A stretch of DNA of 64,000 bases from Marivita hallyeonensis (lineage in GTDB: Bacteria > Pseudomonadota > Alphaproteobacteria > Rhodobacterales > Rhodobacteraceae). The notes below the pieces were generated by a model. It searched no databases, was not told the DNA's origin, and was given only the letters and a program-made list of their open reading frames with translations. Every line of letters starts with the position of its first letter. Within the stretch, counting starts at the first letter, position 1. Where the stretch lies: assembly GCF_900129875.1 (NCBI RefSeq), contig NZ_FQXC01000001.1, positions 186,001-250,000 on the forward strand, given 5' to 3'. Below, one piece after another: positions 1 through 64,000 of this stretch. A program made the position numbers and the translations under genes.

Positions 1-505
1 GGGCGACAAGCCGTTCTTCTCGCTCTCTAACACCGATTTCGTGGTGACCATCGGCTTTCTCGTCTTCATCGGGGTGTTGCTGTACTACAAGGTGCCGCCG
101 CTGCTGACGGGCATGCTGGACAAGCGCGCCGAGGGCATTCAGGCCGAGCTGGACGAAGCGAAGTCGCTGCGTGAAGAAGCGCAGGCTCTGCTGGCGTCCT
201 ACGAGCGCAAGCAGCGTGAAGTTCAGGAACAGGCCGACCGTATCATCGCGCATGCGAAGGAAGAGGCCGAGCTTGCCGGTGAGCAGGCGAAGGCCGACCT
301 TGAGAAGTCGATCGCTCGCCGGATGGCAGCGGCCGAGGACCAGATCGCGTCGGCGCAGGCCGGTGCGGTGAAAGAGGTCCGTGATCGCGCGATTGCCGTC
401 GCGATCAAGGCGGCGCGCGACGTTGTGGCCAAGCAGATGAGCGCTGCGGATGCTGCCAAGACCATCGACGATGCGATTGCCGAAGTCGGGCAGAAGCTGC
501 ACTAA
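1..505 (+). CDS. atpF: F0F1 ATP synthase subunit b (5' end outside window)
   Basis: The frame is open from base 2 with no start needed, so the gene begins upstream; a GTG at 41 is internal. The visible 167 residues carry one N-terminal membrane segment (about residues 14-34 of the visible part), followed by a long charged Ala/Glu/Lys/Arg-rich helix typical of the peripheral stalk that links F0 to F1. The length fits a b subunit of roughly 160-185 residues. It is probably the last gene of an atpB-atpE-b'-b operon, because a strong intrinsic terminator follows 25 bases after the stop. Whether this copy is b or b' cannot be fully settled from a truncated gene, but the terminal position favours atpF. 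Confidence 0.9.
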
Positions 506-530
506 TCAATCGGTGATCCTAGAGTTTTCG

Positions 531-558
531 AAGCCCCGGTCCGTGCCGGGGCTTTTTC
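531..558 (+). terminator. Rho-independent terminator of the atp operon
   Basis: A 9-bp perfect stem (AAGCCCCGG at 531-539, CCGGGGCTT at 546-554) has a 6-base loop and runs into a T-rich tail (TTTTTCTTT). It sits 25 bases after the atpF stop. Confidence 0.9.
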
Positions 559-589
559 TTTATGCATGGGTGCATCGACGCATCCGGAA

Positions 590-624
590 TATTTTTAAAA
601 AGACTTGGGGGCTCTGCCCCCAAA
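590..624 (-). terminator. Rho-independent terminator of the yggS operon
   Basis: Read on the minus strand, an 8-bp stem (TTGGGGGC with GCCCCCAA, 605-612 and 616-623) with a 3-base loop is followed by GTCTTTTT. It lies about 30 bases past the yggS stop and faces the atp terminator, as expected for convergent operons. Confidence 0.8.
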
Positions 625-631
625 CCCCCGA

Positions 632-658
632 GGTATTTTTCAAACAGAGAAGATCAGG
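632..658. repeat. Intergenic A/T-rich motif, copy 1 of 3
   Basis: The stretch begins GGTATTTTTCAAACAGAGAA. It resembles segments at 15257-15280 and 26897-26920 (pattern G-G/C-TATWTT, then A-rich AGAGAAGA). All three copies sit at gene boundaries. Here it overlaps the end of yggS, which runs on the other strand. Confidence 0.4.
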
Positions 659-1319
659 TCGACTGGGCGTTTGTCACCCGCGCGCCGAAGAGAGCGGAAC
701 CGACACGGATGTGGGTCGCGCCGAAGGCAATGGCCTGTTCGAAATCATCGCTCATGCCCATCGACAATTGGCTGAGCCCGTTGCGGTCTGCCAATTTGCG
801 CAAGAGTGCGAAATGCAGGGATGGGGTTTCGTCGATGGGTGGAATGCACATCAGTCCCTGAATGGGCAGTTCCAGCGCGCGGCAGTCTTCGACGAAAGCG
901 TCCGTGTCGTCCGGGGCAATGCCGGCTTTCTGTGGCTCCTCGCCCGTGTTCACTTGAATGAAAAGCGGCGGGCAGTGACCCGTCTCCTGTGCGAGCCGCG
1001 CGAAGGTCTTGGCGAGCTTGGGCCGGTCGAGCGTGTGAATGACGTCGAAAAGCTCGAACGCCTGGCGCGCTTTGTTGGTCTGCAGCGGTCCGATCAGGTG
1101 CAGGTCGATCCCCTCAAAGCGTTCGCGGAAGGCGGGCCATTTTCCCGCCGCTTCCTGCACGCGGTTCTCGCCGAAGGAGCGGTGCCCTTCGTTGAGGACG
1201 GCCTCCACGCGTTCGTTGGGTTGTACCTTGGAGACCGCAATCAGCGTGATGTCGGCTGGGTCGCGATCCGCGTCTTGTGCGGCTTTTGCGATGCGGTCTG
1301 TGATCTCGGTCAGTCCCAT
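654..1319 (-). CDS. YggS family pyridoxal 5'-phosphate homeostasis protein
   Basis: The 221-residue protein has the size and pattern of the YggS/PLPBP family, single-domain alanine-racemase-fold proteins that bind PLP and balance vitamin B6 and amino-acid pools. Lys31 in the LIAVSKVQP motif is the expected PLP-binding lysine. The FGENRVQEA, HLIGPLQTNK and GLMCIPP blocks and the C-terminal RVGSALFGAR phosphate-binding segment are all present. The ATG at 1319 overlaps the stop of the upstream sulfotransferase by 10 bases, suggesting translational coupling. A longer frame extends upstream, but that part overlaps the neighbour and has no family similarity. Confidence 0.93.
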   Translation of the reverse strand: MGLTEITDRIAKAAQDADRDPADITLIAVSKVQPNERVEAVLNEGHRSFGENRVQEAAGKWPAFRERFEGIDLHLIGPLQTNKARQAFELFDVIHTLDRPKLAKTFARLAQETGHCPPLFIQVNTGEEPQKAGIAPDDTDAFVEDCRALELPIQGLMCIPPIDETPSLHFALLRKLADRNGLSQLSMGMSDDFEQAIAFGATHIRVGSALFGARVTNAQST

Positions 1320-2779
1320 GGTGCGTCTCCCCAGGCGTCGAAAAAGGGTTGAAGTTCGGTGTCGTACCTGCGCCACGCGGCGGCCGAGCTTTGGTAGATC
1401 GGTTGGCGCACCTGATGCAGGCTGAGTGTCTTGATCGTGCCGGACGCCTCGTGGAAGTTCAGGCACTGGTCCTCCCATTCCAGCCCTGCGGCAGCGATCA
1501 CTGCGCGGGACTGTGCGTCCGGATCGGCGACGAGATCCTCGTAGCGGATTTCCGTAAATCGGTCCTGCAGTATGGCGCGCCAATGTTCGACGATGTCCCG
1601 GAACGTCTTGATCACATCGGCAATCGTCGCGAGGTCATTGGCATAACGGTGCGTGCCGCCGCTGAAGTGGTTCTTGTAGATCGACAGGGCAATGTCGCGC
1701 GGGTCGCGGTGGACGATGATGAAGCGGGCGTCGGGCAGGGTGGCGTGAAGCAGGCCGTAGATCAGAAAGGCCATGATGGACTTGTCGGTGAGATAACGTG
1801 CGGATGCGTCGGCGTGAACACGGTTCTGCTCGGCCAGTTTCGACGCGAAGATCTCTAAGCTTTCGGCGGGTTCGGTGGCGAGGGCTCTCATCTGCGTTCC
1901 GGCGCCGAACACCTGGTAAGCGGTGCGGAGCGCGGTCGCCATTTCGCCGCCCGCACGGACCTGGCTGTGGCTGGCGATGATCTGCTCCACCAGGGTGGTG
2001 CCCGAGCGGGGCAGGCCGGTGACGAAGATCAGGCTCGGGTCGGTGCCGGTTCCGTCAGGAATTGAATGTATGCCCGCCTGCGCCGCAACAACGGCGCGCC
2101 ATTCTTCCTGCCGCGCCTTCGGATCGTCCGGCCAAAGCGCAGCCTGAGCGGCATTGGCGCGACGGAGATGCGGGAAAACCTTTGCCGATTGCTTGGTGTC
2201 TTCCATCGCCTTCGCCAGCGCGAAATTCACGTGCATCTTGCCGGGCTGCGAAAGCTTCGGGTGTTTGGCCAGCCGCCGCATTGCGCCGATCAGGGGATCG
2301 TTGGATGTGAAGCGGATCGTGGCGGCGAACATGCGATATAGCTCGGCATCGTTGGGGTGCTTTTTCAGGAGCTTCCGAAACAGCTTTTCCGACGCGTCGA
2401 ACTGGCCGATTTGCTGCAGGTACAGTGCCTTGTCGGCTTGCGGGCCGACGGCGGTCGGGTCTGATGCGATCTTGCGATCCATCAGTTCAAGAACGCGTGT
2501 GTCGTGACCGGCTGTGCGGTGCGCCTGCAAGGCTTCTGCCAGAATGGCGGGTTCCGTTGGACGCAGGGCAAGCGCCTTGTCGGCCGCATGGCACCAGGCG
2601 GCAAGGTCACCGAGGCGCGCAGCGATCTGGGCGCGTTTGTAGGGGATCTCTGCAGCGGAAGGGGCTTGCAAGGCGAGACCATCAAGAAGTGCCGCGGCTT
2701 CACGGAGCTTACCCGTGCCAGCAAGCCTGAGGGCACGGTCGTATTCGGTTTTGATCTGCTGGACAGTGCCTGACGACAT
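1310..2779 (-). CDS. TPR-repeat sulfotransferase
   Basis: The 489-residue protein has two parts. Residues about 5-240 are helical and TPR-like, with repeated A-A-L-L/Y-x-R-G patterns. Residues about 249-489 form a sulfotransferase domain. The PAPS 5'-phosphosulfate loop is GLPRSGTT at 255-262, and the second PAPS site is in the IIVHRDPRDIALSIY segment. The family transfers sulfate from PAPS to hydroxyl groups; the acceptor is unknown. The ATG at 2779 is preceded by a GGGGTGG ribosome site. A longer in-frame extension to 2821 has no ribosome site and runs into the porin terminator. It is the first gene of a two-gene unit with yggS. Confidence 0.85.
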   Translation of the reverse strand: MSSGTVQQIKTEYDRALRLAGTGKLREAAALLDGLALQAPSAAEIPYKRAQIAARLGDLAAWCHAADKALALRPTEPAILAEALQAHRTAGHDTRVLELMDRKIASDPTAVGPQADKALYLQQIGQFDASEKLFRKLLKKHPNDAELYRMFAATIRFTSNDPLIGAMRRLAKHPKLSQPGKMHVNFALAKAMEDTKQSAKVFPHLRRANAAQAALWPDDPKARQEEWRAVVAAQAGIHSIPDGTGTDPSLIFVTGLPRSGTTLVEQIIASHSQVRAGGEMATALRTAYQVFGAGTQMRALATEPAESLEIFASKLAEQNRVHADASARYLTDKSIMAFLIYGLLHATLPDARFIIVHRDPRDIALSIYKNHFSGGTHRYANDLATIADVIKTFRDIVEHWRAILQDRFTEIRYEDLVADPDAQSRAVIAAAGLEWEDQCLNFHEASGTIKTLSLHQVRQPIYQSSAAAWRRYDTELQPFFDAWGDAPWD

Positions 2780-2817
2780 GGTTTCCACCCCTTGGGGCTT
2801 TGCTACTTGCCGTTGGC

Positions 2818-2852
2818 GCAAAAGAAAAGAGCGGGCGCAAGGCCCGCTCTTT
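2818..2852 (-). terminator. Rho-independent terminator of the porin gene
   Basis: An 11-bp perfect stem (AAAGAGCGGGC at 2826-2836, its complement at 2842-2852) has loop GCAAG and, read on the minus strand, the tail CTTTTGC. It lies 26 bases after the porin stop. Confidence 0.9.
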
Positions 2853-2878
2853 CCTTAACCAAATCTGGTTATGAGCAA

Positions 2879-3874
2879 TTAGAAGCTCATCGACAGACCG
2901 AAGGAGTAGCTGTCTTCGTCGTTGGCACCAATGCCGTCAACGTCGTCGCTGGAACCGTAACCAACGTGAGCTGCGAGACCGCCGCCCAAGTCGTAGGTTG
3001 CTGCGATACCGAAGCCGGACGCGTCTTCTGCGCCAACGTTCACGGCCCAGTCTTCGTACTCACCGTAGTTCACGCCGATGGACAGAGCGTTCATCGTGTA
3101 GCCAACGCCAACGCCGATGAATGTGCCGTTGTCGGACTGACCTTCGATGTCAGCTTCTGCGTAGTTGATTGCAGCGCGGAAACCGTTTGCGAAGGTTGCG
3201 TCAAGGCTGATGGCCATCAGGTCAACATCTGCCAGAACGTCACGGTCGACTGTCTGGTAGCCGAGGCCGATGCCGATTGCGGTGCCGCCGAAGTCGGTGA
3301 CATAGCGGAGGCCGAGGCCCCAAACCGGATCGTCAACGCCGGAGTCGTCGATCTCTGCCGACAGACCAGCTGTGAAGCCTGCCATGGAGTACGACACGCG
3401 AGCGATCTGACCGTCGTGTGTGCCGTCGAGGCCGGAGTTACCGTTGTAGCCCGAGTGCTCGGTTTCGTCGTCGGCGATGGATGCACCGGCCAGAGCGACT
3501 TCCTGCAGAGCAGCGTCGTAGGCGCCGTCAGTGTCGCCCATGTCGAGGCGCAGCGGGCCGTAGGCCAGGAAGTAAACTTCGCCGCCCTGCTTGGTGGCGT
3601 CGAAAGTGTTCGCTTTCACGGCTTCGTCGAGATCGACGGATGCACCGAATGCCAGGCCACCATCGGACTCACCTGTCATGGAGAAGGTGACGTCGATGTC
3701 TGTGTGGAACTGGGCTTCGTCACCGTAACGGTCGCCGCCGATGACACCGATTTCGGCGTAACCAGTGATTGAGATGTTACCGGCGCCCGGCGCACCAACG
3801 TGGGACGGATCGTCCGCTGCTGCGATACCAGCAGTTGCAACCAGCGCAGTGGAAGCAAGAAGAAGCTTTTTCAT
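2879..3874 (-). CDS. Outer-membrane porin (Rhodobacter-type)
   Basis: The 331-residue protein starts with a signal peptide (MKKLLLASTALVATAGIAAA, cut after AxA). Alternating amphipathic strands rich in Gly, Asp and aromatic residues follow, and the chain ends in SFGLSMSF with a C-terminal Phe, the usual recognition signal for barrel insertion by BamA. Acidic loops suggest a general diffusion porin like that of Rhodobacter. The ATG at 3874 has a GAGGGA ribosome site; upstream in-frame Met codons do not. It is monocistronic with its own strong terminator, and codon use is strongly biased, so high expression is likely. Confidence 0.9.
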   Translation of the reverse strand: MKKLLLASTALVATAGIAAADDPSHVGAPGAGNISITGYAEIGVIGGDRYGDEAQFHTDIDVTFSMTGESDGGLAFGASVDLDEAVKANTFDATKQGGEVYFLAYGPLRLDMGDTDGAYDAALQEVALAGASIADDETEHSGYNGNSGLDGTHDGQIARVSYSMAGFTAGLSAEIDDSGVDDPVWGLGLRYVTDFGGTAIGIGLGYQTVDRDVLADVDLMAISLDATFANGFRAAINYAEADIEGQSDNGTFIGVGVGYTMNALSIGVNYGEYEDWAVNVGAEDASGFGIAATYDLGGGLAAHVGYGSSDDVDGIGANDEDSYSFGLSMSF

Positions 3875-4145
3875 TTTTTCCCTCATGTGTTCGTAAGGCA
3901 CGTACCAAACCGGAGGTCCGGATTAGCTGAGGCTTCTATGCTCCCCGGTGGGGGTTCTTTGCAAGTCGTGCGACCAATGCCCGGGCAACTTGACCATCTG
4001 TGATGCTCATTTGCCACAAGACTCGGGCCCGGGTTTCTTCCTGATAGAACACAGCCTTAGGTCAAAGGCCAAGTTCGGCTTGTCGGAACACCCGTCGGCT
4101 TGTATGCAAAGCAGCAGGCAAACAGAGAGTTGAGGGCAGTTTCTT

Positions 4146-4655
4146 ATGGAAATGACACGTTTCAGGACCGGGTTTGCCGTCGTGTTTGTTGCCGCTTTTG
4201 TCTCTGGATGCGGGATTTTTGGCGGGAATTCCAACCGCGAACCGGTCGAGACACGCCCAGCCAGTGAAATCATGGATGAAATCCAGGAGGAACGTCGACC
4301 CAATCGGGCGCAGACGACGCTGTTCGATTACTTCCGGTCCCGTAACGACGCGGGGCAGGTCGGAGCGGTCAACAAGTACATCTGGAATGCCGCTCTTGAG
4401 ACCCTGGATTTCTTGCCGGTTCAGTCAGTGGATCCCTTCACCGGCGTGATCACCACAGGATTCGGCACACCGCCGGGCGGAGGACGGGCGTATCGCGCAA
4501 CGATTCTCGTCAACGATCCGGCGCTTGATGCGCGGTCGTTGAACGTGGCGCTCATGACCCGGTCGGGTCCGGCCAGCGCATCGACGGTGCGCGCCGTCGA
4601 AGATGCCATTCTCTCGCGGGCACGTCAGCTGCGGCAGCAGGATAGCCGTCTCTGA
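4146..4655 (+). CDS. DUF3576 lipoprotein
   Basis: The 169-residue protein has a lipoprotein signal: basic start, hydrophobic stretch and lipobox FVSGCG with Cys22. The mature part (VNKYIWNAALETLDFLPVQSVDPFTGVITTG and the RAYRATILVND segment) matches the DUF3576 family of alphaproteobacterial lipoproteins, whose function is not established. The first ATG (4146) is chosen over ATG 4152 because of GAGG about 10 bases upstream. From memory, this family often lies next to leuS in Rhodobacteraceae; here two minus-strand genes separate them. The strand switches on both sides, so it is probably transcribed alone. Confidence 0.85.
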   Translation: MEMTRFRTGFAVVFVAAFVSGCGIFGGNSNREPVETRPASEIMDEIQEERRPNRAQTTLFDYFRSRNDAGQVGAVNKYIWNAALETLDFLPVQSVDPFTGVITTGFGTPPGGGRAYRATILVNDPALDARSLNVALMTRSGPASASTVRAVEDAILSRARQLRQQDSRL

Positions 4656-4731
4656 TAGATGTAATGCAGAGTGACACTGTCGTTCGCGCAGCCGTTTTGC
4701 CGGTACTGTAGACGCATCAACCTTCTAGAGT

Positions 4732-4756
4732 TCTCGAATTACGTGAGAATTCGAGA
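4732..4756. terminator. Perfect 9-bp stem-loop between convergent genes
   Basis: TCTCGAATT (4732-4740) pairs with AATTCGAGA (4748-4756) across a 7-base loop. It lies between the DUF3576 stop and the stop of the minus-strand glycosyltransferase. Neither strand shows a clear T-tract, so it may be a weak bidirectional terminator or a transcript-end stabiliser. Confidence 0.45.
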
Positions 4757-4776
4757 GTCCTATGCGATGAGGCTGC

Positions 4777-6039
4777 TTAATCCATTGGCTGGCGCACCGG
4801 ACGCCTTTCCAAAAGGTCATCGACCCACCCCAGTTGCCGCGGCAAACAGACCCGTTTGAGATCAAATCGATCTCTGACGAAGCGGCGGGCGTTGTTTCCG
4901 AGCATGTCGCGCCGTTCCGGCGCGTCGAGAAGGCCGCATGTTGCTTCGGCAATAGCCGACGCGTCGAAGAAGTCGACCAGCACTCCGGTCTCACCATTAA
5001 GGACGACCTCGTGCACGGGCGCGGTATCCGACGCGACAATCGCGCATTTTGTGCTCATCGCTTCAAGGAGTGACCACGACAGGACGAAGGGGTAAGTCAA
5101 GTAGACATGGACTGAACTGACTTGCAGGACAGAGAGGAATGTCTCGTAAGGAACGCGACCGAGATAGTGCACGCGAACCCAGTCCTTTTCGGCGATTTGC
5201 GGACTGACTTCGTCGAAAAACGTCTGTTTCCATGTTTTTCCATTCTTGGGTTTGGCGCCGTAGCTGGTGTCGCTTCCTCCCAATATCACGACTTGCGCAT
5301 TGGGTCGGCGGCGCAGAAGTTCGGGAAGGGCGCGCATGAAGATATGGTAGCCGCGATAAGGCTCCAGATTGCGATTTATGAAGGTAATCACTTCGCTGTC
5401 GGGTGTCAGCGTCGGGCCGCCGGCTATGTCGAGGCGGGCGCCCGGATTTTCTGTGACCACATCGGTGTCGATGCCGTCATGGCAGACGGTGATACGATCC
5501 CTGTAATGCTCGGGAAATGTTCCGGCCTGGAATTGTGTCGGGCTGAGACCCGCGTCCATGACTTCTTCGTGCAGTCGGTTGTTGAGGTTCTTCAGGCGTA
5601 GTCGTAACGCATCGTATGCCGGTGTGTGGCTGGGAAACTCGGGATCGAAATTCGTGTCGGACCCGCCGCTGCGATGATACAGTTCGCAATAAAGACCAAG
5701 CCGCGCCGTGGGCCAGACGTCTTTGAGAAACAGGCTTTCGCCCCAACCGTGATGCGCCACGATGATATCGGGCGTGAAGCCGCGTTCCTTTAGGGCGAGG
5801 GCAGCATCGTAGCATGCCGTGCCACGCAGGATCTTTGTCTCAAAATCCACGAGCCACGGGTGAATGCCAGGAGTGCTACCGCCTTTGACCGCGTAAGGCA
5901 GGACGTTGATGCCGCGCCATTTCGCGGGTTCTTTCACCTTGGGCGTGAGCACCACCACCTGATCCCCTCGCGCAGCCAGCGCCGGAGCGAGGTGTTTGAA
6001 CTGGCCGGGAAAATTCTGGTGGATGAAGAGGATGTTCAC
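4777..6039 (-). CDS. GT4-type glycosyltransferase
   Basis: The 420-residue protein has a GT-B layout. The N-terminal half opens with MNILFIHQNFPGQFKHLAPAL, a nucleotide-fold strand and glycine-containing loop. The C-terminal half has YRGYHIFMRALPEL, RPNAQVVILGG and the acidic SWSLLEAMSTKCAIVASD block that holds the donor-binding ExxxxxxE-like region of GT4 retaining enzymes. No signal peptide or membrane span is seen, so it should be cytosolic or peripheral. Donor and acceptor are unknown; LPS, capsule or exopolysaccharide are the likely targets. It lies downstream of a Hint-domain gene on the same strand. Confidence 0.85.
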   Translation of the reverse strand: MNILFIHQNFPGQFKHLAPALAARGDQVVVLTPKVKEPAKWRGINVLPYAVKGGSTPGIHPWLVDFETKILRGTACYDAALALKERGFTPDIIVAHHGWGESLFLKDVWPTARLGLYCELYHRSGGSDTNFDPEFPSHTPAYDALRLRLKNLNNRLHEEVMDAGLSPTQFQAGTFPEHYRDRITVCHDGIDTDVVTENPGARLDIAGGPTLTPDSEVITFINRNLEPYRGYHIFMRALPELLRRRPNAQVVILGGSDTSYGAKPKNGKTWKQTFFDEVSPQIAEKDWVRVHYLGRVPYETFLSVLQVSSVHVYLTYPFVLSWSLLEAMSTKCAIVASDTAPVHEVVLNGETGVLVDFFDASAIAEATCGLLDAPERRDMLGNNARRFVRDRFDLKRVCLPRQLGWVDDLLERRPVRQPMD

Positions 6040-6171
6040 AAAAGCACTGCCGCAAATCTGTTGTGGCTTAGGTATGCCCCTTTACTTTTGTCGTCACAAT
6101 AGCCGTGCGGGGGCGTTCACTGCGGACCGGGAACCGGAATGTATAACAGCGCCAGACCGTGTTTCGCGGGT

Positions 6172-7302
6172 TCAGCCAACCTGCACGTGGGCACGCGCCT
6201 GCGATAGGCCGTATGTGGCCGGGAACGAAAGGTTCCCTGCGAGCAGTGCCGCGCGCAGCGTTTTTCTGCTCAGCACTTGTCGGGCGAGAGGACCGTACGC
6301 GTGTGTGACGTCCTCTATCGAGTCCGCGGCAAGAACGGATGGCCATTTGTGCTGTAACACGGCTGACCAGCCTAGGTCGGGGAAATTCCGCGTTTGCGGG
6401 CCGGGGTAGAGGCTTTCCACTTGAACACCGTCAGCGAATATCACCTCGTGTTTGTCGAACAGCAGATTGTAAAAGGTAATGTAGCGGATGCCTGCGGCAG
6501 GACGGATGCGCCCGTCGAATTCTTCGGCCAGGTGACGAGACACTGCGAAGACATCGCTTGGTCCTGATGGCGTGCTTATGCGGACCACTACACGATGCTG
6601 GGCCGAGAGCAGAAGATCGCGTGAGTTGCCTGCCGTTCCTGCGCGGATTTTGACCGGGCGTTTTTGGGGTGCGCCAATATCAGAGTTGAATGTTGCCTGT
6701 GACTTAGCGATCCAGCGGATGGGTTGGGGGCCGTGATCAACAGTTTCGACGATCCCCCCGACTTTTAGGCGTTCGATCGGCGTGTAGCCCCCTGGTGTCA
6801 GGATCTGGGTGCCGCGCGCGAGACAGATCATCTGCGCATACGGAATATCCGCATCCCGCGAGTTCTGCGCCGTGTTGGTGTATGTGACACCGTCAACCAG
6901 CGGTTCACTGAAGGCATAGACATCTATGTCGTCGAAGTTCTCGATCTCGTAGATGAAGATAGTTGAGCCATCGCTGCCCTCGAGCACGCCCCAACGGTCA
7001 GATGCGACAGCGCCGAATGTACCGACCTGGTTGCCATCGGGATCGTAAAGCGCGCCGGTTTCGCCGTCTGCGCCCTCGTTGTCGTTGTTTGGGCTGCCAT
7101 CGGTGTTGACCCCATCAGTATCGCCCGACAGCGTCGTGGTGTCGGCACCATTGTCGACGATCTGCATTGTGAACCACGGCATGGTTGCGGCGTCGTAAGT
7201 GAAGGTGCTGCCGGCGGTCGCGAAGGTGCCGTTGCTTCCCACCGTCCCGCCGCTGGCAAGCAGGTCAGTTTCGGTCAGGACCTGGATATTGAATGTGGGC
7301 AT
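6172..7302 (-). CDS. Hint (Hedgehog/intein)-domain protein, copy 1
   Basis: The 376-residue protein has an acidic, Gly/Asp/Thr-rich N-terminal region (1-158) with calcium-binding-like DxDGxxxxxN stretches, and a Hint domain from Cys160 (CLARGT). Block A is Cys160 plus TPIERLKVGG; block B is LLLSAQHR with His236; later comes DKHEVIFADGVQVESLYPG with His285. Cys at the junction and the block-B His are the residues that drive the N-S acyl shift in inteins and Hedgehog. No signal peptide is present; the acidic Gly/Asp head is compatible with type I secretion, but no RTX nonapeptides were found. A paralogue lies at 40003-41160. No clear ribosome site precedes the ATG. Confidence 0.85.
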   Translation of the reverse strand: MPTFNIQVLTETDLLASGGTVGSNGTFATAGSTFTYDAATMPWFTMQIVDNGADTTTLSGDTDGVNTDGSPNNDNEGADGETGALYDPDGNQVGTFGAVASDRWGVLEGSDGSTIFIYEIENFDDIDVYAFSEPLVDGVTYTNTAQNSRDADIPYAQMICLARGTQILTPGGYTPIERLKVGGIVETVDHGPQPIRWIAKSQATFNSDIGAPQKRPVKIRAGTAGNSRDLLLSAQHRVVVRISTPSGPSDVFAVSRHLAEEFDGRIRPAAGIRYITFYNLLFDKHEVIFADGVQVESLYPGPQTRNFPDLGWSAVLQHKWPSVLAADSIEDVTHAYGPLARQVLSRKTLRAALLAGNLSFPATYGLSQARAHVQVG

Positions 7303-7504
7303 AAACGCGCAATTGGTGGCTTTTGAGAACAGCAGGACGGTAGCGTGAAAGACGTTTGCACGGCATTAATGGCCATATTTGGGAGGTGTTACGTCGCTTT
7401 GGTGTCACCCTCTCTGCGGACGATCTGCCCGGGTGGGTCTGGACGATCCTGTGGCATCGGCCTATCACCCGCTGCAACTCGCTTGTTTTCTAAGGACACG
7501 CCCC

Positions 7505-10096
7505 ATGTCGCGTTACGACCCTTCTGTCATTGAGCCGAAATGGCAGGCCGCCTGGGAAGAGCATCAGACGTTCCGCGCCGTGCGCAGCGACGACAAGCCG
7601 AAATACTACGTGCTTGAGATGTTTCCGTATCCGTCGGGCCGTATCCATATCGGCCATGTGCGCAATTACACGATGGGTGACGTGATCGCGCGGTACAAGC
7701 TGGCGACCGGGCACAACGTGCTGCACCCGATGGGGTTCGATGCGTTCGGTATGCCGGCAGAGAACGCGGCAATGGCGAGCGGTGGGCATCCGAAGGATTG
7801 GACGTATTCGAACATCGACACGATGGTCAGCCAGATGAAGCCGCTGGGCTTTGGCCTGGACTGGAGCCGGATGTTCGCAACGTGCGATCCTGAATATTAC
7901 GGGCAGCAGCAGGCGCTGTTTCTCGATTTTCTGGAGGCCGGGCTGGTCTACCGAAAGAACGCGGTGGTGAACTGGGATCCGGTCGATATGACCGTTCTGG
8001 CCAACGAGCAGGTCATCGACGGCAAGGGCTGGCGGTCGGGCGCGGAGGTTGAGCGGCGCGAGTTGACGCAGTGGTTCTTCAAGATCAGCGATATGTCCGA
8101 AGAGTTGCTGGACGCGCTCGACGGGCTGGATGACTGGCCTGCCAAGGTCAAGCTGATGCAGGCGAACTGGATCGGCAAATCGCGGGGCCTGCAGTTCGCG
8201 TTCTCAACGATTGATGCACCGGATGGGTTTGACCGGATCGAGGTCTATACGACGCGGCCCGATACCCTGCGCGGTGCGAGTTTTGTCGGGATTTCGCCCG
8301 ATCATCCGTTGGCGAAGCAGCTTGAGAAAGACAACGCGGATCTGGCGGCTTTCAACGCCGAATGCCGGAAGGGTGGGACCACGGAAGAGGCCTTGGAGAA
8401 GGCCGAGAAGAAAGGCTTCGACACCGGGCTGCGCGTGCGGCATCCATTTGATACGGCGTGGGAATTGCCAGTCTATGTCGCCAATTTCATCCTGATGGAT
8501 TACGGCACGGGCGCGATTTTCGGCTGTCCGGCGCATGACCAGCGTGACCTCGATTTCGCGCGCAAGTACGAGCTGCCGGTGATCAGCACCTATGTCCCTG
8601 CGATGGGCGAGGACGCGTTCATTCTGCCCGAAGACGGCGGACCGGCCTACGTGCCGCCCAAGACCGAAACGGTGCGCTACATCAACGGGTTCGCGGGTGA
8701 AGAAGCGCAGAGCGGAGAGGCTGCGATCGACGCCGCCATCGACTTCTGTGAGGCCAACGGTGTGGGTCACGGTGTGACGAAGTTCCGCCTGCGGGATTGG
8801 GGGCTGTCGCGCCAGCGCTACTGGGGTTGCCCGATCCCGGTGGTGCACTGCGACGCCTGCGGTGTGGTGCCCGAGAAGAAAGAGAACCTGCCGATTGCGC
8901 TGCCCTATGACGAGGATGGCACGGCGATTGATTTCTCGGTTCCGGGTAACCCGCTGGACCGCCATCCATCGTGGCGCAATTGCCCATGCCCTTCATGCGG
9001 GCAGCCTGCAAAGCGCGAGACGGATACGATGGACACTTTTGTCGACTCGTCCTGGTATTTTGCGCGGTTTACCGCACCACGCGCCGAGACGCCGACGGAT
9101 ATGACCGAGGCCGCATACTGGATGAATGTCGACCAGTATATCGGTGGGATCGAGCACGCGATTTTGCACCTGCTCTATTCCCGCTTCTTCGCACGGGCGA
9201 TGCACATCACAGGGCATTTGCCGGAGAAGTGCAAAGAGCCGTTCGATGCGCTGTTCACGCAAGGGATGGTGACGCATGCGATTTACAAGACGACCGGAAC
9301 GGACGGTCGTCCTGTGTATCACTACCCGGAGAACGTCGAACTGCGGGACGGCAAGGGGTTCCTGAAAGACGGGACCGAGGTCGAGATCATTCCGTCGGCC
9401 AAGATGTCGAAGTCCAAGAACAACGTGGTCGATCCTGTCGCGATCATTCAGCAATACGGTGCCGACACTGCGCGGTGGTTTGTGCTGTCGGATTCGCCGC
9501 CAGAACGGGACGTGGAATGGACTGCGTCCGGGGCCGAAGCGGCGGCGAAGCATCTGGGTCGGGTTTGGAGCCTGTGTGACCGGATTGGCGCGATGGCCGA
9601 GGGTGATGGCGACGCCACAGCCGATGAGGATCTGCTGCGAGAGATGCACAAGGCGATCCGGGATGTGACCAATGGGGTGGAAAGCTTTGGCTTTAACGCC
9701 TCCATCGCCAAGCTTTATGCGTTCACCAATACGCTGTCGAAGTCGAAGGCCTCAAAGCCTGTGATGCGGCAGGCGGTGATGACGCTGGCGCAGTTGATGT
9801 CACCGATGACGCCGCATTTGGCCGAGGATATCTGGGCGCACCAAGGTGGCGAAGGCCTGATTGCCAATGCACCTTGGCCCGTCGCGGATGAAACGATGCT
9901 GGTCGAGGACACCGTCACGCTGCCCATTCAGGTGAACGGCAAGCGGCGGGACGAGATCACCGTGGCGAAAGACCTGCCCAAGGACGAGGTTGAAAAGCTG
10001 GCGCTGGCGACCGAAGGTGTGGTGCGCGCCCTTGATGGTGCCGCCCCCAAGAAGGTGATCGTGGTGCCCGGTCGAATCGTGAATGTGGTTGCATAG
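7505..10096 (+). CDS. leuS: Leucyl-tRNA synthetase
   Basis: The 863-residue class I synthetase charges tRNA-Leu. The HIGH signature is at 48-51 ([11 protein letters not shown]), and KMSKS is at 633-637. Between them are the CP1 editing domain ([27 protein letters not shown]) and a zinc-like CxxC segment around [14 protein letters not shown]. The C-terminal anticodon-binding region ends normally. The start ATG 7505 has AGGA 9 bases upstream and gives the usual N-terminus [14 protein letters not shown]; an in-frame extension to 7379 does not belong. It overlaps lptE by 14 bases, so leuS-lptE-holA form one operon. Confidence 0.98.
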
Positions 10097-10577
10097 ACGC
10101 AAGGCGCTCATCGCGCTTTCGGCGCTTTTCGCAGGTGCCGCCTGCGGGTTTTCCCCGGTGTACGGACCGCAAGGTTCAGCATCGGTGTTGCAGGACAACC
10201 TGCGGGTCGAAGCCCCCAATCGCCGTGACGGGTTTGTCCTGTCGCAACGTTTGGAAGAGCGTTTCGGACGCAACGATGCCGGGCGCTACGTGTTGAATGT
10301 GACATCCGAGATCCGGCGGCAGGGACTTGCGACGTCGGTCGAGGGCACGACGAACCGGTTCAGGTTGACCGGACTGGCAAGCTATTCCTTGCGCGATACA
10401 CAGACGGACGAGGTGGTGCGCCGGGGACGGGTGGAAAACTTCACCGGGTTTTCGGCGACCGGGTCGACGGTGGCGACACTCGCGGCGGAACGGGACGCCA
10501 CGGCGCGGCTGATGGTGATCCTCGCGGATGAGATCGTGGACCGGCTGATCCTTGCGTCCGAGGGGCTCGCGCCGTGA
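10083..10577 (+). CDS. lptE: LPS-assembly lipoprotein LptE
   Basis: The 164-residue protein has a lipoprotein signal with lipobox FAGAACG (Cys21). The mature region ([10 protein letters not shown], then [11 protein letters not shown], an [14 protein letters not shown] strand and a helix with [21 protein letters not shown]) fits LptE, which plugs LptD and helps deliver LPS to the outer leaflet. LptE proteins are poorly conserved, so the call rests on size, lipobox, helix pattern and the leuS-lptE-holA order found in many proteobacteria. The start lies within the leuS 3' end and its stop overlaps holA by 4 bases. Confidence 0.87.
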
Positions 10578-11599
10578 AGCTGCCCCCGCGCGAGGCGGCG
10601 GGGTATTTTGCCCGGCCTGACCCGGAGAAGACGGGCATCCTGATCTATGGTGAAGACGCGATGCGGGTTGCGCTGAAGCGGCAGGAATTGATTGCGGCGC
10701 TGATCGGCCCTGAAGGCGAAGGCGAGATGCGCCTGACGCGTATTCCAGCGGCGGAGTTGCGCAAGGAACCAGCGCTTCTGGGTGATGCGATCAAGGCGGT
10801 GGGGTTCTTTCCCGGACCACGCGTGGCCTTTGTCGAAGACGCCAACGACACCGTTGCAAAGATCGTGTCGGGTGCGGTCGAGGATTGGCAGCCGGGGGAT
10901 GCTCAGATCGTGGTGACAGCGGGGCAGCTTCCGGCAAAGTCGCAGTTGCGAAAGCTGTTCGAGGGGCACCCCAATGCCTATGCGGCGGCGCTTTACAACG
11001 ACCCGCCAAGCCGGGCGGAGATCGAGGCGGAACTGACGCGCGCCGGTCTGGCGCGGCCGGACGGCGCGGCGATGGAGATGCTGACCTCTTTGTCGCGCGA
11101 CCTGGATCCCGGGGATTTTCGTCAGACGTTGGAGAAGATCGCGCTCTACAAGCTGGGCGATGAGGGGGCGTTGTCCCCCGAGGAGGTCACGCTCTGCGCG
11201 CCGGGATCGACTGAGGCGGATATGGACGACGTGCTGAACATCGTGGCCGAAGGGCGCACCGGAGAGATTGGCCCGGTGATGTCACGCCTTGGCGCGCAGG
11301 GGACGGCGGCGGTGACGCTTCTTATCATGGCGACCCGGCATTTCCGGGCGCTGCACGCGGCGGCGTCCGATCCGGGCGGGGTTGCGCAGGGCATGGGGCG
11401 GCTCAGGCCGCCTGTCTTCGGACCGCGCCGGGACCGGATGGCGCGACAGGCGTCGGGCTGGGGCATGCACCGGTTGGAGCAGGCGTTGCAGATGCTGTTG
11501 GAAACAGACTTGTCGCTGCGCTCCGCAGGGCAACACGGGCCGGCCTTTGCGATTGTGGAACGGGCGTTTATCCGGCTGGCGATGCTGGGGCGCAAATAG
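10574..11599 (+). CDS. holA: DNA polymerase III subunit delta
   Basis: The 341-residue protein matches HolA, the clamp-loader subunit that opens the beta clamp. It shows the GILIYGEDAMRVALKRQELI opening, the FPGPRVAFVEDAND strand, the SQLRKLFEG and YNDPPSRAEIEAEL segments, and the C-terminal helical domain (LLIMATRHFRALHAAA and the FVERAFIRLAMLG-like end). It begins with GTG at 10574, and GTGA overlaps the lptE stop by 4 bases, so translation is coupled. The start fits family length. A 7-bp hairpin follows before the next gene. Confidence 0.93.
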   Translation: MKLPPREAAGYFARPDPEKTGILIYGEDAMRVALKRQELIAALIGPEGEGEMRLTRIPAAELRKEPALLGDAIKAVGFFPGPRVAFVEDANDTVAKIVSGAVEDWQPGDAQIVVTAGQLPAKSQLRKLFEGHPNAYAAALYNDPPSRAEIEAELTRAGLARPDGAAMEMLTSLSRDLDPGDFRQTLEKIALYKLGDEGALSPEEVTLCAPGSTEADMDDVLNIVAEGRTGEIGPVMSRLGAQGTAAVTLLIMATRHFRALHAAASDPGGVAQGMGRLRPPVFGPRRDRMARQASGWGMHRLEQALQMLLETDLSLRSAGQHGPAFAIVERAFIRLAMLGRK

Positions 11600-11605
11600 C
11601 GACGT

Positions 11606-11623
11606 GCCGGGCGGACGCCCGGC
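11606..11623 (+). other. GC-rich stem-loop after holA
   Basis: GCCGGGC (11606-11612) pairs with GCCCGGC (11617-11623) around a 4-base loop in the 39-base gap between holA and the GST gene. There is no T-tract, so it may only attenuate or stabilise the transcript. Confidence 0.45.
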
Positions 11624-11638
11624 CAACGAGGGGCGGAC

Positions 11639-12223
11639 ATGTACAAATTGGTTGGGAACAGGGCGACACGGGCGTTTCGGCCTTTGTGGATGTTAGAGGA
11701 GCTGGGCGTGCCGTATGAGCACGTGGCGGCCGCACCGCGTTCGGACGAGGTGCGGGCGTTCAGTCCGTTGGGCAAGGTGCCGGTTCTGGTCGATGGTGAT
11801 GCGGTGATCCCCGACTCGATGGCAATCCTGACCTACCTGGCCGACAAGCACGCGGCGTTCACGTATCCGGCCGGGACGTTGGAGCGCGCGCGGCAGGATG
11901 CCTGGACCTTTCGGCTCCTCGACGAGGTGGACGCGCTCTTGTGGACTGCCGCGCGGCACAGTTTCATCCTGCCCGAAGACCAGCGCGTGCCGGAGGTGAA
12001 GGACAGCCTGAAAGCGGAGTTTGGTCGCAACCTTCATCGGATCGCAGGCGAGATGGCGTCAGAGTGTTTGCTGGGCGATGACCCTACGGTTCCGGATTTT
12101 CTGTTGGCGCATTGCTTGGGTTGGGCGCGAAACGCGAAATTTCCCGACGCGCCCGAGGTTCTGGTGGATTACCTGCGGCGACTTCGCGAGCGGCCCGCGT
12201 TTCAGCGCGCGGCGGCACTCTAA
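11639..12223 (+). CDS. Glutathione S-transferase family protein
   Basis: The 194-residue protein has an N-terminal thioredoxin-like domain (YKLVGNRATRAFRPLWMLEELGVPYEH) and the FSPLGKVPVLVDGD loop whose cis-Pro and following VIPDSMAILTYLAD contact glutathione. A C-terminal all-helical domain follows (ARQDAWTFRLLDEVDALLW). Size and pattern fit cytosolic GSTs; the substrate is unknown. The ATG at 11639 has GAGGGGCG just upstream. It is short for the family (about 200-230), mostly in the C-terminal helices. Confidence 0.9.
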   Translation: MYKLVGNRATRAFRPLWMLEELGVPYEHVAAAPRSDEVRAFSPLGKVPVLVDGDAVIPDSMAILTYLADKHAAFTYPAGTLERARQDAWTFRLLDEVDALLWTAARHSFILPEDQRVPEVKDSLKAEFGRNLHRIAGEMASECLLGDDPTVPDFLLAHCLGWARNAKFPDAPEVLVDYLRRLRERPAFQRAAAL

Positions 12224-12375
12224 GGAATTTGCGTTTGACCGCGCCTGCGCCCCGCGGGCAACAAAGGGTCGGATCGGAAACGCTGTTCGACGCAAATCCG
12301 GCATGAGGTGTCGGGATTGTCGATCCACATGCAGGCTCAAATGCGATTAGACTGCCCGCGACACGGGAGGTCGCG

Positions 12376-15144
12376 ATGGCAGATTTGATCCGCTTTACAC
12401 TGGACGGCGAAGAGGTCGAAGCCCGCGCTGGCGAGACGATCTGGGAGGTCGCCAATGGGCGTGGCCTCGTGATCCCGCATCTCTGTCACAAGCCCGCGCC
12501 GGGGTATCGGCCGGACGGCAATTGTCGCGCCTGCATGGTGGAAGTTGATGGCGAGCGGACCCTTGTGGCGTCCTGCATTCGCGAACCTGTCGATGGCATG
12601 GTGGTGACGACCAACTCCGCCCGCGCCACATCCGCGCGCAAGATGGTGGTTGAGATGCTTTTGGCCGACCAGCCGGAACGTGAGGCCGCGCATGACCGGT
12701 CGTCGCACCTTTGGGACATGGCCGAGGCGAATGGCGTGACCGAAAGCCGCTTGCCGACATTGGAGGCGGAACGCATTCCGCTGCTCGATGACAGCCATGT
12801 TGCGATGCGGGTCAATCTGGATGCCTGCATCCAGTGTGGTCTGTGCGTGCGCGCCTGCCGTGAGGTGCAGGTCAATGACGTGATCGGCATGGCAGGGCGC
12901 GGGCATGATGCCTACCCGGTGTTCGATTTCGATGACCCGATGGGCGCTTCGACCTGTGTGGCCTGTGGTGAATGCGTGCAGGCCTGCCCGACCGGGGCCT
13001 TGATGCCCGCGACGGTGGTCGATGCCGCGCAGGTGGGCGACAGCAGGGACTATGATCGCGAGGTCGAAAGCGTCTGTCCGTTCTGCGGTGTCGGTTGTCA
13101 GGTCTCGCTCAAGGTCAAGGACAACAAGGTTGTTTATGTCGAGGGGATCAACGGGCCTGCAAACGAGGGGCGATTGTGCGTCAAGGGGCGGTTCGGGTTC
13201 GACTACATCCACCATGATCACCGTCTGACCAAACCTTTGATCCGGCGCGAGGATGCGCCTGCGAAGGGGTTAAACGTGGACCCGGACAACTGGCAAGAGG
13301 TGTTCCGCGAGGCGTCGTGGGACGAGGCGCTGGACTTTGCAGCGAACGGCCTGAAGGGCCGGGGGCGCGAGGTTGCCGGGTTTGGCTCTGCCAAGTGCAC
13401 GAACGAAGAGGCATATCTGTTCCAGAAATTCATCCGGCAGGGCTTTGGCCACAACAACGTCGATCATTGCACACGGCTGTGCCATGCGTCCTCGGTTGCG
13501 GCGCTGTTGGAAAACGTCGGATCAGGTGCTGTCACCGCGACCTTCAACGAGATCGAGAATGCCGATGTGGCCATCGTGATCGGGGCGAACCCGGTGGAGA
13601 ACCACCCCGTGGCCGCGACCTATTTCAAGCAGTTCGCGAAACGCGGCGGCAAGCTCATCGTGATGGATCCGCGCGGGCAGGCGCTGAAGCGGCATGCGAC
13701 GCATATGCTGCAGTTCCGTCCGGGGGCGGACGTGTCGATGCTCAACGCGATCATGCATGTGATTGTCGAGGAAGGGCTCTACGACCAGCAGTATATCGAA
13801 GGCTACACCGAGAATTGGGACGCCGAAAAAGCGCATCTCGCAGACTACGCGCCTGAGCGGATGGCCGAGATCTGCGGCATCGACGCCGAGACGCTGCGCG
13901 CGGTGGCACGGGACTTCGCGACGGCGAAAGCGGGGATGATCTTTTGGGGCATGGGCGTGTCTCAGCACATCCACGGGACGGACAATTCGCGCTGTTTGAT
14001 CTCGCTGGCGCTGATGTGCGGTCATGTCGGGCGTCCGGGGACGGGTTTGCACCCTCTACGCGGGCAGAACAACGTGCAGGGGGCGTCTGACGCGGGGCTG
14101 ATCCCGATGTTCCTGCCGGATTACCAGTCGGTCATGGATGACGGCGTGCGGTCGGCCTTTACCGAGGTCTGGGGATCGGGGGACTTTTCGAATGAGAAAG
14201 GTCTGACGGTCACCGAGATCATGGATGCCGTGCATACGGGTGACATCAAGGCGATGTACGTGCTGGGAGAAAACCCGGCCATGTCGGACCCGGATGTCGA
14301 ACATGCGCGGGACGCTTTGGCAAAGCTGGACCATCTGGTGGTGCAAGACATCTTCCTGACGGAAACGGCGAATTATGCGGATGTGATTCTGCCCGCTTCG
14401 GCCTTTGCTGAAAAGTCGGGAACGGTGACCAACACCAACCGGCAGGTGCAGATGGGTCGGCCAGCGGTGACGCCTCCCGGCGAGGCGCGCGAGGATTGGG
14501 CGATCACGACAGAGCTCGCGCGGCGCTGCGGGATGGCATGGGACTACAAGAGCCCGGCGGACGTGTTTGCCGAGATGAAGCGGAATATGCGGTCTTTGGA
14601 GAATATCACCTGGGATCGGTTGGATCGTGAAAACGCCGTGACCTACCCGTCGCTGTCGCCAGAGGATCCGGGTCAGGCCATCGTGTTCGGCGACGGCTTC
14701 CCGCGCCCAGAGGGCCGCGCGCGGTTTACGCCCGCCTCGGTGATCGCACCCGATGATGTGCCGGACGCGGAGTATCCGATGATCCTGACCACCGGGCGTC
14801 AGTTGGAGCATTGGCACACGGGTTCGATGACGCGCCGGTCCGCTGTTCTGGACGCGGTGGAGCCGGAGGCGAATTGTTCGCTGCATCCTTCGACCTTGCG
14901 CCAGCTGGGCGTGGATCCTGGCGGGCACGTCAGGCTGACCACGAAGCGGGGTTCGGTGGTTGTCATGGCCCGGGCGGACCGGGCGGTGGCGCCGGATATG
15001 GTTTTCTTGCCCTTCGCCTATGTCGAGGCGGCGGCGAATATCCTGACCAACTCGGCCCTCGATCCTTACGGGAAAATCCCCGAGTTCAAATTCTCGGCGG
15101 TGCGGGTCGAGAAAGCGGAAAGTGGCGCGCTGGCCGCCGAGTAG
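12376..15144 (+). CDS. Formate dehydrogenase catalytic subunit (FdsA/FdhF-like)
   Basis: The 922-residue molybdo/tungsto-pterin oxidoreductase has a NuoG-like N-terminus: a 2Fe-2S domain with Cys37, 50, 53 and 67, a His-rich/Cys segment, and a two-cluster ferredoxin domain (CIQCGLCVRAC and CVACGECVQACP). The catalytic half opens with CPFCGVGC and continues with the metal-ligand Cys369 in HCTRLCHAS, encoded by TGC rather than the selenocysteine TGA. It ends in an MGD-binding domain with TGRQLEHWHTGSMTRRS. It probably oxidises formate to CO2 with NAD-linked partners. No fdsB, fdsG, fdsC or fdsD is adjacent. A GGGAGG site precedes the ATG. Confidence 0.85.
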   Translation: MADLIRFTLDGEEVEARAGETIWEVANGRGLVIPHLCHKPAPGYRPDGNCRACMVEVDGERTLVASCIREPVDGMVVTTNSARATSARKMVVEMLLADQPEREAAHDRSSHLWDMAEANGVTESRLPTLEAERIPLLDDSHVAMRVNLDACIQCGLCVRACREVQVNDVIGMAGRGHDAYPVFDFDDPMGASTCVACGECVQACPTGALMPATVVDAAQVGDSRDYDREVESVCPFCGVGCQVSLKVKDNKVVYVEGINGPANEGRLCVKGRFGFDYIHHDHRLTKPLIRREDAPAKGLNVDPDNWQEVFREASWDEALDFAANGLKGRGREVAGFGSAKCTNEEAYLFQKFIRQGFGHNNVDHCTRLCHASSVAALLENVGSGAVTATFNEIENADVAIVIGANPVENHPVAATYFKQFAKRGGKLIVMDPRGQALKRHATHMLQFRPGADVSMLNAIMHVIVEEGLYDQQYIEGYTENWDAEKAHLADYAPERMAEICGIDAETLRAVARDFATAKAGMIFWGMGVSQHIHGTDNSRCLISLALMCGHVGRPGTGLHPLRGQNNVQGASDAGLIPMFLPDYQSVMDDGVRSAFTEVWGSGDFSNEKGLTVTEIMDAVHTGDIKAMYVLGENPAMSDPDVEHARDALAKLDHLVVQDIFLTETANYADVILPASAFAEKSGTVTNTNRQVQMGRPAVTPPGEAREDWAITTELARRCGMAWDYKSPADVFAEMKRNMRSLENITWDRLDRENAVTYPSLSPEDPGQAIVFGDGFPRPEGRARFTPASVIAPDDVPDAEYPMILTTGRQLEHWHTGSMTRRSAVLDAVEPEANCSLHPSTLRQLGVDPGGHVRLTTKRGSVVVMARADRAVAPDMVFLPFAYVEAAANILTNSALDPYGKIPEFKFSAVRVEKAESGALAAE

Positions 15145-15256
15145 CGGAGCGCTGGCGCGCGCCTGATGTCTCGGCGTCGGGCTTGCGCCCTTTGGCCTCG
15201 GGCCGGTTGGCACCGTGATGCATCAGAGTGCGCTGCGCCTGTTGCGCTGGTGTGCT

Positions 15257-15280
15257 GGCATATTTGGAAAAAGAAGAAGC
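15257..15280. repeat. Intergenic A/T-rich motif, copy 2 of 3
   Basis: GGCATATTTGGAAAAAGAAG followed by AAGC resembles the copies at 632 and 26897. It lies just upstream of the ribosome site of the M20 hydrolase gene. Confidence 0.4.
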
Positions 15281-15290
15281 GAGGGGCTTC

Positions 15291-16490
15291 ATGCTGCCGA
15301 TCCAACCCGAGCGCTTTCTGGCGGACCTGCACAGGTTGCGCGCGTTTGGGGCGTCCTGTGTGGGAAAGGGCGTGGTGCGGCCAGCCTATTCGGAGGCGGA
15401 TATTGCGGCGCGTGCATGGTTGGCCGAGCGGATCAGGGAGGCCGGGTTGGACGTGCATGTCGATCCGATCGGATCGGTCTTTGGGTTGGCAGAGGGGCGA
15501 TCCCTGTTGTTGGGATCGCATACGGACAGTCAGCCCGAAGGTGGGTGGCTCGATGGCGCTTTGGGTGTGATCGCCGGGCTGGAGATTGCGCGCGCGGCTG
15601 CGGCGGCGGGTGGGCCGCCCGTGTCCGTCGTGTCGTTTCAGGATGAAGAGGGCCGGTTTGGAGTGACGACCGGATCGGCCGTGTGGTCGGGCGGGATCGG
15701 TCTGGCCGAAGCGGATGCGCTGAAGGACCGCGATGGGGTGACGTTTGGCGCGGCGCGGGCCGGGATGCAGGGACGCGCGGCTGATTTCGTCGATCCGGCG
15801 CGGTTCAGCGGGTTCCTGGAGATGCACATCGAGCAGGGGCCGGTGCTTGATCGGGCGGATGAGGCGATTGGCGTGGTCGGTGCGATTGTCGGCATTCGCG
15901 ACATGAAGATCACCTTCGAAGGGGAGCAGAATCACGCGGGCACCACGCCGATGCAGGGGCGGCGCGATGCGTTCCAGGCGTTGGCGCGGTTCAACGGGAT
16001 GTTGGCCGAGCGGTTCGCCAATGTGGTCACGCCGCGCACGGTCTGGACGATCGGACATGTGGCGCTGCATCCGAATGCGTCGTCCATTGTTCCCGGCAGG
16101 GTGACGTTTTCGATGCAGTGGAGGGATGGCGATGCGGATCGGCTATCACGGATGGAGGCAATCATCCGAGAGACGGCTGGGGAGGTCGCGGCGTCCGGTG
16201 GGTTTGATCTGAGCTTTGGGCCGTTGCTCGGGCTGGAGCCTGTGGAGATGGATGCGCGGCTGCGTGGGGCGCTGGAAGAAGCGGCTGAGGCGCAGGTGCC
16301 GGGGCGCTGGCGCGTGATGCCGTCTGGCGCGCTGCATGATGCGACGAATGTGTCGCGGTTGATGCCTGTCGCGATGCTGTTCGTGCCGTCAATCGGTGGC
16401 ATCAGCCATGCGTTCGGCGAGGACACGGACGAGGCCGATCTGGTGACGGGCTTGCGCGTGCTGGCGCGGGCGGTGCAAGCTTTGGGGTGA
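15291..16490 (+). CDS. M20 amidohydrolase (allantoate amidohydrolase / N-carbamoyl-amino-acid hydrolase)
   Basis: The 399-residue binuclear-zinc M20 enzyme cleaves carbamoyl-amide bonds. Metal ligands lie in [18 protein letters not shown] (His, Asp), in DEEGRFG (Glu), in HIEQG (His) and in the C-terminal [22 protein letters not shown] segment (His). The substrate contact loop is [15 protein letters not shown]. These fit the hydantoinase/carbamoylase family, with allantoate, ureidopropionate or N-carbamoyl-amino acids as alternatives. The start ATG 15291 has GAGGGG upstream; an in-frame extension to 15228 is not supported. Distance from the formate dehydrogenase gene is 146 bases. Confidence 0.87.
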
Positions 16491-16514
16491 CCACGGCAAG
16501 AGGAGGCCAGTGCG

Positions 16515-16676
16515 ATGGATGTTACGGCAATGGTGTTTTACGCGCTGATCTGTGGCGCATTGAGCTTTGCGGGTCCGCGCCTTGGCGCGCCGTTTGTGCG
16601 GTTCGGCATCGGGGCCGTGGTGGGGATCATCGCGGCGGCGGTCTTGCCCTCGGTTCGTGTGGTGGTGGGCGGTTAA
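16515..16676 (+). CDS. Small membrane protein (53 residues)
   Basis: The gene encodes MDVTAMVFYALICGALSFAG and a second hydrophobic stretch near the C-terminus (FGIGAVVGIIAAAVLPS), so two membrane helices with a short loop are expected. A strong AGAGGAGG ribosome site lies 8 bases before the ATG, 24 bases after the M20 gene stop, which supports real translation in that operon. Its stop overlaps that of the convergent response regulator by 4 bases. No family was recognised. Confidence 0.65.
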   Translation: MDVTAMVFYALICGALSFAGPRLGAPFVRFGIGAVVGIIAAAVLPSVRVVVGG

Positions 16677-17374
16677 GCCCAGGTCACGTCGCCCAGAAAG
16701 ATGTAACCCGCGCCGTAGATCGTTTTGATCAGTCTTGGGTTTTTCGGGTCCTCGCGCAGTTTGGTGCGCAGGCGCGAGATGCGGACGTCCATCGCGCGGT
16801 CGAAGCTGTCGCCAGCCGCACCGCCGAGCGTGTCCTGCATGTAGTCGCGGGTGATCAGGCGGTTGGGGCTTTCCAGGAAAAGGCGCAGAACTTCGCCCTC
16901 GGCATGGGAAAAGGGCGTTTCTGTGCCCTCTGCATCTTCCAGCGAATACCGGTCGAAATGCGCTGTCCACCCGTTGAACTTTGCGGTCTGGCCGGTTGGG
17001 GTGGGGGTTGCGCGGGTGCGCAGACGGGCGCGGACGCGGGCCACGACCTCGGCCGGGTCGAAGGGTTTGATGATGTAGTCGTCAGCGCCCAACTCCAGAC
17101 CGGTGATCTTGTCCTGCACCTGCGCGCGTCCCGAGATGATGATGACGGTGGCACCCTGTTCGAGGGCGAGGCGGTGTACGAGGCTGAGGCCGTCGCGGTC
17201 GGGCAGGCCAAGGTCGACAAGGCAGACATCAGGTGTCGTGCGGCGCAGCGCCTGTTCGAATTCTGTCGCGCGGGCGAAGGTTTTTGTCTCGTAGCCGGCG
17301 TCCTGCAGCGCCTCGGAGAGCATCGAGCGGATCGCGGGTTCGTCGTCGAGGATGGTGATCAACGGTTTGTTCAT
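16673..17374 (-). CDS. OmpR/PhoB-family response regulator
   Basis: The 233-residue protein has a receiver domain (about 5-115) with acid pocket Asp10-Asp11, phospho-acceptor Asp54 in CLVDLGLP, Lys103 in IIKPFD and Ser81 in IIISGRA. A winged-helix DNA-binding domain follows (about 140-230), with RLITRDYMQDTLGG, the RAMDVRISRLRTKLRED recognition region and the KTIYGAGYIF wing. It is the last gene of a three-gene unit; its start overlaps the kinase stop by 4 bases (ATGA). The kinase upstream is the obvious partner. Target genes are not visible. Confidence 0.95.
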   Translation of the reverse strand: MNKPLITILDDEPAIRSMLSEALQDAGYETKTFARATEFEQALRRTTPDVCLVDLGLPDRDGLSLVHRLALEQGATVIIISGRAQVQDKITGLELGADDYIIKPFDPAEVVARVRARLRTRATPTPTGQTAKFNGWTAHFDRYSLEDAEGTETPFSHAEGEVLRLFLESPNRLITRDYMQDTLGGAAGDSFDRAMDVRISRLRTKLREDPKNPRLIKTIYGAGYIFLGDVTWA

Positions 17375-19269
17375 GGGAGTGCGGCTTGATGTCCGAGGAA
17401 GGCGGCAAGGGCGGGCTTGTCGAAGGGTTTCGGAAGGAGCGGTGCGCGGGCCACAGCCTCTTGGTGACGCGGGTCCGTCGGCGGCAGGGACGTGGTCAGG
17501 TAGACGGGTTTGTTGGGCAAGGCGGAGACGAGGTCGGTTCCGAGCCGGTCCCCCTCGAGCGAGAGGTCAGAGAAGACAAACGAGATATCGGGCACGCCGC
17601 GCGCGAGCGCGCAGGCTTCGTCGACCGAGGTCGCCTCGATCACGCTGTGGCCGAGGCTGGTCAGCATATCGCGGATGGTCGTGCGCAGGTCGGGGCTGTC
17701 CTCGACCAGGAGGACAAGGTCGGTCGCCCTGTGGGTCGGCGCGTGGCGCAAGGGCAGGCGCAGTGTCACCCGCGCCCCGTGCTGCGCGTTGCCGATCTGA
17801 AGCTGGCCACCGGCGAGCTTTGCCGTGTCGTACACCATGGACAGGCCGAGGCCGGAGCCTTTGTCACCTTTCGTCGTGTAAAACGGGTCCAGCGCATGTT
17901 GGAGCGCATCGGGTGAGAATCCCCCGCCACTGTCTTCGACGGTGAAATCGATCCAGGTGTCCCGCACCTCTGTGGCGGACAGCGCGATGGTGCCGCTTTC
18001 CCCGCAGGCATCCCGCGCGTTGAGGATCAGGTTCAGCAGGCTGTCCTGAAGCTGGCCGGGGTCGAGATGGACGCGCGTGTCCACCTTGTTTTCGATCCTG
18101 AGAGAGATCGAAGGCGGCAATGACGGGGTGGCGAGTGTTTCGAGATCGTTGAGAAACGCCGTGACCTGCAGCGGTTCGGGTCGCCACGCACGGTGTGCTG
18201 TGATGTCGGCGATGCGGTTGAGCAGATCGCCGCCGCGACGGGCCGCCTGAAGCGTGGCCGTGATGAGCGGGTCAGCCTGTGGCGGCAGGTCCATGCGGGC
18301 GAGTTTGGACTGCATGCCGAGGATGATGGTGAGCAGGTTTGAAAAGTCATGCGCGAGACCGGAGGTGAGTTGCGCCGCCATCTCGCGGCGGCGTGTCTGC
18401 TGTAGGGCAGCGCGGGCCTGCGTTTCTTCGGTCACGTCCATCGACAGGATGTAGACGCCGTTTTCGGACTCGTCCGGTGTAAACGCCGCGCGGATGCGGC
18501 GCGAGCTGAGCGTGTCGGTGAATTCGAAGGTCGAAGGATCGCCCGAGAGGGCCATTTGCAGATGTGGCAGAACGCGCGCATAGGCGTCGGCCCCGAGTGC
18601 TTCGGAGATGTGCAATCCTTCGATCTGTGCCGGGCGGCCCGGCATCACCGCCGAGAGCTTGCGGTTCGAGAACGTATAGCGCCCGGCGCTGTCGACATGG
18701 GCGATATGGGCGGGCATCATCTCAGTTGTGAGGCGGGTGCGGGCCTCCATCTCGGTCAATTCGCGTTGGGCTTCTTCCAGTGCGGAAACGGTGGCGGCGA
18801 GTTTGCGGTTGGTGGCGGCGAGCTCTTCGGACCGGGCAAGCACTTCTTCAGACAGCAGCTCTGACCGGGTGCGGAGCAGCTGTTCCTGCGATTTCATCGC
18901 CGTGATGTCGGTGTAGACCGTAACCCACCCGCCCTGCGGCAGCGGCGCGCCTTCGACGCTGATCGTGCGCCCATTGGCACGCGTCCGTTCCATGTAATGC
19001 GGCTGGAACGCGCGGGCCTGATCGACACGGGTCTGGATAAAGCCGTCGATGTCGTCGACAGGGCCATACTCGCCCGCCAGCACGAGGTGCCGGATCGTGT
19101 CGGCGAAATCCGCGCCGGGTTGGGTGAGATTGCCGGGAAGATCGAACATCTCGGCAAAGCGGGTGTTGCAGACGGCGAGTTTCAGGTCACTGTCATAGAT
19201 CGACAACGCTTGCCCGATGAGGTTCAGGCCCGCCTGAACAAGCGCGTCGGTCTGCGGGCGGTCAGCCAT
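17371..19269 (-). CDS. PAS-containing hybrid sensor histidine kinase
   Basis: The 632-residue kinase has a PAS domain at about 10-125 (a region like PAS_7), a coiled-coil linker (about 127-180), a second PAS at about 181-290, a dimerisation domain with His307 in GLAHDFSNLL, a catalytic ATPase with Asn413/Asn417 in the N-box, GGGF and GSGLGLSMVY, and a C-terminal receiver with Asp568 and Lys614. No transmembrane segments are seen, so it senses in the cytosol, perhaps via PAS ligands. The ATG at 19269 is chosen because longer in-frame reading overlaps the isomerase gene heavily. Coupled to its regulator by a 4-base overlap. Confidence 0.92.
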   Translation of the reverse strand: MADRPQTDALVQAGLNLIGQALSIYDSDLKLAVCNTRFAEMFDLPGNLTQPGADFADTIRHLVLAGEYGPVDDIDGFIQTRVDQARAFQPHYMERTRANGRTISVEGAPLPQGGWVTVYTDITAMKSQEQLLRTRSELLSEEVLARSEELAATNRKLAATVSALEEAQRELTEMEARTRLTTEMMPAHIAHVDSAGRYTFSNRKLSAVMPGRPAQIEGLHISEALGADAYARVLPHLQMALSGDPSTFEFTDTLSSRRIRAAFTPDESENGVYILSMDVTEETQARAALQQTRRREMAAQLTSGLAHDFSNLLTIILGMQSKLARMDLPPQADPLITATLQAARRGGDLLNRIADITAHRAWRPEPLQVTAFLNDLETLATPSLPPSISLRIENKVDTRVHLDPGQLQDSLLNLILNARDACGESGTIALSATEVRDTWIDFTVEDSGGGFSPDALQHALDPFYTTKGDKGSGLGLSMVYDTAKLAGGQLQIGNAQHGARVTLRLPLRHAPTHRATDLVLLVEDSPDLRTTIRDMLTSLGHSVIEATSVDEACALARGVPDISFVFSDLSLEGDRLGTDLVSALPNKPVYLTTSLPPTDPRHQEAVARAPLLPKPFDKPALAAFLGHQAALP

Positions 19270-19852
19270 GTTTTGCGGCCCAGTCGAACGCATCTTCGAG
19301 CCGATCATCGCCCCAGAACAACTCGTCGCCGACGGTGAAAGAGGGCGCGCCGAAGATGCCGCGCGACAAGGCCTCTTCCGTTGTGGCGCGCAGGGCTTGT
19401 TTGACCGGGTCAGTCTGCGCGCGATCGAGGATTTCGGCGTCGAGCCCGGCGTCCTTGGCGCAGCGCGCAACCACATCCGGATCCGCGATGGTCTGTCCGT
19501 GGGCGAATTCGGCCTGATACACGTTTTGGCAAAAGCGCATACCTGCCGGGTCCGGCAAGGCGGCGGTGGCGACCCGGGCGGCAAGAAGGCCGTTCTGTGG
19601 AAACGTATCGGGCAAGTAGAATTCGAGACCCAACGCGCGCGCCCGGCGGTCCATGTCGCGCAGCAGGTAGCGCCCCTTCATCGGATAAACGAGAAAGGGC
19701 GTTGTTTCGAGTCCCTGGGCTGCGAAGATCGGACCCAGCAGAAAGGGCCGCCATGTGACCTCGATCCCGCGTTTGGCGGCCTCGTCGGGAAGGCGCATCG
19801 CGGTCAGGTAGGAATAGGTCGAGGCGAATTCGAACCAGAACTCCAGCTTCAT
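19262..19852 (-). CDS. 2-hydroxychromene-2-carboxylate isomerase (DsbA/kappa-GST family)
   Basis: The 196-residue protein belongs to the DsbA-like family of glutathione-dependent isomerases. The opening MKLEFWFEFASTYSYLTAMR, with a Ser in place of CxxC, and the C-terminal GAPSFTVGDELFWGDDRL (with cis-Pro loop GAPSFTV) are characteristic. These enzymes interconvert 2-hydroxychromene-2-carboxylate and hydroxybenzylidene-pyruvate in naphthalene catabolism, but many homologues have other, unproved substrates. The start ATG 19852 fits family length. Its stop overlaps the kinase start by 8 bases, which is an odd pairing with a two-component system. Confidence 0.87.
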   Translation of the reverse strand: MKLEFWFEFASTYSYLTAMRLPDEAAKRGIEVTWRPFLLGPIFAAQGLETTPFLVYPMKGRYLLRDMDRRARALGLEFYLPDTFPQNGLLAARVATAALPDPAGMRFCQNVYQAEFAHGQTIADPDVVARCAKDAGLDAEILDRAQTDPVKQALRATTEEALSRGIFGAPSFTVGDELFWGDDRLEDAFDWAAKHG

Positions 19853-20058
19853 GTGTTCATTCCTCCCATGCAGCACGGGATCTAGGGTTTCCGTCGGCGC
19901 GACCCGAGTCAAGCGGTGGCGCGCGCTGTTACAATTCGTAAGGATTGAGAAAACTTCGCGAAAAAGTTGACCTCCACCCTACCTTCTGTCCAATCTTGAG
20001 ACAGAGTCGCGGCACACGCGACCCGTTCGGGGAAACCCGGGCAAGGGGAGGAAAAGCT

Positions 20059-22032
20059 TTGGCACACTTGACCGAGGGCGCAGAGGGGCTGCGCTCGGTT
20101 CCTGCGTTATTGGCACGCAATGCGACGCAATACGGCAACTCGCCTGCCTATCGCGAAAAAGAGTACGGCATCTGGCAAAGCTGGACCTGGGCGGAGACCG
20201 CCAAGGAGGTCGAAGAGCTGGCTCTTGGGTTGTTGAACCTTGGCGTCAACGAAGGCGACTTCATCGCCATCATTGGCCGGAACCGGCCATATCTCTACTG
20301 GTCGATGGTCGCCGCGCAATCGGTGGGCGCGATCCCGGTGCCGCTTTACCAGGACGCTGTTGCCGAAGAGATGGAGTATGTGCTGGCCCATTGCGGCGCG
20401 CGCTTTGCCATCGTCAGCGACCAGGAGCAGGTCGACAAGGTCATCGAGATTCAGGACGATCTGCACCAGTTCGAGCACATGATCTACCTCGATCCGCGGG
20501 GCTTGCGGAAATACGACCACACGCGATTACACCAGTTCAGCCATGTGCAGGAACAGGGCCGCGCGGCGCGTGAGGAATTCATCAAGGAACTGGACGCGCG
20601 TCGGTCCAAGCTGGGGTACGACGACACCTGCGTGATGCTCTATACCTCGGGGACGACGGGCAAGCCCAAGGGTGTGGTCCTGTCGAACCGCAACATCATC
20701 GAGACCGCGAAGGCGTCTTCAGAGTTCGATCATCTGAAGGTCGATGACGAGGTGCTGGCCTATCTGCCGATGGCCTGGGTCGGTGATTTCATTTTCTCGA
20801 TCGGGCAGGCCTATTGGTCGGGTTTCTGCGTGAACTGTCCGGAAAGCCCGGACACGATGATGACCGACCTGCGCGAAATCGCGCCGTCCTACTACTTTGC
20901 CCCGCCGCGCGTGTTTGAAACACAGCTCACCCAGATCATGATCCGGATGGAGGACAGCGGCACTTTCAAGAAGAAGGTGTTCGATTACTTCATGGAGCAC
21001 GCACGGAAAGTGGGGCCCGCGATCCTTGACGGCCATGACGTGAGTGCGATGGACCGGCTGAAATACAAGCTGGGCGAGGTCATGGTGTATGGACCGTTAA
21101 AGAACGCGCTTGGGTTTTCCAACGTGCGGGTTGGCTATACGGCTGGCGAGGCCATCGGCCCGGAAATCTTTGATTTCTATCGCGCTTTGGGCATCAACCT
21201 GAAGCAGCTGTACGGCCAGACCGAGGCGTCCGTGTTTATCACCCAGCAGCCCGATGGCGAAGTTCGGTCGGACACCGTGGGCGTGCCGTCGCCTGGGGTC
21301 GAGATCAGGATCTCGGACACGGGTGAAGTGTTCTACCGGTCGCCGGGTGTGTTCGTCGAATACTACAAAAACGCGGAATCGACAGCGGACACGAAGGATG
21401 CCGAGGGCTGGGTCGCAACAGGCGATGCCGGGTTCATCGAAGAGTCGACAGGCCATCTGCGTATCATCGACCGGGCCAAGGACGTGGGCGCGATGGCCAA
21501 TGGGGCGATGTTCGCCCCGAAATACGTCGAGAATAAACTGAAATTCTATCCGAACATCCTTGAAGCGGTGGTGTTCGGAGCCGGGTGCGACCGCTGCTGC
21601 GCATTTATCAATATCGACCTGGCGGCGGTTGGGAACTGGGCCGAACGTAACAACATCGCCTATGCGTCCTATCAGGAGCTTGCCGGGCACAAGCAGGTGC
21701 TCGACACGATCCAGGCCCATATCGAAGAGGTGAACGCCAGCATCGCGCAGGACCCGATGCTGTCTGGATGTCAGGTGCACCGGTTCCTTGTTTTGCATAA
21801 GGAGCTGGATGCGGATGACGGCGAGCTGACCCGGACCCGCAAAGTGCGGCGCAAGATCATCGGTGAGAAGTTCGCAGACCTTGTGAACGCGCTCTACGAT
21901 GGCTCACCCTCGATCTACACCGAGACCGAAGTGACCTACGAAGATGGCCGCAAGGGCAAGATCAAGGCGACGCTTGAAATCCGCGATGCCAAGGTTGTGC
22001 CCGCGACGCCGCAGAAGTTGGCGGCGGAATGA
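20059..22032 (+). CDS. Long-chain acyl-CoA ligase (AMP-forming), TTG start
   Basis: The 657-residue ANL-family enzyme makes acyl-CoA from a carboxylic acid, ATP and CoA. The P-loop-like motif is YTSGTTGKPKG at 195-205; further blocks are YGQTEASVF (adenylate-binding), GWVATGDAGFIEESTGHLRIIDRAKD and the C-terminal GKIKATLE lysine region. Length and the FADHLTQ-type long region are like FadD15/FAA1-type ligases. TTG at 20059 is taken as the start because GGGGAGGAAA sits 5-14 bases upstream and no ATG or GTG in frame has a ribosome site. It opens the operon with the branched-chain-type transporter. Confidence 0.88.
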   Translation: MAHLTEGAEGLRSVPALLARNATQYGNSPAYREKEYGIWQSWTWAETAKEVEELALGLLNLGVNEGDFIAIIGRNRPYLYWSMVAAQSVGAIPVPLYQDAVAEEMEYVLAHCGARFAIVSDQEQVDKVIEIQDDLHQFEHMIYLDPRGLRKYDHTRLHQFSHVQEQGRAAREEFIKELDARRSKLGYDDTCVMLYTSGTTGKPKGVVLSNRNIIETAKASSEFDHLKVDDEVLAYLPMAWVGDFIFSIGQAYWSGFCVNCPESPDTMMTDLREIAPSYYFAPPRVFETQLTQIMIRMEDSGTFKKKVFDYFMEHARKVGPAILDGHDVSAMDRLKYKLGEVMVYGPLKNALGFSNVRVGYTAGEAIGPEIFDFYRALGINLKQLYGQTEASVFITQQPDGEVRSDTVGVPSPGVEIRISDTGEVFYRSPGVFVEYYKNAESTADTKDAEGWVATGDAGFIEESTGHLRIIDRAKDVGAMANGAMFAPKYVENKLKFYPNILEAVVFGAGCDRCCAFINIDLAAVGNWAERNNIAYASYQELAGHKQVLDTIQAHIEEVNASIAQDPMLSGCQVHRFLVLHKELDADDGELTRTRKVRRKIIGEKFADLVNALYDGSPSIYTETEVTYEDGRKGKIKATLEIRDAKVVPATPQKLAAE

Positions 22033-22087
22033 TGGAGATCGGCCTTACTTCAGCGTCGCGGGGCCCCAGAATTTACTGGGTGACCCC

Positions 22088-22111
22088 AAGAATCTTCGTA
22101 CGAAGATTCTT
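22088..22111. repeat. 24-bp perfect palindrome
   Basis: Arms AAGAATCTTCGT (22088-22099) and ACGAAGATTCTT (22100-22111) are exact reverse complements. It lies between the acyl-CoA ligase stop and livG, in a 133-base gap. It can form a hairpin if a few central bases loop out, and it could also be a protein-binding site. A copy of this type of sequence elsewhere in the genome would need to be searched. Confidence 0.85.
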
Positions 22112-22165
22112 TGAACTCCCTAATAAATTCTTGAGCGCGGGCCTGGGCTGCGCAGGAGGTGCCGC

Positions 22166-22978
22166 GTGAAAGACACCGAAGGATACGTCACCGCAGACGG
22201 TCGCCAGATTGGCGGCACCCTGATGGAGATGAAAAACATCACGTTGCGCTTCGGCGGGGTGGTGGCCATTCAGGATATCAGTTTCGATATCCGCGAAGGC
22301 GAAGTGCGTGCAATCATCGGGCCGAATGGCGCGGGCAAATCCTCCATGCTGAACGTGATCTCGGGCTTCTATACTCCGTCCGAGGGCGAAGTCTGGTACA
22401 AGGGTCAGAAGCGTCCACCGATGAAGCCGTTTGAGGTGGCGCGGCAGGGTGTGGCGCGGACCTTCCAGAATATCGCGCTGTTCGAGGGGATGACCGTGCT
22501 CGACAACGTCATGACCGGACGGCTTACACACATGACTGCGGGTGTCGCAAGCCAGGCCCTGTGGTGGGGGAAGGCGCGCAATGAGGAGATGGAGAACCGC
22601 GAAAAGGTCGAGCGGGTGATCGATTTCCTTGAGATCCAGAATATCCGCAAAACGCCGGTGGGTCGTTTGCCTTATGGTTTGAAAAAGCGCGTCGAGCTGG
22701 CGCGGGCGCTGGCGGCGGAGCCGTCGCTCTTGCTGCTCGATGAACCGATGGCGGGCATGAACGTCGAGGAAAAAGAAGACATGAGCCGCTTTGTCCTCGA
22801 TGTGAACGACGAATTCGGCACCACCATCTGCCTGATCGAGCACGACATGGGCGTGGTGATGGACCTGTCAGACCGAGTGGTCGTGATGGATTACGGCAAG
22901 AAGATCGGCGACGGGACACCCGAAGAGGTGCGTAACAATCAGGATGTGATCGACGCCTATCTTGGCGTGCCGCATTAG
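22166..22978 (+). CDS. Branched-chain-type ABC transporter ATPase (LivG-like)
   Basis: The 270-residue ATPase has Walker A GPNGAGKSS (52-60), Q-loop in ARTFQNIALF, an unusual signature region YGLKKRVELARALAAEP in place of LSGGQ, Walker B LLLLDEP and the switch His in CLIEHDMG. It starts at GTG 22166 with AGGAGG 6 bases upstream. The long insert between Walker A and signature (NVMTGRLTHMTAGVASQALWW) is typical of LivG. It powers uptake together with LivF, in a complex with two permeases. The substrate of this set is unknown. Confidence 0.92.
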   Translation: MKDTEGYVTADGRQIGGTLMEMKNITLRFGGVVAIQDISFDIREGEVRAIIGPNGAGKSSMLNVISGFYTPSEGEVWYKGQKRPPMKPFEVARQGVARTFQNIALFEGMTVLDNVMTGRLTHMTAGVASQALWWGKARNEEMENREKVERVIDFLEIQNIRKTPVGRLPYGLKKRVELARALAAEPSLLLLDEPMAGMNVEEKEDMSRFVLDVNDEFGTTICLIEHDMGVVMDLSDRVVVMDYGKKIGDGTPEEVRNNQDVIDAYLGVPH

Positions 22979-22988
22979 GGGAACAGGC

Positions 22989-23942
22989 ATGTTTGCAGAC
23001 ATTTTCATCAACCCATGGGTCGATATGGTCGAAGCCCCCGACTTCCTGATGCAGGTGCTTTGGGAAGGGCTGGTGTCGGGCATCCTCTACGCCCTCATCG
23101 CGCTGGGCTTCGTGCTGATCTTCCGGTCTTCCCGCATCTTCAACTTTGCGCAGGGCATCATGGTGGTCTTCGCGGCGCTGACCCTTGTCGGGCTTTTCGC
23201 CATGGGCATCCCAGCGTGGATTAGTGTCGGCCTGACGCTGGTGGTCATGTTCGTTCTGGCGGTGACCATCGAACGGGTCGTGTTGAGACCGCTGGTGGGC
23301 CAGCCGGACATCATTTTGTTCATGGCCACCATCGGAATCACCCTGTTCCTCATCGGTTTTGGAGAGACGATCTTCGGCGGTGAAAACAAGGTCATGATCA
23401 CCGAGGAACTGGGCATTCCGACCGGAGATACCGTGCTGGAGCCGTTTGGCGGACTGTTGATCTTGCAGCACCTCGACATCACGGTTGTCGTCGTGGCCAC
23501 GCTGCTGGTTTTGGCATTGCTGGCTTTCCTGAACTACACGCAGATGGGTCGGGCGATACGTGCGTTGGGCGACGACCACCAGGCGGCGTTGTCGGTGGGC
23601 ATCAGCCTACAGACGATCTGGGTTCTGGTCTGGTTCATTGCGGGGATCATCGCGCTGGTCACGGGCATTGCCTGGGGGGCGCGCGCGGGCGTCAGCTTTG
23701 CGCTTGAAGTGATTGCCTACAAAGCGCTGCCGGTGCTCATGCTGGGTGGGTTGGAAAGCATCACGGGGGCCATCGTCGGTGGGCTGATGATCGGTATTCT
23801 TGAAAAACTGTTCGAGATTTATTGGGGGCAGCCTCTTTTGGGCGGCAATACAGAGACGTGGTTCGCCTTCGTGCTGGCGCTGATCGTGCTCTTGTTCCGC
23901 CCGCAGGGTCTCTTTGGGGAGCGCATCATCGAAAGGGTCTGA
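22989..23942 (+). CDS. Branched-chain-type ABC transporter permease (LivH-like)
   Basis: The 317-residue membrane protein has about eight hydrophobic segments. Landmarks of LivH-type permeases are LVSGILYALIALGFVLIF, the FNFAQG motif, LNYTQMGRAIRALGDDHQAA (coupling-loop region) and LPVLMLGGLESITGAIVG. It forms half of the inner-membrane channel with LivM. The ATG at 22989 is preceded by AGGGGAA. It is 11 bases after livG. The chain ends in a short Arg-rich tail (LFGERIIERV). Confidence 0.93.
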   Translation: MFADIFINPWVDMVEAPDFLMQVLWEGLVSGILYALIALGFVLIFRSSRIFNFAQGIMVVFAALTLVGLFAMGIPAWISVGLTLVVMFVLAVTIERVVLRPLVGQPDIILFMATIGITLFLIGFGETIFGGENKVMITEELGIPTGDTVLEPFGGLLILQHLDITVVVVATLLVLALLAFLNYTQMGRAIRALGDDHQAALSVGISLQTIWVLVWFIAGIIALVTGIAWGARAGVSFALEVIAYKALPVLMLGGLESITGAIVGGLMIGILEKLFEIYWGQPLLGGNTETWFAFVLALIVLLFRPQGLFGERIIERV

Positions 23943-23973
23943 CGCGGCGCGGGGCGCGCTGCGAAAGAACCAT

Positions 23974-23992
23974 GGTGGGTTGGAAGCCCACC
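23974..23992. other. GGTGGG stem-loop between livH and the small-protein gene
   Basis: GGTGGG (23974-23979) pairs with CCCACC (23987-23992), with a TTGGAAG-type loop. A related stem lies at 48846-48864 after ftsK. It has no T-tract and is likely a transcript-stabilising or repeated intergenic element. Confidence 0.5.
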
Positions 23993-24020
23993 CGACAAGA
24001 TGAACGAAAGACAAGACAAC

Positions 24021-24260
24021 ATGGCCAAACTCATCGCACTTTTGAACATTATCGCGTGGTCCGGCTTCTGGGCGTTCGGGTACCTCGCGCTGAGCAGTGG
24101 TGACGGCGGAGGGCAGACCGTCATCGCGATTGTGCTGGCGGCATTGGGCGGAGCAGCGGGGCTCTGGGCGTACTTTTGGCTGATCCGCCATTCCGAAGCG
24201 ACCGGCTATGCCAAGCCGCGCAACCGCGCGGTCCGGACAGAAGAAGAGGAAATCGCCTGA
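24021..24260 (+). CDS. Small two-helix membrane protein within the liv operon
   Basis: The 79-residue product (if ATG 24021 is used; ATG 24000 would add 7 residues) has two hydrophobic segments, residues about 1-24 (MAKLIALLNIIAWSGFWAFG) and 29-55, then a charged C-terminal tail rich in Arg/Glu that should face the cytosol. No Shine-Dalgarno sequence is strong at either start. Its stop TGA shares one base with the livM start (TGATG), so translation is coupled. The position between the two permease genes suggests an accessory membrane partner; no family was recognised. Confidence 0.6.
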   Translation: MAKLIALLNIIAWSGFWAFGYLALSSGDGGGQTVIAIVLAALGGAAGLWAYFWLIRHSEATGYAKPRNRAVRTEEEEIA

Positions 24261-25489
24261 TGTTGTACCGTACAGCTGGACAGTTCAAAACGAGCTATGT
24301 CGCGGATCAGGCGCTGTTCCCGGTCCGGCAGGACGCGTTTCTGCTCGGCATCCTGCTGGTCTTCGGCTGGGTGATTTTTCCGCTCACCGCGTCTGAATTC
24401 ACCTTCCAGACGTTGTTGATCCCAATCCTGATCTACGCGCTTGCGGCGATGGGGCTGAACATTCTGACCGGGTTTGCGGGTCAGTTGTCCTTGGGCACCG
24501 GGGCTTTCATGGGCGTCGGGGCCTATGCGTGTTACAAGATGGTCACCATTTTCCCCGAGCTGAACCCGATCGTTGCGATCCTGCTTTCGGGATTCTTCAG
24601 CGCCGGGATCGGGGTGGTCTTCGGTATCCCGTCGCTCCGGATCAAGGGTTTCTACCTCGCCATCGCGACCCTGGCCGCGCAGTTCTTTCTGGTGTGGCTG
24701 TTCGAGAAATGGGCGTGGCTCTACAATTACAACGCCTCCGGCGCCATTCAGGTGCCGAACCTCGAGATGTTCGGGATATTCGTTTCCGGCCCTCAGGCTG
24801 CTTCGGTCACTGAATATTACATCGTTCTGTTCGTGGTCACGCTTCTGACGATCCTCTGCATCAACCTCACGCGTGGAAACCTCGGCCGGACCTGGAAGGC
24901 GACGCGTGACATGGACATCGCGGCAGAGCTGATCGGCATCAACCTGATGAAATCTAAGCTCACCGCGTTTGCGATCTCGTCCTATATCGTTGGCGTCGCG
25001 GGTGCGCTTTATGTTTTCATGTGGAAAGGCGCGGCCGAGCCCAACGTGTTCGACATTCCGCTGTCGTTCCAGGTGCTGTTCATCGCGATCATTGGCGGGC
25101 TTGGGTCGATCATGGGCAACTATCTGGGGGCCATTCTGATCGTCGGCTTGCCGGTTGTGTTGAACGTGATCGCGGGCACGCAGGTGTTCCAGATGTCAGC
25201 GCTCAGTGCGTTCATTCTCATAGCCCTCGTCGCTGCGATCGGGTTTTTGAGTTGGGTGGCGCGCAGCGGTTGGGCGATTGGCGCGGTGATCGGATTTGCT
25301 GTGCTCACGCTGATCTACGGTTACGCGCAGACCCAGGGCTTCCGCATCGATAGCGCGTTGATCGAGCATATCAACGTGATGATCATTGGCGGCCTGATCA
25401 TCTTTTTCCTCATCATCGAACCGCACGGGTTGAATCAGCTCTGGCGGCTCATCCGAGAGAAACTCATCATCTGGCCGTTCCCGCACTGA
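24260..25489 (+). CDS. Branched-chain-type ABC transporter permease (LivM-like)
   Basis: The 409-residue protein has about ten hydrophobic segments and LivM landmarks: NILTGFAGQLSLGTGAFMGVGAYA near the N-terminus, GIPSLRIKGFYLAIATLA, LGRTWKATRDMDIAAELIGINLMKSK (coupling region) and LFIAIIGGLGSIMGNYLGA. It pairs with LivH as the transport channel. ATG 24260 overlaps the previous stop by one base; a longer frame upstream is not supported. A C-terminal extension (IEHINVMIIGGLIIFFLIIEPHG) is near the family end. Confidence 0.93.
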   Translation: MLYRTAGQFKTSYVADQALFPVRQDAFLLGILLVFGWVIFPLTASEFTFQTLLIPILIYALAAMGLNILTGFAGQLSLGTGAFMGVGAYACYKMVTIFPELNPIVAILLSGFFSAGIGVVFGIPSLRIKGFYLAIATLAAQFFLVWLFEKWAWLYNYNASGAIQVPNLEMFGIFVSGPQAASVTEYYIVLFVVTLLTILCINLTRGNLGRTWKATRDMDIAAELIGINLMKSKLTAFAISSYIVGVAGALYVFMWKGAAEPNVFDIPLSFQVLFIAIIGGLGSIMGNYLGAILIVGLPVVLNVIAGTQVFQMSALSAFILIALVAAIGFLSWVARSGWAIGAVIGFAVLTLIYGYAQTQGFRIDSALIEHINVMIIGGLIIFFLIIEPHGLNQLWRLIREKLIIWPFPH

Positions 25490-25551
25490 GGCGGGCGCGG
25501 CCCAAGACCAAGAACCATAACCTACACATCAGATCCAACGGGAGGATATCC

Positions 25552-26850
25552 ATGAAACACTTCACAAAACTGGCGGCAGCGGCAGCGCTGGGCACCGTCA
25601 TGGGCACGGCAGCGATTGCCGAAAGTCTTTACACGCCCAACCTTGCCTACCGGACCGGGCCGTTCGCGGCGACGGGTATTCCGCTGATGAACGGCCAGGC
25701 GGATTACATGACGCTTCTGAACGAGCGTGATGGCGGCATCGGTGGCGTGGCCATCGACTTTGAAGAATGCGAAACCGGCTATTCCACCGAGAAGGGTGTG
25801 GAATGCTACGAAAAGACCAAGGGCAAGGCCATCGTGACCCAGCCGTGGTCCACCGGCATCACGCTGCAGGTTCTGCCGAAGACGAACGTGGACGAGATCC
25901 CGATCCTTGCACCCGGCTACGGCTTCTCGCCGATGGCGGACGGAAAGGTGTTCCAGTGGGCGTTCAACGTGCCGTCGGGTTACTGGGATGCGGCCGACAT
26001 GATCGTGCAGTACCTCGAACAGGACGGATCGCTCGACGGCAAGAAGATTGCCTTCCTGCACCTCGACCACCCCTATGGCAAGGAACCTCTGCCGCTTCTC
26101 GAAAAGCTGGCGGCGGAAAAAGGCTTTGAGCTTCTGCCGATCCCGGTGGGTCTGAAGGAAATGCAGAACCAGTCGGCGCAGTGGTTGCAAATCCGCCGTG
26201 AGCGTCCGGACAATGTGGTCATGTGGGGCTGGGGCGCGATGAACGCCGGGGCCATCACCGAAGCGGTCAAGACCAAGTACCCGATGGAAAACTTCATTGG
26301 CGTCTGGTGGGCCGGTCACGATGCGGACCTGAAGCTCGTCGGCGAAGAAGGTGCGGGCTACAAGTCGATCTCGTGGTCCTTCCCGAACCCGGAAGCGCCG
26401 GTGATGCAAGAGATCAAGGAAATGGTCTTTGACGCCGGTCTGAGCCAGTCGAACGAAGAAGAGATGCAGGGCGTGTTCTATGGCCGTGGCATCGTGATGT
26501 CGATGATCCTCGCGGAAGCTATCCGTGGCGCGCAGGAAAACTTCGGCACTGCGGAAATCGACGCGACACAGCTGCGTTGGGGCCTTGAGAACCTGAACAT
26601 CACCGAAGAGCGTCTGGAAGAGCTGGGCATGGCAGGCATGGTGCCGCCGTTCTCGACCTCCTGCGCGAACCACACCGGTCACTCGGGTGGTTGGATGCTG
26701 GAATGGGATGGCTCCAAGTTCGTGAAAGTGTCTGACCTGCTGACGCCGAACGTGGACGGATATTCCGACCTCATCGCATCGGCTGCGGCGGACTATGCGA
26801 CCGCGAACGCGCCTTGGGCGATGAACGAAGAGTGTTCGGCCACGAACTAA
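25552..26850 (+). CDS. Periplasmic substrate-binding protein of the liv-type importer
   Basis: The 432-residue protein has a signal peptide (MKHFTKLAAAAALGTVMGTAAIA, cleaved near AIA-ES). The mature chain is of the peripheral-binding type I (Peripla_BP_6) class, longer than LivJ (about 370 residues). Four cysteines occur in FEECETGYSTEKGVECYEKT, FSTSCANHTG and near the end, so disulfides are possible. The strong GGGAGGA site 5 bases before the ATG and a stable stem-loop after the stop suggest high expression. Ligand unknown; the neighbouring ligases suggest a carboxylic acid. Confidence 0.93.
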   Translation: MKHFTKLAAAAALGTVMGTAAIAESLYTPNLAYRTGPFAATGIPLMNGQADYMTLLNERDGGIGGVAIDFEECETGYSTEKGVECYEKTKGKAIVTQPWSTGITLQVLPKTNVDEIPILAPGYGFSPMADGKVFQWAFNVPSGYWDAADMIVQYLEQDGSLDGKKIAFLHLDHPYGKEPLPLLEKLAAEKGFELLPIPVGLKEMQNQSAQWLQIRRERPDNVVMWGWGAMNAGAITEAVKTKYPMENFIGVWWAGHDADLKLVGEEGAGYKSISWSFPNPEAPVMQEIKEMVFDAGLSQSNEEEMQGVFYGRGIVMSMILAEAIRGAQENFGTAEIDATQLRWGLENLNITEERLEELGMAGMVPPFSTSCANHTGHSGGWMLEWDGSKFVKVSDLLTPNVDGYSDLIASAAADYATANAPWAMNEECSATN

Positions 26851-26861
26851 GGCCGAACAAT

Positions 26862-26891
26862 CCCCGGCGGCTTCCCAAGACGCCGCCGGGG
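26862..26891 (+). terminator. 10-bp stem-loop after the binding-protein gene
   Basis: CCCCGGCGGC (26862-26871) pairs perfectly with GCCGCCGGGG (26882-26891) around a 10-base loop. A weak AT-rich stretch follows but no T-run. It probably lets part of the transcription stop, and protects the 3' end of the binding-protein message, so this gene is expressed above the next ones. Confidence 0.65.
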
Positions 26892-26896
26892 GCATT

Positions 26897-26920
26897 TGCA
26901 TATTTTCAAAGAGAAGAAGA
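26897..26920. repeat. Intergenic A/T-rich motif, copy 3 of 3
   Basis: TGCATATTTTCAAAGAGAAG followed by AAGA lies just upstream of livF and includes its ribosome site. It resembles the copies at 632 and 15257. Confidence 0.4.
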
Positions 26921-26923
26921 GCG

Positions 26924-27748
26924 ATGCTGGACGCCGCACGGACCGACGAGACACTGCTTGAGGTCAACAATATCGAGGTGATCTACAATCACGTGATCCT
27001 CGTGTTGAAGGGCGTGAGCCTGACCGTGAAGAAGGGCGGCATCACCGCGCTTCTCGGCGGCAATGGCGCGGGCAAGACCACGACGCTCAAAGCCATCTCG
27101 AACCTTCTGCATTCCGAAAGGGGAGAGGTGACCAAAGGCTCGATCCTATACCAAGGGGAGCGGGTGCAGGATTTGGACCCGGCCGCGCTTGTGAAACGGG
27201 GTGTGATCCAGGTGATGGAGGGGCGGCACTGCTTCGCCCACCTTACGGTCGAGGAAAACCTGCTGACCGGTGCTTACACGCGCAAGGATGGCAAGGCCGC
27301 GATCGAGCAGGACCTTGAAATGGTCTATTCCTATTTCCCCCGGCTGAAGGAGCGGCGGAAGTCTCAGGCGGGTTATACCTCGGGCGGCGAACAGCAGATG
27401 ACGGCGATTGGCCGGGCGCTGATGTCTCGACCCGAGACGGTGCTGCTGGACGAGCCGTCGATGGGGCTCGCGCCGCAGCTTGTGGAGCAGATCTTCGAGA
27501 TCGTGAAATCGGTAAATGAGAACGAGGGCGTGTCTTTCCTTCTTGCCGAACAGAACACCAACGTCGCCCTGCGCTACGCGCACCAGGGATACATCCTCGA
27601 GTCCGGCCGCGTCGTGATGGACGGTCCGGCAGCGGAACTGCGCGAGAACCCGGATGTGAAGGAATTCTACCTCGGCATGTCGGATGACGGCCGAAAGTCC
27701 TTCCGCGACGTGCGGTCCTATCGGCGGCGGAAACGCTGGTTGGCGTGA
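26924..27748 (+). CDS. Branched-chain-type ABC transporter ATPase (LivF-like)
   Basis: The 274-residue ATPase has Walker A GGNGAGKTTTL (about 45-55), an unusual signature GYTSGGEQQMTAIGRALMSRP (SGGEQ instead of LSGGQ), Walker B VLLDEPSMGLAP and switch residues in FLLAEQN. The C-terminal Arg-rich tail (FRDVRSYRRRKRWLA) extends beyond the usual LivF end. ATG 26924 has a purine-rich site (AGAGAAGAAGAG). Its stop shares one base with the next start, so the phosphatase gene is in the same operon. Confidence 0.92.
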   Translation: MLDAARTDETLLEVNNIEVIYNHVILVLKGVSLTVKKGGITALLGGNGAGKTTTLKAISNLLHSERGEVTKGSILYQGERVQDLDPAALVKRGVIQVMEGRHCFAHLTVEENLLTGAYTRKDGKAAIEQDLEMVYSYFPRLKERRKSQAGYTSGGEQQMTAIGRALMSRPETVLLDEPSMGLAPQLVEQIFEIVKSVNENEGVSFLLAEQNTNVALRYAHQGYILESGRVVMDGPAAELRENPDVKEFYLGMSDDGRKSFRDVRSYRRRKRWLA

Positions 27749-28737
27749 TGCGACGGCTCAAGGGCGCGGAACATCTGATCGAAACGCTTTTTCAGCGCAG
27801 CGGTGCGCCGATCCTGCAACCCTATCGCGGCTATGCCGAACCGGGTCATCTGGTTCTGCAGGGGCGCGTGCTGTCTGCGGTCCGACGGGATGCGCCCGAC
27901 CCGGATCAATCGCGGTGGACGAATTTCAAGGAAATGGCGTCGCTCTTCTTTACCAGCGAAGTGGCGGATGTATCGGTGGTTGCCGAAGACGGCATCGCGC
28001 AGAGCAACGCCGAAGGCTACGTCACGCTGAGGCTGCCTCGCCCCGAACAGGCGCAGGGCTGGGTTACGGTCGATGCCGAATTGACCGATGCGCCAGAGAC
28101 ACGCGTCCCGATGCCGGCCCTTGTGCCCCATCCAGAGGCCCGGTTTGGCGTGATTTCGGATATCGACGACACGATGATGATGACCGGCGCGCATTCGCTG
28201 GCGCGCAACCTTTGGACCACCTTCACCGGCAACGCGCTGACGCGACAGATCTTTCCGGACAGCAAGACGCTGATGGACCGCCTGTCCGATCATGCCCGCA
28301 ACCCGGTGTACTATGTCAGTTCTTCGCCGTGGAACCTGCACAGTTTCCTCGACAAAGTGTTCACGCGCGCGGATTTGGTGGCGGGTCCGATGTTTCTGCG
28401 CGATCTGGGCATCAGTGAAGACAGCGTCGTCGGAGCAAGCCATCAGGATCACAAGGGCGCGGCTGTGGATACGATCCTCGCGGCCAATCCGGAACTGACG
28501 TTCTTTCTGCTTGGTGACACCGGCCAGAAGGATGCGCAGGTCTACCGGGATGCCGTGAAACGCCATCCCGACCGCATCCAAGCTGTCCTTTTGCGAGAAC
28601 CTGTGGCCCGCAGCAAGCGCGCGGCGCTGGAAGCATTGCTCGAGATCGAGGCGATGGGCGTGCCGACCTATCACGGGCGCAACTTTTCAGACCTCCCCGA
28701 CCGGGTGCTGCCCGGTGTGGCGGAGGCTCAACAGTGA
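27748..28737 (+). CDS. APP1-family phosphatidate phosphatase-like protein (DUF2183)
   Basis: The 329-residue protein has the DUF2183/APP1 catalytic domain in its C-terminal half. The HAD-type DxDxT motif is DIDDTMMMTG, followed by YYVSSSPWNLHSFLDKVF and the KD-containing acidic motif. The yeast APP1 homologue dephosphorylates phosphatidate. The N-terminal half (Q-SRWTNFKEMASLFFTSEV region) is of the family-associated type. ATG 27748 is one base inside the livF stop (TGATG); GTG 27745 is an alternative. It is linked to an importer and two ligases, which may hint at phospholipid- or phosphoester-derived substrates. Confidence 0.85.
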   Translation: MRRLKGAEHLIETLFQRSGAPILQPYRGYAEPGHLVLQGRVLSAVRRDAPDPDQSRWTNFKEMASLFFTSEVADVSVVAEDGIAQSNAEGYVTLRLPRPEQAQGWVTVDAELTDAPETRVPMPALVPHPEARFGVISDIDDTMMMTGAHSLARNLWTTFTGNALTRQIFPDSKTLMDRLSDHARNPVYYVSSSPWNLHSFLDKVFTRADLVAGPMFLRDLGISEDSVVGASHQDHKGAAVDTILAANPELTFFLLGDTGQKDAQVYRDAVKRHPDRIQAVLLREPVARSKRAALEALLEIEAMGVPTYHGRNFSDLPDRVLPGVAEAQQ

Positions 28738-28762
28738 AACGACGGCTCACAAGGAGAGCGGT

Positions 28763-29935
28763 ATGAGCACGTATTATGACGACTTGGAAACCCGCAGCGC
28801 GGATGCGCGCGCCTCGGCGCAGTTGGAGCAGCTCAATCAGATCCTGCCGTCGCATGGCATGGACCCGCTTGCGGACCTGTCCGGGCTGGCCAAGCTACCG
28901 GTTCTGCGCAAGGCGGACCTCAGCGCGCGCCAGAAGGAGAACCCACCCTTTGGCGGCCTGCCCGTGTCGAACGTGGCGCATATCTTCCAATCTCCGGGTC
29001 CGATCTACGAACCTGGAGGGGTCACAAAAGACTGGTGGCGCATGGGTCGTTTCCTTCACGCGGCGGGTGTTGGAACGACAGATATCGTGCAGAACTGTTT
29101 CGGCTACCATCTGACGCCTGCCGGGATGATTTTCGAGAACGGTGCACGAGCGGTCGGCGCCGTGGTGTTGCCCGCTGGGACAGGCCAGACCGAGCTTCAG
29201 GCGCAAGCGGCGCATGACGTGGGGGTCACGGCCTATGCCGGTACGCCGGATTACCTCAAGGTGATCCTTGAGAAAGCCGATGAGATGGGCCTGCAACTCG
29301 GGATCGTAAAGGCCGCCGTCGGTGGTGGCGCGCTCTTCCCGTCTTTGCGTCAGTATTACATCGATCGGGGTATTTCCTGCTTGCAGTGCTATGCGACGGC
29401 GGACCTTGGCAACATCGCGTATGAATCCGATGCGATGGACGGCATGATCATTGATGAAGGTGTCATCGTCGAAATCGTCACTCCCGGCACGGGCGATCCG
29501 GTCCCGGAAGGTGAGGTGGGCGAAGTGGTTGTGACGTCGCTTAACCCTGACTTTCCGCTTGTGCGTTTCGCCACAGGGGACCTGAGCGCTTTGATGTCGG
29601 GCCAAAGCCCGTGTGGACGCACCAATTTGCGCATCAAGGGCTGGATGGGGCGCGCTGACCAAACGACCAAGATAAAGGGCATGTTCGTACGCCCCGAACA
29701 GGTGGCAGCGCTTGTCGCCAAACACGACGAGATCGACCGCGCGCGGGTCGTGGCCAGCCGCGATGGCGAGATGGATGTCATGACTGTGCGGATCGAAACG
29801 GCAGCCAAGGATGCGGCACGGTTCGAGTCGACGATTGTCGAGACGCTCAAGCTCAAAGGCACGGTTGAATTGGTGCCGCCGGGCGCGCTGCCGCGTGACG
29901 GTTTGGTCATCGAGGATGCGCGCAGTTACGATTGA
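28763..29935 (+). CDS. Phenylacetate-CoA-ligase-like enzyme (PaaK family)
   Basis: The 390-residue ANL-family enzyme resembles PaaK. The N-terminal half has LAKLPVLRKADLSARQKENPPFGGL and a VSNVAHIFQSPGPIYEPGG segment in place of a canonical SSGTTG-type P-loop. Later motifs are CLQCYATADLGNIAYES and GRADQTTKIKGMFVRPEQV, the hinge and adenylate contact region. It is shorter than PaaK (about 430). The acid substrate is not known. ATG 28763 has AAGGAGAGCGG upstream; upstream in-frame codons lie in the previous gene. It is the second CoA ligase in this operon. Confidence 0.85.
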   Translation: MSTYYDDLETRSADARASAQLEQLNQILPSHGMDPLADLSGLAKLPVLRKADLSARQKENPPFGGLPVSNVAHIFQSPGPIYEPGGVTKDWWRMGRFLHAAGVGTTDIVQNCFGYHLTPAGMIFENGARAVGAVVLPAGTGQTELQAQAAHDVGVTAYAGTPDYLKVILEKADEMGLQLGIVKAAVGGGALFPSLRQYYIDRGISCLQCYATADLGNIAYESDAMDGMIIDEGVIVEIVTPGTGDPVPEGEVGEVVVTSLNPDFPLVRFATGDLSALMSGQSPCGRTNLRIKGWMGRADQTTKIKGMFVRPEQVAALVAKHDEIDRARVVASRDGEMDVMTVRIETAAKDAARFESTIVETLKLKGTVELVPPGALPRDGLVIEDARSYD

Positions 29936-29939
29936 CGGC

Positions 29940-30386
29940 ATGTCCGAAACCGTCACGTACCAACCGCTGACAAGCGAGAATGCCAGCCTCCTTCAAACGG
30001 CTGACGTGTTTGACAACGCAATCAAACCGGACCAGTTGGCGGCCTTTCTGGCGCAGCCCGGGCATCACATGGTCCTGGCGATCATAAGCGGTGCCATCGT
30101 CGGCATGGGCTCTGCTACCGTCTTGCTTCATCCGGACAAGTCGCCGACGCTTTTCATCAACGAGGTTGGTGTGTCAGAGGCGCATCGCCGGCGCGGGATC
30201 GGGACCGACCTTGTGCGCCGATTGATCGGGTGGGGCGACGCGCAGGGATGCATGTCAACCTGGCTCGCAACCGAGGATGACAACCATCCGGCGCGGGCGC
30301 TTTATCGGGCGTGTGTGGGCCGCGAACAGTCGGGCCTCGTGATGTACGATTGGGGCGACACGTCGGAGCATGACGCCCACGACTGA
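29940..30386 (+). CDS. GNAT acetyltransferase (AAC(3)-I-like fold family)
   Basis: The 148-residue GNAT protein has the acetyl-CoA P-loop motif RRRGIGTDLV in motif A, preceded by the beta-4 strand FINEVGVSEAHRR and followed by DDNHPARALYRACVG (beta-5 and helix). The N-terminal DQLAAFLAQPGHHMVLAIISG resembles AAC(3)-I type enzymes in layout, but that does not establish aminoglycoside activity; the target could be a small molecule or protein. ATG 29940 lies five bases after the ligase stop, so it is probably the last gene of the operon. Confidence 0.82.
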   Translation: MSETVTYQPLTSENASLLQTADVFDNAIKPDQLAAFLAQPGHHMVLAIISGAIVGMGSATVLLHPDKSPTLFINEVGVSEAHRRRGIGTDLVRRLIGWGDAQGCMSTWLATEDDNHPARALYRACVGREQSGLVMYDWGDTSEHDAHD

Positions 30387-30470
30387 CGGCATGCGCGCAA
30401 AAAACCTGCGCGATATTGGATAACTTTGCCAATTCATGCGTTAGTCGTCGAGGAATATGGAGGACCACCC

Positions 30471-32138
30471 ATGAAACGTCTGGTTTTGTCACTGTCTGCC
30501 ACGATGGCTTTCGCCGCGCCTGCGGTTGCGGATAACAGCGATGTTCTGATCATCGGCAACAGCGATCAAAGTGTGTTGCAGCGCCTGACGGGGAGTGGCG
30601 ACCTGACGGCGACGCAAAGCCGGTTCGCGGCGCGTGGCACGGAGATCAGCATTGCCTTGAATGCGGACCGCGACGGAATGCGAACGGCATTTCTGGAGTT
30701 TGCCGAAAACCTGGACGCGACAACAGACGATGTTGCCGTTGCTCTGACAGGGCGGTTCGTGTCGACGGTGTCCGGCAGCTATCTGCTGCCAGCCGACATG
30801 GGGGATGACGTGAGCCTCGCGCAAGTGGTGGCAGAAGGCTTACCCGTCGATGCGCTTTACGCAGTGATGGCGGAGTATCCGGGTCGAGCGTTGTTGGTGC
30901 TCGGAGAAGTCGAGATCGATGAGACCTTGCCCAGCGGGCTGTCCGCCAATCTGCCGCTGCGCGATGTATCACAGGGCGTGACGGTCGCCGTTGGCCCCGC
31001 AGGCGACGTCGTGCGTTTCATCGGACGCCTGGCAGAGTGGCCCGGCGGTGACGTGTTGCCTCTGGCGCGCGAGGCTGGGTTGAGCCTTGCCGGATTCGTG
31101 CCGCTGGAATTGCCGCTTCTGGCAGAGACGGAGGTGGCGTTGCCACAAGTCGTCGAAACTGAGGCCACATCCGACCGCGCAGCGGAAGATGATGCGGCCT
31201 GGCAAGAGGCCCTGACCGCAGATCGCGAGGCAGGGTACGAGACCTATCTGGCGGCTTTCCCGAACGGCCTGCACGCTGCCGAGGCGCGGCAGCGCTTGAC
31301 CGCGATCCGGGCCGAGCCGTTTTACCAAGAGAAACAGGCAGAGGCGGATCTGGGCCTGTCGCGCAACGCGCGGCGCGAAATCCAGCGGGACTTGTCATTG
31401 CTTGGCTATAACACGCGCGGGATAGACGGGATCTTTGGCCGGGGGACCCGGGGCGCTGTCACCGCATGGCAGAACCAGAACGGTCTGCCAGCCTCTGGTT
31501 ACCTGAGCGCGGATCAGATCACGCGGCTTGATGCACAGGCCGAACGCCGTGCGGCGGAACTGGAAGAAGAAGCCCGCCAGCGCCAGGCCGAGCTTGAACG
31601 GCAGGATCGCGCGTTTTGGGAGGAAACCGGCGCGCGCGGCGATGAGCCTGGCTACCGGGCCTATCTTCGTCGCTTCCCCGACGGCCAGTTCGCCGAAGTC
31701 GCGGAAGAGCGTCTTGCCGCCATCGAAGCGCAACGGCGCGCGCAAGCTGAGGATCAGGATCGCCTGCGATGGCAGCAGATCCGCGAGATCGACACTCAAG
31801 ATGCCTATCGCGCCTATCTGGCAGAGCGCCCCAATGGAGCGTTTGCAGAAGAAGCAAAAGAGCGCATTGCGTGGCTTGATCGCAATTCAGAGCAACGCGA
31901 AATTCAGGCACGCGGGCAGGCCGAGGAAGCTGCGCTGGGCCTCAACGCAGCCGCACGCAGGCTGGCAGAAGCGCGGCTTGCTGAACTGGGGCTGGAGCCC
32001 GGCGTCGTGGACGGCGAATTCGACGATGACGCGCGCCGTGCCATTCGGCGGTATCAGGACGCGCGCGATTTGAGAGTGTCCGGCTATCTCGATCAGGCGA
32101 CCGTCGTCCGTTTGATGGCCGATACAATCCTGCGCTGA
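30471..32138 (+). CDS. Exported caspase-like/peptidoglycan-binding repeat protein
   Basis: The 555-residue protein has a signal peptide (residues 1-20, AVA-DN). Residues about 23-180 have a caspase-like fold pattern (VLIIGNSD, VAVALTGRFVSTVSG, YLLPAD), but the family's usual GHG active site is replaced by TGRF, so it is probably inactive. Three copies of a short helical repeat (Y-x-x-YL-xx-FPNG/RPNG) lie at about 243-279, 382-418 and 433-468. Two PG_binding_1 domains are at about 300-353 (GYNTRGIDGIFGRGTRGAV) and 495-549. A charged coiled region is at 355-380. ATG 30471 has AGGA site. Probably periplasmic. Confidence 0.82.
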   Translation: MKRLVLSLSATMAFAAPAVADNSDVLIIGNSDQSVLQRLTGSGDLTATQSRFAARGTEISIALNADRDGMRTAFLEFAENLDATTDDVAVALTGRFVSTVSGSYLLPADMGDDVSLAQVVAEGLPVDALYAVMAEYPGRALLVLGEVEIDETLPSGLSANLPLRDVSQGVTVAVGPAGDVVRFIGRLAEWPGGDVLPLAREAGLSLAGFVPLELPLLAETEVALPQVVETEATSDRAAEDDAAWQEALTADREAGYETYLAAFPNGLHAAEARQRLTAIRAEPFYQEKQAEADLGLSRNARREIQRDLSLLGYNTRGIDGIFGRGTRGAVTAWQNQNGLPASGYLSADQITRLDAQAERRAAELEEEARQRQAELERQDRAFWEETGARGDEPGYRAYLRRFPDGQFAEVAEERLAAIEAQRRAQAEDQDRLRWQQIREIDTQDAYRAYLAERPNGAFAEEAKERIAWLDRNSEQREIQARGQAEEAALGLNAAARRLAEARLAELGLEPGVVDGEFDDDARRAIRRYQDARDLRVSGYLDQATVVRLMADTILR

Positions 32139-32141
32139 GGT

Positions 32142-32450
32142 CTAGTCAAGCTCGGTCCATGGCCAAGGCTTCACGTTGCTGGCAGCCGTCTGGTAGCGTG
32201 CGGCCTTGGCGATCCAGATGCCAAGGTCGGTGCCGAATTCTGCCAGACGCTCGTTCGGTTGCTTGTTGTTGACCAGCATGACGACGAATTGCACGATCGT
32301 CATCACGCCCAAAACGGTCTGCGCCAGCGAAATCATGACGGCGATGAGGATCATGTAGATCAGCCGTTCCAGTAGGGAATCCGTCTTTTCCGGCTCGAAC
32401 TGTTCGCCGTGAAGTCGGCCCGTCACTTTGTCTTCGTCAGAGGAGGTCAT
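32142..32450 (-). CDS. DUF4389 membrane protein
   Basis: The 102-residue protein matches the DUF4389 pattern: LLERLIYMILIAVMISLAQTVLGVMTIVQFVVML, then NERLAEFGTDLGIWIAKAARYQT and a short WPWTELD end. Two membrane segments are expected (about residues 28-60). Function unknown; family members in proteobacteria are often next to lipoproteins or membrane proteins. AAGGA lies upstream of ATG 32450. It converges with the peptidoglycan-binding gene at a 3-base gap. Confidence 0.85.
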   Translation of the reverse strand: MTSSDEDKVTGRLHGEQFEPEKTDSLLERLIYMILIAVMISLAQTVLGVMTIVQFVVMLVNNKQPNERLAEFGTDLGIWIAKAARYQTAASNVKPWPWTELD

Positions 32451-32621
32451 GCAGACGATCCTTCGGTATCCTGAGATTTGCGGCGAGTGTATGTCGTTTC
32501 CGGAGGAGTCGCCAACCCGGATCGACACAACGGTCTTCCCCGCGCTTTCTGGTGCCAAAATCGTGTGCTTATCCGACCCGGCTCGCTTTGATGAATGTTG
32601 CCATGGACGAATGGTTAGCTG

Positions 32622-32915
32622 TCACGACGTGCCGCTGTCGCGCGGTTTTCCGTCCGATTGCCGCAACTCTTCTTCGGTCAGAGCATCAATGATTTTTTCT
32701 TTGTCCCCCGCGAAGAACACGCGTGCGCCGTGCAGGGCGACGGCCAATCCCCAACCGAGCATCGGCCAGATCGTCCAATTTATCTCGGGCGACGTGACGA
32801 GGTTGATAATCACCAACACTCCGATCACCGCCGCAAAAATGAACGCGTGAACGTAGAAGCCGAATTTCGCCTCGGCGCGACCTCTGGCTTTTTCGTAGCT
32901 ATCAGCGTGTGTCAT
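32622..32915 (-). CDS. 2TM-domain membrane protein
   Basis: The 97-residue protein fits the 2TM domain family: a short charged N-terminus (HADSYEKARGRAEAKFGFYVHAF), two hydrophobic helices (FIFAAVIGVLVIINLV and IWPMLGWGLAVALHG), and an acidic/charged tail that should be cytoplasmic. The start ATG 32915 is preferred over 32930 by its better match to the family start. Function unknown. It is transcribed in the same direction as the DUF4389 gene, 171 bases upstream. Confidence 0.8.
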   Translation of the reverse strand: MTHADSYEKARGRAEAKFGFYVHAFIFAAVIGVLVIINLVTSPEINWTIWPMLGWGLAVALHGARVFFAGDKEKIIDALTEEELRQSDGKPRDSGTS

Positions 32916-33027
32916 GGCCTCACCCCTCAACCCCTTGGTCCGAATGCGATGGATGATAGGCCGATCTGGAATTGGCGGGCATGACCGAGATCAATCGGCG
33001 TGTACGCACCGAAGAGCGAACGACCCC

Positions 33028-33065
33028 ATCAAAACGAAAAAAGCCACCCGAACCGGGTGGCTTTT
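33028..33065 (-). terminator. Rho-independent terminator of rpmJ
   Basis: A 12-bp stem (33039-33050 with 33054-33065, AAAAGCCACCCG arm) with loop AAC is followed on the minus strand by TTTTCGTTTTG. It lies 20 bases past the rpmJ stop and is a strong intrinsic terminator. Confidence 0.92.
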
Positions 33066-33085
33066 CATCTTGTCTGCTGATCCGC

Positions 33086-33211
33086 TTAGCCCTGGCGGGC
33101 TTTGAACCGGCGCTGTGTCTTGTTGATAACGTAAACGCGGCCCTTGCGGCGCACAACGCGGCAGTCGCGATGGCGGTTCTTCAACGAACGAAGCGAGTTC
33201 TTGACCTTCAT
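33086..33211 (-). CDS. rpmJ: Ribosomal protein bL36
   Basis: The 41-residue basic protein begins [20 protein letters not shown] and ends RRFKARQG, a C- form of bL36 that lacks some of the zinc-ligand cysteines of the C+ form: only one Cys (Cys18) is present. The ribosome uses it in the large-subunit core. GGAGAGACC precedes the ATG at 33211, and a terminator follows the stop, so it is a monocistronic gene downstream of tRNA-Val. Confidence 0.97.
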
Positions 33212-33292
33212 CGGTCTCTCCTCTTATCGCGGCGCGCGAGCGCCTTGGTGGTTGCGGGTGCCCCGAACATTTGCCCGGGACGGCGAATTCAA

Positions 33293-33367
33293 TGGTGGGC
33301 GATACTAGGTTCGAACTAGTGACCCCTTCGATGTCAACGAAGTGCTCTACCACTGAGCTAATCGCCC
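33293..33367 (-). tRNA. tRNA-Val (anticodon GAC)
   Basis: Read on the minus strand the gene begins GGGCGATTAGCTCAGTGGTA and ends ATCGCCCACCA with encoded CCA. The acceptor stem GGGCGAT pairs with ATCGCCC. The D arm AGCTC...GAGC, anticodon stem CTTCG/CGAAG, anticodon loop TTGACAT (GAC, valine) and T arm CTAGTTCGAACCTAG are all intact. Confidence 0.97.
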
Positions 33368-33513
33368 TGAAACCTTTGCGTTTCCCGCCGCCCCAACAAA
33401 AAGGGGCGCGAAATGCCGCGCCGGTGGAGCGGTCTATAAAAGGAGTCGGAACAGGGATCAAGGGCTTTTGGACTTAGAATAAATCAGTCTATGTTGCGTG
33501 GTATGGAGAGCTT

Positions 33514-34377
33514 ATGCCGAAAGTCGCGTACCATCTGATTCAGCCCGAAGCGCACACGTCGCGTGTGGTGTTCGCGTCTCCGCATTCGGGGCGGGATTAC
33601 AGTTGGTCTTTCCTGCGGCACACGGCATTGGACGAGGTGACTATCCGGTCCTCCGAAGACGCTTTTGTCGACCGTCTGTTCGACTGTGCGCCTCAGTTCG
33701 GGGCCCCCTTCATCAAGGCAGGCGCACCGCGTGCGTTCATTGACCTCAATCGCAGCGCGGAAGAACTGGACCCGGCCCTGATCGAAGGGGTCCGGCGGCA
33801 AACACACAATCCACGCGTGGCCTCGGGCCTTGGTGTCGTGCCGCGGGTGGTGGCGAATGGGCGACCCATCTACAAAGGGAAAATGCCCTATGCGGAGGCC
33901 GAGCGGCGCATCACGCAGTTCTGGCATCCCTACCATACGCAGTTGCGCAAACTCATGACGCAGGCACACGCTCGGTTTGGCGAGGCGATTCTCGTGGATT
34001 GCCATTCGATGCCGCATGAGGCGTTGGATGGGGCGGCCAAATCATCGGGCCGCCGCCCACAGATCGTTTTGGGGGACCGCTTTGGCGCTTCGGCAAGTCA
34101 GACTGTTGTCGATCAGATCGAGGCGGCATTTGTCGACGCGGGGCTGGTCGTCGCCCGCAACACTCCGTTTGCGGGGGCTTACATCACGCAGGCCTACGGG
34201 CGTCCGTCCCGCAAACAGCACGCGGTGCAGATCGAGATAGACCGGTCCATCTACATGGATGAGCGCGAGGTGCGGCCGAACGCCAATTTCCACAACTTCC
34301 GGAAACTGTTGCGCAGCGTGATTGCAGAGATCGCGGCAACGGGTCAGTCCGACGATATGCCGTTGGCTGCAGAATAG
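33514..34377 (+). CDS. N-formylglutamate amidohydrolase
   Basis: The 287-residue protein of the FGase family is a zinc-dependent hydrolase that cleaves N-formylglutamate or related N-formyl/acyl amino acids. It carries SPHSGRDY near the N-terminus, PRAFIDLNRSAEELDP, the metal-binding VDCHSMPHEAL (His), and QIEIDRSIYMDE near the C-terminus. Family size is about 260-300 residues. The related histidine-degradation genes are not in the window, so an exact role is not shown. ATG 33514 has GGAGAG site. It converges with lpxK one base away. Confidence 0.9.
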   Translation: MPKVAYHLIQPEAHTSRVVFASPHSGRDYSWSFLRHTALDEVTIRSSEDAFVDRLFDCAPQFGAPFIKAGAPRAFIDLNRSAEELDPALIEGVRRQTHNPRVASGLGVVPRVVANGRPIYKGKMPYAEAERRITQFWHPYHTQLRKLMTQAHARFGEAILVDCHSMPHEALDGAAKSSGRRPQIVLGDRFGASASQTVVDQIEAAFVDAGLVVARNTPFAGAYITQAYGRPSRKQHAVQIEIDRSIYMDEREVRPNANFHNFRKLLRSVIAEIAATGQSDDMPLAAE

Positions 34378-34378
34378 G

Positions 34379-35374
34379 TTACGTCTCGAACAGGGTCTTT
34401 AATGCGCCCTTGAGGGCGTCCGCGTTGTCGAGGTTCAGGCGCACCGGCACTGTCAGCACTTTCATGCGGAATCCGTCGGGCAGGCGTACCGCGTCTTTCT
34501 CGGTGGTGACCAATTGCGCCCCCGCCGCTTTGGCATCGTTTTCCAGCCGCGCCATGAGGGCGGGCGTCAACGGCTGATGATCGTCAAGCGCTTCGGCGCG
34601 AACAAGGTCGACACCCAAATCGTGCAATGTGCCGAAGAACTTTTCGGGATGACCGATTCCGGCGAAGGCAAGGCAGCGCAAGCCCGCCCAATCCATCCCA
34701 GTCTGAAGGGGCGCGAGCTGTCCGGTGAGGTGGGGTTTGGTGATGGCACTGCCCCAAGTCGTTTTGAAGCGGTCCTGCGCGCCGGGTCCACCGATGGACA
34801 GCACCAGATCTGCGCGCGCCATCGCTCGCGCCACCGGTTCACGCAGAGGACCCGCCGGGATGCACAGTCCGTTGCCGAAACCTTTCGCGGCATCGACAAC
34901 AATGAGGGACAGGTCCTTGGCAATGCTTGGGTTCTGCAACCCATCGTCCAGAAGCAGGGCCTCCGCACCTGCAGCCACGGCGCATTTGGCGCCTTCGGCC
35001 CGGTCGCGGGACACCCAAACGGTGCCGAACGCGGACAGAAGCAATGGCTCGTCCCCGACCTCTTCGGCTGTGTGCTTGCGCGGATCGACTTGTATCGGCC
35101 CGTTTAACGCGCCCCCATATCCGCGCGAGACGACATGAGCGGTCACCTTCAGGTCTGACAGCATCTGCATAAGCGCGATGACGGTCGGGGTCTTGCCGGT
35201 TCCGCCTGCATTCACGTTGCCGACGCAGATGACCGGTACAGGGGCAGTATAGGCAGCAGGCTGCGCCACCCGCCGGGCTGTCAGCGCACCGTAGATCGCA
35301 CCCAGCGGGGAAAGAAGCCGCGCCGACAGGCCAGGCGATTTGGGCGAATTGTCCCAGAAGGCTGGCGGTCTCAT
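34379..35374 (-). CDS. lpxK: Tetraacyldisaccharide 4'-kinase
   Basis: The 331-residue enzyme phosphorylates the 4' position of the lipid A precursor at the inner membrane, making lipid IVA. It has the N-terminal membrane-associating helix ([20 protein letters not shown]), the P-loop [13 protein letters not shown], the Walker-B-like [18 protein letters not shown] and the C-terminal [12 protein letters not shown] pattern of LpxK. ATG 35374 overlaps the waaA stop by 4 bases (ATGA), so translation is coupled. Last gene of the DUF4170-waaA-lpxK unit. Confidence 0.94.
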
Positions 35375-36597
35375 GGCCGGGCCTCGATTGCGTCGAGCCA
35401 TTCGTTGATCTGCGTGAGCACGAGATCAGCGGTTTCCGCGCCCGAGGACACCACGGTCCACCCCGCATGTGCCATCGCCGCGGCGCGGTCCGGGGCGATC
35501 AGATGAGTGACAGCGGCGCTGAGCGATTCCATATCTTTCACAATGCGCGCGCCACCTGCGGCGACAAGCCGGGAATAGGCTTCAAGATGTTGACCCACAT
35601 GCGGCCCATAAAGAATGGCGGACCCAAGCGCCGCCGCCATCATCGGCGACTGCCCGCCCGAGGCGGACACCAGCGAACCGCCCAGAAAGCTGAGTGGCGC
35701 AAGCCGGTACCAGAGGCCAAGTTCGCTGTCGTCACCCACCAGCAAGACCTGCGTGTTCTCATCCGGCATATCGCCGTGTTCCCAGCGGGCGAGGCGCAGA
35801 CCGACCTCGTGGGCCAGTTCTGCAATCGCGCTTTCGTCGCTCGGATCGTCCGGCACGACGACCAGCAACAACCGATGCGCCAGACGCGCCGCGCGCCGAT
35901 GCGCGCGCAGGACGTCTTCGGCCTCGTTCAAAAGGATATTGGCGGCCAGCCAGACGGGGCGCCCGGCCAGCAGCGCCGTCAATTCCTCGTGCAGGTCATC
36001 GTTGCTGGGCAGAGGGAACACTTCGGGTTCCAATGGGGCCGCCACCTCGATCTGGCTTTCCGGGACGCCCAGTTTGCGCATCCGCGCGGCGGCGGATTTG
36101 TCCTGTGCGATGATCTGGTGAAACAGGTTCAGCGCGCCTGACGTGGCATCCGGCAGCCAGTTCTTCTGTGGCTGCCGCCACGGCACGTCGGCGGCGTCCA
36201 CCAAGAGCATATGGGTGCGCAGGGACGCAGTTTCGTGAATGAGCGCGGGCCGCAATCCATTTCCCGCCCAGGCAAGAATGTCGGGACGCACGTGTTCGAG
36301 AAACAGATGCACGTCGCTCAGGCTTTCGGTCGGGGGGCTCCAGATGCGTTCATCGCCAAATTCGATCCCACCTGCCTCCGCCGCATCCGACGTCAACAGA
36401 AGCGAGAAGTCGTCACGTTGCAGTCGCAAGCGCTGCATCAGGGTCAGAAGCGTCTCGAGCCTCGTTCGGGTGTCGCTATGCAGCCAGACCAATGGCCCCT
36501 CCGGCCGCTCAGGCCAGCGCAATGTGTCGCGACCTGGGCGGTCGCGGCTGCGAGCCAGAGCGAGATAAGCCGTGAGACTGAACGGCCTGCGCGCCAA
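35371..36597 (-). CDS. waaA: WaaA-like 3-deoxy-manno-octulosonate transferase, divergent N-terminus
   Basis: The 408-residue protein is a glycosyltransferase like KdtA/WaaA, which adds Kdo to lipid IVA. The C-terminal half is convincing: [27 protein letters not shown] and [33 protein letters not shown], the CMP-Kdo-binding region. The N-terminal half is unusual: the family's HAVSVGE motif, whose Glu is the catalytic base, has no clear counterpart; at the corresponding place is [14 protein letters not shown]. No membrane anchor helix is obvious. Context between DUF4170 and lpxK supports a lipid A role, but whether it catalyses Kdo transfer needs testing. Confidence 0.8.
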
Positions 36598-36601
36598 GTG
36601 G

Positions 36602-36838
36602 TCAGTCCTGTTCTTCGGGCTCGTCGACGCTGTCTTCGATCAGCTTTTGCAGATCCCCTAGAAAGTACCGCATATGCGCGTTGTCGACGGTGCGCTGCGC
36701 CTCGTTTTTCCATGCGTCATAGGCGCTTTTGCGGTCCGCAAAAACGCCGACCACGTGGATTTGTTCTGGGTCCTTGAAGGTATTTTCAGAGGGCGTCACC
36801 AGCTCTCCACCGAAGACGATATGCAAGTGCTGCGTCAT
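36602..36838 (-). CDS. DUF4170 protein
   Basis: The 78-residue cytosolic protein matches DUF4170: TQHLHIVFGGELVTP at the start, then FKDPEQIHVVGVFADRKSAYDAWKNEAQRTVDNAHMRYFLGDL with an acidic end. It has no membrane segment. The stop is four bases before the waaA start, so it leads the DUF4170-waaA-lpxK operon. Function unknown, but the family's constant place beside waaA suggests a link to lipid A or LPS core synthesis. ATG 36838 is preceded by a weak GGA. Confidence 0.85.
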   Translation of the reverse strand: MTQHLHIVFGGELVTPSENTFKDPEQIHVVGVFADRKSAYDAWKNEAQRTVDNAHMRYFLGDLQKLIEDSVDEPEEQD

Positions 36839-36902
36839 GGAGCGATCCTATCAAATTGAGCTGCGGCAAGCCTAAAAGCCTGCGCAGGGTGGTCAAGTCA
36901 CA

Positions 36903-37523
36903 TCAGGGCAGGGTTTGAGTGACCATCGTCTTGATCGTGCGGGCGTGATCCGGCGCGGCGGCTCTCAGATCATCGGTCAGGCTGCGTGCGTGATCCAGAA
37001 GGCTTTCGCCCTCGACAATCGCGTCGATCAGACCCCAGGTCAGCGCGTCTTCGGTGCTGATCTTTTGCCCGGCGAGCAGGATCATCTTGGCACGCGACGG
37101 CCCGACAAGGGCCACCAGTCGGGCCGGATCGGACGGTTGCGGCAGAAAGCCGAGCTTCATCACCGGGTAGAAGAACTTCGTGCCCGGCACTGCAATGCGC
37201 AGATCGCAGGCCAGAACCATGCCCATGGCACCGCCTGCAGCCGTCCCGTTCAGCGCCGAAATGGTGAGCCCGGGATGGCGCGCGATGGCACCGGACAGCC
37301 GTTCCCACAAGGGGCTGAGGGCGAGGCCGGCTTTGGCGGCGTCAAGATCCGCACCGGCAGAGAACACCTTGCCGATGCCCGTCAGGATCACGGCCCGCGC
37401 CGAACGCGCCTCCTCGACCCCGACGCAAAGAGCTTCCAGCATTTCGGCGGTCAGCGAATTGGCTTTGTCGGGCCGGTTGATCGTCAGCGTGCAAATGTCG
37501 CCGTCTTGCGTAACTTCGATCAC
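36903..37523 (-). CDS. Enoyl-CoA hydratase/isomerase family protein
   Basis: The 206-residue crotonase-fold protein begins at GTG 37523. Landmarks are TINRPDKANSLTAEMLEAL, the oxyanion-hole stretch FSAGADLDAAKAG and the second oxyanion block NGTAAGGAMGMVLACDLRIA, then FYPVMKLGFLPQ. The usual hydratase Glu (as in ...EI...) is not clear, so substrate and reaction type are open. It is short for the family (about 255), lacking the last helices. GTGA overlaps the SDR stop by 4 bases, so the two genes are coupled. Confidence 0.87.
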   Translation of the reverse strand: MIEVTQDGDICTLTINRPDKANSLTAEMLEALCVGVEEARSARAVILTGIGKVFSAGADLDAAKAGLALSPLWERLSGAIARHPGLTISALNGTAAGGAMGMVLACDLRIAVPGTKFFYPVMKLGFLPQPSDPARLVALVGPSRAKMILLAGQKISTEDALTWGLIDAIVEGESLLDHARSLTDDLRAAAPDHARTIKTMVTQTLP

Positions 37524-38272
37524 GTCAGTCCCACCTTCTTGCGGATATCTTCGTCGCGTAGCGAGATCTCTTCGCCGAGGTAGCCATCCGCCTCGGACCC
37601 GCACATCCACAGAAGTGCCTTGGCGGGCCAATCTGCCGGGATGTGGTCGGACCAGTCCAATTGACTGACGGGATTGATGCCGCTGGCCTTGATTTCTTTC
37701 TGCATCTGCGTGGCAACCGTACCGGGCGACAGACCCATCGCGCGGATGCCCTTGTCGCCCATTTCCTTGTGCAAGCAGCGCGTGAGCATCGCGGCCCCGG
37801 CCTTGGACGCGCAGTAATGCGACCACCCCTCGACCGGTCCATGCGCGGCGCCGGAACTGACCGTGAGCACAGTTCCGCCACCCGCCCGCTGCATCACGGG
37901 TAAAGCTGCGCGCATACCATGAAAGACGCCCTTGAGGTTGATGTCGATGACCTGTCCCCAGCTTTCGGGATCGGCGATCTCCATTCGGGCGATGGGTTCG
38001 ATCACGCCCGCGTTGTTGATGAGGATATCCAGCCCGCCGAACGCCGTGACGCAGTTTTCGACAGCCTTGTCGACTTCCCAGTACCGGCTGATGTCACAAG
38101 GGATGGCAACCGCCTGTTGGCCGATCTCACCCGCGAGGTCGGCGATTGCATCGGCGCTGCGTGCCACAAGCGCGACATTGGCCCCGGCATGGGCGAATAC
38201 GCGCGCTGCTTCGGCCCCGATTCCCCGGCTGGCCCCGGTAATCAGTACGGTTTTCCCGGTCAAATCGGTCAT
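37520..38272 (-). CDS. Short-chain dehydrogenase/reductase
   Basis: The 250-residue SDR has the Rossmann motif TGASRGIG (about 12-19), NNAGV, the catalytic Ser in VSSGAAHGP and the YxxxK pair YCASK. The family oxidises or reduces alcohols and ketones with NAD(P). Substrate unknown; the coupled enoyl-CoA hydratase suggests acyl-CoA chemistry. ATG 38272 has AAGGAGGAGA upstream, which sets this start over a longer frame. Confidence 0.9.
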   Translation of the reverse strand: MTDLTGKTVLITGASRGIGAEAARVFAHAGANVALVARSADAIADLAGEIGQQAVAIPCDISRYWEVDKAVENCVTAFGGLDILINNAGVIEPIARMEIADPESWGQVIDINLKGVFHGMRAALPVMQRAGGGTVLTVSSGAAHGPVEGWSHYCASKAGAAMLTRCLHKEMGDKGIRAMGLSPGTVATQMQKEIKASGINPVSQLDWSDHIPADWPAKALLWMCGSEADGYLGEEISLRDEDIRKKVGLT

Positions 38273-38392
38273 GGCTCTCCTCCTTGTGATAGGTTCAGTG
38301 CTACTGCGCCCGCTCAGTGGGGTCCACCCACTTGACCCCGTTCTGGTGGCGTCGGAAGCTGCAAGCGGGAATTTGACCAAAAGGATACCGCC

Positions 38393-39895
38393 ATGACGCG
38401 TCTTGCCACTTCCACCGCTTTAGCGCTCTGCCTTGGCGCGTCACCGGCACTGGCGGACCTGACCGCACAAGAGGTCTGGGATAGCCTCGAATCCGCGCTT
38501 GTGGGTTTTGGATACACCGTGACGGCGACCGAGGACCCGTCCTCCGACGGGTTGGATGTGCGCGAAATCCGGATGGTGTTCGCCTTGCCGGACGATATCG
38601 GAGAGGCCTCGGCCACGGTCCCGCTGATCGAATTAACAGAGAATGGCGACGGGTCCGTCGATATGGCCTTCCCGCAGGCCATGCCGATCACCGTCCTGGC
38701 CGAAGCGCCGAACGGAGAATCGCAGCGCACCGTCATGGTATACGACAACGCGGACCTGACCGTGACTGTGAGCGGCGAGACAGACAATCTTGTTTATGAC
38801 TTCACCGCGACCGAGGTGTCGTTGAGCATCACCGAGATGGAGGTGGATGGCAGTTCCATCATGACAGACGATGCGCGGTTCCGGATCTCCACGTCGGACG
38901 TCGCGGGCAATGCAACAACCAAGACCGGTGCGGGCCAGCCGACCGAGATCACGCAGACGATCCAAATGGGGCAGCTGTCCTACGACATTGCCATGCCGGA
39001 CGAAGACACTGGTGAACTCGCGGTCATCACCGGGGCACTGCAATCCGTGACCATCGACAGCACGTCGACGCTTCCCGCCGGGTTCAACGCGGGCGACGTC
39101 ATGATGACAGGGCTCAAGGCGCGCGCCGACATGACATATGCCAGCGGGGCGTCCCGGTTCAGCATTCCCGACGACCTGGGCGTGACAACCCTGACCTCGC
39201 AAAGCGCGTCCGGGGCCTTCAATCTGGCCATGGCAGACGGGTCATTGACCTACGATATTTCTGGCAAGGATATCGCCTATGTCGCGACGACCTCGGATTT
39301 CCCCCTGCCGATCAATCTCGAAGCGTCGGAAATGGCTCTGCGCTTCACCATGCCGACAGAGGCCTCTGAGTCGCCGGAAGACGTCGCGCTTGCCTTGACG
39401 CTGGGCGGGGTCACGCTGTCGGATCAATTGTGGAACATCTTCGACGCCGGCGGGGTGCTGCCGCGCGATCCGGCAACGGTCGTTCTTGATCTGTCAGGTC
39501 AGGTCACACCCAAGGTGTCATTCAGCGATCCGGAGTCGATTGCGGCGGGGCAGGTCCCGGCTGAGTTGAACGCGTTGCAGCTTAACCAGCTCCAGATCAA
39601 CATTGCTGGCGCGGAACTCTTGGGCACCGGCTCCTTCACCTTTGACAATTCGGATCTCGAAACCTTTGGCGGCATGCCGAAACCGACCGGGTCCGCGACG
39701 TTCGGTCTACAGGGCGGCAACGCGCTGATCGACAAGCTGATCGCGATGGGGCTGATGACAGCCGAAGACGCGATGGGCGCGCGCATGATGATGAGCATGT
39801 TCGCCGTTCCCGCCGATGGGCCGGACAGCCTGACCTCGACTATCGAGGTGAACGATCAGGGCCATGTTCTGGCCAACGGGATGCGGATTCAGTAG
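38393..39895 (+). CDS. DUF2125 exported protein
   Basis: The 500-residue protein has a signal peptide (MTRLATSTALALCLGASPALA) and then long beta-rich segments without membrane spans, matching DUF2125 alphaproteobacterial proteins. The repeated strands are suggestive of a beta-helix or AsmA-like shape (MTGLKARADMTYASGASRF, LGTGSFTFDNSDLE, ANGMRIQ at the end). Probably periplasmic. Function unknown. ATG 38393 has AAAAGGA upstream. It is divergent from the SDR and followed by the second Hint gene. Confidence 0.85.
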   Translation: MTRLATSTALALCLGASPALADLTAQEVWDSLESALVGFGYTVTATEDPSSDGLDVREIRMVFALPDDIGEASATVPLIELTENGDGSVDMAFPQAMPITVLAEAPNGESQRTVMVYDNADLTVTVSGETDNLVYDFTATEVSLSITEMEVDGSSIMTDDARFRISTSDVAGNATTKTGAGQPTEITQTIQMGQLSYDIAMPDEDTGELAVITGALQSVTIDSTSTLPAGFNAGDVMMTGLKARADMTYASGASRFSIPDDLGVTTLTSQSASGAFNLAMADGSLTYDISGKDIAYVATTSDFPLPINLEASEMALRFTMPTEASESPEDVALALTLGGVTLSDQLWNIFDAGGVLPRDPATVVLDLSGQVTPKVSFSDPESIAAGQVPAELNALQLNQLQINIAGAELLGTGSFTFDNSDLETFGGMPKPTGSATFGLQGGNALIDKLIAMGLMTAEDAMGARMMMSMFAVPADGPDSLTSTIEVNDQGHVLANGMRIQ

Positions 39896-40002
39896 GCCAC
39901 CGCCGGTTCGGCCTTCGGCGTCGAACACGGAAATTTACGAATTGCTGCGAAGTTTCGCCAATATTCCGTCCTAGACCTCGGGTCCCAGGATGGAGTTTGA
40001 GA

Positions 40003-41160
40003 ATGGCGTTACTTTCCTTCGACGGCAATCTGGTCGCGCAGGTGAACTCGTTCAACGACGATGGCCTTGGTGGAACCAACATTGAGGTTGACGACGTTGC
40101 AGATCTCGATGGCAATGGGAACCCGTACTACAACGCAACCGACACCATCCTGATCGAGATCGACGACACGGATATCGACGCCAACGGTGAGTTCATCGAA
40201 GCCGGTGCCGACGGCAAGATCACCGTCCTGTCGATCAAGGTGAACGGCGTTGAACTCCTCTCATCTCCGGACTACATCAAGTTTGGGGGTGGGTCCATCA
40301 CGGAAATGGGCGATGCCTATTTCTTCGTTGAAGGGCTGAAGCTCGCCTTCCTGTCGCCGGTTGTCGGATCGACTTTCGAAGATGCAACTGTTCAGAACGG
40401 CAAACTGACGCTCAACGTCCCGGAGCAGACCGGTGACTACGACCTCAATGAAAGCGGACAGGTCGATGGTGGGACCGCCGAAGAAGGCAACGGTGTCTTC
40501 AACATCTACACGTCAAACGTGGTGTGTTTCGTCAAAGGCACGCTCATCAAGACACCTACGGGCGACGTGCCAATCGAAAGACTGAAGCAAGGCGATCTGG
40601 TCGAAACACTGGACGGCCCGCCTCAGCCAATCCAGATGATCGTGCGTCAGTCTCTCGACTTTGCACATGGCAACGACACGCTTAAGCCGATTGAATTCAA
40701 GCCGGGCAGCCTTGGCGTCGGAAAGCCGAACCGCACGCTCAGTGTCTCGCCCCAGCACCGGATTCTCATAACTTCGCCTGAGCCCGTCGCGGGGAAGGGC
40801 GCATCTGCAACCTTGGTCGCTGCGAAAGGTCTTCTGCATCATCGCGGCGTCCGCCAGAAACGAGGGTGCAAATCGGTGGAATACTTTCATCTCGTGTTCA
40901 GCAAGCACGAGGTAATCTTCTCCGAAGGCGTCGCGACCGAGTCCTTCTTTCCCGGACGGGTTGCCATGGGAACGCTCAGCCCTGCCGCCAAGCGCGAATT
41001 CTTCGCCCTGTTCCCGAATTTCGCCCCCGTAAGTGATCAACAGCAGACCCCGGCGCGTCAGTTGTTAAGGGCGGGCAAGGCGCAAAAAACCTTTCCGAGG
41101 GGACGGACGGTCGAAGCCATCAATGGTCCGCGCAGCGCAATCTCCACCGTGGCCCACTGA
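40003..41160 (+). CDS. Hint (Hedgehog/intein)-domain protein, copy 2
   Basis: The 385-residue protein has an acidic, Asp/Gly/Asn-rich N-terminal region (1-173), then a Hint domain from Cys175 (CFVKGT). Block A is Cys175 with TPTGDVPIERLKQGDLVE; block B is LSVSPQHRIL with His252; the later SKHEVIFSEGVATESFFPG has His302. It aligns with copy 1 (6172-7302) across the Hint part, but the N-terminal parts are unrelated apart from composition. ATG 40003 is chosen because GGATGGAG is 7 bases upstream; TTG 39997 is an alternative. No signal peptide. Confidence 0.85.
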   Translation: MALLSFDGNLVAQVNSFNDDGLGGTNIEVDDVADLDGNGNPYYNATDTILIEIDDTDIDANGEFIEAGADGKITVLSIKVNGVELLSSPDYIKFGGGSITEMGDAYFFVEGLKLAFLSPVVGSTFEDATVQNGKLTLNVPEQTGDYDLNESGQVDGGTAEEGNGVFNIYTSNVVCFVKGTLIKTPTGDVPIERLKQGDLVETLDGPPQPIQMIVRQSLDFAHGNDTLKPIEFKPGSLGVGKPNRTLSVSPQHRILITSPEPVAGKGASATLVAAKGLLHHRGVRQKRGCKSVEYFHLVFSKHEVIFSEGVATESFFPGRVAMGTLSPAAKREFFALFPNFAPVSDQQQTPARQLLRAGKAQKTFPRGRTVEAINGPRSAISTVAH

Positions 41161-41183
41161 AGCTTCAGTCAGTGCTGCCTTCC

Positions 41184-41933
41184 TTACCTGCGCAGTGCAG
41201 GTAGCCCGACGCCCGTGCTTTCGAACCCGCCGTCTGCCGCGATGATCTGGCCGGTGACATAGGACGCCTTGTCCGAGCAGAGAAATGCAATCACCTCAGC
41301 GATTTCGCGTTCCGAGCCATATCGGTTCAGCGGGATCGCATCGTGATACGCGTCGATGATCTCCTGTGTATGAACGGCCATGGCCAGCTTTGTGCGCACA
41401 GGGCCGGGACAGACGCAGTTCACGCGAATACCGTGTTCCCCAAGTTCGGCCGCGTGTTGCTTGGTCAGCTGGATCACGGCGGCCTTCGATGTGCCATAGG
41501 CCACCCGCAGGGTCGACGCGCGCAGTCCGCTGATGGACGCGATGTTGACGACGCTGCCCTTGGTTTCCGTCAAGGATGGAATGGCCGCCTGGGTACACAG
41601 AAATGTGCCGTCGAGGTTGGTTTGCATCACCCGTCGCCACATGGCGAAGTCGGTGTTGTTGACGGGACCGAATTCGGCAATGCCCGCATTGTTGACAAGC
41701 GCGTCGACGCGTCCGGACCACGCGAGCGTGCGTTCAAAGATCGCGGTCACATCGTCGGGTTTCGAGATGTCGAGGTCCAGAAGCAGCGTGTCGGGCAGGT
41801 CTTTGTGCAGGTTGAGTTCGTCGGTGTCCCAATCCACGATTGCCACGCGCAAGCCCTCCTCAAGGAACAGTTTCGCGGTGGCCAACCCGATGCCGCGTGC
41901 GGCACCGGTGACGATTGCGCATTTCTGGGTCAT
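41184..41933 (-). CDS. Short-chain dehydrogenase/reductase
   Basis: The 249-residue classical SDR has TGAARGIG at about 9-16, NNAGIAEFG, catalytic Ser in NIASISGL and YGTSK (Tyr/Lys) then CPGPVRTKLA. C-terminal ITAADGG-type end (IIAADGGFESTG) is like glucose/3-oxoacyl-type dehydrogenases. Substrate unknown. The ATG at 41933 has GGGAGG upstream; a longer frame reads into a neighbour. It converges with the Hint gene and follows the UbiH-type hydroxylase gene with a 47-base gap. Confidence 0.9.
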   Translation of the reverse strand: MTQKCAIVTGAARGIGLATAKLFLEEGLRVAIVDWDTDELNLHKDLPDTLLLDLDISKPDDVTAIFERTLAWSGRVDALVNNAGIAEFGPVNNTDFAMWRRVMQTNLDGTFLCTQAAIPSLTETKGSVVNIASISGLRASTLRVAYGTSKAAVIQLTKQHAAELGEHGIRVNCVCPGPVRTKLAMAVHTQEIIDAYHDAIPLNRYGSEREIAEVIAFLCSDKASYVTGQIIAADGGFESTGVGLPALRR

Positions 41934-41980
41934 CTCATCCCTCCCTTTTTGCAGGGTTTTGGATGAGCCGAAGGAGAATG

Positions 41981-43198
41981 TCACCCCGCCATGAGATCCG
42001 GCAGGTCGCCGTTCAATCCTGCCGCTTCGCGGATGAAGGTGCGCCGCGCCGCCGGGATCGCGTTCAGCGCGGCCATGCCAAGGTCGCGGCCCGCGCGCAG
42101 GATCGGATTGTCGTTCGAGAACAGCCGGTTGAACACATCCGTCGCGGTGGCGAGAGTCGCGGTGTCGAAGCGCCGCCACTGCTCGTAGCGCGCCAGCACC
42201 AGCGGGCTGGCGAAATCCTCACCGCGCCGTGCGGCGTGGCTGATGACATGGGCCAGCGCAGCCACATCCCGCAACCCGGCGTTCAGACCCTGACCCGCAA
42301 TCGGGTGCACCCCGTGCGCCGCATCACCGACCAGCGCAACGCGATCCGCGACGAAATTATTCGCGACAGTGAGGCCCAGGGGGTAGGTAAATCGCTCTCC
42401 TGCGAGTGAGATCTCTCCAAGGAAATCGCCGAAGCGCGGGCGCAGGACAGTGAGGTAGTCCTCTTCCGGCAGCGCATTGATCTCTGCCGCCAATTCGCTG
42501 CGTTCGCTCCACACGATCGAGGAGCGGTTGCCCGACAGCGGCAAAATGGCAAGCGGACCGGCAGGCATGAAAAACTGATGCGCGACGCCGTTATGCGGTT
42601 TCTCATGCGCGATGGCGCACACGAGCGCGGTTTGACCATAGTCCCAACCGGTGCGGCGAATGCCTGCGCGGGTCGCCGTTCCGCTGCGCCGCCCATCCGC
42701 GCCGACGATCAAGCGCCCCTGCAGGACGTCGCCCGACGCCAGCGTCACACTTGCGCCGGATGGTGTCACCGACTGTGCGACGACAGTCTGGTCAGGCATA
42801 TGCGTGATACGGTCGTTCTCCGCCATCGCGGCCAGCAGCGCGCGACGCAGGTAGCGGTCCTCGAGCATGTGGCCCATCGGGCCTTCCTCGATCTCGGCAC
42901 TTTGGAAATGCAGCCCAAGGAATACCTCGGCATCGCCAGCGCGACCGTCGCTCACCTTGATTTCGTTCATCGGTTGCGCGTTTGGCTGCAGGTCTTTCCA
43001 AAGCCCAAGCGCGTCCAGCATTCTCACCGACGCGAGCGCCAACGCGTAGGACCGCCCATCGAAATTGTCGCTGCGCCGCGCGCCTTCGGGTTGTGCATCG
43101 ATCACGGCGTTTGTCAGCCCGGATTGCGCCGCCGCCAGCGCCAAAGCCGGGCCATTCAGACCGCCGCCAACTATCAGAAGATCAAAGGTTTTGCTCAT
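41981..43198 (-). CDS. UbiH/UbiF/VisC-type FAD hydroxylase
   Basis: The 405-residue flavoprotein monooxygenase has the GxGxxG FAD motif (LLIVGGGLNGPALA), the DG motif GADGRRSGTA and the second FAD motif GDAAHGVHPIAGQGLNAGLRD. These match the ubiquinone-pathway hydroxylases UbiH, UbiF and UbiI, but the exact ring position cannot be told from sequence. A gene product without membrane spans, likely peripheral to the inner membrane. ATG 43198 fits the family start; Met codons upstream are not supported. Transcribed with the SDR downstream. Confidence 0.9.
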   Translation of the reverse strand: MSKTFDLLIVGGGLNGPALALAAAQSGLTNAVIDAQPEGARRSDNFDGRSYALALASVRMLDALGLWKDLQPNAQPMNEIKVSDGRAGDAEVFLGLHFQSAEIEEGPMGHMLEDRYLRRALLAAMAENDRITHMPDQTVVAQSVTPSGASVTLASGDVLQGRLIVGADGRRSGTATRAGIRRTGWDYGQTALVCAIAHEKPHNGVAHQFFMPAGPLAILPLSGNRSSIVWSERSELAAEINALPEEDYLTVLRPRFGDFLGEISLAGERFTYPLGLTVANNFVADRVALVGDAAHGVHPIAGQGLNAGLRDVAALAHVISHAARRGEDFASPLVLARYEQWRRFDTATLATATDVFNRLFSNDNPILRAGRDLGMAALNAIPAARRTFIREAAGLNGDLPDLMAG

Positions 43199-43284
43199 AC
43201 CCGAGATATGGATGCGCAACCCGGATTGTCCATGCGCCCCTCTGCCGCTACCGTCTGGCTTAACACGGGCAGGGGATACGAGAG

Positions 43285-44613
43285 ATGCACGATTGGCAAA
43301 AGATGACCGCCGCAGAACTTGGACGCGGGATCGGGGCAGGCGAGATCGATCCGGTCGAGTTGACCGAAACCTATCTGTCCGCCATCGACGCGCATGAGCA
43401 TCGCGACCGCATTTACGCGCGCCTCACACCTGAACGCGCAAGGGCCGAAGCGCGCGCCGCGCAAGACCGCGCGCGATTGAACCTTCGCCGGTCCCCGCTC
43501 GATGGCGTGCCGATTTCATGGAAGGACCTGTTCGATACGGCGGGCGTTGTGACCGAAGCCGGGTCGAAGTTGTTGGAAGGTCGGACACCCGCCGAAGACG
43601 CAGAGGTCTTGATTAACGCCACGCATCAGGGGTTGGTCTGCCTTGGCAAAAGCCACCTGAGCGAGCTTGCTTTCTCTGGTCTTGGGGTGAACCCGAAAAC
43701 GGCCACGCCACCGAATATCAACGATCCCGATGCGGCACCTGGTGGGTCGTCCTCGGGCGCGGCGACCTCGGTTGCGTTTGGTCTGGCGCCCGCAGGTATC
43801 GGGTCAGACACGGGCGGTTCGGTGCGTGTTCCAGCCGCCTGGAACGATCTGGTCGGTCTGAAAACCACCTCTGGCGTGCTGAGCCTGAAAGGTGCCGTGC
43901 CGCTGGCTGCGCGGTTCGACACGGTCGGGCCGCTGTGCCGATCGGTCGAAGATGCGGCACTTCTATACACCGCGATGAATAACGACCGCGCCGTCGATCT
44001 GGCCTCGGTGTCGCTCAAGGGCACACGCCTTGCCGTTCTCACGACAACCGCCTTCGACGACATCCGCGATGCGCCGAAAGCCGCCTTCGACTCCGCTATA
44101 TCCCGGTTCCGCGATGCCGGGGCGGTGATTGTCGAGATCGCCGTTCCCGAAGTGGCCGAGGCCATGACCCTCGCCCCGATCCTGTATGGCTGCGAGACCT
44201 ACGGCACATGGAAAGACGTGATCGAAGCCAACCCCGACACCATGTTCAGCGAAATCCTGGCGCGGTTCCGGACGGGCAAAGACTTCACCGGGGCCGATTA
44301 CGTGGCCGCGTGGCACAAGCTTGACGCCTATCGGGCTGCCTATCTGGACGCAACAACGCCCTTCGACGCCGTGCTTTGCGCGACAAGTCCCATCACGCCG
44401 CCCAACGTCGAACGGTTGATGTCGGACAGCGACTATTACGTCACCGAAAACCTGCTGACGCTGCGAAATACACGGATCGGCAATCTGATAGGGCTATGTG
44501 CGTTGACGCTGCCGACCGGCACGCCGTCCTGCGGCGTGTCTCTCATGGCGCATCCTCACGCGGAACGGCGACTTTTGCGGCTTGGAAAAGCGGCAGAAGA
44601 GGCGTTGGCCTGA
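43285..44613 (+). CDS. Amidase (amidase-signature family)
   Basis: The 442-residue amidase has the Ser-cisSer-Lys triad: Lys80 in WKDLFD, the cis-Ser in the GGSSSG stretch (155-157) and nucleophile Ser179 in SDTGGSVR. The family hydrolyses amides to acids and ammonia; the GatA-like subfamily is not excluded, but no gatB or gatC is adjacent. No signal peptide. Short spacing separates it from the divergent UbiH-type gene. Substrate not visible in sequence. Confidence 0.9.
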   Translation: MHDWQKMTAAELGRGIGAGEIDPVELTETYLSAIDAHEHRDRIYARLTPERARAEARAAQDRARLNLRRSPLDGVPISWKDLFDTAGVVTEAGSKLLEGRTPAEDAEVLINATHQGLVCLGKSHLSELAFSGLGVNPKTATPPNINDPDAAPGGSSSGAATSVAFGLAPAGIGSDTGGSVRVPAAWNDLVGLKTTSGVLSLKGAVPLAARFDTVGPLCRSVEDAALLYTAMNNDRAVDLASVSLKGTRLAVLTTTAFDDIRDAPKAAFDSAISRFRDAGAVIVEIAVPEVAEAMTLAPILYGCETYGTWKDVIEANPDTMFSEILARFRTGKDFTGADYVAAWHKLDAYRAAYLDATTPFDAVLCATSPITPPNVERLMSDSDYYVTENLLTLRNTRIGNLIGLCALTLPTGTPSCGVSLMAHPHAERRLLRLGKAAEEALA

Positions 44614-44718
44614 AAGCCACAACCGCCTGACAAGCGTGCGCTTTTTCTGGACGCACCGCCGCTGCCTCTGTAGTTTGGCTGAAAACAGGGCGTCAACGAT
44701 CCTGAACCTGAGGCAGTA

Positions 44719-45915
44719 ATGGTCATGTTTCCCGAGCGGTTTTCGAACCTACCGGCTTATGCGTTCCCGCGTCTGCGCGCTCTTTTGGACGTGCATGAAC
44801 CGGGTGGCCCGGTGGTTCACATGACCATCGGAGAGCCGAAACACGCCTTTCCGCCGTGGATTTCCGAGATCCTGTCGCAAAATATCGCCGGGTTTAACAA
44901 CTATCCGCCGAACGAAGGCACGCCCGAACTGCGCCGGGCTATCGCCGACTGGGTGCAGACGCGCTATGGCGTAAAGCTTGATCCCGACACCCAGATCATG
45001 GCGCTGAACGGCACGCGCGAAGGGCTCTACAATGCAGGCATGGCGCTGTGTCCCGAGACGAAAAACGGCGAAACGCCCGCCGTTCTGATGCCGAACCCGT
45101 TCTATCAGGTCTACCTGATCTCCGCGATTTCGGTGGCAGCGGATCCGGTGTTCGTGAACGCGACCGAGGAAACGGGGCATTTGCCGGACTTCGAAAGCGT
45201 TCCCGAAGACGTGCTGAAGCGCACGGCGCTTGCCTACATCTGTTCACCCGCAAACCCGCAGGGCGCGGTAGCCGACCGCGACTATTGGGAACGGCTGATC
45301 GCTTTGGCCGAGAAGCACGATTTCCAGATCCTCGCGGACGAATGCTACTGTGAAGTCTATCGCGACACGCCGCCGGTTGGCGCTTTGCAGGTTGCGCAGG
45401 AGATGGGCGCGGACCCGGAGCGTGTGGTCATTTTCCATTCGCTGTCGAAGCGGTCAAACCTGCCGGGGCTCCGGTCGGGTTTCGTGGCAGGCGGGCCGGA
45501 AACGCTGAAACAGATCCAGCAGTTGCGCAATTACGCAGGCACGCCGCTGCCTCTGCCGTTGCAAGCAGTGGCCGAAACCGTCTGGCGCGACGAGGCGCAT
45601 GTTGTCGAGAACCGCAAGCTTTATGCCGAGAAGTTCGACATGGCTGACCGCATCTTCGGCAACGTGCCGGGCTATCGCTCGCCGCCCGCAGGGTTTTTCC
45701 TGTGGCTGCCGGTCGACGATGGAGAGGCGGCGGCACTGAAATTGTGGAAAGAGACAGGCGTCCGGGTGCTGCCCGGTGCGTACCTGTCGCGAGACACCGA
45801 AGCCGGCAACCCCGGCCAAGGCTATATCCGGGTCGCCCTTGTGGCCCCGAAAGACGAAACCAAACGTGGCCTGACGCAGATCAGGGACTGCCTTTACGGC
45901 AGTGAAGACCAATAA
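44719..45915 (+). CDS. Class I aminotransferase, DapC-like
   Basis: The 398-residue fold-type I PLP enzyme has the PLP-Lys in [15 protein letters not shown], and Asn/Asp/Tyr contacts in [20 protein letters not shown] and ADECYCEVY. The [15 protein letters not shown] block is characteristic of succinyldiaminopimelate transaminases, which make the amino group of meso-diaminopimelate for lysine and peptidoglycan; that function is an inference. ATG 44719 with GAGG 8 bases upstream is preferred, with ATG 44725 as alternative. It is upstream of ftsK with an 11-base gap. Confidence 0.8.
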
Positions 45916-45926
45916 AGAGGCGAGAC

Positions 45927-48845
45927 ATGGCATATCAGGCGCGGGGGCGGGACCCCTTGTTCGACAGCAACATGCAGGCGGCGATCGAGAAGCGTGGCAA
46001 AGAGCTTGCGGGCTTTGTGCTGATGGCGCTGGGCGCCATGGCCGCCGCGATGATCTGGTCCTATTCGCCCGCTGACCCAAGCTGGTTGTCGGCCACGGAT
46101 GCCCCTGTGCAGAACTGGTTGGGCCGTCCCGGCGCGTCTGTCGCGGCCCCCTTGTTCATGATCGTCGGCTGGGCCAGCTGGGGTTTGGCGCTGGTGCTTC
46201 TGGTCTGGGGCGCACGTTTTGCGACCCACAAGGGCGAAGAGCGCGCGCTGAGCTGTCTGATCTTCGCGCCTATCTGGATCGCTCTGGCCGCTATCTACGC
46301 CGCCGGTGTGCCCGAAAGCGCAAGCTGGACACATAGCTTTGGCCTTGGCGGACTTTTCGGCGACATGATGATGGGATCGGTCCTGACAATCCTGCCGCTT
46401 GGAACCACGTTCGCACTGAAGCTGATGACGCTCCTCCTCGGCGGTGTTGTCCTGGCCATGGGGGCCTTTGTTCTTGGCTTCACGCGGGCGGAGGTTGCCC
46501 GGATTGCCCGGTTCCTTCTGGTGGGTGTGATCATGGTCTACGCCACGCTTCTGTCTGTCTTGGGCAAAGGGGCGAGCGGTGCGGTCAGCGCGGCGCGCCA
46601 GCTGCAGGAGAAGAATGCAGAACGCCGAGCCTTGCGCGCGCAGGAAGAGGCCGAGGCCGCCGAATGGGCCGCAGCGCATGCCGCCATCCCCGCCGAACCT
46701 CGCGTGACCCGGGTTGCCCCGCGCGCCCCGGACGACGCGTTTATCGACGACGGCTTCGCCGAAGCGCCCGCACCACAGAAAACCGGCTTCCTGTCCAAGA
46801 TGCCCTCGCTCATCCGCCGCACTGATCCTGAACCGGAACTGATCGACAACGAGCTTTTTGGTGAGTTACCGGAAACACTGCCCGGCGATGATCGTGTTCG
46901 CGCGAAGATCGCCGACGCGATCAAGTCGCGCGTGCGGCAGAACCCGGCGGTGACCTCGGCATCGGTGGCACCCTTGACCAAGGGGCGGGGCCGCGGCCCC
47001 GATCCGCTGATCATTCAGCCGAAAGGCCTGCCGCCCGAACCCCCGCTGACAGCGCGTGCCGCAGCACCGGGCCGGGCAGAGCCGCCCGTGACCGCACCGA
47101 AACAGGCTTTCGTGCCGCAGCCCGAGCCAGAAGAAAACATCTTCGATGATATGACGGATTGGGACGATTACGGCGACGCGCCCGCGACATTCGCGCCCGT
47201 GCCGCCTGTCCCGTCCGCGCCGACGCAGGCCAAGAAGGTCGTGCAACAGCCGCAGCGTAAGCCTTTGCAGCCCTCCAAACGCGCGCAGCAAGAGGCGCAA
47301 CCGCAACTGCAATTCGAAGACAAGGTTGTCGATTACGAATTGCCTCCGCTCGGCCTGCTCATGGATCCGGCCAATATCGAGCGCCATCACCTGAGTGACG
47401 AAGCGCTGGAAGAGAACGCGCGGATGTTGGAGGCCGTGCTGGATGACTATGGCGTCAAGGGCGAGATCGTGTCGGTCCGCCCGGGTCCGGTTGTCACCAT
47501 GTACGAGCTGGAGCCTGCGCCGGGCCTGAAAGCGTCCCGCGTGATTGGCCTTGCTGACGATATCGCGCGATCGATGTCCGCGCTCTCCGCGCGTGTCTCG
47601 ACCGTCCCGGGCCGCTCCGTCATCGGGATCGAACTCCCGAACGAAAACCGCGAGATGGTCAGTTTCCGCGAAATCCTGTCCACCCGCGATTACGGTGACG
47701 GCACGCAGAAACTGCCGCTCGCACTTGGCAAGGACATCGGCGGCGACCCGGTGGTCGCGAATCTCGCCAAGATGCCTCACCTCCTGATCGCGGGGACCAC
47801 GGGCTCCGGTAAGTCGGTCGCGATCAACACGATGATCCTGTCGCTGCTCTACAAACTGTCCCCCGCCGATCTGCGCCTCGTGATGATCGACCCCAAGATG
47901 CTCGAACTCAGCGTCTATGACGGCATTCCGCACCTCCTCAGCCCGGTTGTGACCGACCCGAAAAAGGCGGTTGTCGCGCTGAAATGGGTCGTGGGCGAGA
48001 TGGAAGACCGCTATCGCAAGATGTCCAAGATGGGCGTCCGCAACATCGACGGCTACAACAGCCGCGTCGCCGACGCGTTGTCCAAGAACGAGATGTTCGA
48101 GCGGACGGTGCAAACCGGCTTCGACGACGAAACCGGCGAGCCGATCTTCGAGACCGAGGAAATCCAGCCGGTGAAGATGCCGTACATCGTCGTCATTGTG
48201 GACGAGATGGCTGACCTCATGATGGTCGCAGGCAAAGAGATCGAGGCCTGCATCCAGCGCCTCGCGCAGATGGCTCGTGCCAGCGGCATTCACCTCATCA
48301 TGGCCACCCAGCGCCCGTCGGTCGATGTCATCACCGGTACGATCAAGGCCAACTTCCCGACGCGGATCAGTTTCCAGGTCACGTCGAAGATCGACAGCCG
48401 CACGATCCTTGGTGAGATGGGCGCGGAGCAACTTCTGGGGCAAGGCGACATGCTCTACATGGCGGGCGGCGCCAAGATCACCCGCTGCCACGGGCCCTTT
48501 GTATCCGATGAAGAGGTCGAGGAAATCGTCACCCACCTTAAGGCCTTCGGGCCGCCGGAATACGTCTCCGGCGTGGTGCAAGGTCCCGATGACGAAAAGG
48601 CCGACAATATCGATGCCGTGCTGGGTCTCAACACCGGCGGCAACACCGACGGCGAAGACGCGCTTTACGATCAGGCGGTGGCCATCGTCATCCGTGATCG
48701 CAAATGTTCGACCTCCTACATCCAGCGCAAGCTTGCTATCGGCTACAACAAGGCCGCGCGTCTGGTCGAGCAGATGGAGGACGAGGGCGTCGTTTCAGCC
48801 GCCAACCACGTCGGCAAGCGCGAGATTCTCGTGCCCGAGCAGTAG
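45927..48845 (+). CDS. ftsK: DNA translocase FtsK
   Basis: The 972-residue protein moves chromosome dimers at the septum. The N-terminus has four to five membrane helices (about residues 25-205), followed by a long Pro/Ala/Glu-rich linker (about 220-480). The motor has Walker A GTTGSGKS (623-630, Lys629) and Walker [10 protein letters not shown], with the [15 protein letters not shown] sensor-like stretch. The C-terminal gamma domain ([28 protein letters not shown]) recognises KOPS sequences. A purine-rich site is just before ATG 45927. A stem-loop abuts the stop codon. Confidence 0.97.
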
Positions 48846-48864
48846 GGTGGGTTTCTAACCCACC
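48846..48864 (+). other. Stem-loop abutting the ftsK stop
   Basis: GGTGGGTT (48846-48853) pairs with AACCCACC (48857-48864) around a 3-base loop, directly after the ftsK stop. A related stem is at 23974-23992. A T-tract is not evident, so it is either a weak terminator or a stabiliser; the lolA start lies about 100 bases further. Confidence 0.55.
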
Positions 48865-48964
48865 TTCCCCTGCCAAATCGGCGAAATTCCCCGCTGCTAT
48901 CGCATAACAGCGCGTCCGCTGCCATATAGGATCAAAGACGACCCGAGCAGACTGGACCCGACCT

Positions 48965-49552
48965 ATGCGCCTTTTCGCCTTACTGACCGCTCTGATGTTG
49001 ACTGCGCTGCCTGCGATGGCACAGCAGATCCCGCTGAACGCGCTGTCGAATTACCTCAACCAGCTCACCAGCGCCGAGGGCAGTTTCACCCAGATCAATG
49101 CGGACGGCACCATCTCCACCGGAACGATCTACCTGCGCCGCCCCGGCAAGGTGCGGTTCGAATACAATCCGCCCGAACAGGCGCTTGTCATGGCGAACAA
49201 TGGCGCGGTGGTGGTCTTTGACCGTAAATTGCGCGGAGAGCCGGAAACATACCCGCTCAATCGGACACCCCTTGGGCTGATCCTTGCCCGCAACGTCGAT
49301 CTGTCGCGCGCGAACATGGTGGTGGCGCACGGCTATGACGGCACCGCGACCACCGTTACGGCACAGGACCCCGAGAACCCGGAATACGGCAGCATCCAAC
49401 TCGTCTTCACGGGCAACCCGGTCGAACTGCGCCAATGGATCATCACCGACGATGCCGGTGGTCAGACGACGGTGATCCTCGGCGCGCTGGAGCGCAAACA
49501 GCTGTCGAACCGGCTTTTCAATATCGAGCAGGAGCGGAACGCGAACCGCTGA
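48965..49552 (+). CDS. lolA: Outer-membrane lipoprotein carrier LolA
   Basis: The 195-residue periplasmic protein has a signal peptide (MRLFALLTALMLTALPAMAQ, cut near AMA). Landmarks of LolA are the GSFTQINADGTISTG strand, YLRRPGKVRFEYNPPEQALVMANNGAVVVFDRK, and the C-terminal TTVILGALERKQLSNRLFNI segment. It carries lipoproteins across the periplasm to the outer membrane. It is 119 bases after ftsK, a common neighbour in alphaproteobacteria. Confidence 0.95.
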   Translation: MRLFALLTALMLTALPAMAQQIPLNALSNYLNQLTSAEGSFTQINADGTISTGTIYLRRPGKVRFEYNPPEQALVMANNGAVVVFDRKLRGEPETYPLNRTPLGLILARNVDLSRANMVVAHGYDGTATTVTAQDPENPEYGSIQLVFTGNPVELRQWIITDDAGGQTTVILGALERKQLSNRLFNIEQERNANR

Positions 49553-49618
49553 TCAGAAGCTGCTTCTGAGGAAGTCGATGGCGACCCGCACCTTGTTGGG
49601 CGGGTTGTTCCGGCTCGG
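49553..49618 (-). pseudogene. Possible remnant of a LysR-type regulator C-terminus
   Basis: Read on the minus strand, the 21 codons before a TGA give NKVRVAIDFLRSSF at the end, which resembles the typical last residues of LysR regulators (KVR-x-FIDFL). An in-frame TGA ends the reading upstream, and other frames there do not continue the family. The short match and missing body make this a guess about decay, not a functional gene. It touches the lolA stop. Confidence 0.25.
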
Positions 49619-49737
49619 TCAGGTCGGCGGCGGGGTCGTTCAATTCTGTTGGGCCGCCGCCCTTGCCGAATGAGTAGAGCAGGCACGGATAAAAGAGCGT
49701 GTCGGGTTAACAATCGGTTAAATGGCAGCATCCCTGT

Positions 49738-49765
49738 CCCAATGTTTCGCGCGCGAAACATTGGG
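49738..49765. repeat. 28-bp perfect palindrome
   Basis: Arms CCCAATGTTTCGCG (49738-49751) and CGCGAAACATTGGG (49752-49765) are exact reverse complements. It lies between lolA and the SLT lipoprotein stop, where the two genes converge. No T-tract follows on either strand. It may act as a terminator or as a protein-binding site. Confidence 0.85.
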
Positions 49766-49777
49766 GCCGGATCGGAC

Positions 49778-50368
49778 CTATCGGCGGACCCGGCAGGTCG
49801 CCAGTTGCCCGCGGTACAGCACCGACCGTGCCGCGACCTCGTCCGCCACCCGCAAGAGCCAGGCTTTGCTATTGTAGCTGCCCCGCGCGAACCCGGTGCG
49901 CCCCTCGTGGTAGGCCAGGTACTGGTTGCGCGCATCGTTCATCGAAATGCCCAGACGGCGGTTCGACTCCGCCATGTACCACCCCATGAAATCCGCCGCA
50001 TCGTTGATGTCGTTCCGACGCGCGCGGAATTTGCGCTGGTCGTCCACATATTCCTGCCATGTCCCGTCCAGCGCCTGACTATAGCCAAAGGCCGAGCTTT
50101 GCCGCCCCATCGGGATCACACCAAGGGTGTAGCGAAAAGGCGTCCGGGCATCGGACTTGAATTTGCTCTCCTGATACATCGACGCCATCTGCACGTGCAC
50201 CGGCACGCCCCATTTGCGTTCCGCCGCACGAAAGGCACGCATGTATCCGGGGCGCTGCTGCAGGATGGAGCAGGCATTATCAAGGTTTCGGGGCGCCGAT
50301 GTGCCGCCGCCGCCCCCGCAAGAGGCCGCCAACAGGACAATCACCAAGGCGCGAAAGAATCTGCTCAT
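49778..50368 (-). CDS. SLT-domain lytic transglycosylase lipoprotein
   Basis: The 196-residue lipoprotein has lipobox LLAASCGGG (Cys17), then a soluble-lytic-transglycosylase-type domain: VHVQMASMYQESKF with the likely catalytic Glu67, GYSQALDGTW, and DAADFMGWYMAESNRRLGIS. Enzymes of this type cut peptidoglycan glycan strands to anhydro-muropeptides. It is small for the family, and the Gly-rich stretch after Cys17 suggests a flexible tether to the outer membrane. GAGAGGCCC precedes the ATG. Confidence 0.87.
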   Translation of the reverse strand: MSRFFRALVIVLLAASCGGGGGTSAPRNLDNACSILQQRPGYMRAFRAAERKWGVPVHVQMASMYQESKFKSDARTPFRYTLGVIPMGRQSSAFGYSQALDGTWQEYVDDQRKFRARRNDINDAADFMGWYMAESNRRLGISMNDARNQYLAYHEGRTGFARGSYNSKAWLLRVADEVAARSVLYRGQLATCRVRR

Positions 50369-50594
50369 GGGCCTCTCGCATATATCTCGAAGGCGGTTTT
50401 CCGCCTTTCGTTTAAACTTTAGTGTACCTGAAAGCCGACATATGGGAAATCACAATTCCAGACGTCAGCAAGGCGCCGCCGCGCGATACCGGCCCCTGTC
50501 GCCGAGGGCTGCACAGACTGTTTCCATGAAAATCCGACCGAGAAATGGACAATATGTCGAAAATCAGGCAGTTATATGGCAACGGAAGGGACTC

Positions 50595-50921
50595 ATGATC
50601 AGACAACGCGCAAAATACAACATCGGTCAGGTGGTACGCCATCGCAGGCACCCCTTTCGAGGTGTTGTCTTCGACGTGGACCCTGAATTCAACAACACCG
50701 AAGAATGGTACGAGGCCATTCCCGAGGACAGCCGACCTGCGAAAAAGCAGCCGTTCTACCATCTTCTGGCGGAAAACGAGCAAAGCTTTTACGTGGCTTA
50801 TGTCTCGGAACAGAACCTCATTGCCGACTATTCCGGGGAACCGGTGGAACATCCCGACGTGCCGGACCTGTTCGGCGCGTTCGAAGACGGAAGCTACGAA
50901 CTCCATTTCCAGTACAACTGA
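50595..50921 (+). CDS. hspQ: Heat-shock protein HspQ
   Basis: The 108-residue protein fits HspQ: KYNIGQVVRHRRHPFRGVVFDVDPEF, then EEWYEAIPED, QPFYHLLAEN and EQSFYVAYVSEQNLIAD. HspQ modulates Lon protease specificity and is heat-inducible in enterobacteria. GGAAGGG lies 5-12 bases upstream of ATG 50595. The in-frame reading further upstream contains no good ribosome site and is divergent from the SLT gene. A convergent terminator follows. Confidence 0.92.
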   Translation: MIRQRAKYNIGQVVRHRRHPFRGVVFDVDPEFNNTEEWYEAIPEDSRPAKKQPFYHLLAENEQSFYVAYVSEQNLIADYSGEPVEHPDVPDLFGAFEDGSYELHFQYN

Positions 50922-50954
50922 TCTCTCTCAGTTTGCCACGTTGCGTTACCAGTC

Positions 50955-50976
50955 AGGGCTCCCGTTCGGGAGCCCT
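50955..50976. terminator. Bidirectional terminator between hspQ and the aldolase gene
   Basis: AGGGCTCCC (50955-50963) pairs with GGGAGCCCT (50968-50976), loop GTTC, followed by TTTGTT on the plus strand. It ends 4 bases before the stop of the convergent aldolase gene and probably serves hspQ mainly. Confidence 0.75.
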
Positions 50977-50980
50977 TTGT

Positions 50981-52006
50981 TCATGCGGCTTTGAGAAGAT
51001 CGATGAACCGGTCGATCTCTTCGTCGGCAATTGACCAATCACAAACAAGCCGTCCTCGCGCGGGCTCTTCGCCTGAGGTGTAGTAGACCGCGCCGTTCGA
51101 CTGAAGATGGTCATGCAGCGCGCGCGGCGCGGTGAAGAAGATCATGTTGGCTGTCACGTCGTTGACGATCCGCACATCAGGATTCTGCGCAATACCGCGA
51201 TGCAGCCGCGCGGCCTTGGCGTTGGCCCGGCGTGCCAGGTCAAGCCACAGGTCGTCCCGCAGGTAGCCTGCCATCTGGGCCGACAGATAGCGGTGCTTGG
51301 AAAACAGATGCCCGCCGCGCTTGCGCCTGTGCTCGAATTCCTGCGCTTGATCCGAGTCGAAAAAGATCACCGCCTCGACGCCCATCAACCCGTTCTTGGT
51401 GCCGCCGAACACTGCGACATCGACACCCAGCTTCCACGTCATTTCCGCCGGGCTGCAGTCCAAAGCGGCGATGGCGTTGGCAAAACGCGCCCCGTCCAGA
51501 TGGACCGGCAGGTCATAGGCATGCGCCGTTTCGCAGAGAACACGCAGGTCCTCGAGCGAGTAGACATTGCCCATCTCGGTGACCTGCGTGATCGACACCG
51601 CAGCGCGCCGGGGCCCGTGCACACCGCGGTTGCCTTGCGTCAGGATCGCCGCCTCCAGATCGGCCTTTGTCATCCGGTCAGCGCCTTTCGTCAGGGTCAG
51701 CTTCGCGCCGCCGGTGTAGAATTCGGGCGCGTTGCACTCGTCCTCTTCGATATGCGCAACCGGCGCACAGAAAATCGCGTCGAACGGTTTGACCAACGAC
51801 GCAAGCGCCAGGGAATTCGCGGCGGTGCCAGTGGCCACCAGATAAACGGCAGCGTCGGGCGCTTCGAACAGATCGCGGAGCCGCTGGCGCACTTCGTCCA
51901 TCATCGCATCGGCGCCGTAGCCCAGGGTGTAGCCCTGATTGGCTTCGGCAAGCGTGTCCAGAATGGCCTGCGGGACGGGTCCGCTGTTGTCTGAGGCAAA
52001 AAACAT
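50981..52006 (-). CDS. Low-specificity threonine aldolase-like PLP enzyme
   Basis: The 341-residue fold-type I enzyme has the PLP-lysine in VFGGTKNGLMG, His and Asp contacts in VHLDGARFANA, and FYTGGAKLTL. The family cleaves L-threonine and L-allo-threonine to glycine and acetaldehyde. The ATG at 52006 shares one base with the stop of the upstream YcgN gene (TGATG). It ends a three-gene unit with ribF and YcgN, and a bidirectional terminator lies just after the stop. Confidence 0.9.
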   Translation of the reverse strand: MFFASDNSGPVPQAILDTLAEANQGYTLGYGADAMMDEVRQRLRDLFEAPDAAVYLVATGTAANSLALASLVKPFDAIFCAPVAHIEEDECNAPEFYTGGAKLTLTKGADRMTKADLEAAILTQGNRGVHGPRRAAVSITQVTEMGNVYSLEDLRVLCETAHAYDLPVHLDGARFANAIAALDCSPAEMTWKLGVDVAVFGGTKNGLMGVEAVIFFDSDQAQEFEHRRKRGGHLFSKHRYLSAQMAGYLRDDLWLDLARRANAKAARLHRGIAQNPDVRIVNDVTANMIFFTAPRALHDHLQSNGAVYYTSGEEPARGRLVCDWSIADEEIDRFIDLLKAA

Positions 52007-52479
52007 CAGGTCGGTTCCTCGATAATGTGGTCTTCCCAATCGTCTTCGTGCACTTCGAATTCGGGGACTGTCCGGTCTTTCACCGACACGCCAGCGTCAT
52101 GGACCGACTGTGCCGTCCCCGAGATCAGCGGATGCCAGTCATAAAGCGGCTTGCCTTCCCACACGAGCCGGTAGGCGCATGTCTGCGGCATCCAGTAGGC
52201 ATGGCTGTCGATGTTCGTGGGCTTCAGCACAATGCATTCCGGCACGAACTGGTGGCGGATCTCGTACTGTGCACAGCGACAGGTGCTGTCGTCGAACAGG
52301 CGGCAGGCGACGCGCGTCAGTTCGACATGCCCGGTCTCTTCGTCTTCCAGCTTGTTGAGGCAGCATTTCCCGCAACCGTCGCACAGCGCTTCCCACTCTT
52401 TCTCGGACAACTCTGTCAGCGCCTTGCGCTCCCAGAACCGTGGCGAGAGTCCGTGCCTGTCGATCGGGTCGGCGCTCAT
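52006..52479 (-). CDS. YcgN-family cysteine-cluster protein
   Basis: The 157-residue protein has the CxxCxxCC core CDGCGKCCLNKLEDEETG and a further Cys-rich DSTCRCAQYEIR segment, with PECIVLKPTN and CAYRLVWEGKPL. The family likely binds metal through the cysteine cluster; YcgN's role is unclear. ATG 52479 overlaps the ribF stop by 4 bases. It is translated between ribF and the aldolase in a coupled unit. Confidence 0.92.
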   Translation of the reverse strand: MSADPIDRHGLSPRFWERKALTELSEKEWEALCDGCGKCCLNKLEDEETGHVELTRVACRLFDDSTCRCAQYEIRHQFVPECIVLKPTNIDSHAYWMPQTCAYRLVWEGKPLYDWHPLISGTAQSVHDAGVSVKDRTVPEFEVHEDDWEDHIIEEPT

Positions 52480-53408
52480 AGCTCCCACAGGAGCGTGCGG
52501 GCCTCGGCGCAATCGGCGTCCATCTGGTGGATCAGCGCTTCAAGGCTGTCGAACTTTTCTTCGGGCCGCAGGAAATCCACCAGCGCAACGGAGAGCGTCG
52601 CGCCGTAAAGGTCACCGGTGAAGTCAAAGATGAAGGTTTCCAGATTGGCGCGGTTCTCGCCAAACATCGGGCGCACACCCATCGACGCGGCGCCGTGGTA
52701 CGTTCCTTTGTGTGGGCCGTCGAGCACGTCGACAATCACGGCATAGACGCCGAATTTCGGTGGGTGCAGGCCGTCGATCGACATGTTCGCGGTGGGGTAT
52801 CCCAGTTCGCGTCCCCGCTGTTCGCCTCCGATCACCGGTCCTTCGATGCGGTGCCAGTGCCCCAGCATCTCGGCTGCGATGCGCGGTTTGCCGTCAGACA
52901 ACGCTGCGCGGATGGCGGTCGAGGAGACGGCGCCTGCTGTTCCGCTTATGATCTCGGCGATGGTCACGCCAAAGCCCATCGCGTCGCCGAACGCCACCAG
53001 GTCGTCTGCGGTTCCGGTGCGGCCTTTGCCAAAGCAGAAATCCGCGCCCACCACGACATGTGTCAGACCCAGCCCGTCGGAGATGACCTTGCGCGCGAAG
53101 TCTTCGGGCGACAGACCGGCGAGCGCGGCGTTGAAATTGAGTTCATACAGATGAGTGACGCCCAGTTTGCTCAGCCGTGTGGCGCGGGCCTCGGCATTCA
53201 TCAGGCGGAAGGGCGGCGCGTCCGCTGCGAAATACTCGCGCGGGTGAGGTTCGAAGGTCAGCACACCCAGCGGCGCGTGCGGGGCGGCCTTGCGGGCGAT
53301 GTCGATCACCGCCTGATGGCCGCGATGCACGCCATCAAAGTTGCCGATGGCAACGGTCGCCCCTTTGTCTTCCGGCGAAACGTACTGGTAATCCCGAACG
53401 ATTTTCAT
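52476..53408 (-). CDS. ribF: Bifunctional riboflavin kinase/FAD synthetase
   Basis: The 310-residue enzyme converts riboflavin to FMN and then FAD. The N-terminal adenylyltransferase has the GNFDGVHRGH motif (H-x-x-H class) and LGVLTFEPHP; the SSTAIRAAL segment follows. The C-terminal kinase domain has GRELGYPTANM and GVYAV, then GENRANLETFIFDF and SVALVDFLRPEEKFDSLEAL. The layout and length are standard. It leads the ribF-YcgN-aldolase unit. Confidence 0.97.
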   Translation of the reverse strand: MKIVRDYQYVSPEDKGATVAIGNFDGVHRGHQAVIDIARKAAPHAPLGVLTFEPHPREYFAADAPPFRLMNAEARATRLSKLGVTHLYELNFNAALAGLSPEDFARKVISDGLGLTHVVVGADFCFGKGRTGTADDLVAFGDAMGFGVTIAEIISGTAGAVSSTAIRAALSDGKPRIAAEMLGHWHRIEGPVIGGEQRGRELGYPTANMSIDGLHPPKFGVYAVIVDVLDGPHKGTYHGAASMGVRPMFGENRANLETFIFDFTGDLYGATLSVALVDFLRPEEKFDSLEALIHQMDADCAEARTLLWEL

Positions 53409-53455
53409 GCGGCAGGACTAGCGGGCGTGTCGCAGCAGTGCAATCCCTGCGGCGG

Positions 53456-53562
53456 GATGTTCCGTGGACGGAACATCGCGGACGCGCCTTCGCATCCGAA
53501 ACGCGCCTCAGGCGCGGTGCGTCTCCGTTGGCGGAGACGGCCGGATGCGGTGACGCATCCGG
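53456..53562. repeat. Array of four tandem stem-loops
   Basis: Four hairpins follow each other in about 107 bases: GATGTTCCG/CGGAACATC (9 bp, 53456-53477), CGCGCC/GGCGCG (6 bp, 53502-53516), GTCTCCG/CGGAGAC (7 bp, 53521-53538) and CCGGATGCG/CGCATCCGG (9 bp, 53541-53562). The last has loop GTGA. The array lies in the gap between the MaoC gene stop and ribF start and has no T-tract. Confidence 0.8.
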
Positions 53563-53569
53563 TTCCCGG

Positions 53570-54013
53570 TCAGTCGAACTTGCGCGACGGGGCTAGGACC
53601 TTGGCCTCTCCGATGAGGACTTTCTTGCCGTCCACGGAGCAATGGCAATCGAGTGTCACGCGGCGTTTGGCGAAGTCGATATCCACCACCTTCACCTCGG
53701 CATAGACGACGTCGCCCGGGCGCACAGGTGCGAGGAACTTGAGCGTCTGGCCCATATAGACGGTGCCGTGACCGGGCAGCTGTTCACCGATGACCGCAGA
53801 GATCAGGCCAGCGGTGAGCATGCCATGGGCAATACGGCCTTCGAAAATGGTGTCCTGCGCGTAATCATCATCGAGATGAACCGGGTTCCGGTCGGTCGAG
53901 ACCTGGGCGAACAGTTCGATATCCATATCGGTCACCTCTTTGCGCAGGTGACGGGACATACCCATTTCGATGTCTTCGATGCAGATCGTTCCGCGTGGCA
54001 GATTGTCCAACAT
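53570..54013 (-). CDS. MaoC-family (R)-specific enoyl-CoA hydratase-like protein
   Basis: The 147-residue hotdog-fold protein has the catalytic pair in the family core DRNPVHLDDDYAQ (Asp/His) and FEGRIAHGMLTAGLIS. It is the size of a PhaJ-type hydratase. The enzyme would supply (R)-3-hydroxyacyl-CoA from enoyl-CoA, for example for storage-polymer or fatty-acid pathways, but that role is an inference. ATG 54013 fits family length; a longer frame has no support. An inverted repeat lies just upstream. Confidence 0.88.
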   Translation of the reverse strand: MLDNLPRGTICIEDIEMGMSRHLRKEVTDMDIELFAQVSTDRNPVHLDDDYAQDTIFEGRIAHGMLTAGLISAVIGEQLPGHGTVYMGQTLKFLAPVRPGDVVYAEVKVVDIDFAKRRVTLDCHCSVDGKKVLIGEAKVLAPSRKFD

Positions 54014-54038
54014 GTTGCACTCCAGGCTGATTGGGTAG

Positions 54039-54082
54039 GTAATAAAAGTTAGCTTACCGCCCGTTTCTTGCAACTTTATTAC
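54039..54082. promoter_or_regulatory. AT-rich inverted repeat upstream of the maoC-like gene
   Basis: GTAATAAAAGTT (54039-54050) and AACTTTATTAC (54072-54082) are near-complementary arms (one T fewer in the second) around a 21-base spacer. AT content is above the surrounding GC-rich sequence. It lies 25 bases upstream of the maoC-like start and 17 bases past the WYL regulator stop, so it may be an operator. Confidence 0.5.
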
Positions 54083-54099
54083 TTTGCGCGCGCAGAAAA

Positions 54100-54816
54100 T
54101 CAAGTGTCTGTTTGCCGCGCTTCGTCGATTTGTTGCGCCGGAGATGCGCTTTTCTCAGCGTCTTCCCACAATGATCTCAGGACTTTACCCTGTCCGGTGA
54201 AGCGCGCGTCCAAAGCGTCGCAGGACCAAAGTCGGTCAGAGCGGAAATGGCGGAACCCGCCGCGCAATTCGCACCAGGCGGCAAGAATCACGCATTCGAC
54301 ATGGTAGATCATGACCAAGGGGCGGATGACCCGTTCGGTTTCCACACCCGCGCTGTTGCGGTAGGTTATGCGCAGCTTGCGCTCTTCCCGGATGGCGTCA
54401 CGCAACATGCCTTTCGACACGCAACCCAGCGATGGGTCATCCTGTGGCGCGCCGAAGGGGACGACGCTGATCCACGGCGCACCGTCGCGCAGGGTTTCGA
54501 TCTTGTTGCAGACCCTGCGCGCGGCGTCTTGCAGGGCTCCGTCGCCGGTGCGCGCGAGCATCGACAATCCGACGGTCAATGCCTCGAGCTCTTCCTGATC
54601 GAAGTTGAGCGGGGGCAGGTCATAGCCTCGGCGCATGATGTAGCCGATGCCCGACTCGCCCTCGATGGGTGTGCGCATCGCCTGAAGGGCGGCCACGTCG
54701 CGGTAGATCGTGCGCGTGCTGACTTCCAGCCGCTCCGCAAGCTGTGCGGCGGTCATCGGTTTGCGCGCGGTGCGTAAAAGCTGGATGACTTCGAAAAGGC
54801 GTGTGGTGCGTTGCAT
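54100..54816 (-). CDS. YafY-type HTH regulator with WYL domain
   Basis: The 238-residue regulator has an N-terminal winged HTH (TRLFEVIQLLRTARKPMTAAQLAERLEVSTRTIYRDVAALQA), then a central linker (PLNFDQEELEALTVGLSML), and a WYL domain with the LRITYRNSAG strand, RVIRPLVMIYHVECVILAAWCELRGGFRHFRSDRL. WYL domains often bind nucleotide-like or small-molecule ligands. ATG 54816 is set by family start. It is upstream of the maoC-like gene on the same strand, so the inverted repeat between them may be its site. Confidence 0.88.
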   Translation of the reverse strand: MQRTTRLFEVIQLLRTARKPMTAAQLAERLEVSTRTIYRDVAALQAMRTPIEGESGIGYIMRRGYDLPPLNFDQEELEALTVGLSMLARTGDGALQDAARRVCNKIETLRDGAPWISVVPFGAPQDDPSLGCVSKGMLRDAIREERKLRITYRNSAGVETERVIRPLVMIYHVECVILAAWCELRGGFRHFRSDRLWSCDALDARFTGQGKVLRSLWEDAEKSASPAQQIDEARQTDT

Positions 54817-54922
54817 GTCAGTCCCCGGAAGACGTGCTGACAGTGTAGCATCCCCTGCTGACAGCAGTCTGTCAGGGGTGATGCGTTTGTCTGCCGATCT
54901 GTACCGATTGGGAGACATCGAC

Positions 54923-55060
54923 ATGTCGTATTACGATCAAGCCGTCATGATGGAACTTGCGCTGGGGCGATGGAGCTCCGCCCGCCCACAGAACCGCCGT
55001 GTGCGACAAAGGCCGGTGCAGCGGGGGACCTACTACCTGGGGTATTTCTGGCTGGATTGA
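54923..55060 (+). CDS. Small basic protein (45 residues)
   Basis: The gene encodes MSYYDQAVMMELALGRWSSA and an Arg-rich middle, then GTYYLGYFWLD. A GGGAGA site lies 8 bases upstream of ATG 54923. It is divergent from the WYL gene and converges with the HAD gene. It is aromatic-rich, has no membrane span and was not recognised as a known family. Support is modest, from ribosome site, start and composition. Confidence 0.5.
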   Translation: MSYYDQAVMMELALGRWSSARPQNRRVRQRPVQRGTYYLGYFWLD

Positions 55061-55065
55061 TCCGC

Positions 55066-55938
55066 CTACCGCAGGAAGCCGATGCTGAATTGCGGAGAGA
55101 TGCCTTCCTTGGCGAGGTAGGCGTTCAGTTTTTCCGGGTCCGGCTGGGTGTCAGTGCCGGTTTCTTGCGCTGCAAGCCCACCGGTGATGAAGAGCGCGTC
55201 TATGTCTTCGCCCATCGCGCCATCGATGTCCGTGTGCGCGCCGTCGCCGATGGCGAGGATTCGGGACGTGTCCACATCCACATCGAGTGCCGCGATGCGG
55301 CGGCGGGCGAGGTCATAGATCGGCGGGTGCGGTTTGCCGAAGTAAAGGCTTTCGCCGCCCATCTCCGTGTAAAGTTTAGCCAGTGCACCGGCGCACCATT
55401 CGCGCGTATCGCCGCGATCGACGACGATATCCGGGTTGGCGCAGAGCAGTTTCAGACCCTTCTGCTTTGCGTAGAGAAACTGCGGTCGGTTCACTGCCGG
55501 ATCAGCGTGCGGATCAAACGGGCCGCAACACACGATCCCGTCGGCGTCTTCAAGGTCGACGCGGGTGATGTCGACGGGGTCGTCGATGAGCTCCAATGGA
55601 TCAAAGAAGGTCTCGTCGAAAGGTTGGCCCATGAACCAGACCTTTGTGCCCACCGCGCCTCGGAACATCGCAGCGCGGGCGCTGTCGCCGCTCGTGGCGA
55701 TGCTGTCATAGGCCTCTTCGGGCACGTTCAGCCGTTTGAGTTGCTTGGCCACCTCGTGGCGCGACCGGGGAGCGTTGGTCAGCATGACAACCGTCCCGCC
55801 GCCTTTGCGAAACCCTTTGAGAGCCGCGACCGCTTCGTCATAGGCTGTCACACCGTTGTGCACACAGCCCCAGAGATCGACAAGCAGCACGTCGTAGCGA
55901 TTGGCGATATCGGCAAGAGATGAGATGATCTGGGTCAT
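55066..55938 (-). CDS. HAD hydrolase, TIGR01459 family (NagD-like)
   Basis: The 290-residue HAD-IIA protein has motif I LLVDLWGCVHNG (Asp nucleophile, with DLWGC in place of DxDGT), motif II LTNAPR, motif III with FGKPHPPIYDLA (Lys), and motif IV IGDGAHTDIDGA. NagD-type enzymes dephosphorylate small phosphoesters. Substrate unknown. ATG 55938 has GGAG upstream (revcomp of CTCC); a longer frame upstream is not supported. Confidence 0.9.
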   Translation of the reverse strand: MTQIISSLADIANRYDVLLVDLWGCVHNGVTAYDEAVAALKGFRKGGGTVVMLTNAPRSRHEVAKQLKRLNVPEEAYDSIATSGDSARAAMFRGAVGTKVWFMGQPFDETFFDPLELIDDPVDITRVDLEDADGIVCCGPFDPHADPAVNRPQFLYAKQKGLKLLCANPDIVVDRGDTREWCAGALAKLYTEMGGESLYFGKPHPPIYDLARRRIAALDVDVDTSRILAIGDGAHTDIDGAMGEDIDALFITGGLAAQETGTDTQPDPEKLNAYLAKEGISPQFSIGFLR

Positions 55939-56040
55939 GGGGGCTCCTCTGGTCAGTGCTTGGATAACGCAGATGCGTGATGGCGTAACCCCTGAACGTG
56001 GAGGATTGATCCCTTGCCTTGCGTCACACAGGATTCGGGG

Positions 56041-56922
56041 ATGAACTTGCTTTGGCACGTGCGCAGTTTCATCGGGTTGGGTGCGGTTTTTGCGGCTCTG
56101 TCGGAGCTATGGTTCTATCCGGTCGCGGATGTCGCACAGCTAGCGGTGATGGTGGGGTTTTACGCTATTGCGGCGCACCTGTCCGTCTTGACCGTGGCGG
56201 TGCTTGGCGGGGGCGGCGCGTTGGCATGGTACCTTGCCGCCGTTCTAGTCGGAGTCCTGGTCGAAGGCATCCCGGTGTTCGAGCTGTTCTCGGCGCTGCC
56301 CTTTTCGCTTTTGTGGACGAGCATTGCGTGGCACGGGCTTGTGTCAGGGCTCATCGGGGTCAGGCTCTATCGGTGGGCCTTGGCGCGAGGGGCTGTGGCT
56401 TTTGTGGCCATGAACATCGTCTTCGGCGCGGCGTTGGGGATTTGGGGTGCGTATTTCTGGACCGCTGAACCAGTGGGGATGCGGTACGCCGAGCAATTGC
56501 CGTGGGCGTGGGGCCTCTTCTTTGCCGGGCATGTCATTTTGCCCGAGGGCCGGGTGCCGCGGCGGATGGCGTGGCCTGTTCTGTGGATGCTGGCGGGATT
56601 GGTCGCGTTCGGCTTCGTTGCCGGAACCGTCGTCGCGGTGGGCCTGCTCGCGGTGCTTTTGCCGCTTCTATGCGCGCTTACCCTGCTCGCGGTGCGCGGA
56701 GTTCAGAGCGAAGCGCCGCTATGGCCGGAGTTTCGCGTGACGCAGGCTTGGGCGGCGGGGCTGATGCCGCTGTCGGCTTTTGCGCTTTATACCTTGTGCG
56801 CCAATCAGCCTTGGGTGGGCGAGGTCAATTGGATCGCCCTCGTGATGCTTGCTCCGGTGTCACTTGGTCTGCTTGTGCTTTGTGGAGGGCGGGCGGTGAC
56901 GCGCGGGCAGAGCGGTGGTTAG
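56041..56922 (+). CDS. Polytopic membrane protein, unknown
   Basis: The 293-residue protein has about eight hydrophobic segments, with few charged residues, and a short cytosolic C-terminus. Landmarks are LWHVRSFIGLGAVFAALSEL at the start and an aromatic region WGAYFWTAEPVGMRYAEQLPWAWG near residue 140. No motif of a known transporter or enzyme was recognised. The ATG 56041 with GGGG immediately upstream is the best start. It converges with the DUF1294 gene by a 4-base overlap of the stops. Confidence 0.6.
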   Translation: MNLLWHVRSFIGLGAVFAALSELWFYPVADVAQLAVMVGFYAIAAHLSVLTVAVLGGGGALAWYLAAVLVGVLVEGIPVFELFSALPFSLLWTSIAWHGLVSGLIGVRLYRWALARGAVAFVAMNIVFGAALGIWGAYFWTAEPVGMRYAEQLPWAWGLFFAGHVILPEGRVPRRMAWPVLWMLAGLVAFGFVAGTVVAVGLLAVLLPLLCALTLLAVRGVQSEAPLWPEFRVTQAWAAGLMPLSAFALYTLCANQPWVGEVNWIALVMLAPVSLGLLVLCGGRAVTRGQSGG

Positions 56923-57233
56923 GGTGTGCGTCCGGCGAGATACCACACCAGCGTTGCGGTCGCGGCCCACGCAAACGGAATCGCGTTCAGCATCGTTCGG
57001 AAGGGTTCCTTGCGGGTTTTGTGGCGAAAGCATTGCTGTGCCCACTTCGCGCCGAACCAGCCGCCGATGAAAGACCAAAGCAAAAGGCTGCTTTCGGGAA
57101 TGCGCCACGCCTGCTGCGTCGCGCGTCGCTTGTCGAAATAGAACGCCACACCCGTGATGACGTTCACGATTACGAACAGCCCGAGCAGGCCGAACACCAA
57201 AGTGGTGCCCGGCCTGTTCCAGAGCTCAGACAC
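56919..57233 (-). CDS. DUF1294 membrane protein
   Basis: The 104-residue protein fits the DUF1294 family: two hydrophobic segments at about 12-32 (FGLLGLFVIVNVITGVAFYF) and near the C-terminus (TMLNAIPFAWAATATLVWYLAG), between them FYFDKRRATQQAWRIPESSLL and GGWFGAKWAQQCFRHKTRK. Function unknown. ATG 57233 lies four bases after the ppaC stop on the same strand, so it is co-transcribed with ppaC. Confidence 0.9.
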   Translation of the reverse strand: MSELWNRPGTTLVFGLLGLFVIVNVITGVAFYFDKRRATQQAWRIPESSLLLWSFIGGWFGAKWAQQCFRHKTRKEPFRTMLNAIPFAWAATATLVWYLAGRTP

Positions 57234-57237
57234 CAGG

Positions 57238-58158
57238 TCAGAGCTTCAGATTGGGAATGATCTGTTTCTTACGGCTCACGACACCCGGAAGAACAACACT
57301 GTCGCCGTCTGCCTGCGCGTCGAAGCTCTTGGCAGCGACGGTTTTCACAAGCTCGTTAGGGACGAGCAGTGTGGATTCCTCGTTGAGGATGTCGACGACG
57401 AACAAGAGCACCTGATCAACGCCGTCTTCCTTGGCGACGTCCACCATGGAGGACATCAGGCTGTCCTTTCGGTCGAGGACGGTCTTCGGCGATGTGGTCT
57501 CGAGCACCGAGACGCGGAATTTCGTGCCCTCGACCTCGTATTCCTTGCTGTCCATGCGCAGAAGCTCTGCGTCGGAGAAGGACGAGACGTCGGACTTTGC
57601 CGCGAACATCTCGGCGGCGTAGTCCGGGATCGAGACGCCGAGATCTTCGGCCAGCGACCACGCGATGGCCTTGTCTTCCTGCGTTGTGGTCGGCGAGCGG
57701 AATTCCAGCGTGTCCGAGAGGATGCAGGACAGCATGGCGCCTTTGATGTTTGTCGGTGCCTGGGCCAGATCGTCGCCGATCATCTTCCACATGATGGTCG
57801 CGGTGCAGGCCACCGGTTCGATGCGGATATCGATCGGACCTTTGGTTTCAAGACCGCCCACCAGCTTGTGGTGGTCGATGATGGCGCGGATGTCGGAGCC
57901 GTTGATGCCTTCAGGCAGTTCGGCCGGGTTGTTGGTGTCGACGATGACGACAGGCTGATCCGCGTCGACGGACGAGATGATTTCGGGTTTGTCGAGCTTC
58001 CAGTGGTCAAGCACGAACGCGGCCTCGGTGTTGGGCTCGCCCAGAAGCACCGGCTTGGCCTCTTCGCCCTTGATCTGGTTGAGGTACCACGCCCAGATGA
58101 TCGGGCTGCCTGTGCTATCGGTGTCGGGGGATTTGTGTCCGAAAACAAGAGTGGTCAT
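57238..58158 (-). CDS. ppaC: Manganese-dependent inorganic pyrophosphatase
   Basis: The 306-residue DHH-family enzyme hydrolyses pyrophosphate to phosphate, driving biosynthesis. Metal motifs are FGHKSPDTDS (His, Asp), DTNNPAELP and DHHK (Asp-His-His). The C-terminal DHHA2-type lid has SVLETTSPKTVLDRKDSL and the RKKQI end (Arg-Lys-Lys). ATG 58158 is set by family start; the frame upstream is longer but unsupported. A pair of hairpins lies upstream. Confidence 0.95.
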   Translation of the reverse strand: MTTLVFGHKSPDTDSTGSPIIWAWYLNQIKGEEAKPVLLGEPNTEAAFVLDHWKLDKPEIISSVDADQPVVIVDTNNPAELPEGINGSDIRAIIDHHKLVGGLETKGPIDIRIEPVACTATIMWKMIGDDLAQAPTNIKGAMLSCILSDTLEFRSPTTTQEDKAIAWSLAEDLGVSIPDYAAEMFAAKSDVSSFSDAELLRMDSKEYEVEGTKFRVSVLETTSPKTVLDRKDSLMSSMVDVAKEDGVDQVLLFVVDILNEESTLLVPNELVKTVAAKSFDAQADGDSVVLPGVVSRKKQIIPNLKL

Positions 58159-58260
58159 TTCGCGTCTCTGCTCTGCCAGATGTGAAGTCGCGCGCCTTAT
58201 AGGGCGCGCGTTGGGGCTTGTCACCTGTGGCAGTTTGCGCCGATCCGCGGCAGTCGGGCG

Positions 58261-58301
58261 ACCCTGCGATGACGCAGGGTGGCGGAGCAGTGATGCTCCG
58301 C
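58261..58301. repeat. Pair of tandem stem-loops
   Basis: ACCCTGCG/CGCAGGGT (58261-58280, loop ATGA) and GCGGAGCA/TGCTCCGC (58282-58301, loop GTGA) are two 8-bp perfect stems side by side, between the ppaC start and the kpsE-like stop. They resemble the array at 53456-53562 in stem length and GTGA loop. Confidence 0.8.
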
Positions 58302-58307
58302 TCTGCC

Positions 58308-59900
58308 CTAGTTGGCGACCTGTTCGCGAAGGATCGAAGCGGTGAGCGAGATCAGCAGGTAGATGCCCGAGAACACGAGGAACGTCAGAAGCGTGTTCTC
58401 GAAGGCGCGCGGATAGCTCGGGTCCTGTGAGGGCAGAGGATAGACCGATGTCGTCAAGTACCGTGCCTGGCTGTCGGCATCGCGGCTGGCCTGATCAAGA
58501 CGTTCGAGCGCCGCCGCCAGCATCATGTCGCGGGTGGCGAGATCGGCCTCGGCCATCTGGATCTGGACGGCGGTTTCGGCAAGCGATCCGGCATCTTCGG
58601 TATGGGCTGTCATCTCAAGGTTGATTTCGTCCTTCAAGGCTTGGAGGCGGCGGATGTCGGCCTGTACACCTTCGACACGGCTTTGGTTCGGTCGCGCGTT
58701 GTCGAGGAGCGCCTGAAGCTGCAGGTTCTTGTCCTGAAGCTGTGTCTCCACCGTTTCGATCCGTGCCTGAAGCGCGCCGATGCGGGCCCGTGGATCGAGG
58801 ACAGAGCTTTCCTGCTGCAGTCGGACAAGCCGTTCCTGTGCTTCACGCCGGGCCATTTCGGCATCCTGCAACCCCTTCTGCGCGTCGCTCACAGCGTTTT
58901 CACGCTTGCGGGCCGAAAGGTTGTCGACACGTTCTTCGGCATAGCCGATGAGCGCGTTCGAGAAATCGGTGGCGATCTGCGGATTGGCCGCAGCGACCTC
59001 CATCCGGATGACGCCTTCCGTGGGATCGTATCCGATCTGCACGTATTTCTTGTAGAGTTTGAACATGTCCTCGATCGAGGCGTCCGGTTCGAGGCGACGC
59101 ACCGGGTCCAGCCAATTCTGCGAGAAATGCTCGCGAAAGCCTTCGTCCTCATCAAGCCGCAGCATCGCGTCTTTGGAGGTCAGGTAGCTCTGCACCGCAA
59201 TCGCGTCCTGGTTGGTGGCGAATTGGGTGCCCGAGAGCAGGCCACCCATGCCACCTGAGGATTCCGCTTTGAGAATCAGGAATTCCGATTTCGACGCGTA
59301 CATCGGCGTGGCCACCGAGAAGAAGTACCATCCGGCAAGGATCGTGGGGATCATGACGAATGCCGCCAGCCGGGTGAAGAGCAGGCGCAGCCGCATGTTG
59401 CGGCGACGGGCCATTTCTTCCTGGATCACCCGAATCTCTTGAGAGCGGCGTTCGGCCGGGCTGCGCGGGTCGGTGGCCGGAAGGTTCTTGGTTTGCGTGG
59501 CCACTTTCTGTGGCAGTTGCGCCTTGGCCTTCGGAGCGCTGTCGGTCGTTTCGGATTTGGGGACCATCAGGTCGAGCGCGTTTTCACGCTCGAACGGATC
59601 GATGCCCTTGAGCCGGAGCATATACACCGCTTCGTGGTCGGTGTTCGGTTTCAACCCATGGCGATATGCGACGCGACGCGCCATGCGAAGCTGGCGACCG
59701 GTGAGGCCTTCTTCGCGAATAGCGGCGAGAGCCTGTTCGACACCGCCGTCTGCGGGACGCTGGATTCGCTCGGTCTTGGGGGCCGATCCGGCATCGACGC
59801 TGTGCGAGGTGGGATGACCGGCTGCTGCAGCGGGTCCGCCGGGGGAAACGGGTGTGCTGCGGCGAATGCGGAAGCGTTTAGCTTTGGGTTTCATAGTCAT
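58308..59900 (-). CDS. Capsule polysaccharide export protein, KpsE-like
   Basis: The 530-residue inner-membrane protein has a long basic/proline-rich cytosolic N-terminus (about 1-165), a first membrane helix (about 173-194, LFTRLAAFVMIPTILAGWYF), a long periplasmic coiled-coil region with repeated E/R/Q heptads (about 330-470), and a second membrane helix near the C-terminus (TLLTFLVFSGIYLLISLTA). This is the polysaccharide co-polymerase/KpsE layout. The N-terminal extension is unusually long. Start is ATG 59900; ATG 59894 is an alternative. It overlaps the kpsT-like gene by 23 bases. Confidence 0.85.
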   Translation of the reverse strand: MTMKPKAKRFRIRRSTPVSPGGPAAAAGHPTSHSVDAGSAPKTERIQRPADGGVEQALAAIREEGLTGRQLRMARRVAYRHGLKPNTDHEAVYMLRLKGIDPFERENALDLMVPKSETTDSAPKAKAQLPQKVATQTKNLPATDPRSPAERRSQEIRVIQEEMARRRNMRLRLLFTRLAAFVMIPTILAGWYFFSVATPMYASKSEFLILKAESSGGMGGLLSGTQFATNQDAIAVQSYLTSKDAMLRLDEDEGFREHFSQNWLDPVRRLEPDASIEDMFKLYKKYVQIGYDPTEGVIRMEVAAANPQIATDFSNALIGYAEERVDNLSARKRENAVSDAQKGLQDAEMARREAQERLVRLQQESSVLDPRARIGALQARIETVETQLQDKNLQLQALLDNARPNQSRVEGVQADIRRLQALKDEINLEMTAHTEDAGSLAETAVQIQMAEADLATRDMMLAAALERLDQASRDADSQARYLTTSVYPLPSQDPSYPRAFENTLLTFLVFSGIYLLISLTASILREQVAN

Positions 59901-60537
59901 AGAGCTGTTTCGCTTCTTCAAGGGTGTCAAACATGTGAAGCACGCCGTTCTTGAGAACGGCGGCTTGGTTGGCAAATTTCTCAAGCGTTTCGGCCTGGTG
60001 GGAGACGATGATCATGGTGCTGGTGCGCATGCGCTCGGCCATGATGTCTCCGATCTTCTGGTTGAACTCCGCATCGGTGTTCAGCGGCATGCCCTCGTCC
60101 ACGAGGTAGATGTCGAAATCGAGCGCAAGCATGAGAGAAAAGGTGAAGCGGCCGCGCATACCCGAGGAGTATGTGCCAAGGGGCTGGTCGAAATATTCGC
60201 CCAGATCGCACAGCCAGCGACAATAGGCTTCGACATAATCGGGATCGAGCCCATAGAGGCGCGCGATAAATCGGGAATTTTCCATCGCCGAGTGCTTGGT
60301 GACGACGCCGCCCATGAAACCGAGCGGGAACGACACCCGGCTTGTTTTGCGAATCTCACCTTCGTCGGGTTTTTCCAGACCCGCCATCATCCGGATGAGC
60401 GTGGTTTTCCCTGTCCCGTTTGGAGCAAGGATGCCGAGGGACTGGCCCAAATCGACGCGAAACGACGCCTGGTCCAGGATCACCTTACGGTGCGACCCGG
60501 TCCAAAACGATTTGCTGACGTTGTCGAATTCCAGCAT
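59878..60537 (-). CDS. Capsule polysaccharide export ABC ATPase, KpsT-like
   Basis: The 219-residue ATPase of the polysaccharide-export class has Walker A LAPNGTGKTTL (37-47), the signature GTYSSGMRGRFTFSLMLALDFDIY (SSGM), Walker B YLVDEGMP and the switch His in IIVSHQAETL. It powers export of a capsule polysaccharide. A partner permease (KpsM) is not visible in the window. The gene precedes the KpsE-like gene. Start ATG 60537 lies after an AT-rich 114-base intergenic stretch. Confidence 0.92.
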   Translation of the reverse strand: MLEFDNVSKSFWTGSHRKVILDQASFRVDLGQSLGILAPNGTGKTTLIRMMAGLEKPDEGEIRKTSRVSFPLGFMGGVVTKHSAMENSRFIARLYGLDPDYVEAYCRWLCDLGEYFDQPLGTYSSGMRGRFTFSLMLALDFDIYLVDEGMPLNTDAEFNQKIGDIMAERMRTSTMIIVSHQAETLEKFANQAAVLKNGVLHMFDTLEEAKQLYDYETQS

Positions 60538-60651
60538 CGATGCCCCGTTTCACCTCCGCACAGGGATTGCACGGTATGGTTACTCAAGGGTTTAGATTTT
60601 GAGTTTGACTGGATTGTGGCCAATCCATAGCAAATTCCGGGTATTGTCGCC

Positions 60652-61635
60652 TCACTTGGCGTCTGTGGCGGTGCCAGAAGCGCGCTGGATCTGTCGGTAG
60701 ATCGAGACATCCGCCGCGTAGAATTCCATCAGCCGCGCGCGCAGGTCTTCTGGCAGGAAACTGTGCAAACTCAGGGATTTTGCGTCCGGTAGATCGGCAG
60801 GCAGAAGATCCACAGCGGTGGGCAAATCCGTGAGATCCGTTTCGGTCTCTCGGGAGACGTTCATGCGAGGTAGAGTGATGTCGGCACCGATGTGGTCGCG
60901 TAAATCCTGTTCGAACTGATCCAATGCCTTTACGTCGTACATGTGTGTCAATGGCACATGGCCCATGTAAAACGTCTGGGGCTGCCAGTGACTGTCGAGT
61001 TGTTGTGGGTCGTGGGCCAAGATGTATTCTGCGAACTCACGGAACGTGACACCGTGCGCATAATCCTCCGGGGTTGGGTCTCTTTTTTCGAAGACCGTCT
61101 CTATGACATGACGGCAAGTGGCCCACTGGTCTGGATAAGTTCGGTTGTTGACGAACTTCTCGACATAGGCGCTGACCAAACGATCCATCGGGTCGCGGAA
61201 GATGATGAAGCGCATCCAGTCTCGCGCCGCAAATGCGCGGGTCAGATCCTCTGTTTTTCGATCCTTGAACTGAAGGCCGGTGTTGTTCTTGTCGAGCATG
61301 TAATGAATGTCTTGGCCATTTTCGGGCGTTAGCCCTCCAAGACTTGCGACCAGACGTTTGGTCGAAGAACAGGCGTTCTTCGCGATCGGAAGATAGATGA
61401 GTTTCAGTTGGTCCACGATCATGGCTTGCGCGGTCGGCGAGCGTGTGCGCGACCAATCGATGAAGGGTGGCTTTGCCCGCTCGCCTTTTGGATATCGCGG
61501 GGCAAAAGGCTTTGGTGTATCCAGTGCTGGTCCAGCAGATTCCCCGTCACGGGCGATCAATGAATCGTCCGCAGGCGACGTTCCGGAAGCTGATGTCAGG
61601 CTGTCTCGCAGCTTGCCGATCCACGATGTCGCCAT
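60652..61635 (-). CDS. Sulfotransferase family 2 protein
   Basis: The 327-residue protein has the Sulfotransfer_2 pattern: LIYLPIAKNACSSTKRLVASL (5'-PSB-like PAPS loop with KNACSS), then FIIFRDPMDRLVSAYVEKF (3'-PB region, RDPxxRxxSxY), consistent with PAPS-dependent sulfation of carbohydrates. ATG 61635 has GGTGAGG upstream; an in-frame extension to 61761 is unsupported. It lies next to capsule export genes, so a sulfated capsule is possible. Confidence 0.85.
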   Translation of the reverse strand: MATSWIGKLRDSLTSASGTSPADDSLIARDGESAGPALDTPKPFAPRYPKGERAKPPFIDWSRTRSPTAQAMIVDQLKLIYLPIAKNACSSTKRLVASLGGLTPENGQDIHYMLDKNNTGLQFKDRKTEDLTRAFAARDWMRFIIFRDPMDRLVSAYVEKFVNNRTYPDQWATCRHVIETVFEKRDPTPEDYAHGVTFREFAEYILAHDPQQLDSHWQPQTFYMGHVPLTHMYDVKALDQFEQDLRDHIGADITLPRMNVSRETETDLTDLPTAVDLLPADLPDAKSLSLHSFLPEDLRARLMEFYAADVSIYRQIQRASGTATDAK

Positions 61636-62072
61636 GTCGAAAGCCTCACCAGTAGAACTCTGCGCGCTAAGGATTAACTGACGCACTGTGCCACTTAAGG
61701 TCAAGTCCATCGAAATCATACCAAAATAGATGACGTATCCTGGCGCGCTCGATGCGGCCATCTCACCCGACCGCAGTTCTGATTGAATGCGCTTGATTCG
61801 CTGCAGTGAGCGCTTGTTGCGTGTGGCGGGAACTGAGTGTCAGGAAAGCACGTTAAATGAATTGGGGTTCTACCGACGCGATCTGCGCGATGCAGACACC
61901 TGTCGCGCAAATGGCCTGAATGATTCTTGAAAAACAGCGAAACGTCCCAAAAAATCGCCAAAAAAAGGTAATTCGGCCTGCAGGTTGGGCCGCTGGCGCA
62001 AAACCAGGTCAACCGTGTTGCATTGTCGGACACAACGCGATTTAGTTTCGGCTGATAAACGGAAGACAATCC
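61636..62072. promoter_or_regulatory. 437-base divergent intergenic region
   Basis: Nothing convincingly coding was found here. It separates two genes running in opposite directions, and the portion 61890-61970 is A-rich (AAAAAACAGC, CCAAAAAATC and CCAAAAAAAGG runs) compared with the rest of the window. It should hold the promoters of the sulfotransferase and of the polyamine-type importer, but no confident -35/-10 pair was assigned. Confidence 0.4.
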
Positions 62073-63203
62073 GTGGTCCAATCAGGGAGTCCCTTTTTGC
62101 CCGACACGTCACATCATGACGCGTTCGTCGAATTCGAACGAGTGCAAAAGAGCTACGACGGCATTCAGCTTGTCGTGAAAGACCTCAACCTCACAATGCC
62201 GAAAGGCGAGTTTCTGACGATGCTGGGGCCGTCCGGGTCCGGCAAGACCACCTGTCTGATGATGCTCGCGGGTTTCGAGACGGCGACGCATGGTGACATT
62301 CGTCTTGATGGCCGGCCCATCAACAACATCCCACCGCACAAGCGCGGGATCGGAATGGTGTTCCAGAACTACGCGCTGTTCCCCCACATGACGATCTCGG
62401 AGAACCTCAGCTTTCCGCTTGAGGTACGCAAGATCGGCAAGTCTGATCGCGAGGCAAAGGTGAAGCGCGCGCTGGACATGGTTGAGATGGGCGCGTTTGG
62501 TGGGCGTCGCCCGGCGCAGTTGTCCGGTGGACAGCAACAGCGGATCGCCTTGGCGCGGGCGCTGGTGTTTGAACCTGAGCTGGTTCTGATGGACGAACCG
62601 CTGGGCGCGCTCGACAAGCAGCTGCGAGAGAAAATGCAGTTCGAGATCACCCATCTGGCGCACCGCCTTGGCATCACCGTGGTTTACGTGACCCACGATC
62701 AGACTGAAGCGTTGACGATGTCGGATCGCGTGGCCGTATTCGATGATGGGCGCATTCAGCAGCTGGCGCCGCCGGATGAGTTGTACGAGAAGCCGCAGAA
62801 CAGCTTCGTCGCGCAGTTCATCGGCGAGAACAACACGCTTGAGGGCACAATCCGCGAGATGAATGGTGACCGCTGTGTCGTGCAACTCAATAACGGCGAC
62901 CTGATCGACGCCATGCCGGTCAATGTCAGCCAGGTTGGTGAACGGACGCGTGTCTCGATCCGCCCAGAAAGGGTCGAATTCAACAAGGATCGCCTGCAGG
63001 AGGGTGTACACACTCTCAAAGCGGAGGTGCTGGAGTTCATCTACATGGGCGACATCTTCCGCACGCGGCTCAAGGTGGCAGGCAATGACGAGTTTGTCAT
63101 CAAGACCCGGAATGCGCCGGATCAGGTCCGGCTGGAGCCGGGTGCGCAGATCGAGATCGGGTGGTTGCCCGAAGATTGCCGCGCCTTGGATGCTCCGAAC
63201 TAG
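62073..63203 (+). CDS. Polyamine/spermidine-type ABC transporter ATPase (PotA-like)
   Basis: The 376-residue ATPase has Walker A GPSGSGKTTCL, Q-loop VFQNYALFPHMT, signature LSGGQQQRIALARAL, Walker B LVLMDEPLGALD and switch His VTHDQTEA. It carries the C-terminal TOBE domain (about 290-370) of the PotA/FbpC class. The annotated start is GTG 62073; TTG 62097 with AGGGAG upstream is an alternative. It is followed 110 bases later by a substrate-binding protein with the same strand, a typical importer layout. Confidence 0.9.
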   Translation: MVQSGSPFLPDTSHHDAFVEFERVQKSYDGIQLVVKDLNLTMPKGEFLTMLGPSGSGKTTCLMMLAGFETATHGDIRLDGRPINNIPPHKRGIGMVFQNYALFPHMTISENLSFPLEVRKIGKSDREAKVKRALDMVEMGAFGGRRPAQLSGGQQQRIALARALVFEPELVLMDEPLGALDKQLREKMQFEITHLAHRLGITVVYVTHDQTEALTMSDRVAVFDDGRIQQLAPPDELYEKPQNSFVAQFIGENNTLEGTIREMNGDRCVVQLNNGDLIDAMPVNVSQVGERTRVSIRPERVEFNKDRLQEGVHTLKAEVLEFIYMGDIFRTRLKVAGNDEFVIKTRNAPDQVRLEPGAQIEIGWLPEDCRALDAPN

Positions 63204-63313
63204 AATGAGTTGTCGCACTGGCGCGGGTCGTCGGTGTGTCATCACAGGGGTGGGTCCGGTCGGTCCGACGATCCTCCCCGCTTTCGATAATCGGACCGAA
63301 TGGGAGACTATAA

Positions 63314-64000
63314 ATGAAACTGTCTAAAACACTTATGGCGACCAGCGCACTCACCGTTGCCGCCGCAGGTGCTTACGCCGCCGGTCACGGCATGGCCGAC
63401 AGCATGACACTGGTCAGCTGGGGCGGTGCCTACCAGGCGTCGCAACAGAACGCCTACGTCGCGCCATATCTTGAAATGAACGACGGTGTTTCGGCGACCT
63501 GGGACGAAAGTTCGGCAGAAGCCGTGGCGAAGCTGCGTGCGATGAACGAAGCCGGCAACATCACCTGGGACCTCGTTGACGTGGTGGCCGCTGACGCGAT
63601 CCGCCTCTGCGACGAAGGTCTGGCGATGGAAGTGGACCACGATGAGCTTCTCGCGCCGGCTCCGGATGGCACCTCTGCCTCCGACGATTTCGGCGACCTG
63701 ATCGTGTCCGACTGCTTTATCCCGCAGATCGTCTATTCGACGACTTTCGGCTACCGCACCGACATGGTCGGTGACACACCGCCGACAAGCGTCTGCGCCG
63801 TCTTCGACACCGAAGCCTACCCGGGCAAGCGGTCGCTCGAGCGTCGCCCGATTGCGAACATGGAATGGGCGCTGATCTGTGACGGCGTGTCGATCGACGA
63901 AGTCTACAACGTGCTGGAGACCGAAGAAGGTCAGGACCGCGCGCTGGCGAAGCTCGACACCATCAAGGACGACGTGATCTGGTGGAACGCGGGCGCCGAT
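63314..64000 (+). CDS. Polyamine-type ABC transporter substrate-binding protein (3' end outside window)
   Basis: The window ends within the gene; 229 codons are visible. It has a signal peptide (MKLSKTLMATSALTVAAAGA, cut near AYA-AG). The mature segment has TLVSWGGAYQASQQNAYVAPY and WDLVDVVAADAIRLCDEGLAME and later FDTEAYPGKRSL, the pattern of spermidine/putrescine-type binding proteins (PotD/PotF class). GGGAG lies 8 bases before ATG 63314. It would pair with the upstream PotA-like ATPase. Confidence 0.9.
   Translation, partial: MKLSKTLMATSALTVAAAGAYAAGHGMADSMTLVSWGGAYQASQQNAYVAPYLEMNDGVSATWDESSAEAVAKLRAMNEAGNITWDLVDVVAADAIRLCDEGLAMEVDHDELLAPAPDGTSASDDFGDLIVSDCFIPQIVYSTTFGYRTDMVGDTPPTSVCAVFDTEAYPGKRSLERRPIANMEWALICDGVSIDEVYNVLETEEGQDRALAKLDTIKDDVIWWNAGAD

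Follow-up and report, generated by a model that had tools for sequence, protein, structure and literature searches.

We consider it reasonably likely that P0001, a 385-residue protein of the rhodobacteraceal bacterium Marivita hallyeonensis, is an exported precursor whose Hint_2 domain would break the Val174-Cys175 bond through a thioester. This processing is predicted from the modelled fold of the domain and from the catalytic-type residues found in it. P0001 belongs to a large, barely studied and already catalogued domain family, in which a single HINT domain stands behind many different heads. Its gene lies in a window of 64,000 nucleotides (contig NZ_FQXC01000001.1), the whole stretch of DNA analysed here, and its features are collected in Table 1.

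Table 1. Positions of the features of P0001 and of related genes (numbered along the window, unless a locus is named).
Feature	Position	Strand	Basis or remark
P0001 (copy 2), Hint_2 protein, 385 aa	40003..41160	+	ORF, ATG start, stop included
GGAG	39992..39995	+	7 bases 5' of the P0001 ATG
Head, residues 1-173	40003..40521	+	Acidic, Cys-free, without a recognised domain, modelled largely as beta strands
Residues 145-156, DYDLNESGQVDG, EF-hand-loop-like acidic stretch	40435..40470	+	Head-family alignment
Hint_2 domain, residues 174-316, HINT fold	40522..40950	+	Pfam, structure model
Cys175 codon, predicted nucleophile of N-S acyl shift	40525..40527	+	
SPQHR, residues 249-253, counterpart of TxxH motif (His252)	40747..40761	+	
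His302 codon	40906..40908	+	H in 124 of 125 rows
Glu313-Ser314, at the place of the intein terminal His-Asn	40939..40944	+	125-row alignment, structural ranges
C-terminal tail, residues 317-385	40951..41157	+	Short helices, fast-evolving in P0001 lineage
P0002 (copy 1), 376 aa, Hint_2 with a different head	6172..7302	-	
Choice-of-anchor-L Hint_2 / pseudo-Hint loci	L003:499-2070, L010:964-2043		Own genome, contig 13
Further choice-of-anchor-L / pseudo-Hint loci	L129, L135, L151, L160, L177, L192, L219, L227		

The reading frame of P0001 ends on the forward strand with a stop codon at 41158-41160. A TTG two codons before the ATG at 40003 is a possible alternative start, and the GGAG upstream is what we take to be the likely ribosome-binding site. 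Comparison with the ortholog L053 (71% identical) gave pN and pS values per site of 0.110 and 0.690 for the head, 0.163 and 0.801 for the Hint part, and 0.443 and 0.752 for the tail. Since pN is far below pS in the head and the Hint part, P0001 is a real gene; purifying selection acts on both parts, the tail being under looser constraint, and it is the head that seems to matter as the product.

The original prediction described P0001 as the second of two copies that have a Hint part in common behind different N-terminal parts. Both halves of this description hold for the two genes, which lie about 33 kb apart. P0001 matches the Pfam model Hint_2 (PF13403) at 150.3 bits (E 6.4e-44, residues 174-318, profile positions 1-146 of 147) and copy 1 at 116.4 bits (residues 159-301), against a curated cut-off of 28.4 bits. 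BLASTP aligns residues 167-318 of P0001 with 152-301 of copy 1 (35% identity, 156 columns, E 1e-27), the remaining pieces being chance matches (E at least 3.5). The heads have no BLASTP relation and reach hhalign profile probabilities of 0.1 and 0.3 percent, and are therefore unrelated as far as their sequences tell.

Structure prediction gave the HINT fold for the C-terminal region and no other. In the model of P0001 (71 aligned rows, overall pLDDT 77) the Hint part has pLDDT values, averaged by tens of residues, of mostly 77-98, with one loop at 61. Its best structural match with VIA-align is CthBIL4 (2lwy; Z 14.2, rmsd 2.0, 117 aligned); many inteins score a Z of about 11-14, and Hedgehog (1at0) a Z of 12.2 (rmsd 2.5, 121 aligned). 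A model of the Hint and tail of a paralogue has pLDDT 93 and pTM 0.87, is confident also in the last helix (179-189), and matches 2lwy with a Z of 15.2 (rmsd 2.1, 117 aligned). The predicted Cys175 (in VCFVKGT), SPQHR with His252 and KHEVIFSEG with His302 were all found at these residue numbers. Cys175 aligns with intein residue 1 and Hedgehog residue 258 according to the structural ranges. The marks of the HINT superfamily are thus present in P0001 as the predicted fold, Cys175 and SPQH252. Viral origin was considered as well and rejected: a Foldseek search against viral models returned giant-virus and phage Hint proteins as fold matches only, and a PHROGs search gave nothing convincing.

Conservation was counted on 125 aligned Hint_2 domains from this and related genomes. 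Here 23 of 148 Hint hits had been left out, 13 for a match start more than 3 positions from the Cys or for an open frame and 10 more for length. Position 1 is Cys in 115 and Ser in 7 of the 125, a Cys count that is biased upward by the removal of rows (8 of the 9 pseudo-Hint partners described below are among those removed). The sample has a bias as well, since genomes G001-G014 were chosen among the matches listed in a search that scored at most 12 candidates per genome. The His of the SxxH motif is kept in 121 and the second His in 124 of the 125 domains. At the end of the domain all 125 have Glu, with Ser or Thr as the next residue in 123, and the residue at -1 is Pro in 42, Val in 32 and Ile in 31 (105 together). 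Going by these residues and the model, Hint_2 is predicted to keep the N-side chemistry of the fold. As the terminal His-Asn is replaced by Glu and Ser/Thr, Asn cyclisation is excluded.

Comparison with known systems places P0001 within Hint_2. It is a full-length member with all motifs of PF13403, and only the head is particular to its subgroup; among the HINT models no other matches at E up to 1, PT-HINT (PF07591) included. The terminal His-Asn and C-extein nucleophile of inteins were not found in P0001, which has Glu313-Ser314 there; Ser314 ends its match to MchDnaB-1 at position 145, and a related entry carries N145 in its title. Given the missing terminal Asn, P0001 can neither splice nor cut itself on the C-side by the intein route. 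BIL domains have the HINT fold in common with Hint_2 and provide the top structural match. A-type BIL domains, however, conserve a C-terminal His-Asn, as stated in the accessible part of PMC7765530, where Hint_2 has Glu-Ser/Thr. B-type BIL domains are described as keeping the intein motifs except the C-terminal one, and the pattern of Hint_2 would agree with that description.

With the Hedgehog (Hog) domain Hint_2 has in common the HINT fold, Cys1, a TxxH-type motif (SxxH in Hint_2), the lack of a terminal Asn and a stretch that continues C-terminally beyond the Hint part. Residue -1 is Gly in Hedgehog and Val, Ile or Pro in Hint_2. The Hog domain is further marked by the general base D303 and by C400, according to the portion of PMC9163320 available to us. 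Counting residues between the ends of the structural ranges, no column of the matching Hint_2 stretch has Asp as its commonest residue, and Cys occurs in 1 of the 125 rows at the place of C400. As neither residue has a counterpart, Hint_2 is not a Hedgehog domain. A further Hint-type domain occurs in a secreted RTX protein from a bacterium of the same family, YP_168868 of Ruegeria pomeroyi; the accessible text of PMC2953401 describes its internal intein-like region, none of whose peptides was found outside. In that account the region is located towards the N-terminus and has VHN as its last residues, which marks it as another Hint type.

The original prediction counted two copies, which proved to be an undercount. 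The Marivita hallyeonensis genome contains 11 PF13403 matches, ten of which cover essentially the whole domain; the eleventh is partial, and the protein that carries it (L011:1180-2115) also has DUF4347 and matches PT-HINT below the cut-off, a different Hint type. Of the genomes sampled within the order, 145 of 148 are positive for Hint_2. Across the phylum 35 of 299 sampled genomes match, 15 of them from the same family; among the matches listed, those from other parts of the class are mostly strong and those from outside it weak.

The heads are diverse: 120 heads of at least 40 residues fall into 46 BLAST clusters. Among the 119 heads of at least 60 residues that were scanned for domains (six shorter than 60 were left out), 28 have RTX repeats, 12 choice-of-anchor L, 10 Big_9, 6 LTD, 2 PA14 and 2 VWA domains, and one each a lectin, nidogen, cadherin-like or CBM domain. 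The 12 choice-of-anchor L proteins (NF038133) do not include P0001. The head ends have a median net negative charge of 11.5 per 100 residues, against 0.8 for 469 control ORFs, and 93 of 115 are free of Cys, against 162 of 469 controls. Acidic, Cys-poor ends and domains of extracellular type speak for an extracellular place. The heads of P0002 and P0008 align at 31% in MAFFT but only at E 14 in BLASTP; an iterated profile joins both with 15 other heads.

The head of P0001 itself has 31 Asp and Glu, 5 Lys and Arg and zero Cys, and a Pfam scan recognised no domain in it. Directly before the Hint domain an EF-hand-loop-like stretch reads D-Y-D-L-N-E-S-G; its D145 and D147 are invariant in the 9 rows of the head-family alignment, and the head probably binds calcium, judging by this motif. 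A PDB sequence search with the head profile returned weak rows only, and fold searches with the P0001 model were filled by the Hint part and say nothing of the fold of the head. Near relatives of the head are few (L053 with 83% and L051 with 58% head identity). The only named orthologs found (L245 and L246) come from an uncultured Rhodobacteraceae bacterium and from Candidatus Halocynthiibacter alkanivorans, with unlike neighbourhoods. These two loci share no neighbours with the window: setting aside the gene itself, their matches to it are weak and of paralogue type.

A nine-row profile detects a wider P0001 head family in 30 of 244 genomes of the order, including P0004 in the own genome. The suggestion that each copy has a head of its own is thus correct with respect to copy 1, to whose head that of P0001 is unrelated, and incorrect in that P0001 and P0004 belong to one head family. 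For 27 of the 31 head-family matches listed, the fetched stretch shows the Hint part continuing in frame behind the head; among these, L085 has a stop codon inside the head. The frame leaves the fetched stretch in the other four (L082, L088, L093, L094), and for one of these, in G005, a Hint match lies within the same 946-aa frame. Wherever the frame could be followed, the P0001 head family precedes Hint_2.

To what extent heads and Hint domains mix was read from a Hint-only tree (125 rows, 64 of 122 forks open), in which P0001 has no firm position. Head labels change far less often along it than after shuffling: 8 times against a mean of 21.3 for RTX, 2 against 11.2 for choice-of-anchor L, 1 against 10.3 for the P0003 type and 1 against 7.7 for the Ser type, with LTD closer to the shuffled mean (4 against 5.9). 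The treatment of unlabelled rows matters here, as leaving them out or counting them as negative gives 8 or 22 changes for RTX and 2 or 3 for choice-of-anchor L. Pairings of head and Hint are mostly inherited, and the tree forces no swap; at its poor resolution single origins of the head types may hold as well. Of the modular family proposed originally, the part that stands is one HINT domain behind many heads; free mixing finds no support in the tree. P0003 (L001:1348-2412, own genome) represents a Hint_2 type with a length of about 355 aa. Its head cluster counts 11 members among the sampled sequences, which make up a single starred branch of the tree, and a conserved single function is likely for this type.

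The tail behind the Hint part is less constant, with 39% and 26% identity within the P0001 lineage. A tail profile built from the 115 Cys copies reaches at least 10 bits in 111 of them, which are its own training rows, in 1 of 9 pseudo-Hint partners, and in none of the 7 Ser copies, 2 Ala copies, 8 class relatives with other C-termini or 1282 control ORFs. The tail was therefore discarded as a catalytic marker, the counts showing that it neither follows nor excludes catalysis. Seven loci (L231-L236 from G602 and G844 of the same class, and L237 from G821) have about 150 residues after Hint_2 that are unlike the short tail, mostly behind long heads.

Several Hint_2 copies deviate at the catalytic-type residues. 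In 9 of 12 cases, a choice-of-anchor-L Hint_2 gene is followed on the same strand by a second, touching or overlapping Hint_2-like gene (in stop-to-stop frames); the chosen reading frames of the pair in the own genome, P0005 and P0010, overlap by 4 bases. Inspection by eye showed neither the Cys nor the SxxH His in any of the nine partners, and these pseudo-Hint partners are predicted to be catalytically dead. No mention of the pairing was found in the open-licence papers searched. Two of the ten own-genome copies, P0009 and P0010, lack the Cys. P0009 (L018:8125-8916) and L156:4434-5237, from two genomes of different genera, are short, have Ala at the positions of Cys1 and the SxxH His, and are without the tail motif. 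Ser replaces Cys1 in a group of apparent orthologs (7 of 125 rows: L139, L155, L164, L184, L200, L207, L229), and the corresponding head cluster of eight is one starred branch on the tree.

The original prediction also proposed a search for a type I secretion operon. With PrtD and HlyD-type proteins of this genome as queries, tblastn against 128 sequences (the window, the own copies and 120 loci taken from other genomes) gave 19 rows, none above 120 bits, and no adjacent operon. Linked secretion genes are common for RTX substrates of type I systems but not obligatory, and in this genome contig 18 carries a PrtD-type gene and contig 9 a TolC gene (at 897 kb), which makes an unlinked system available. 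Export of P0001 would take place without a signal peptide, most likely by such an unlinked type I system. PrtD-type genes occur in 19 of 19 genomes checked, including three without Hint_2, and co-occurrence is therefore uninformative. In 18 of these 19 genomes RTX repeats were found with an E of at most 1e-8, and a search for RTX nonapeptide repeats in P0001 gave no match. The heads at L239:4412-5323 and L240:4298-5260 start with an Arg-Arg motif and a hydrophobic stretch, presumably a Tat-like signal, and some Hint_2 proteins may consequently go to the periplasm.

In the mechanism that we favour, P0001 would be made as a surface or extracellular precursor consisting of an acidic, probably calcium-binding and beta-rich head, the Hint_2 domain and a helical tail. 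Once Hint_2 has folded, Cys175 would attack the Val174-Cys175 bond, assisted by Ser249/His252 and His302, to form a thioester, from which water or another small nucleophile would then release the head. In the open-licence literature searched no experimental test of the family was found. In intein chemistry a Val, Ile or Pro at -1 favours slow cleavage. The chief arguments against a simple, fast cleavage are these residues and the persistence of Cys-less copies. Both also fit the idea that Hint_2 no longer cuts and instead serves export or binding as a folded module at the C-terminus, its Cys and His being kept for structure or slow chemistry, and so does the weak tail signal of at least 5 bits kept by 5 of the 9 Cys-less partners, against 9 of 1282 controls. 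We regard this as unlikely, given that 122 of 125 domains have Cys or Ser and that the two His are kept in 121 and 124, and as Ser is an intein nucleophile too, according to the accessible part of PMC7664689.

A related option, which we rate as rather improbable, is that the thioester escapes hydrolysis and is handed on, as in Hedgehog, to an acceptor (a lipid, a sugar, or a protein amine or hydroxyl), with Hint_2 and the tail acting as a self-removing anchor signal for the head. Hint_2, like Hedgehog, keeps the N-side and loses the C-side chemistry, the last tail helix is modelled confidently together with the Hint part in the paralogue, and choice-of-anchor L and C heads stand before Hint_2 (the name of these families refers to varied anchoring ends). 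Against it, D303 and C400 are not kept, the tail evolves quickly in the lineage of P0001, and in G602 and G844 a different C-terminal stretch takes its place. We know of no acceptor for the Hint_2 thioester. A pretoxin-type Hint, which in polymorphic toxins frees a toxin at the C-terminus, is very improbable, since apart from the fold and the sub-cut-off PT-HINT match at L011 nothing points to it: Hint_2 is C-terminal with a short tail behind it, and P0001 and the 119 heads contain no toxin domain once hits owed to shared RTX repeats are set aside. That Hint_2 is a remnant of an intein or mobile element, which has the same fold in its favour, is scarcely credible for a C-terminal domain with ten diverged paralogues in one genome and neither terminal Asn nor C-extein.

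Release of the head through a thioester remains our preferred reading, and its interest lies in the distribution of the domain, as Hint_2 occurs very commonly in a major family of marine bacteria. Plasmid records annotate such proteins as 'Hint domain-containing protein', and the literature is thin, PF13403 being named in only two of the open-licence papers searched. According to the available portion of one of these, PMC12487129, Hint and RTX domains are over-represented in fast-responding Rhodobacteraceae. As a distinctly speculative extension, Hint_2 and the tail might be a bacterial counterpart of the Hedgehog ending that passes heads to a cell-surface acceptor, with the pseudo-Hint partners controlling or receiving the reaction. 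Rhodobacteraceae would then possess a sorting module in about ten copies per genome, with calcium-binding and adhesin-like heads and with dead partners supplied by overlapping genes. If either cleavage or acyl transfer is true, it would explain how many surface proteins without known sorting signals are released or fixed, and Hint_2 would be a source of C-terminal cleavage tags.
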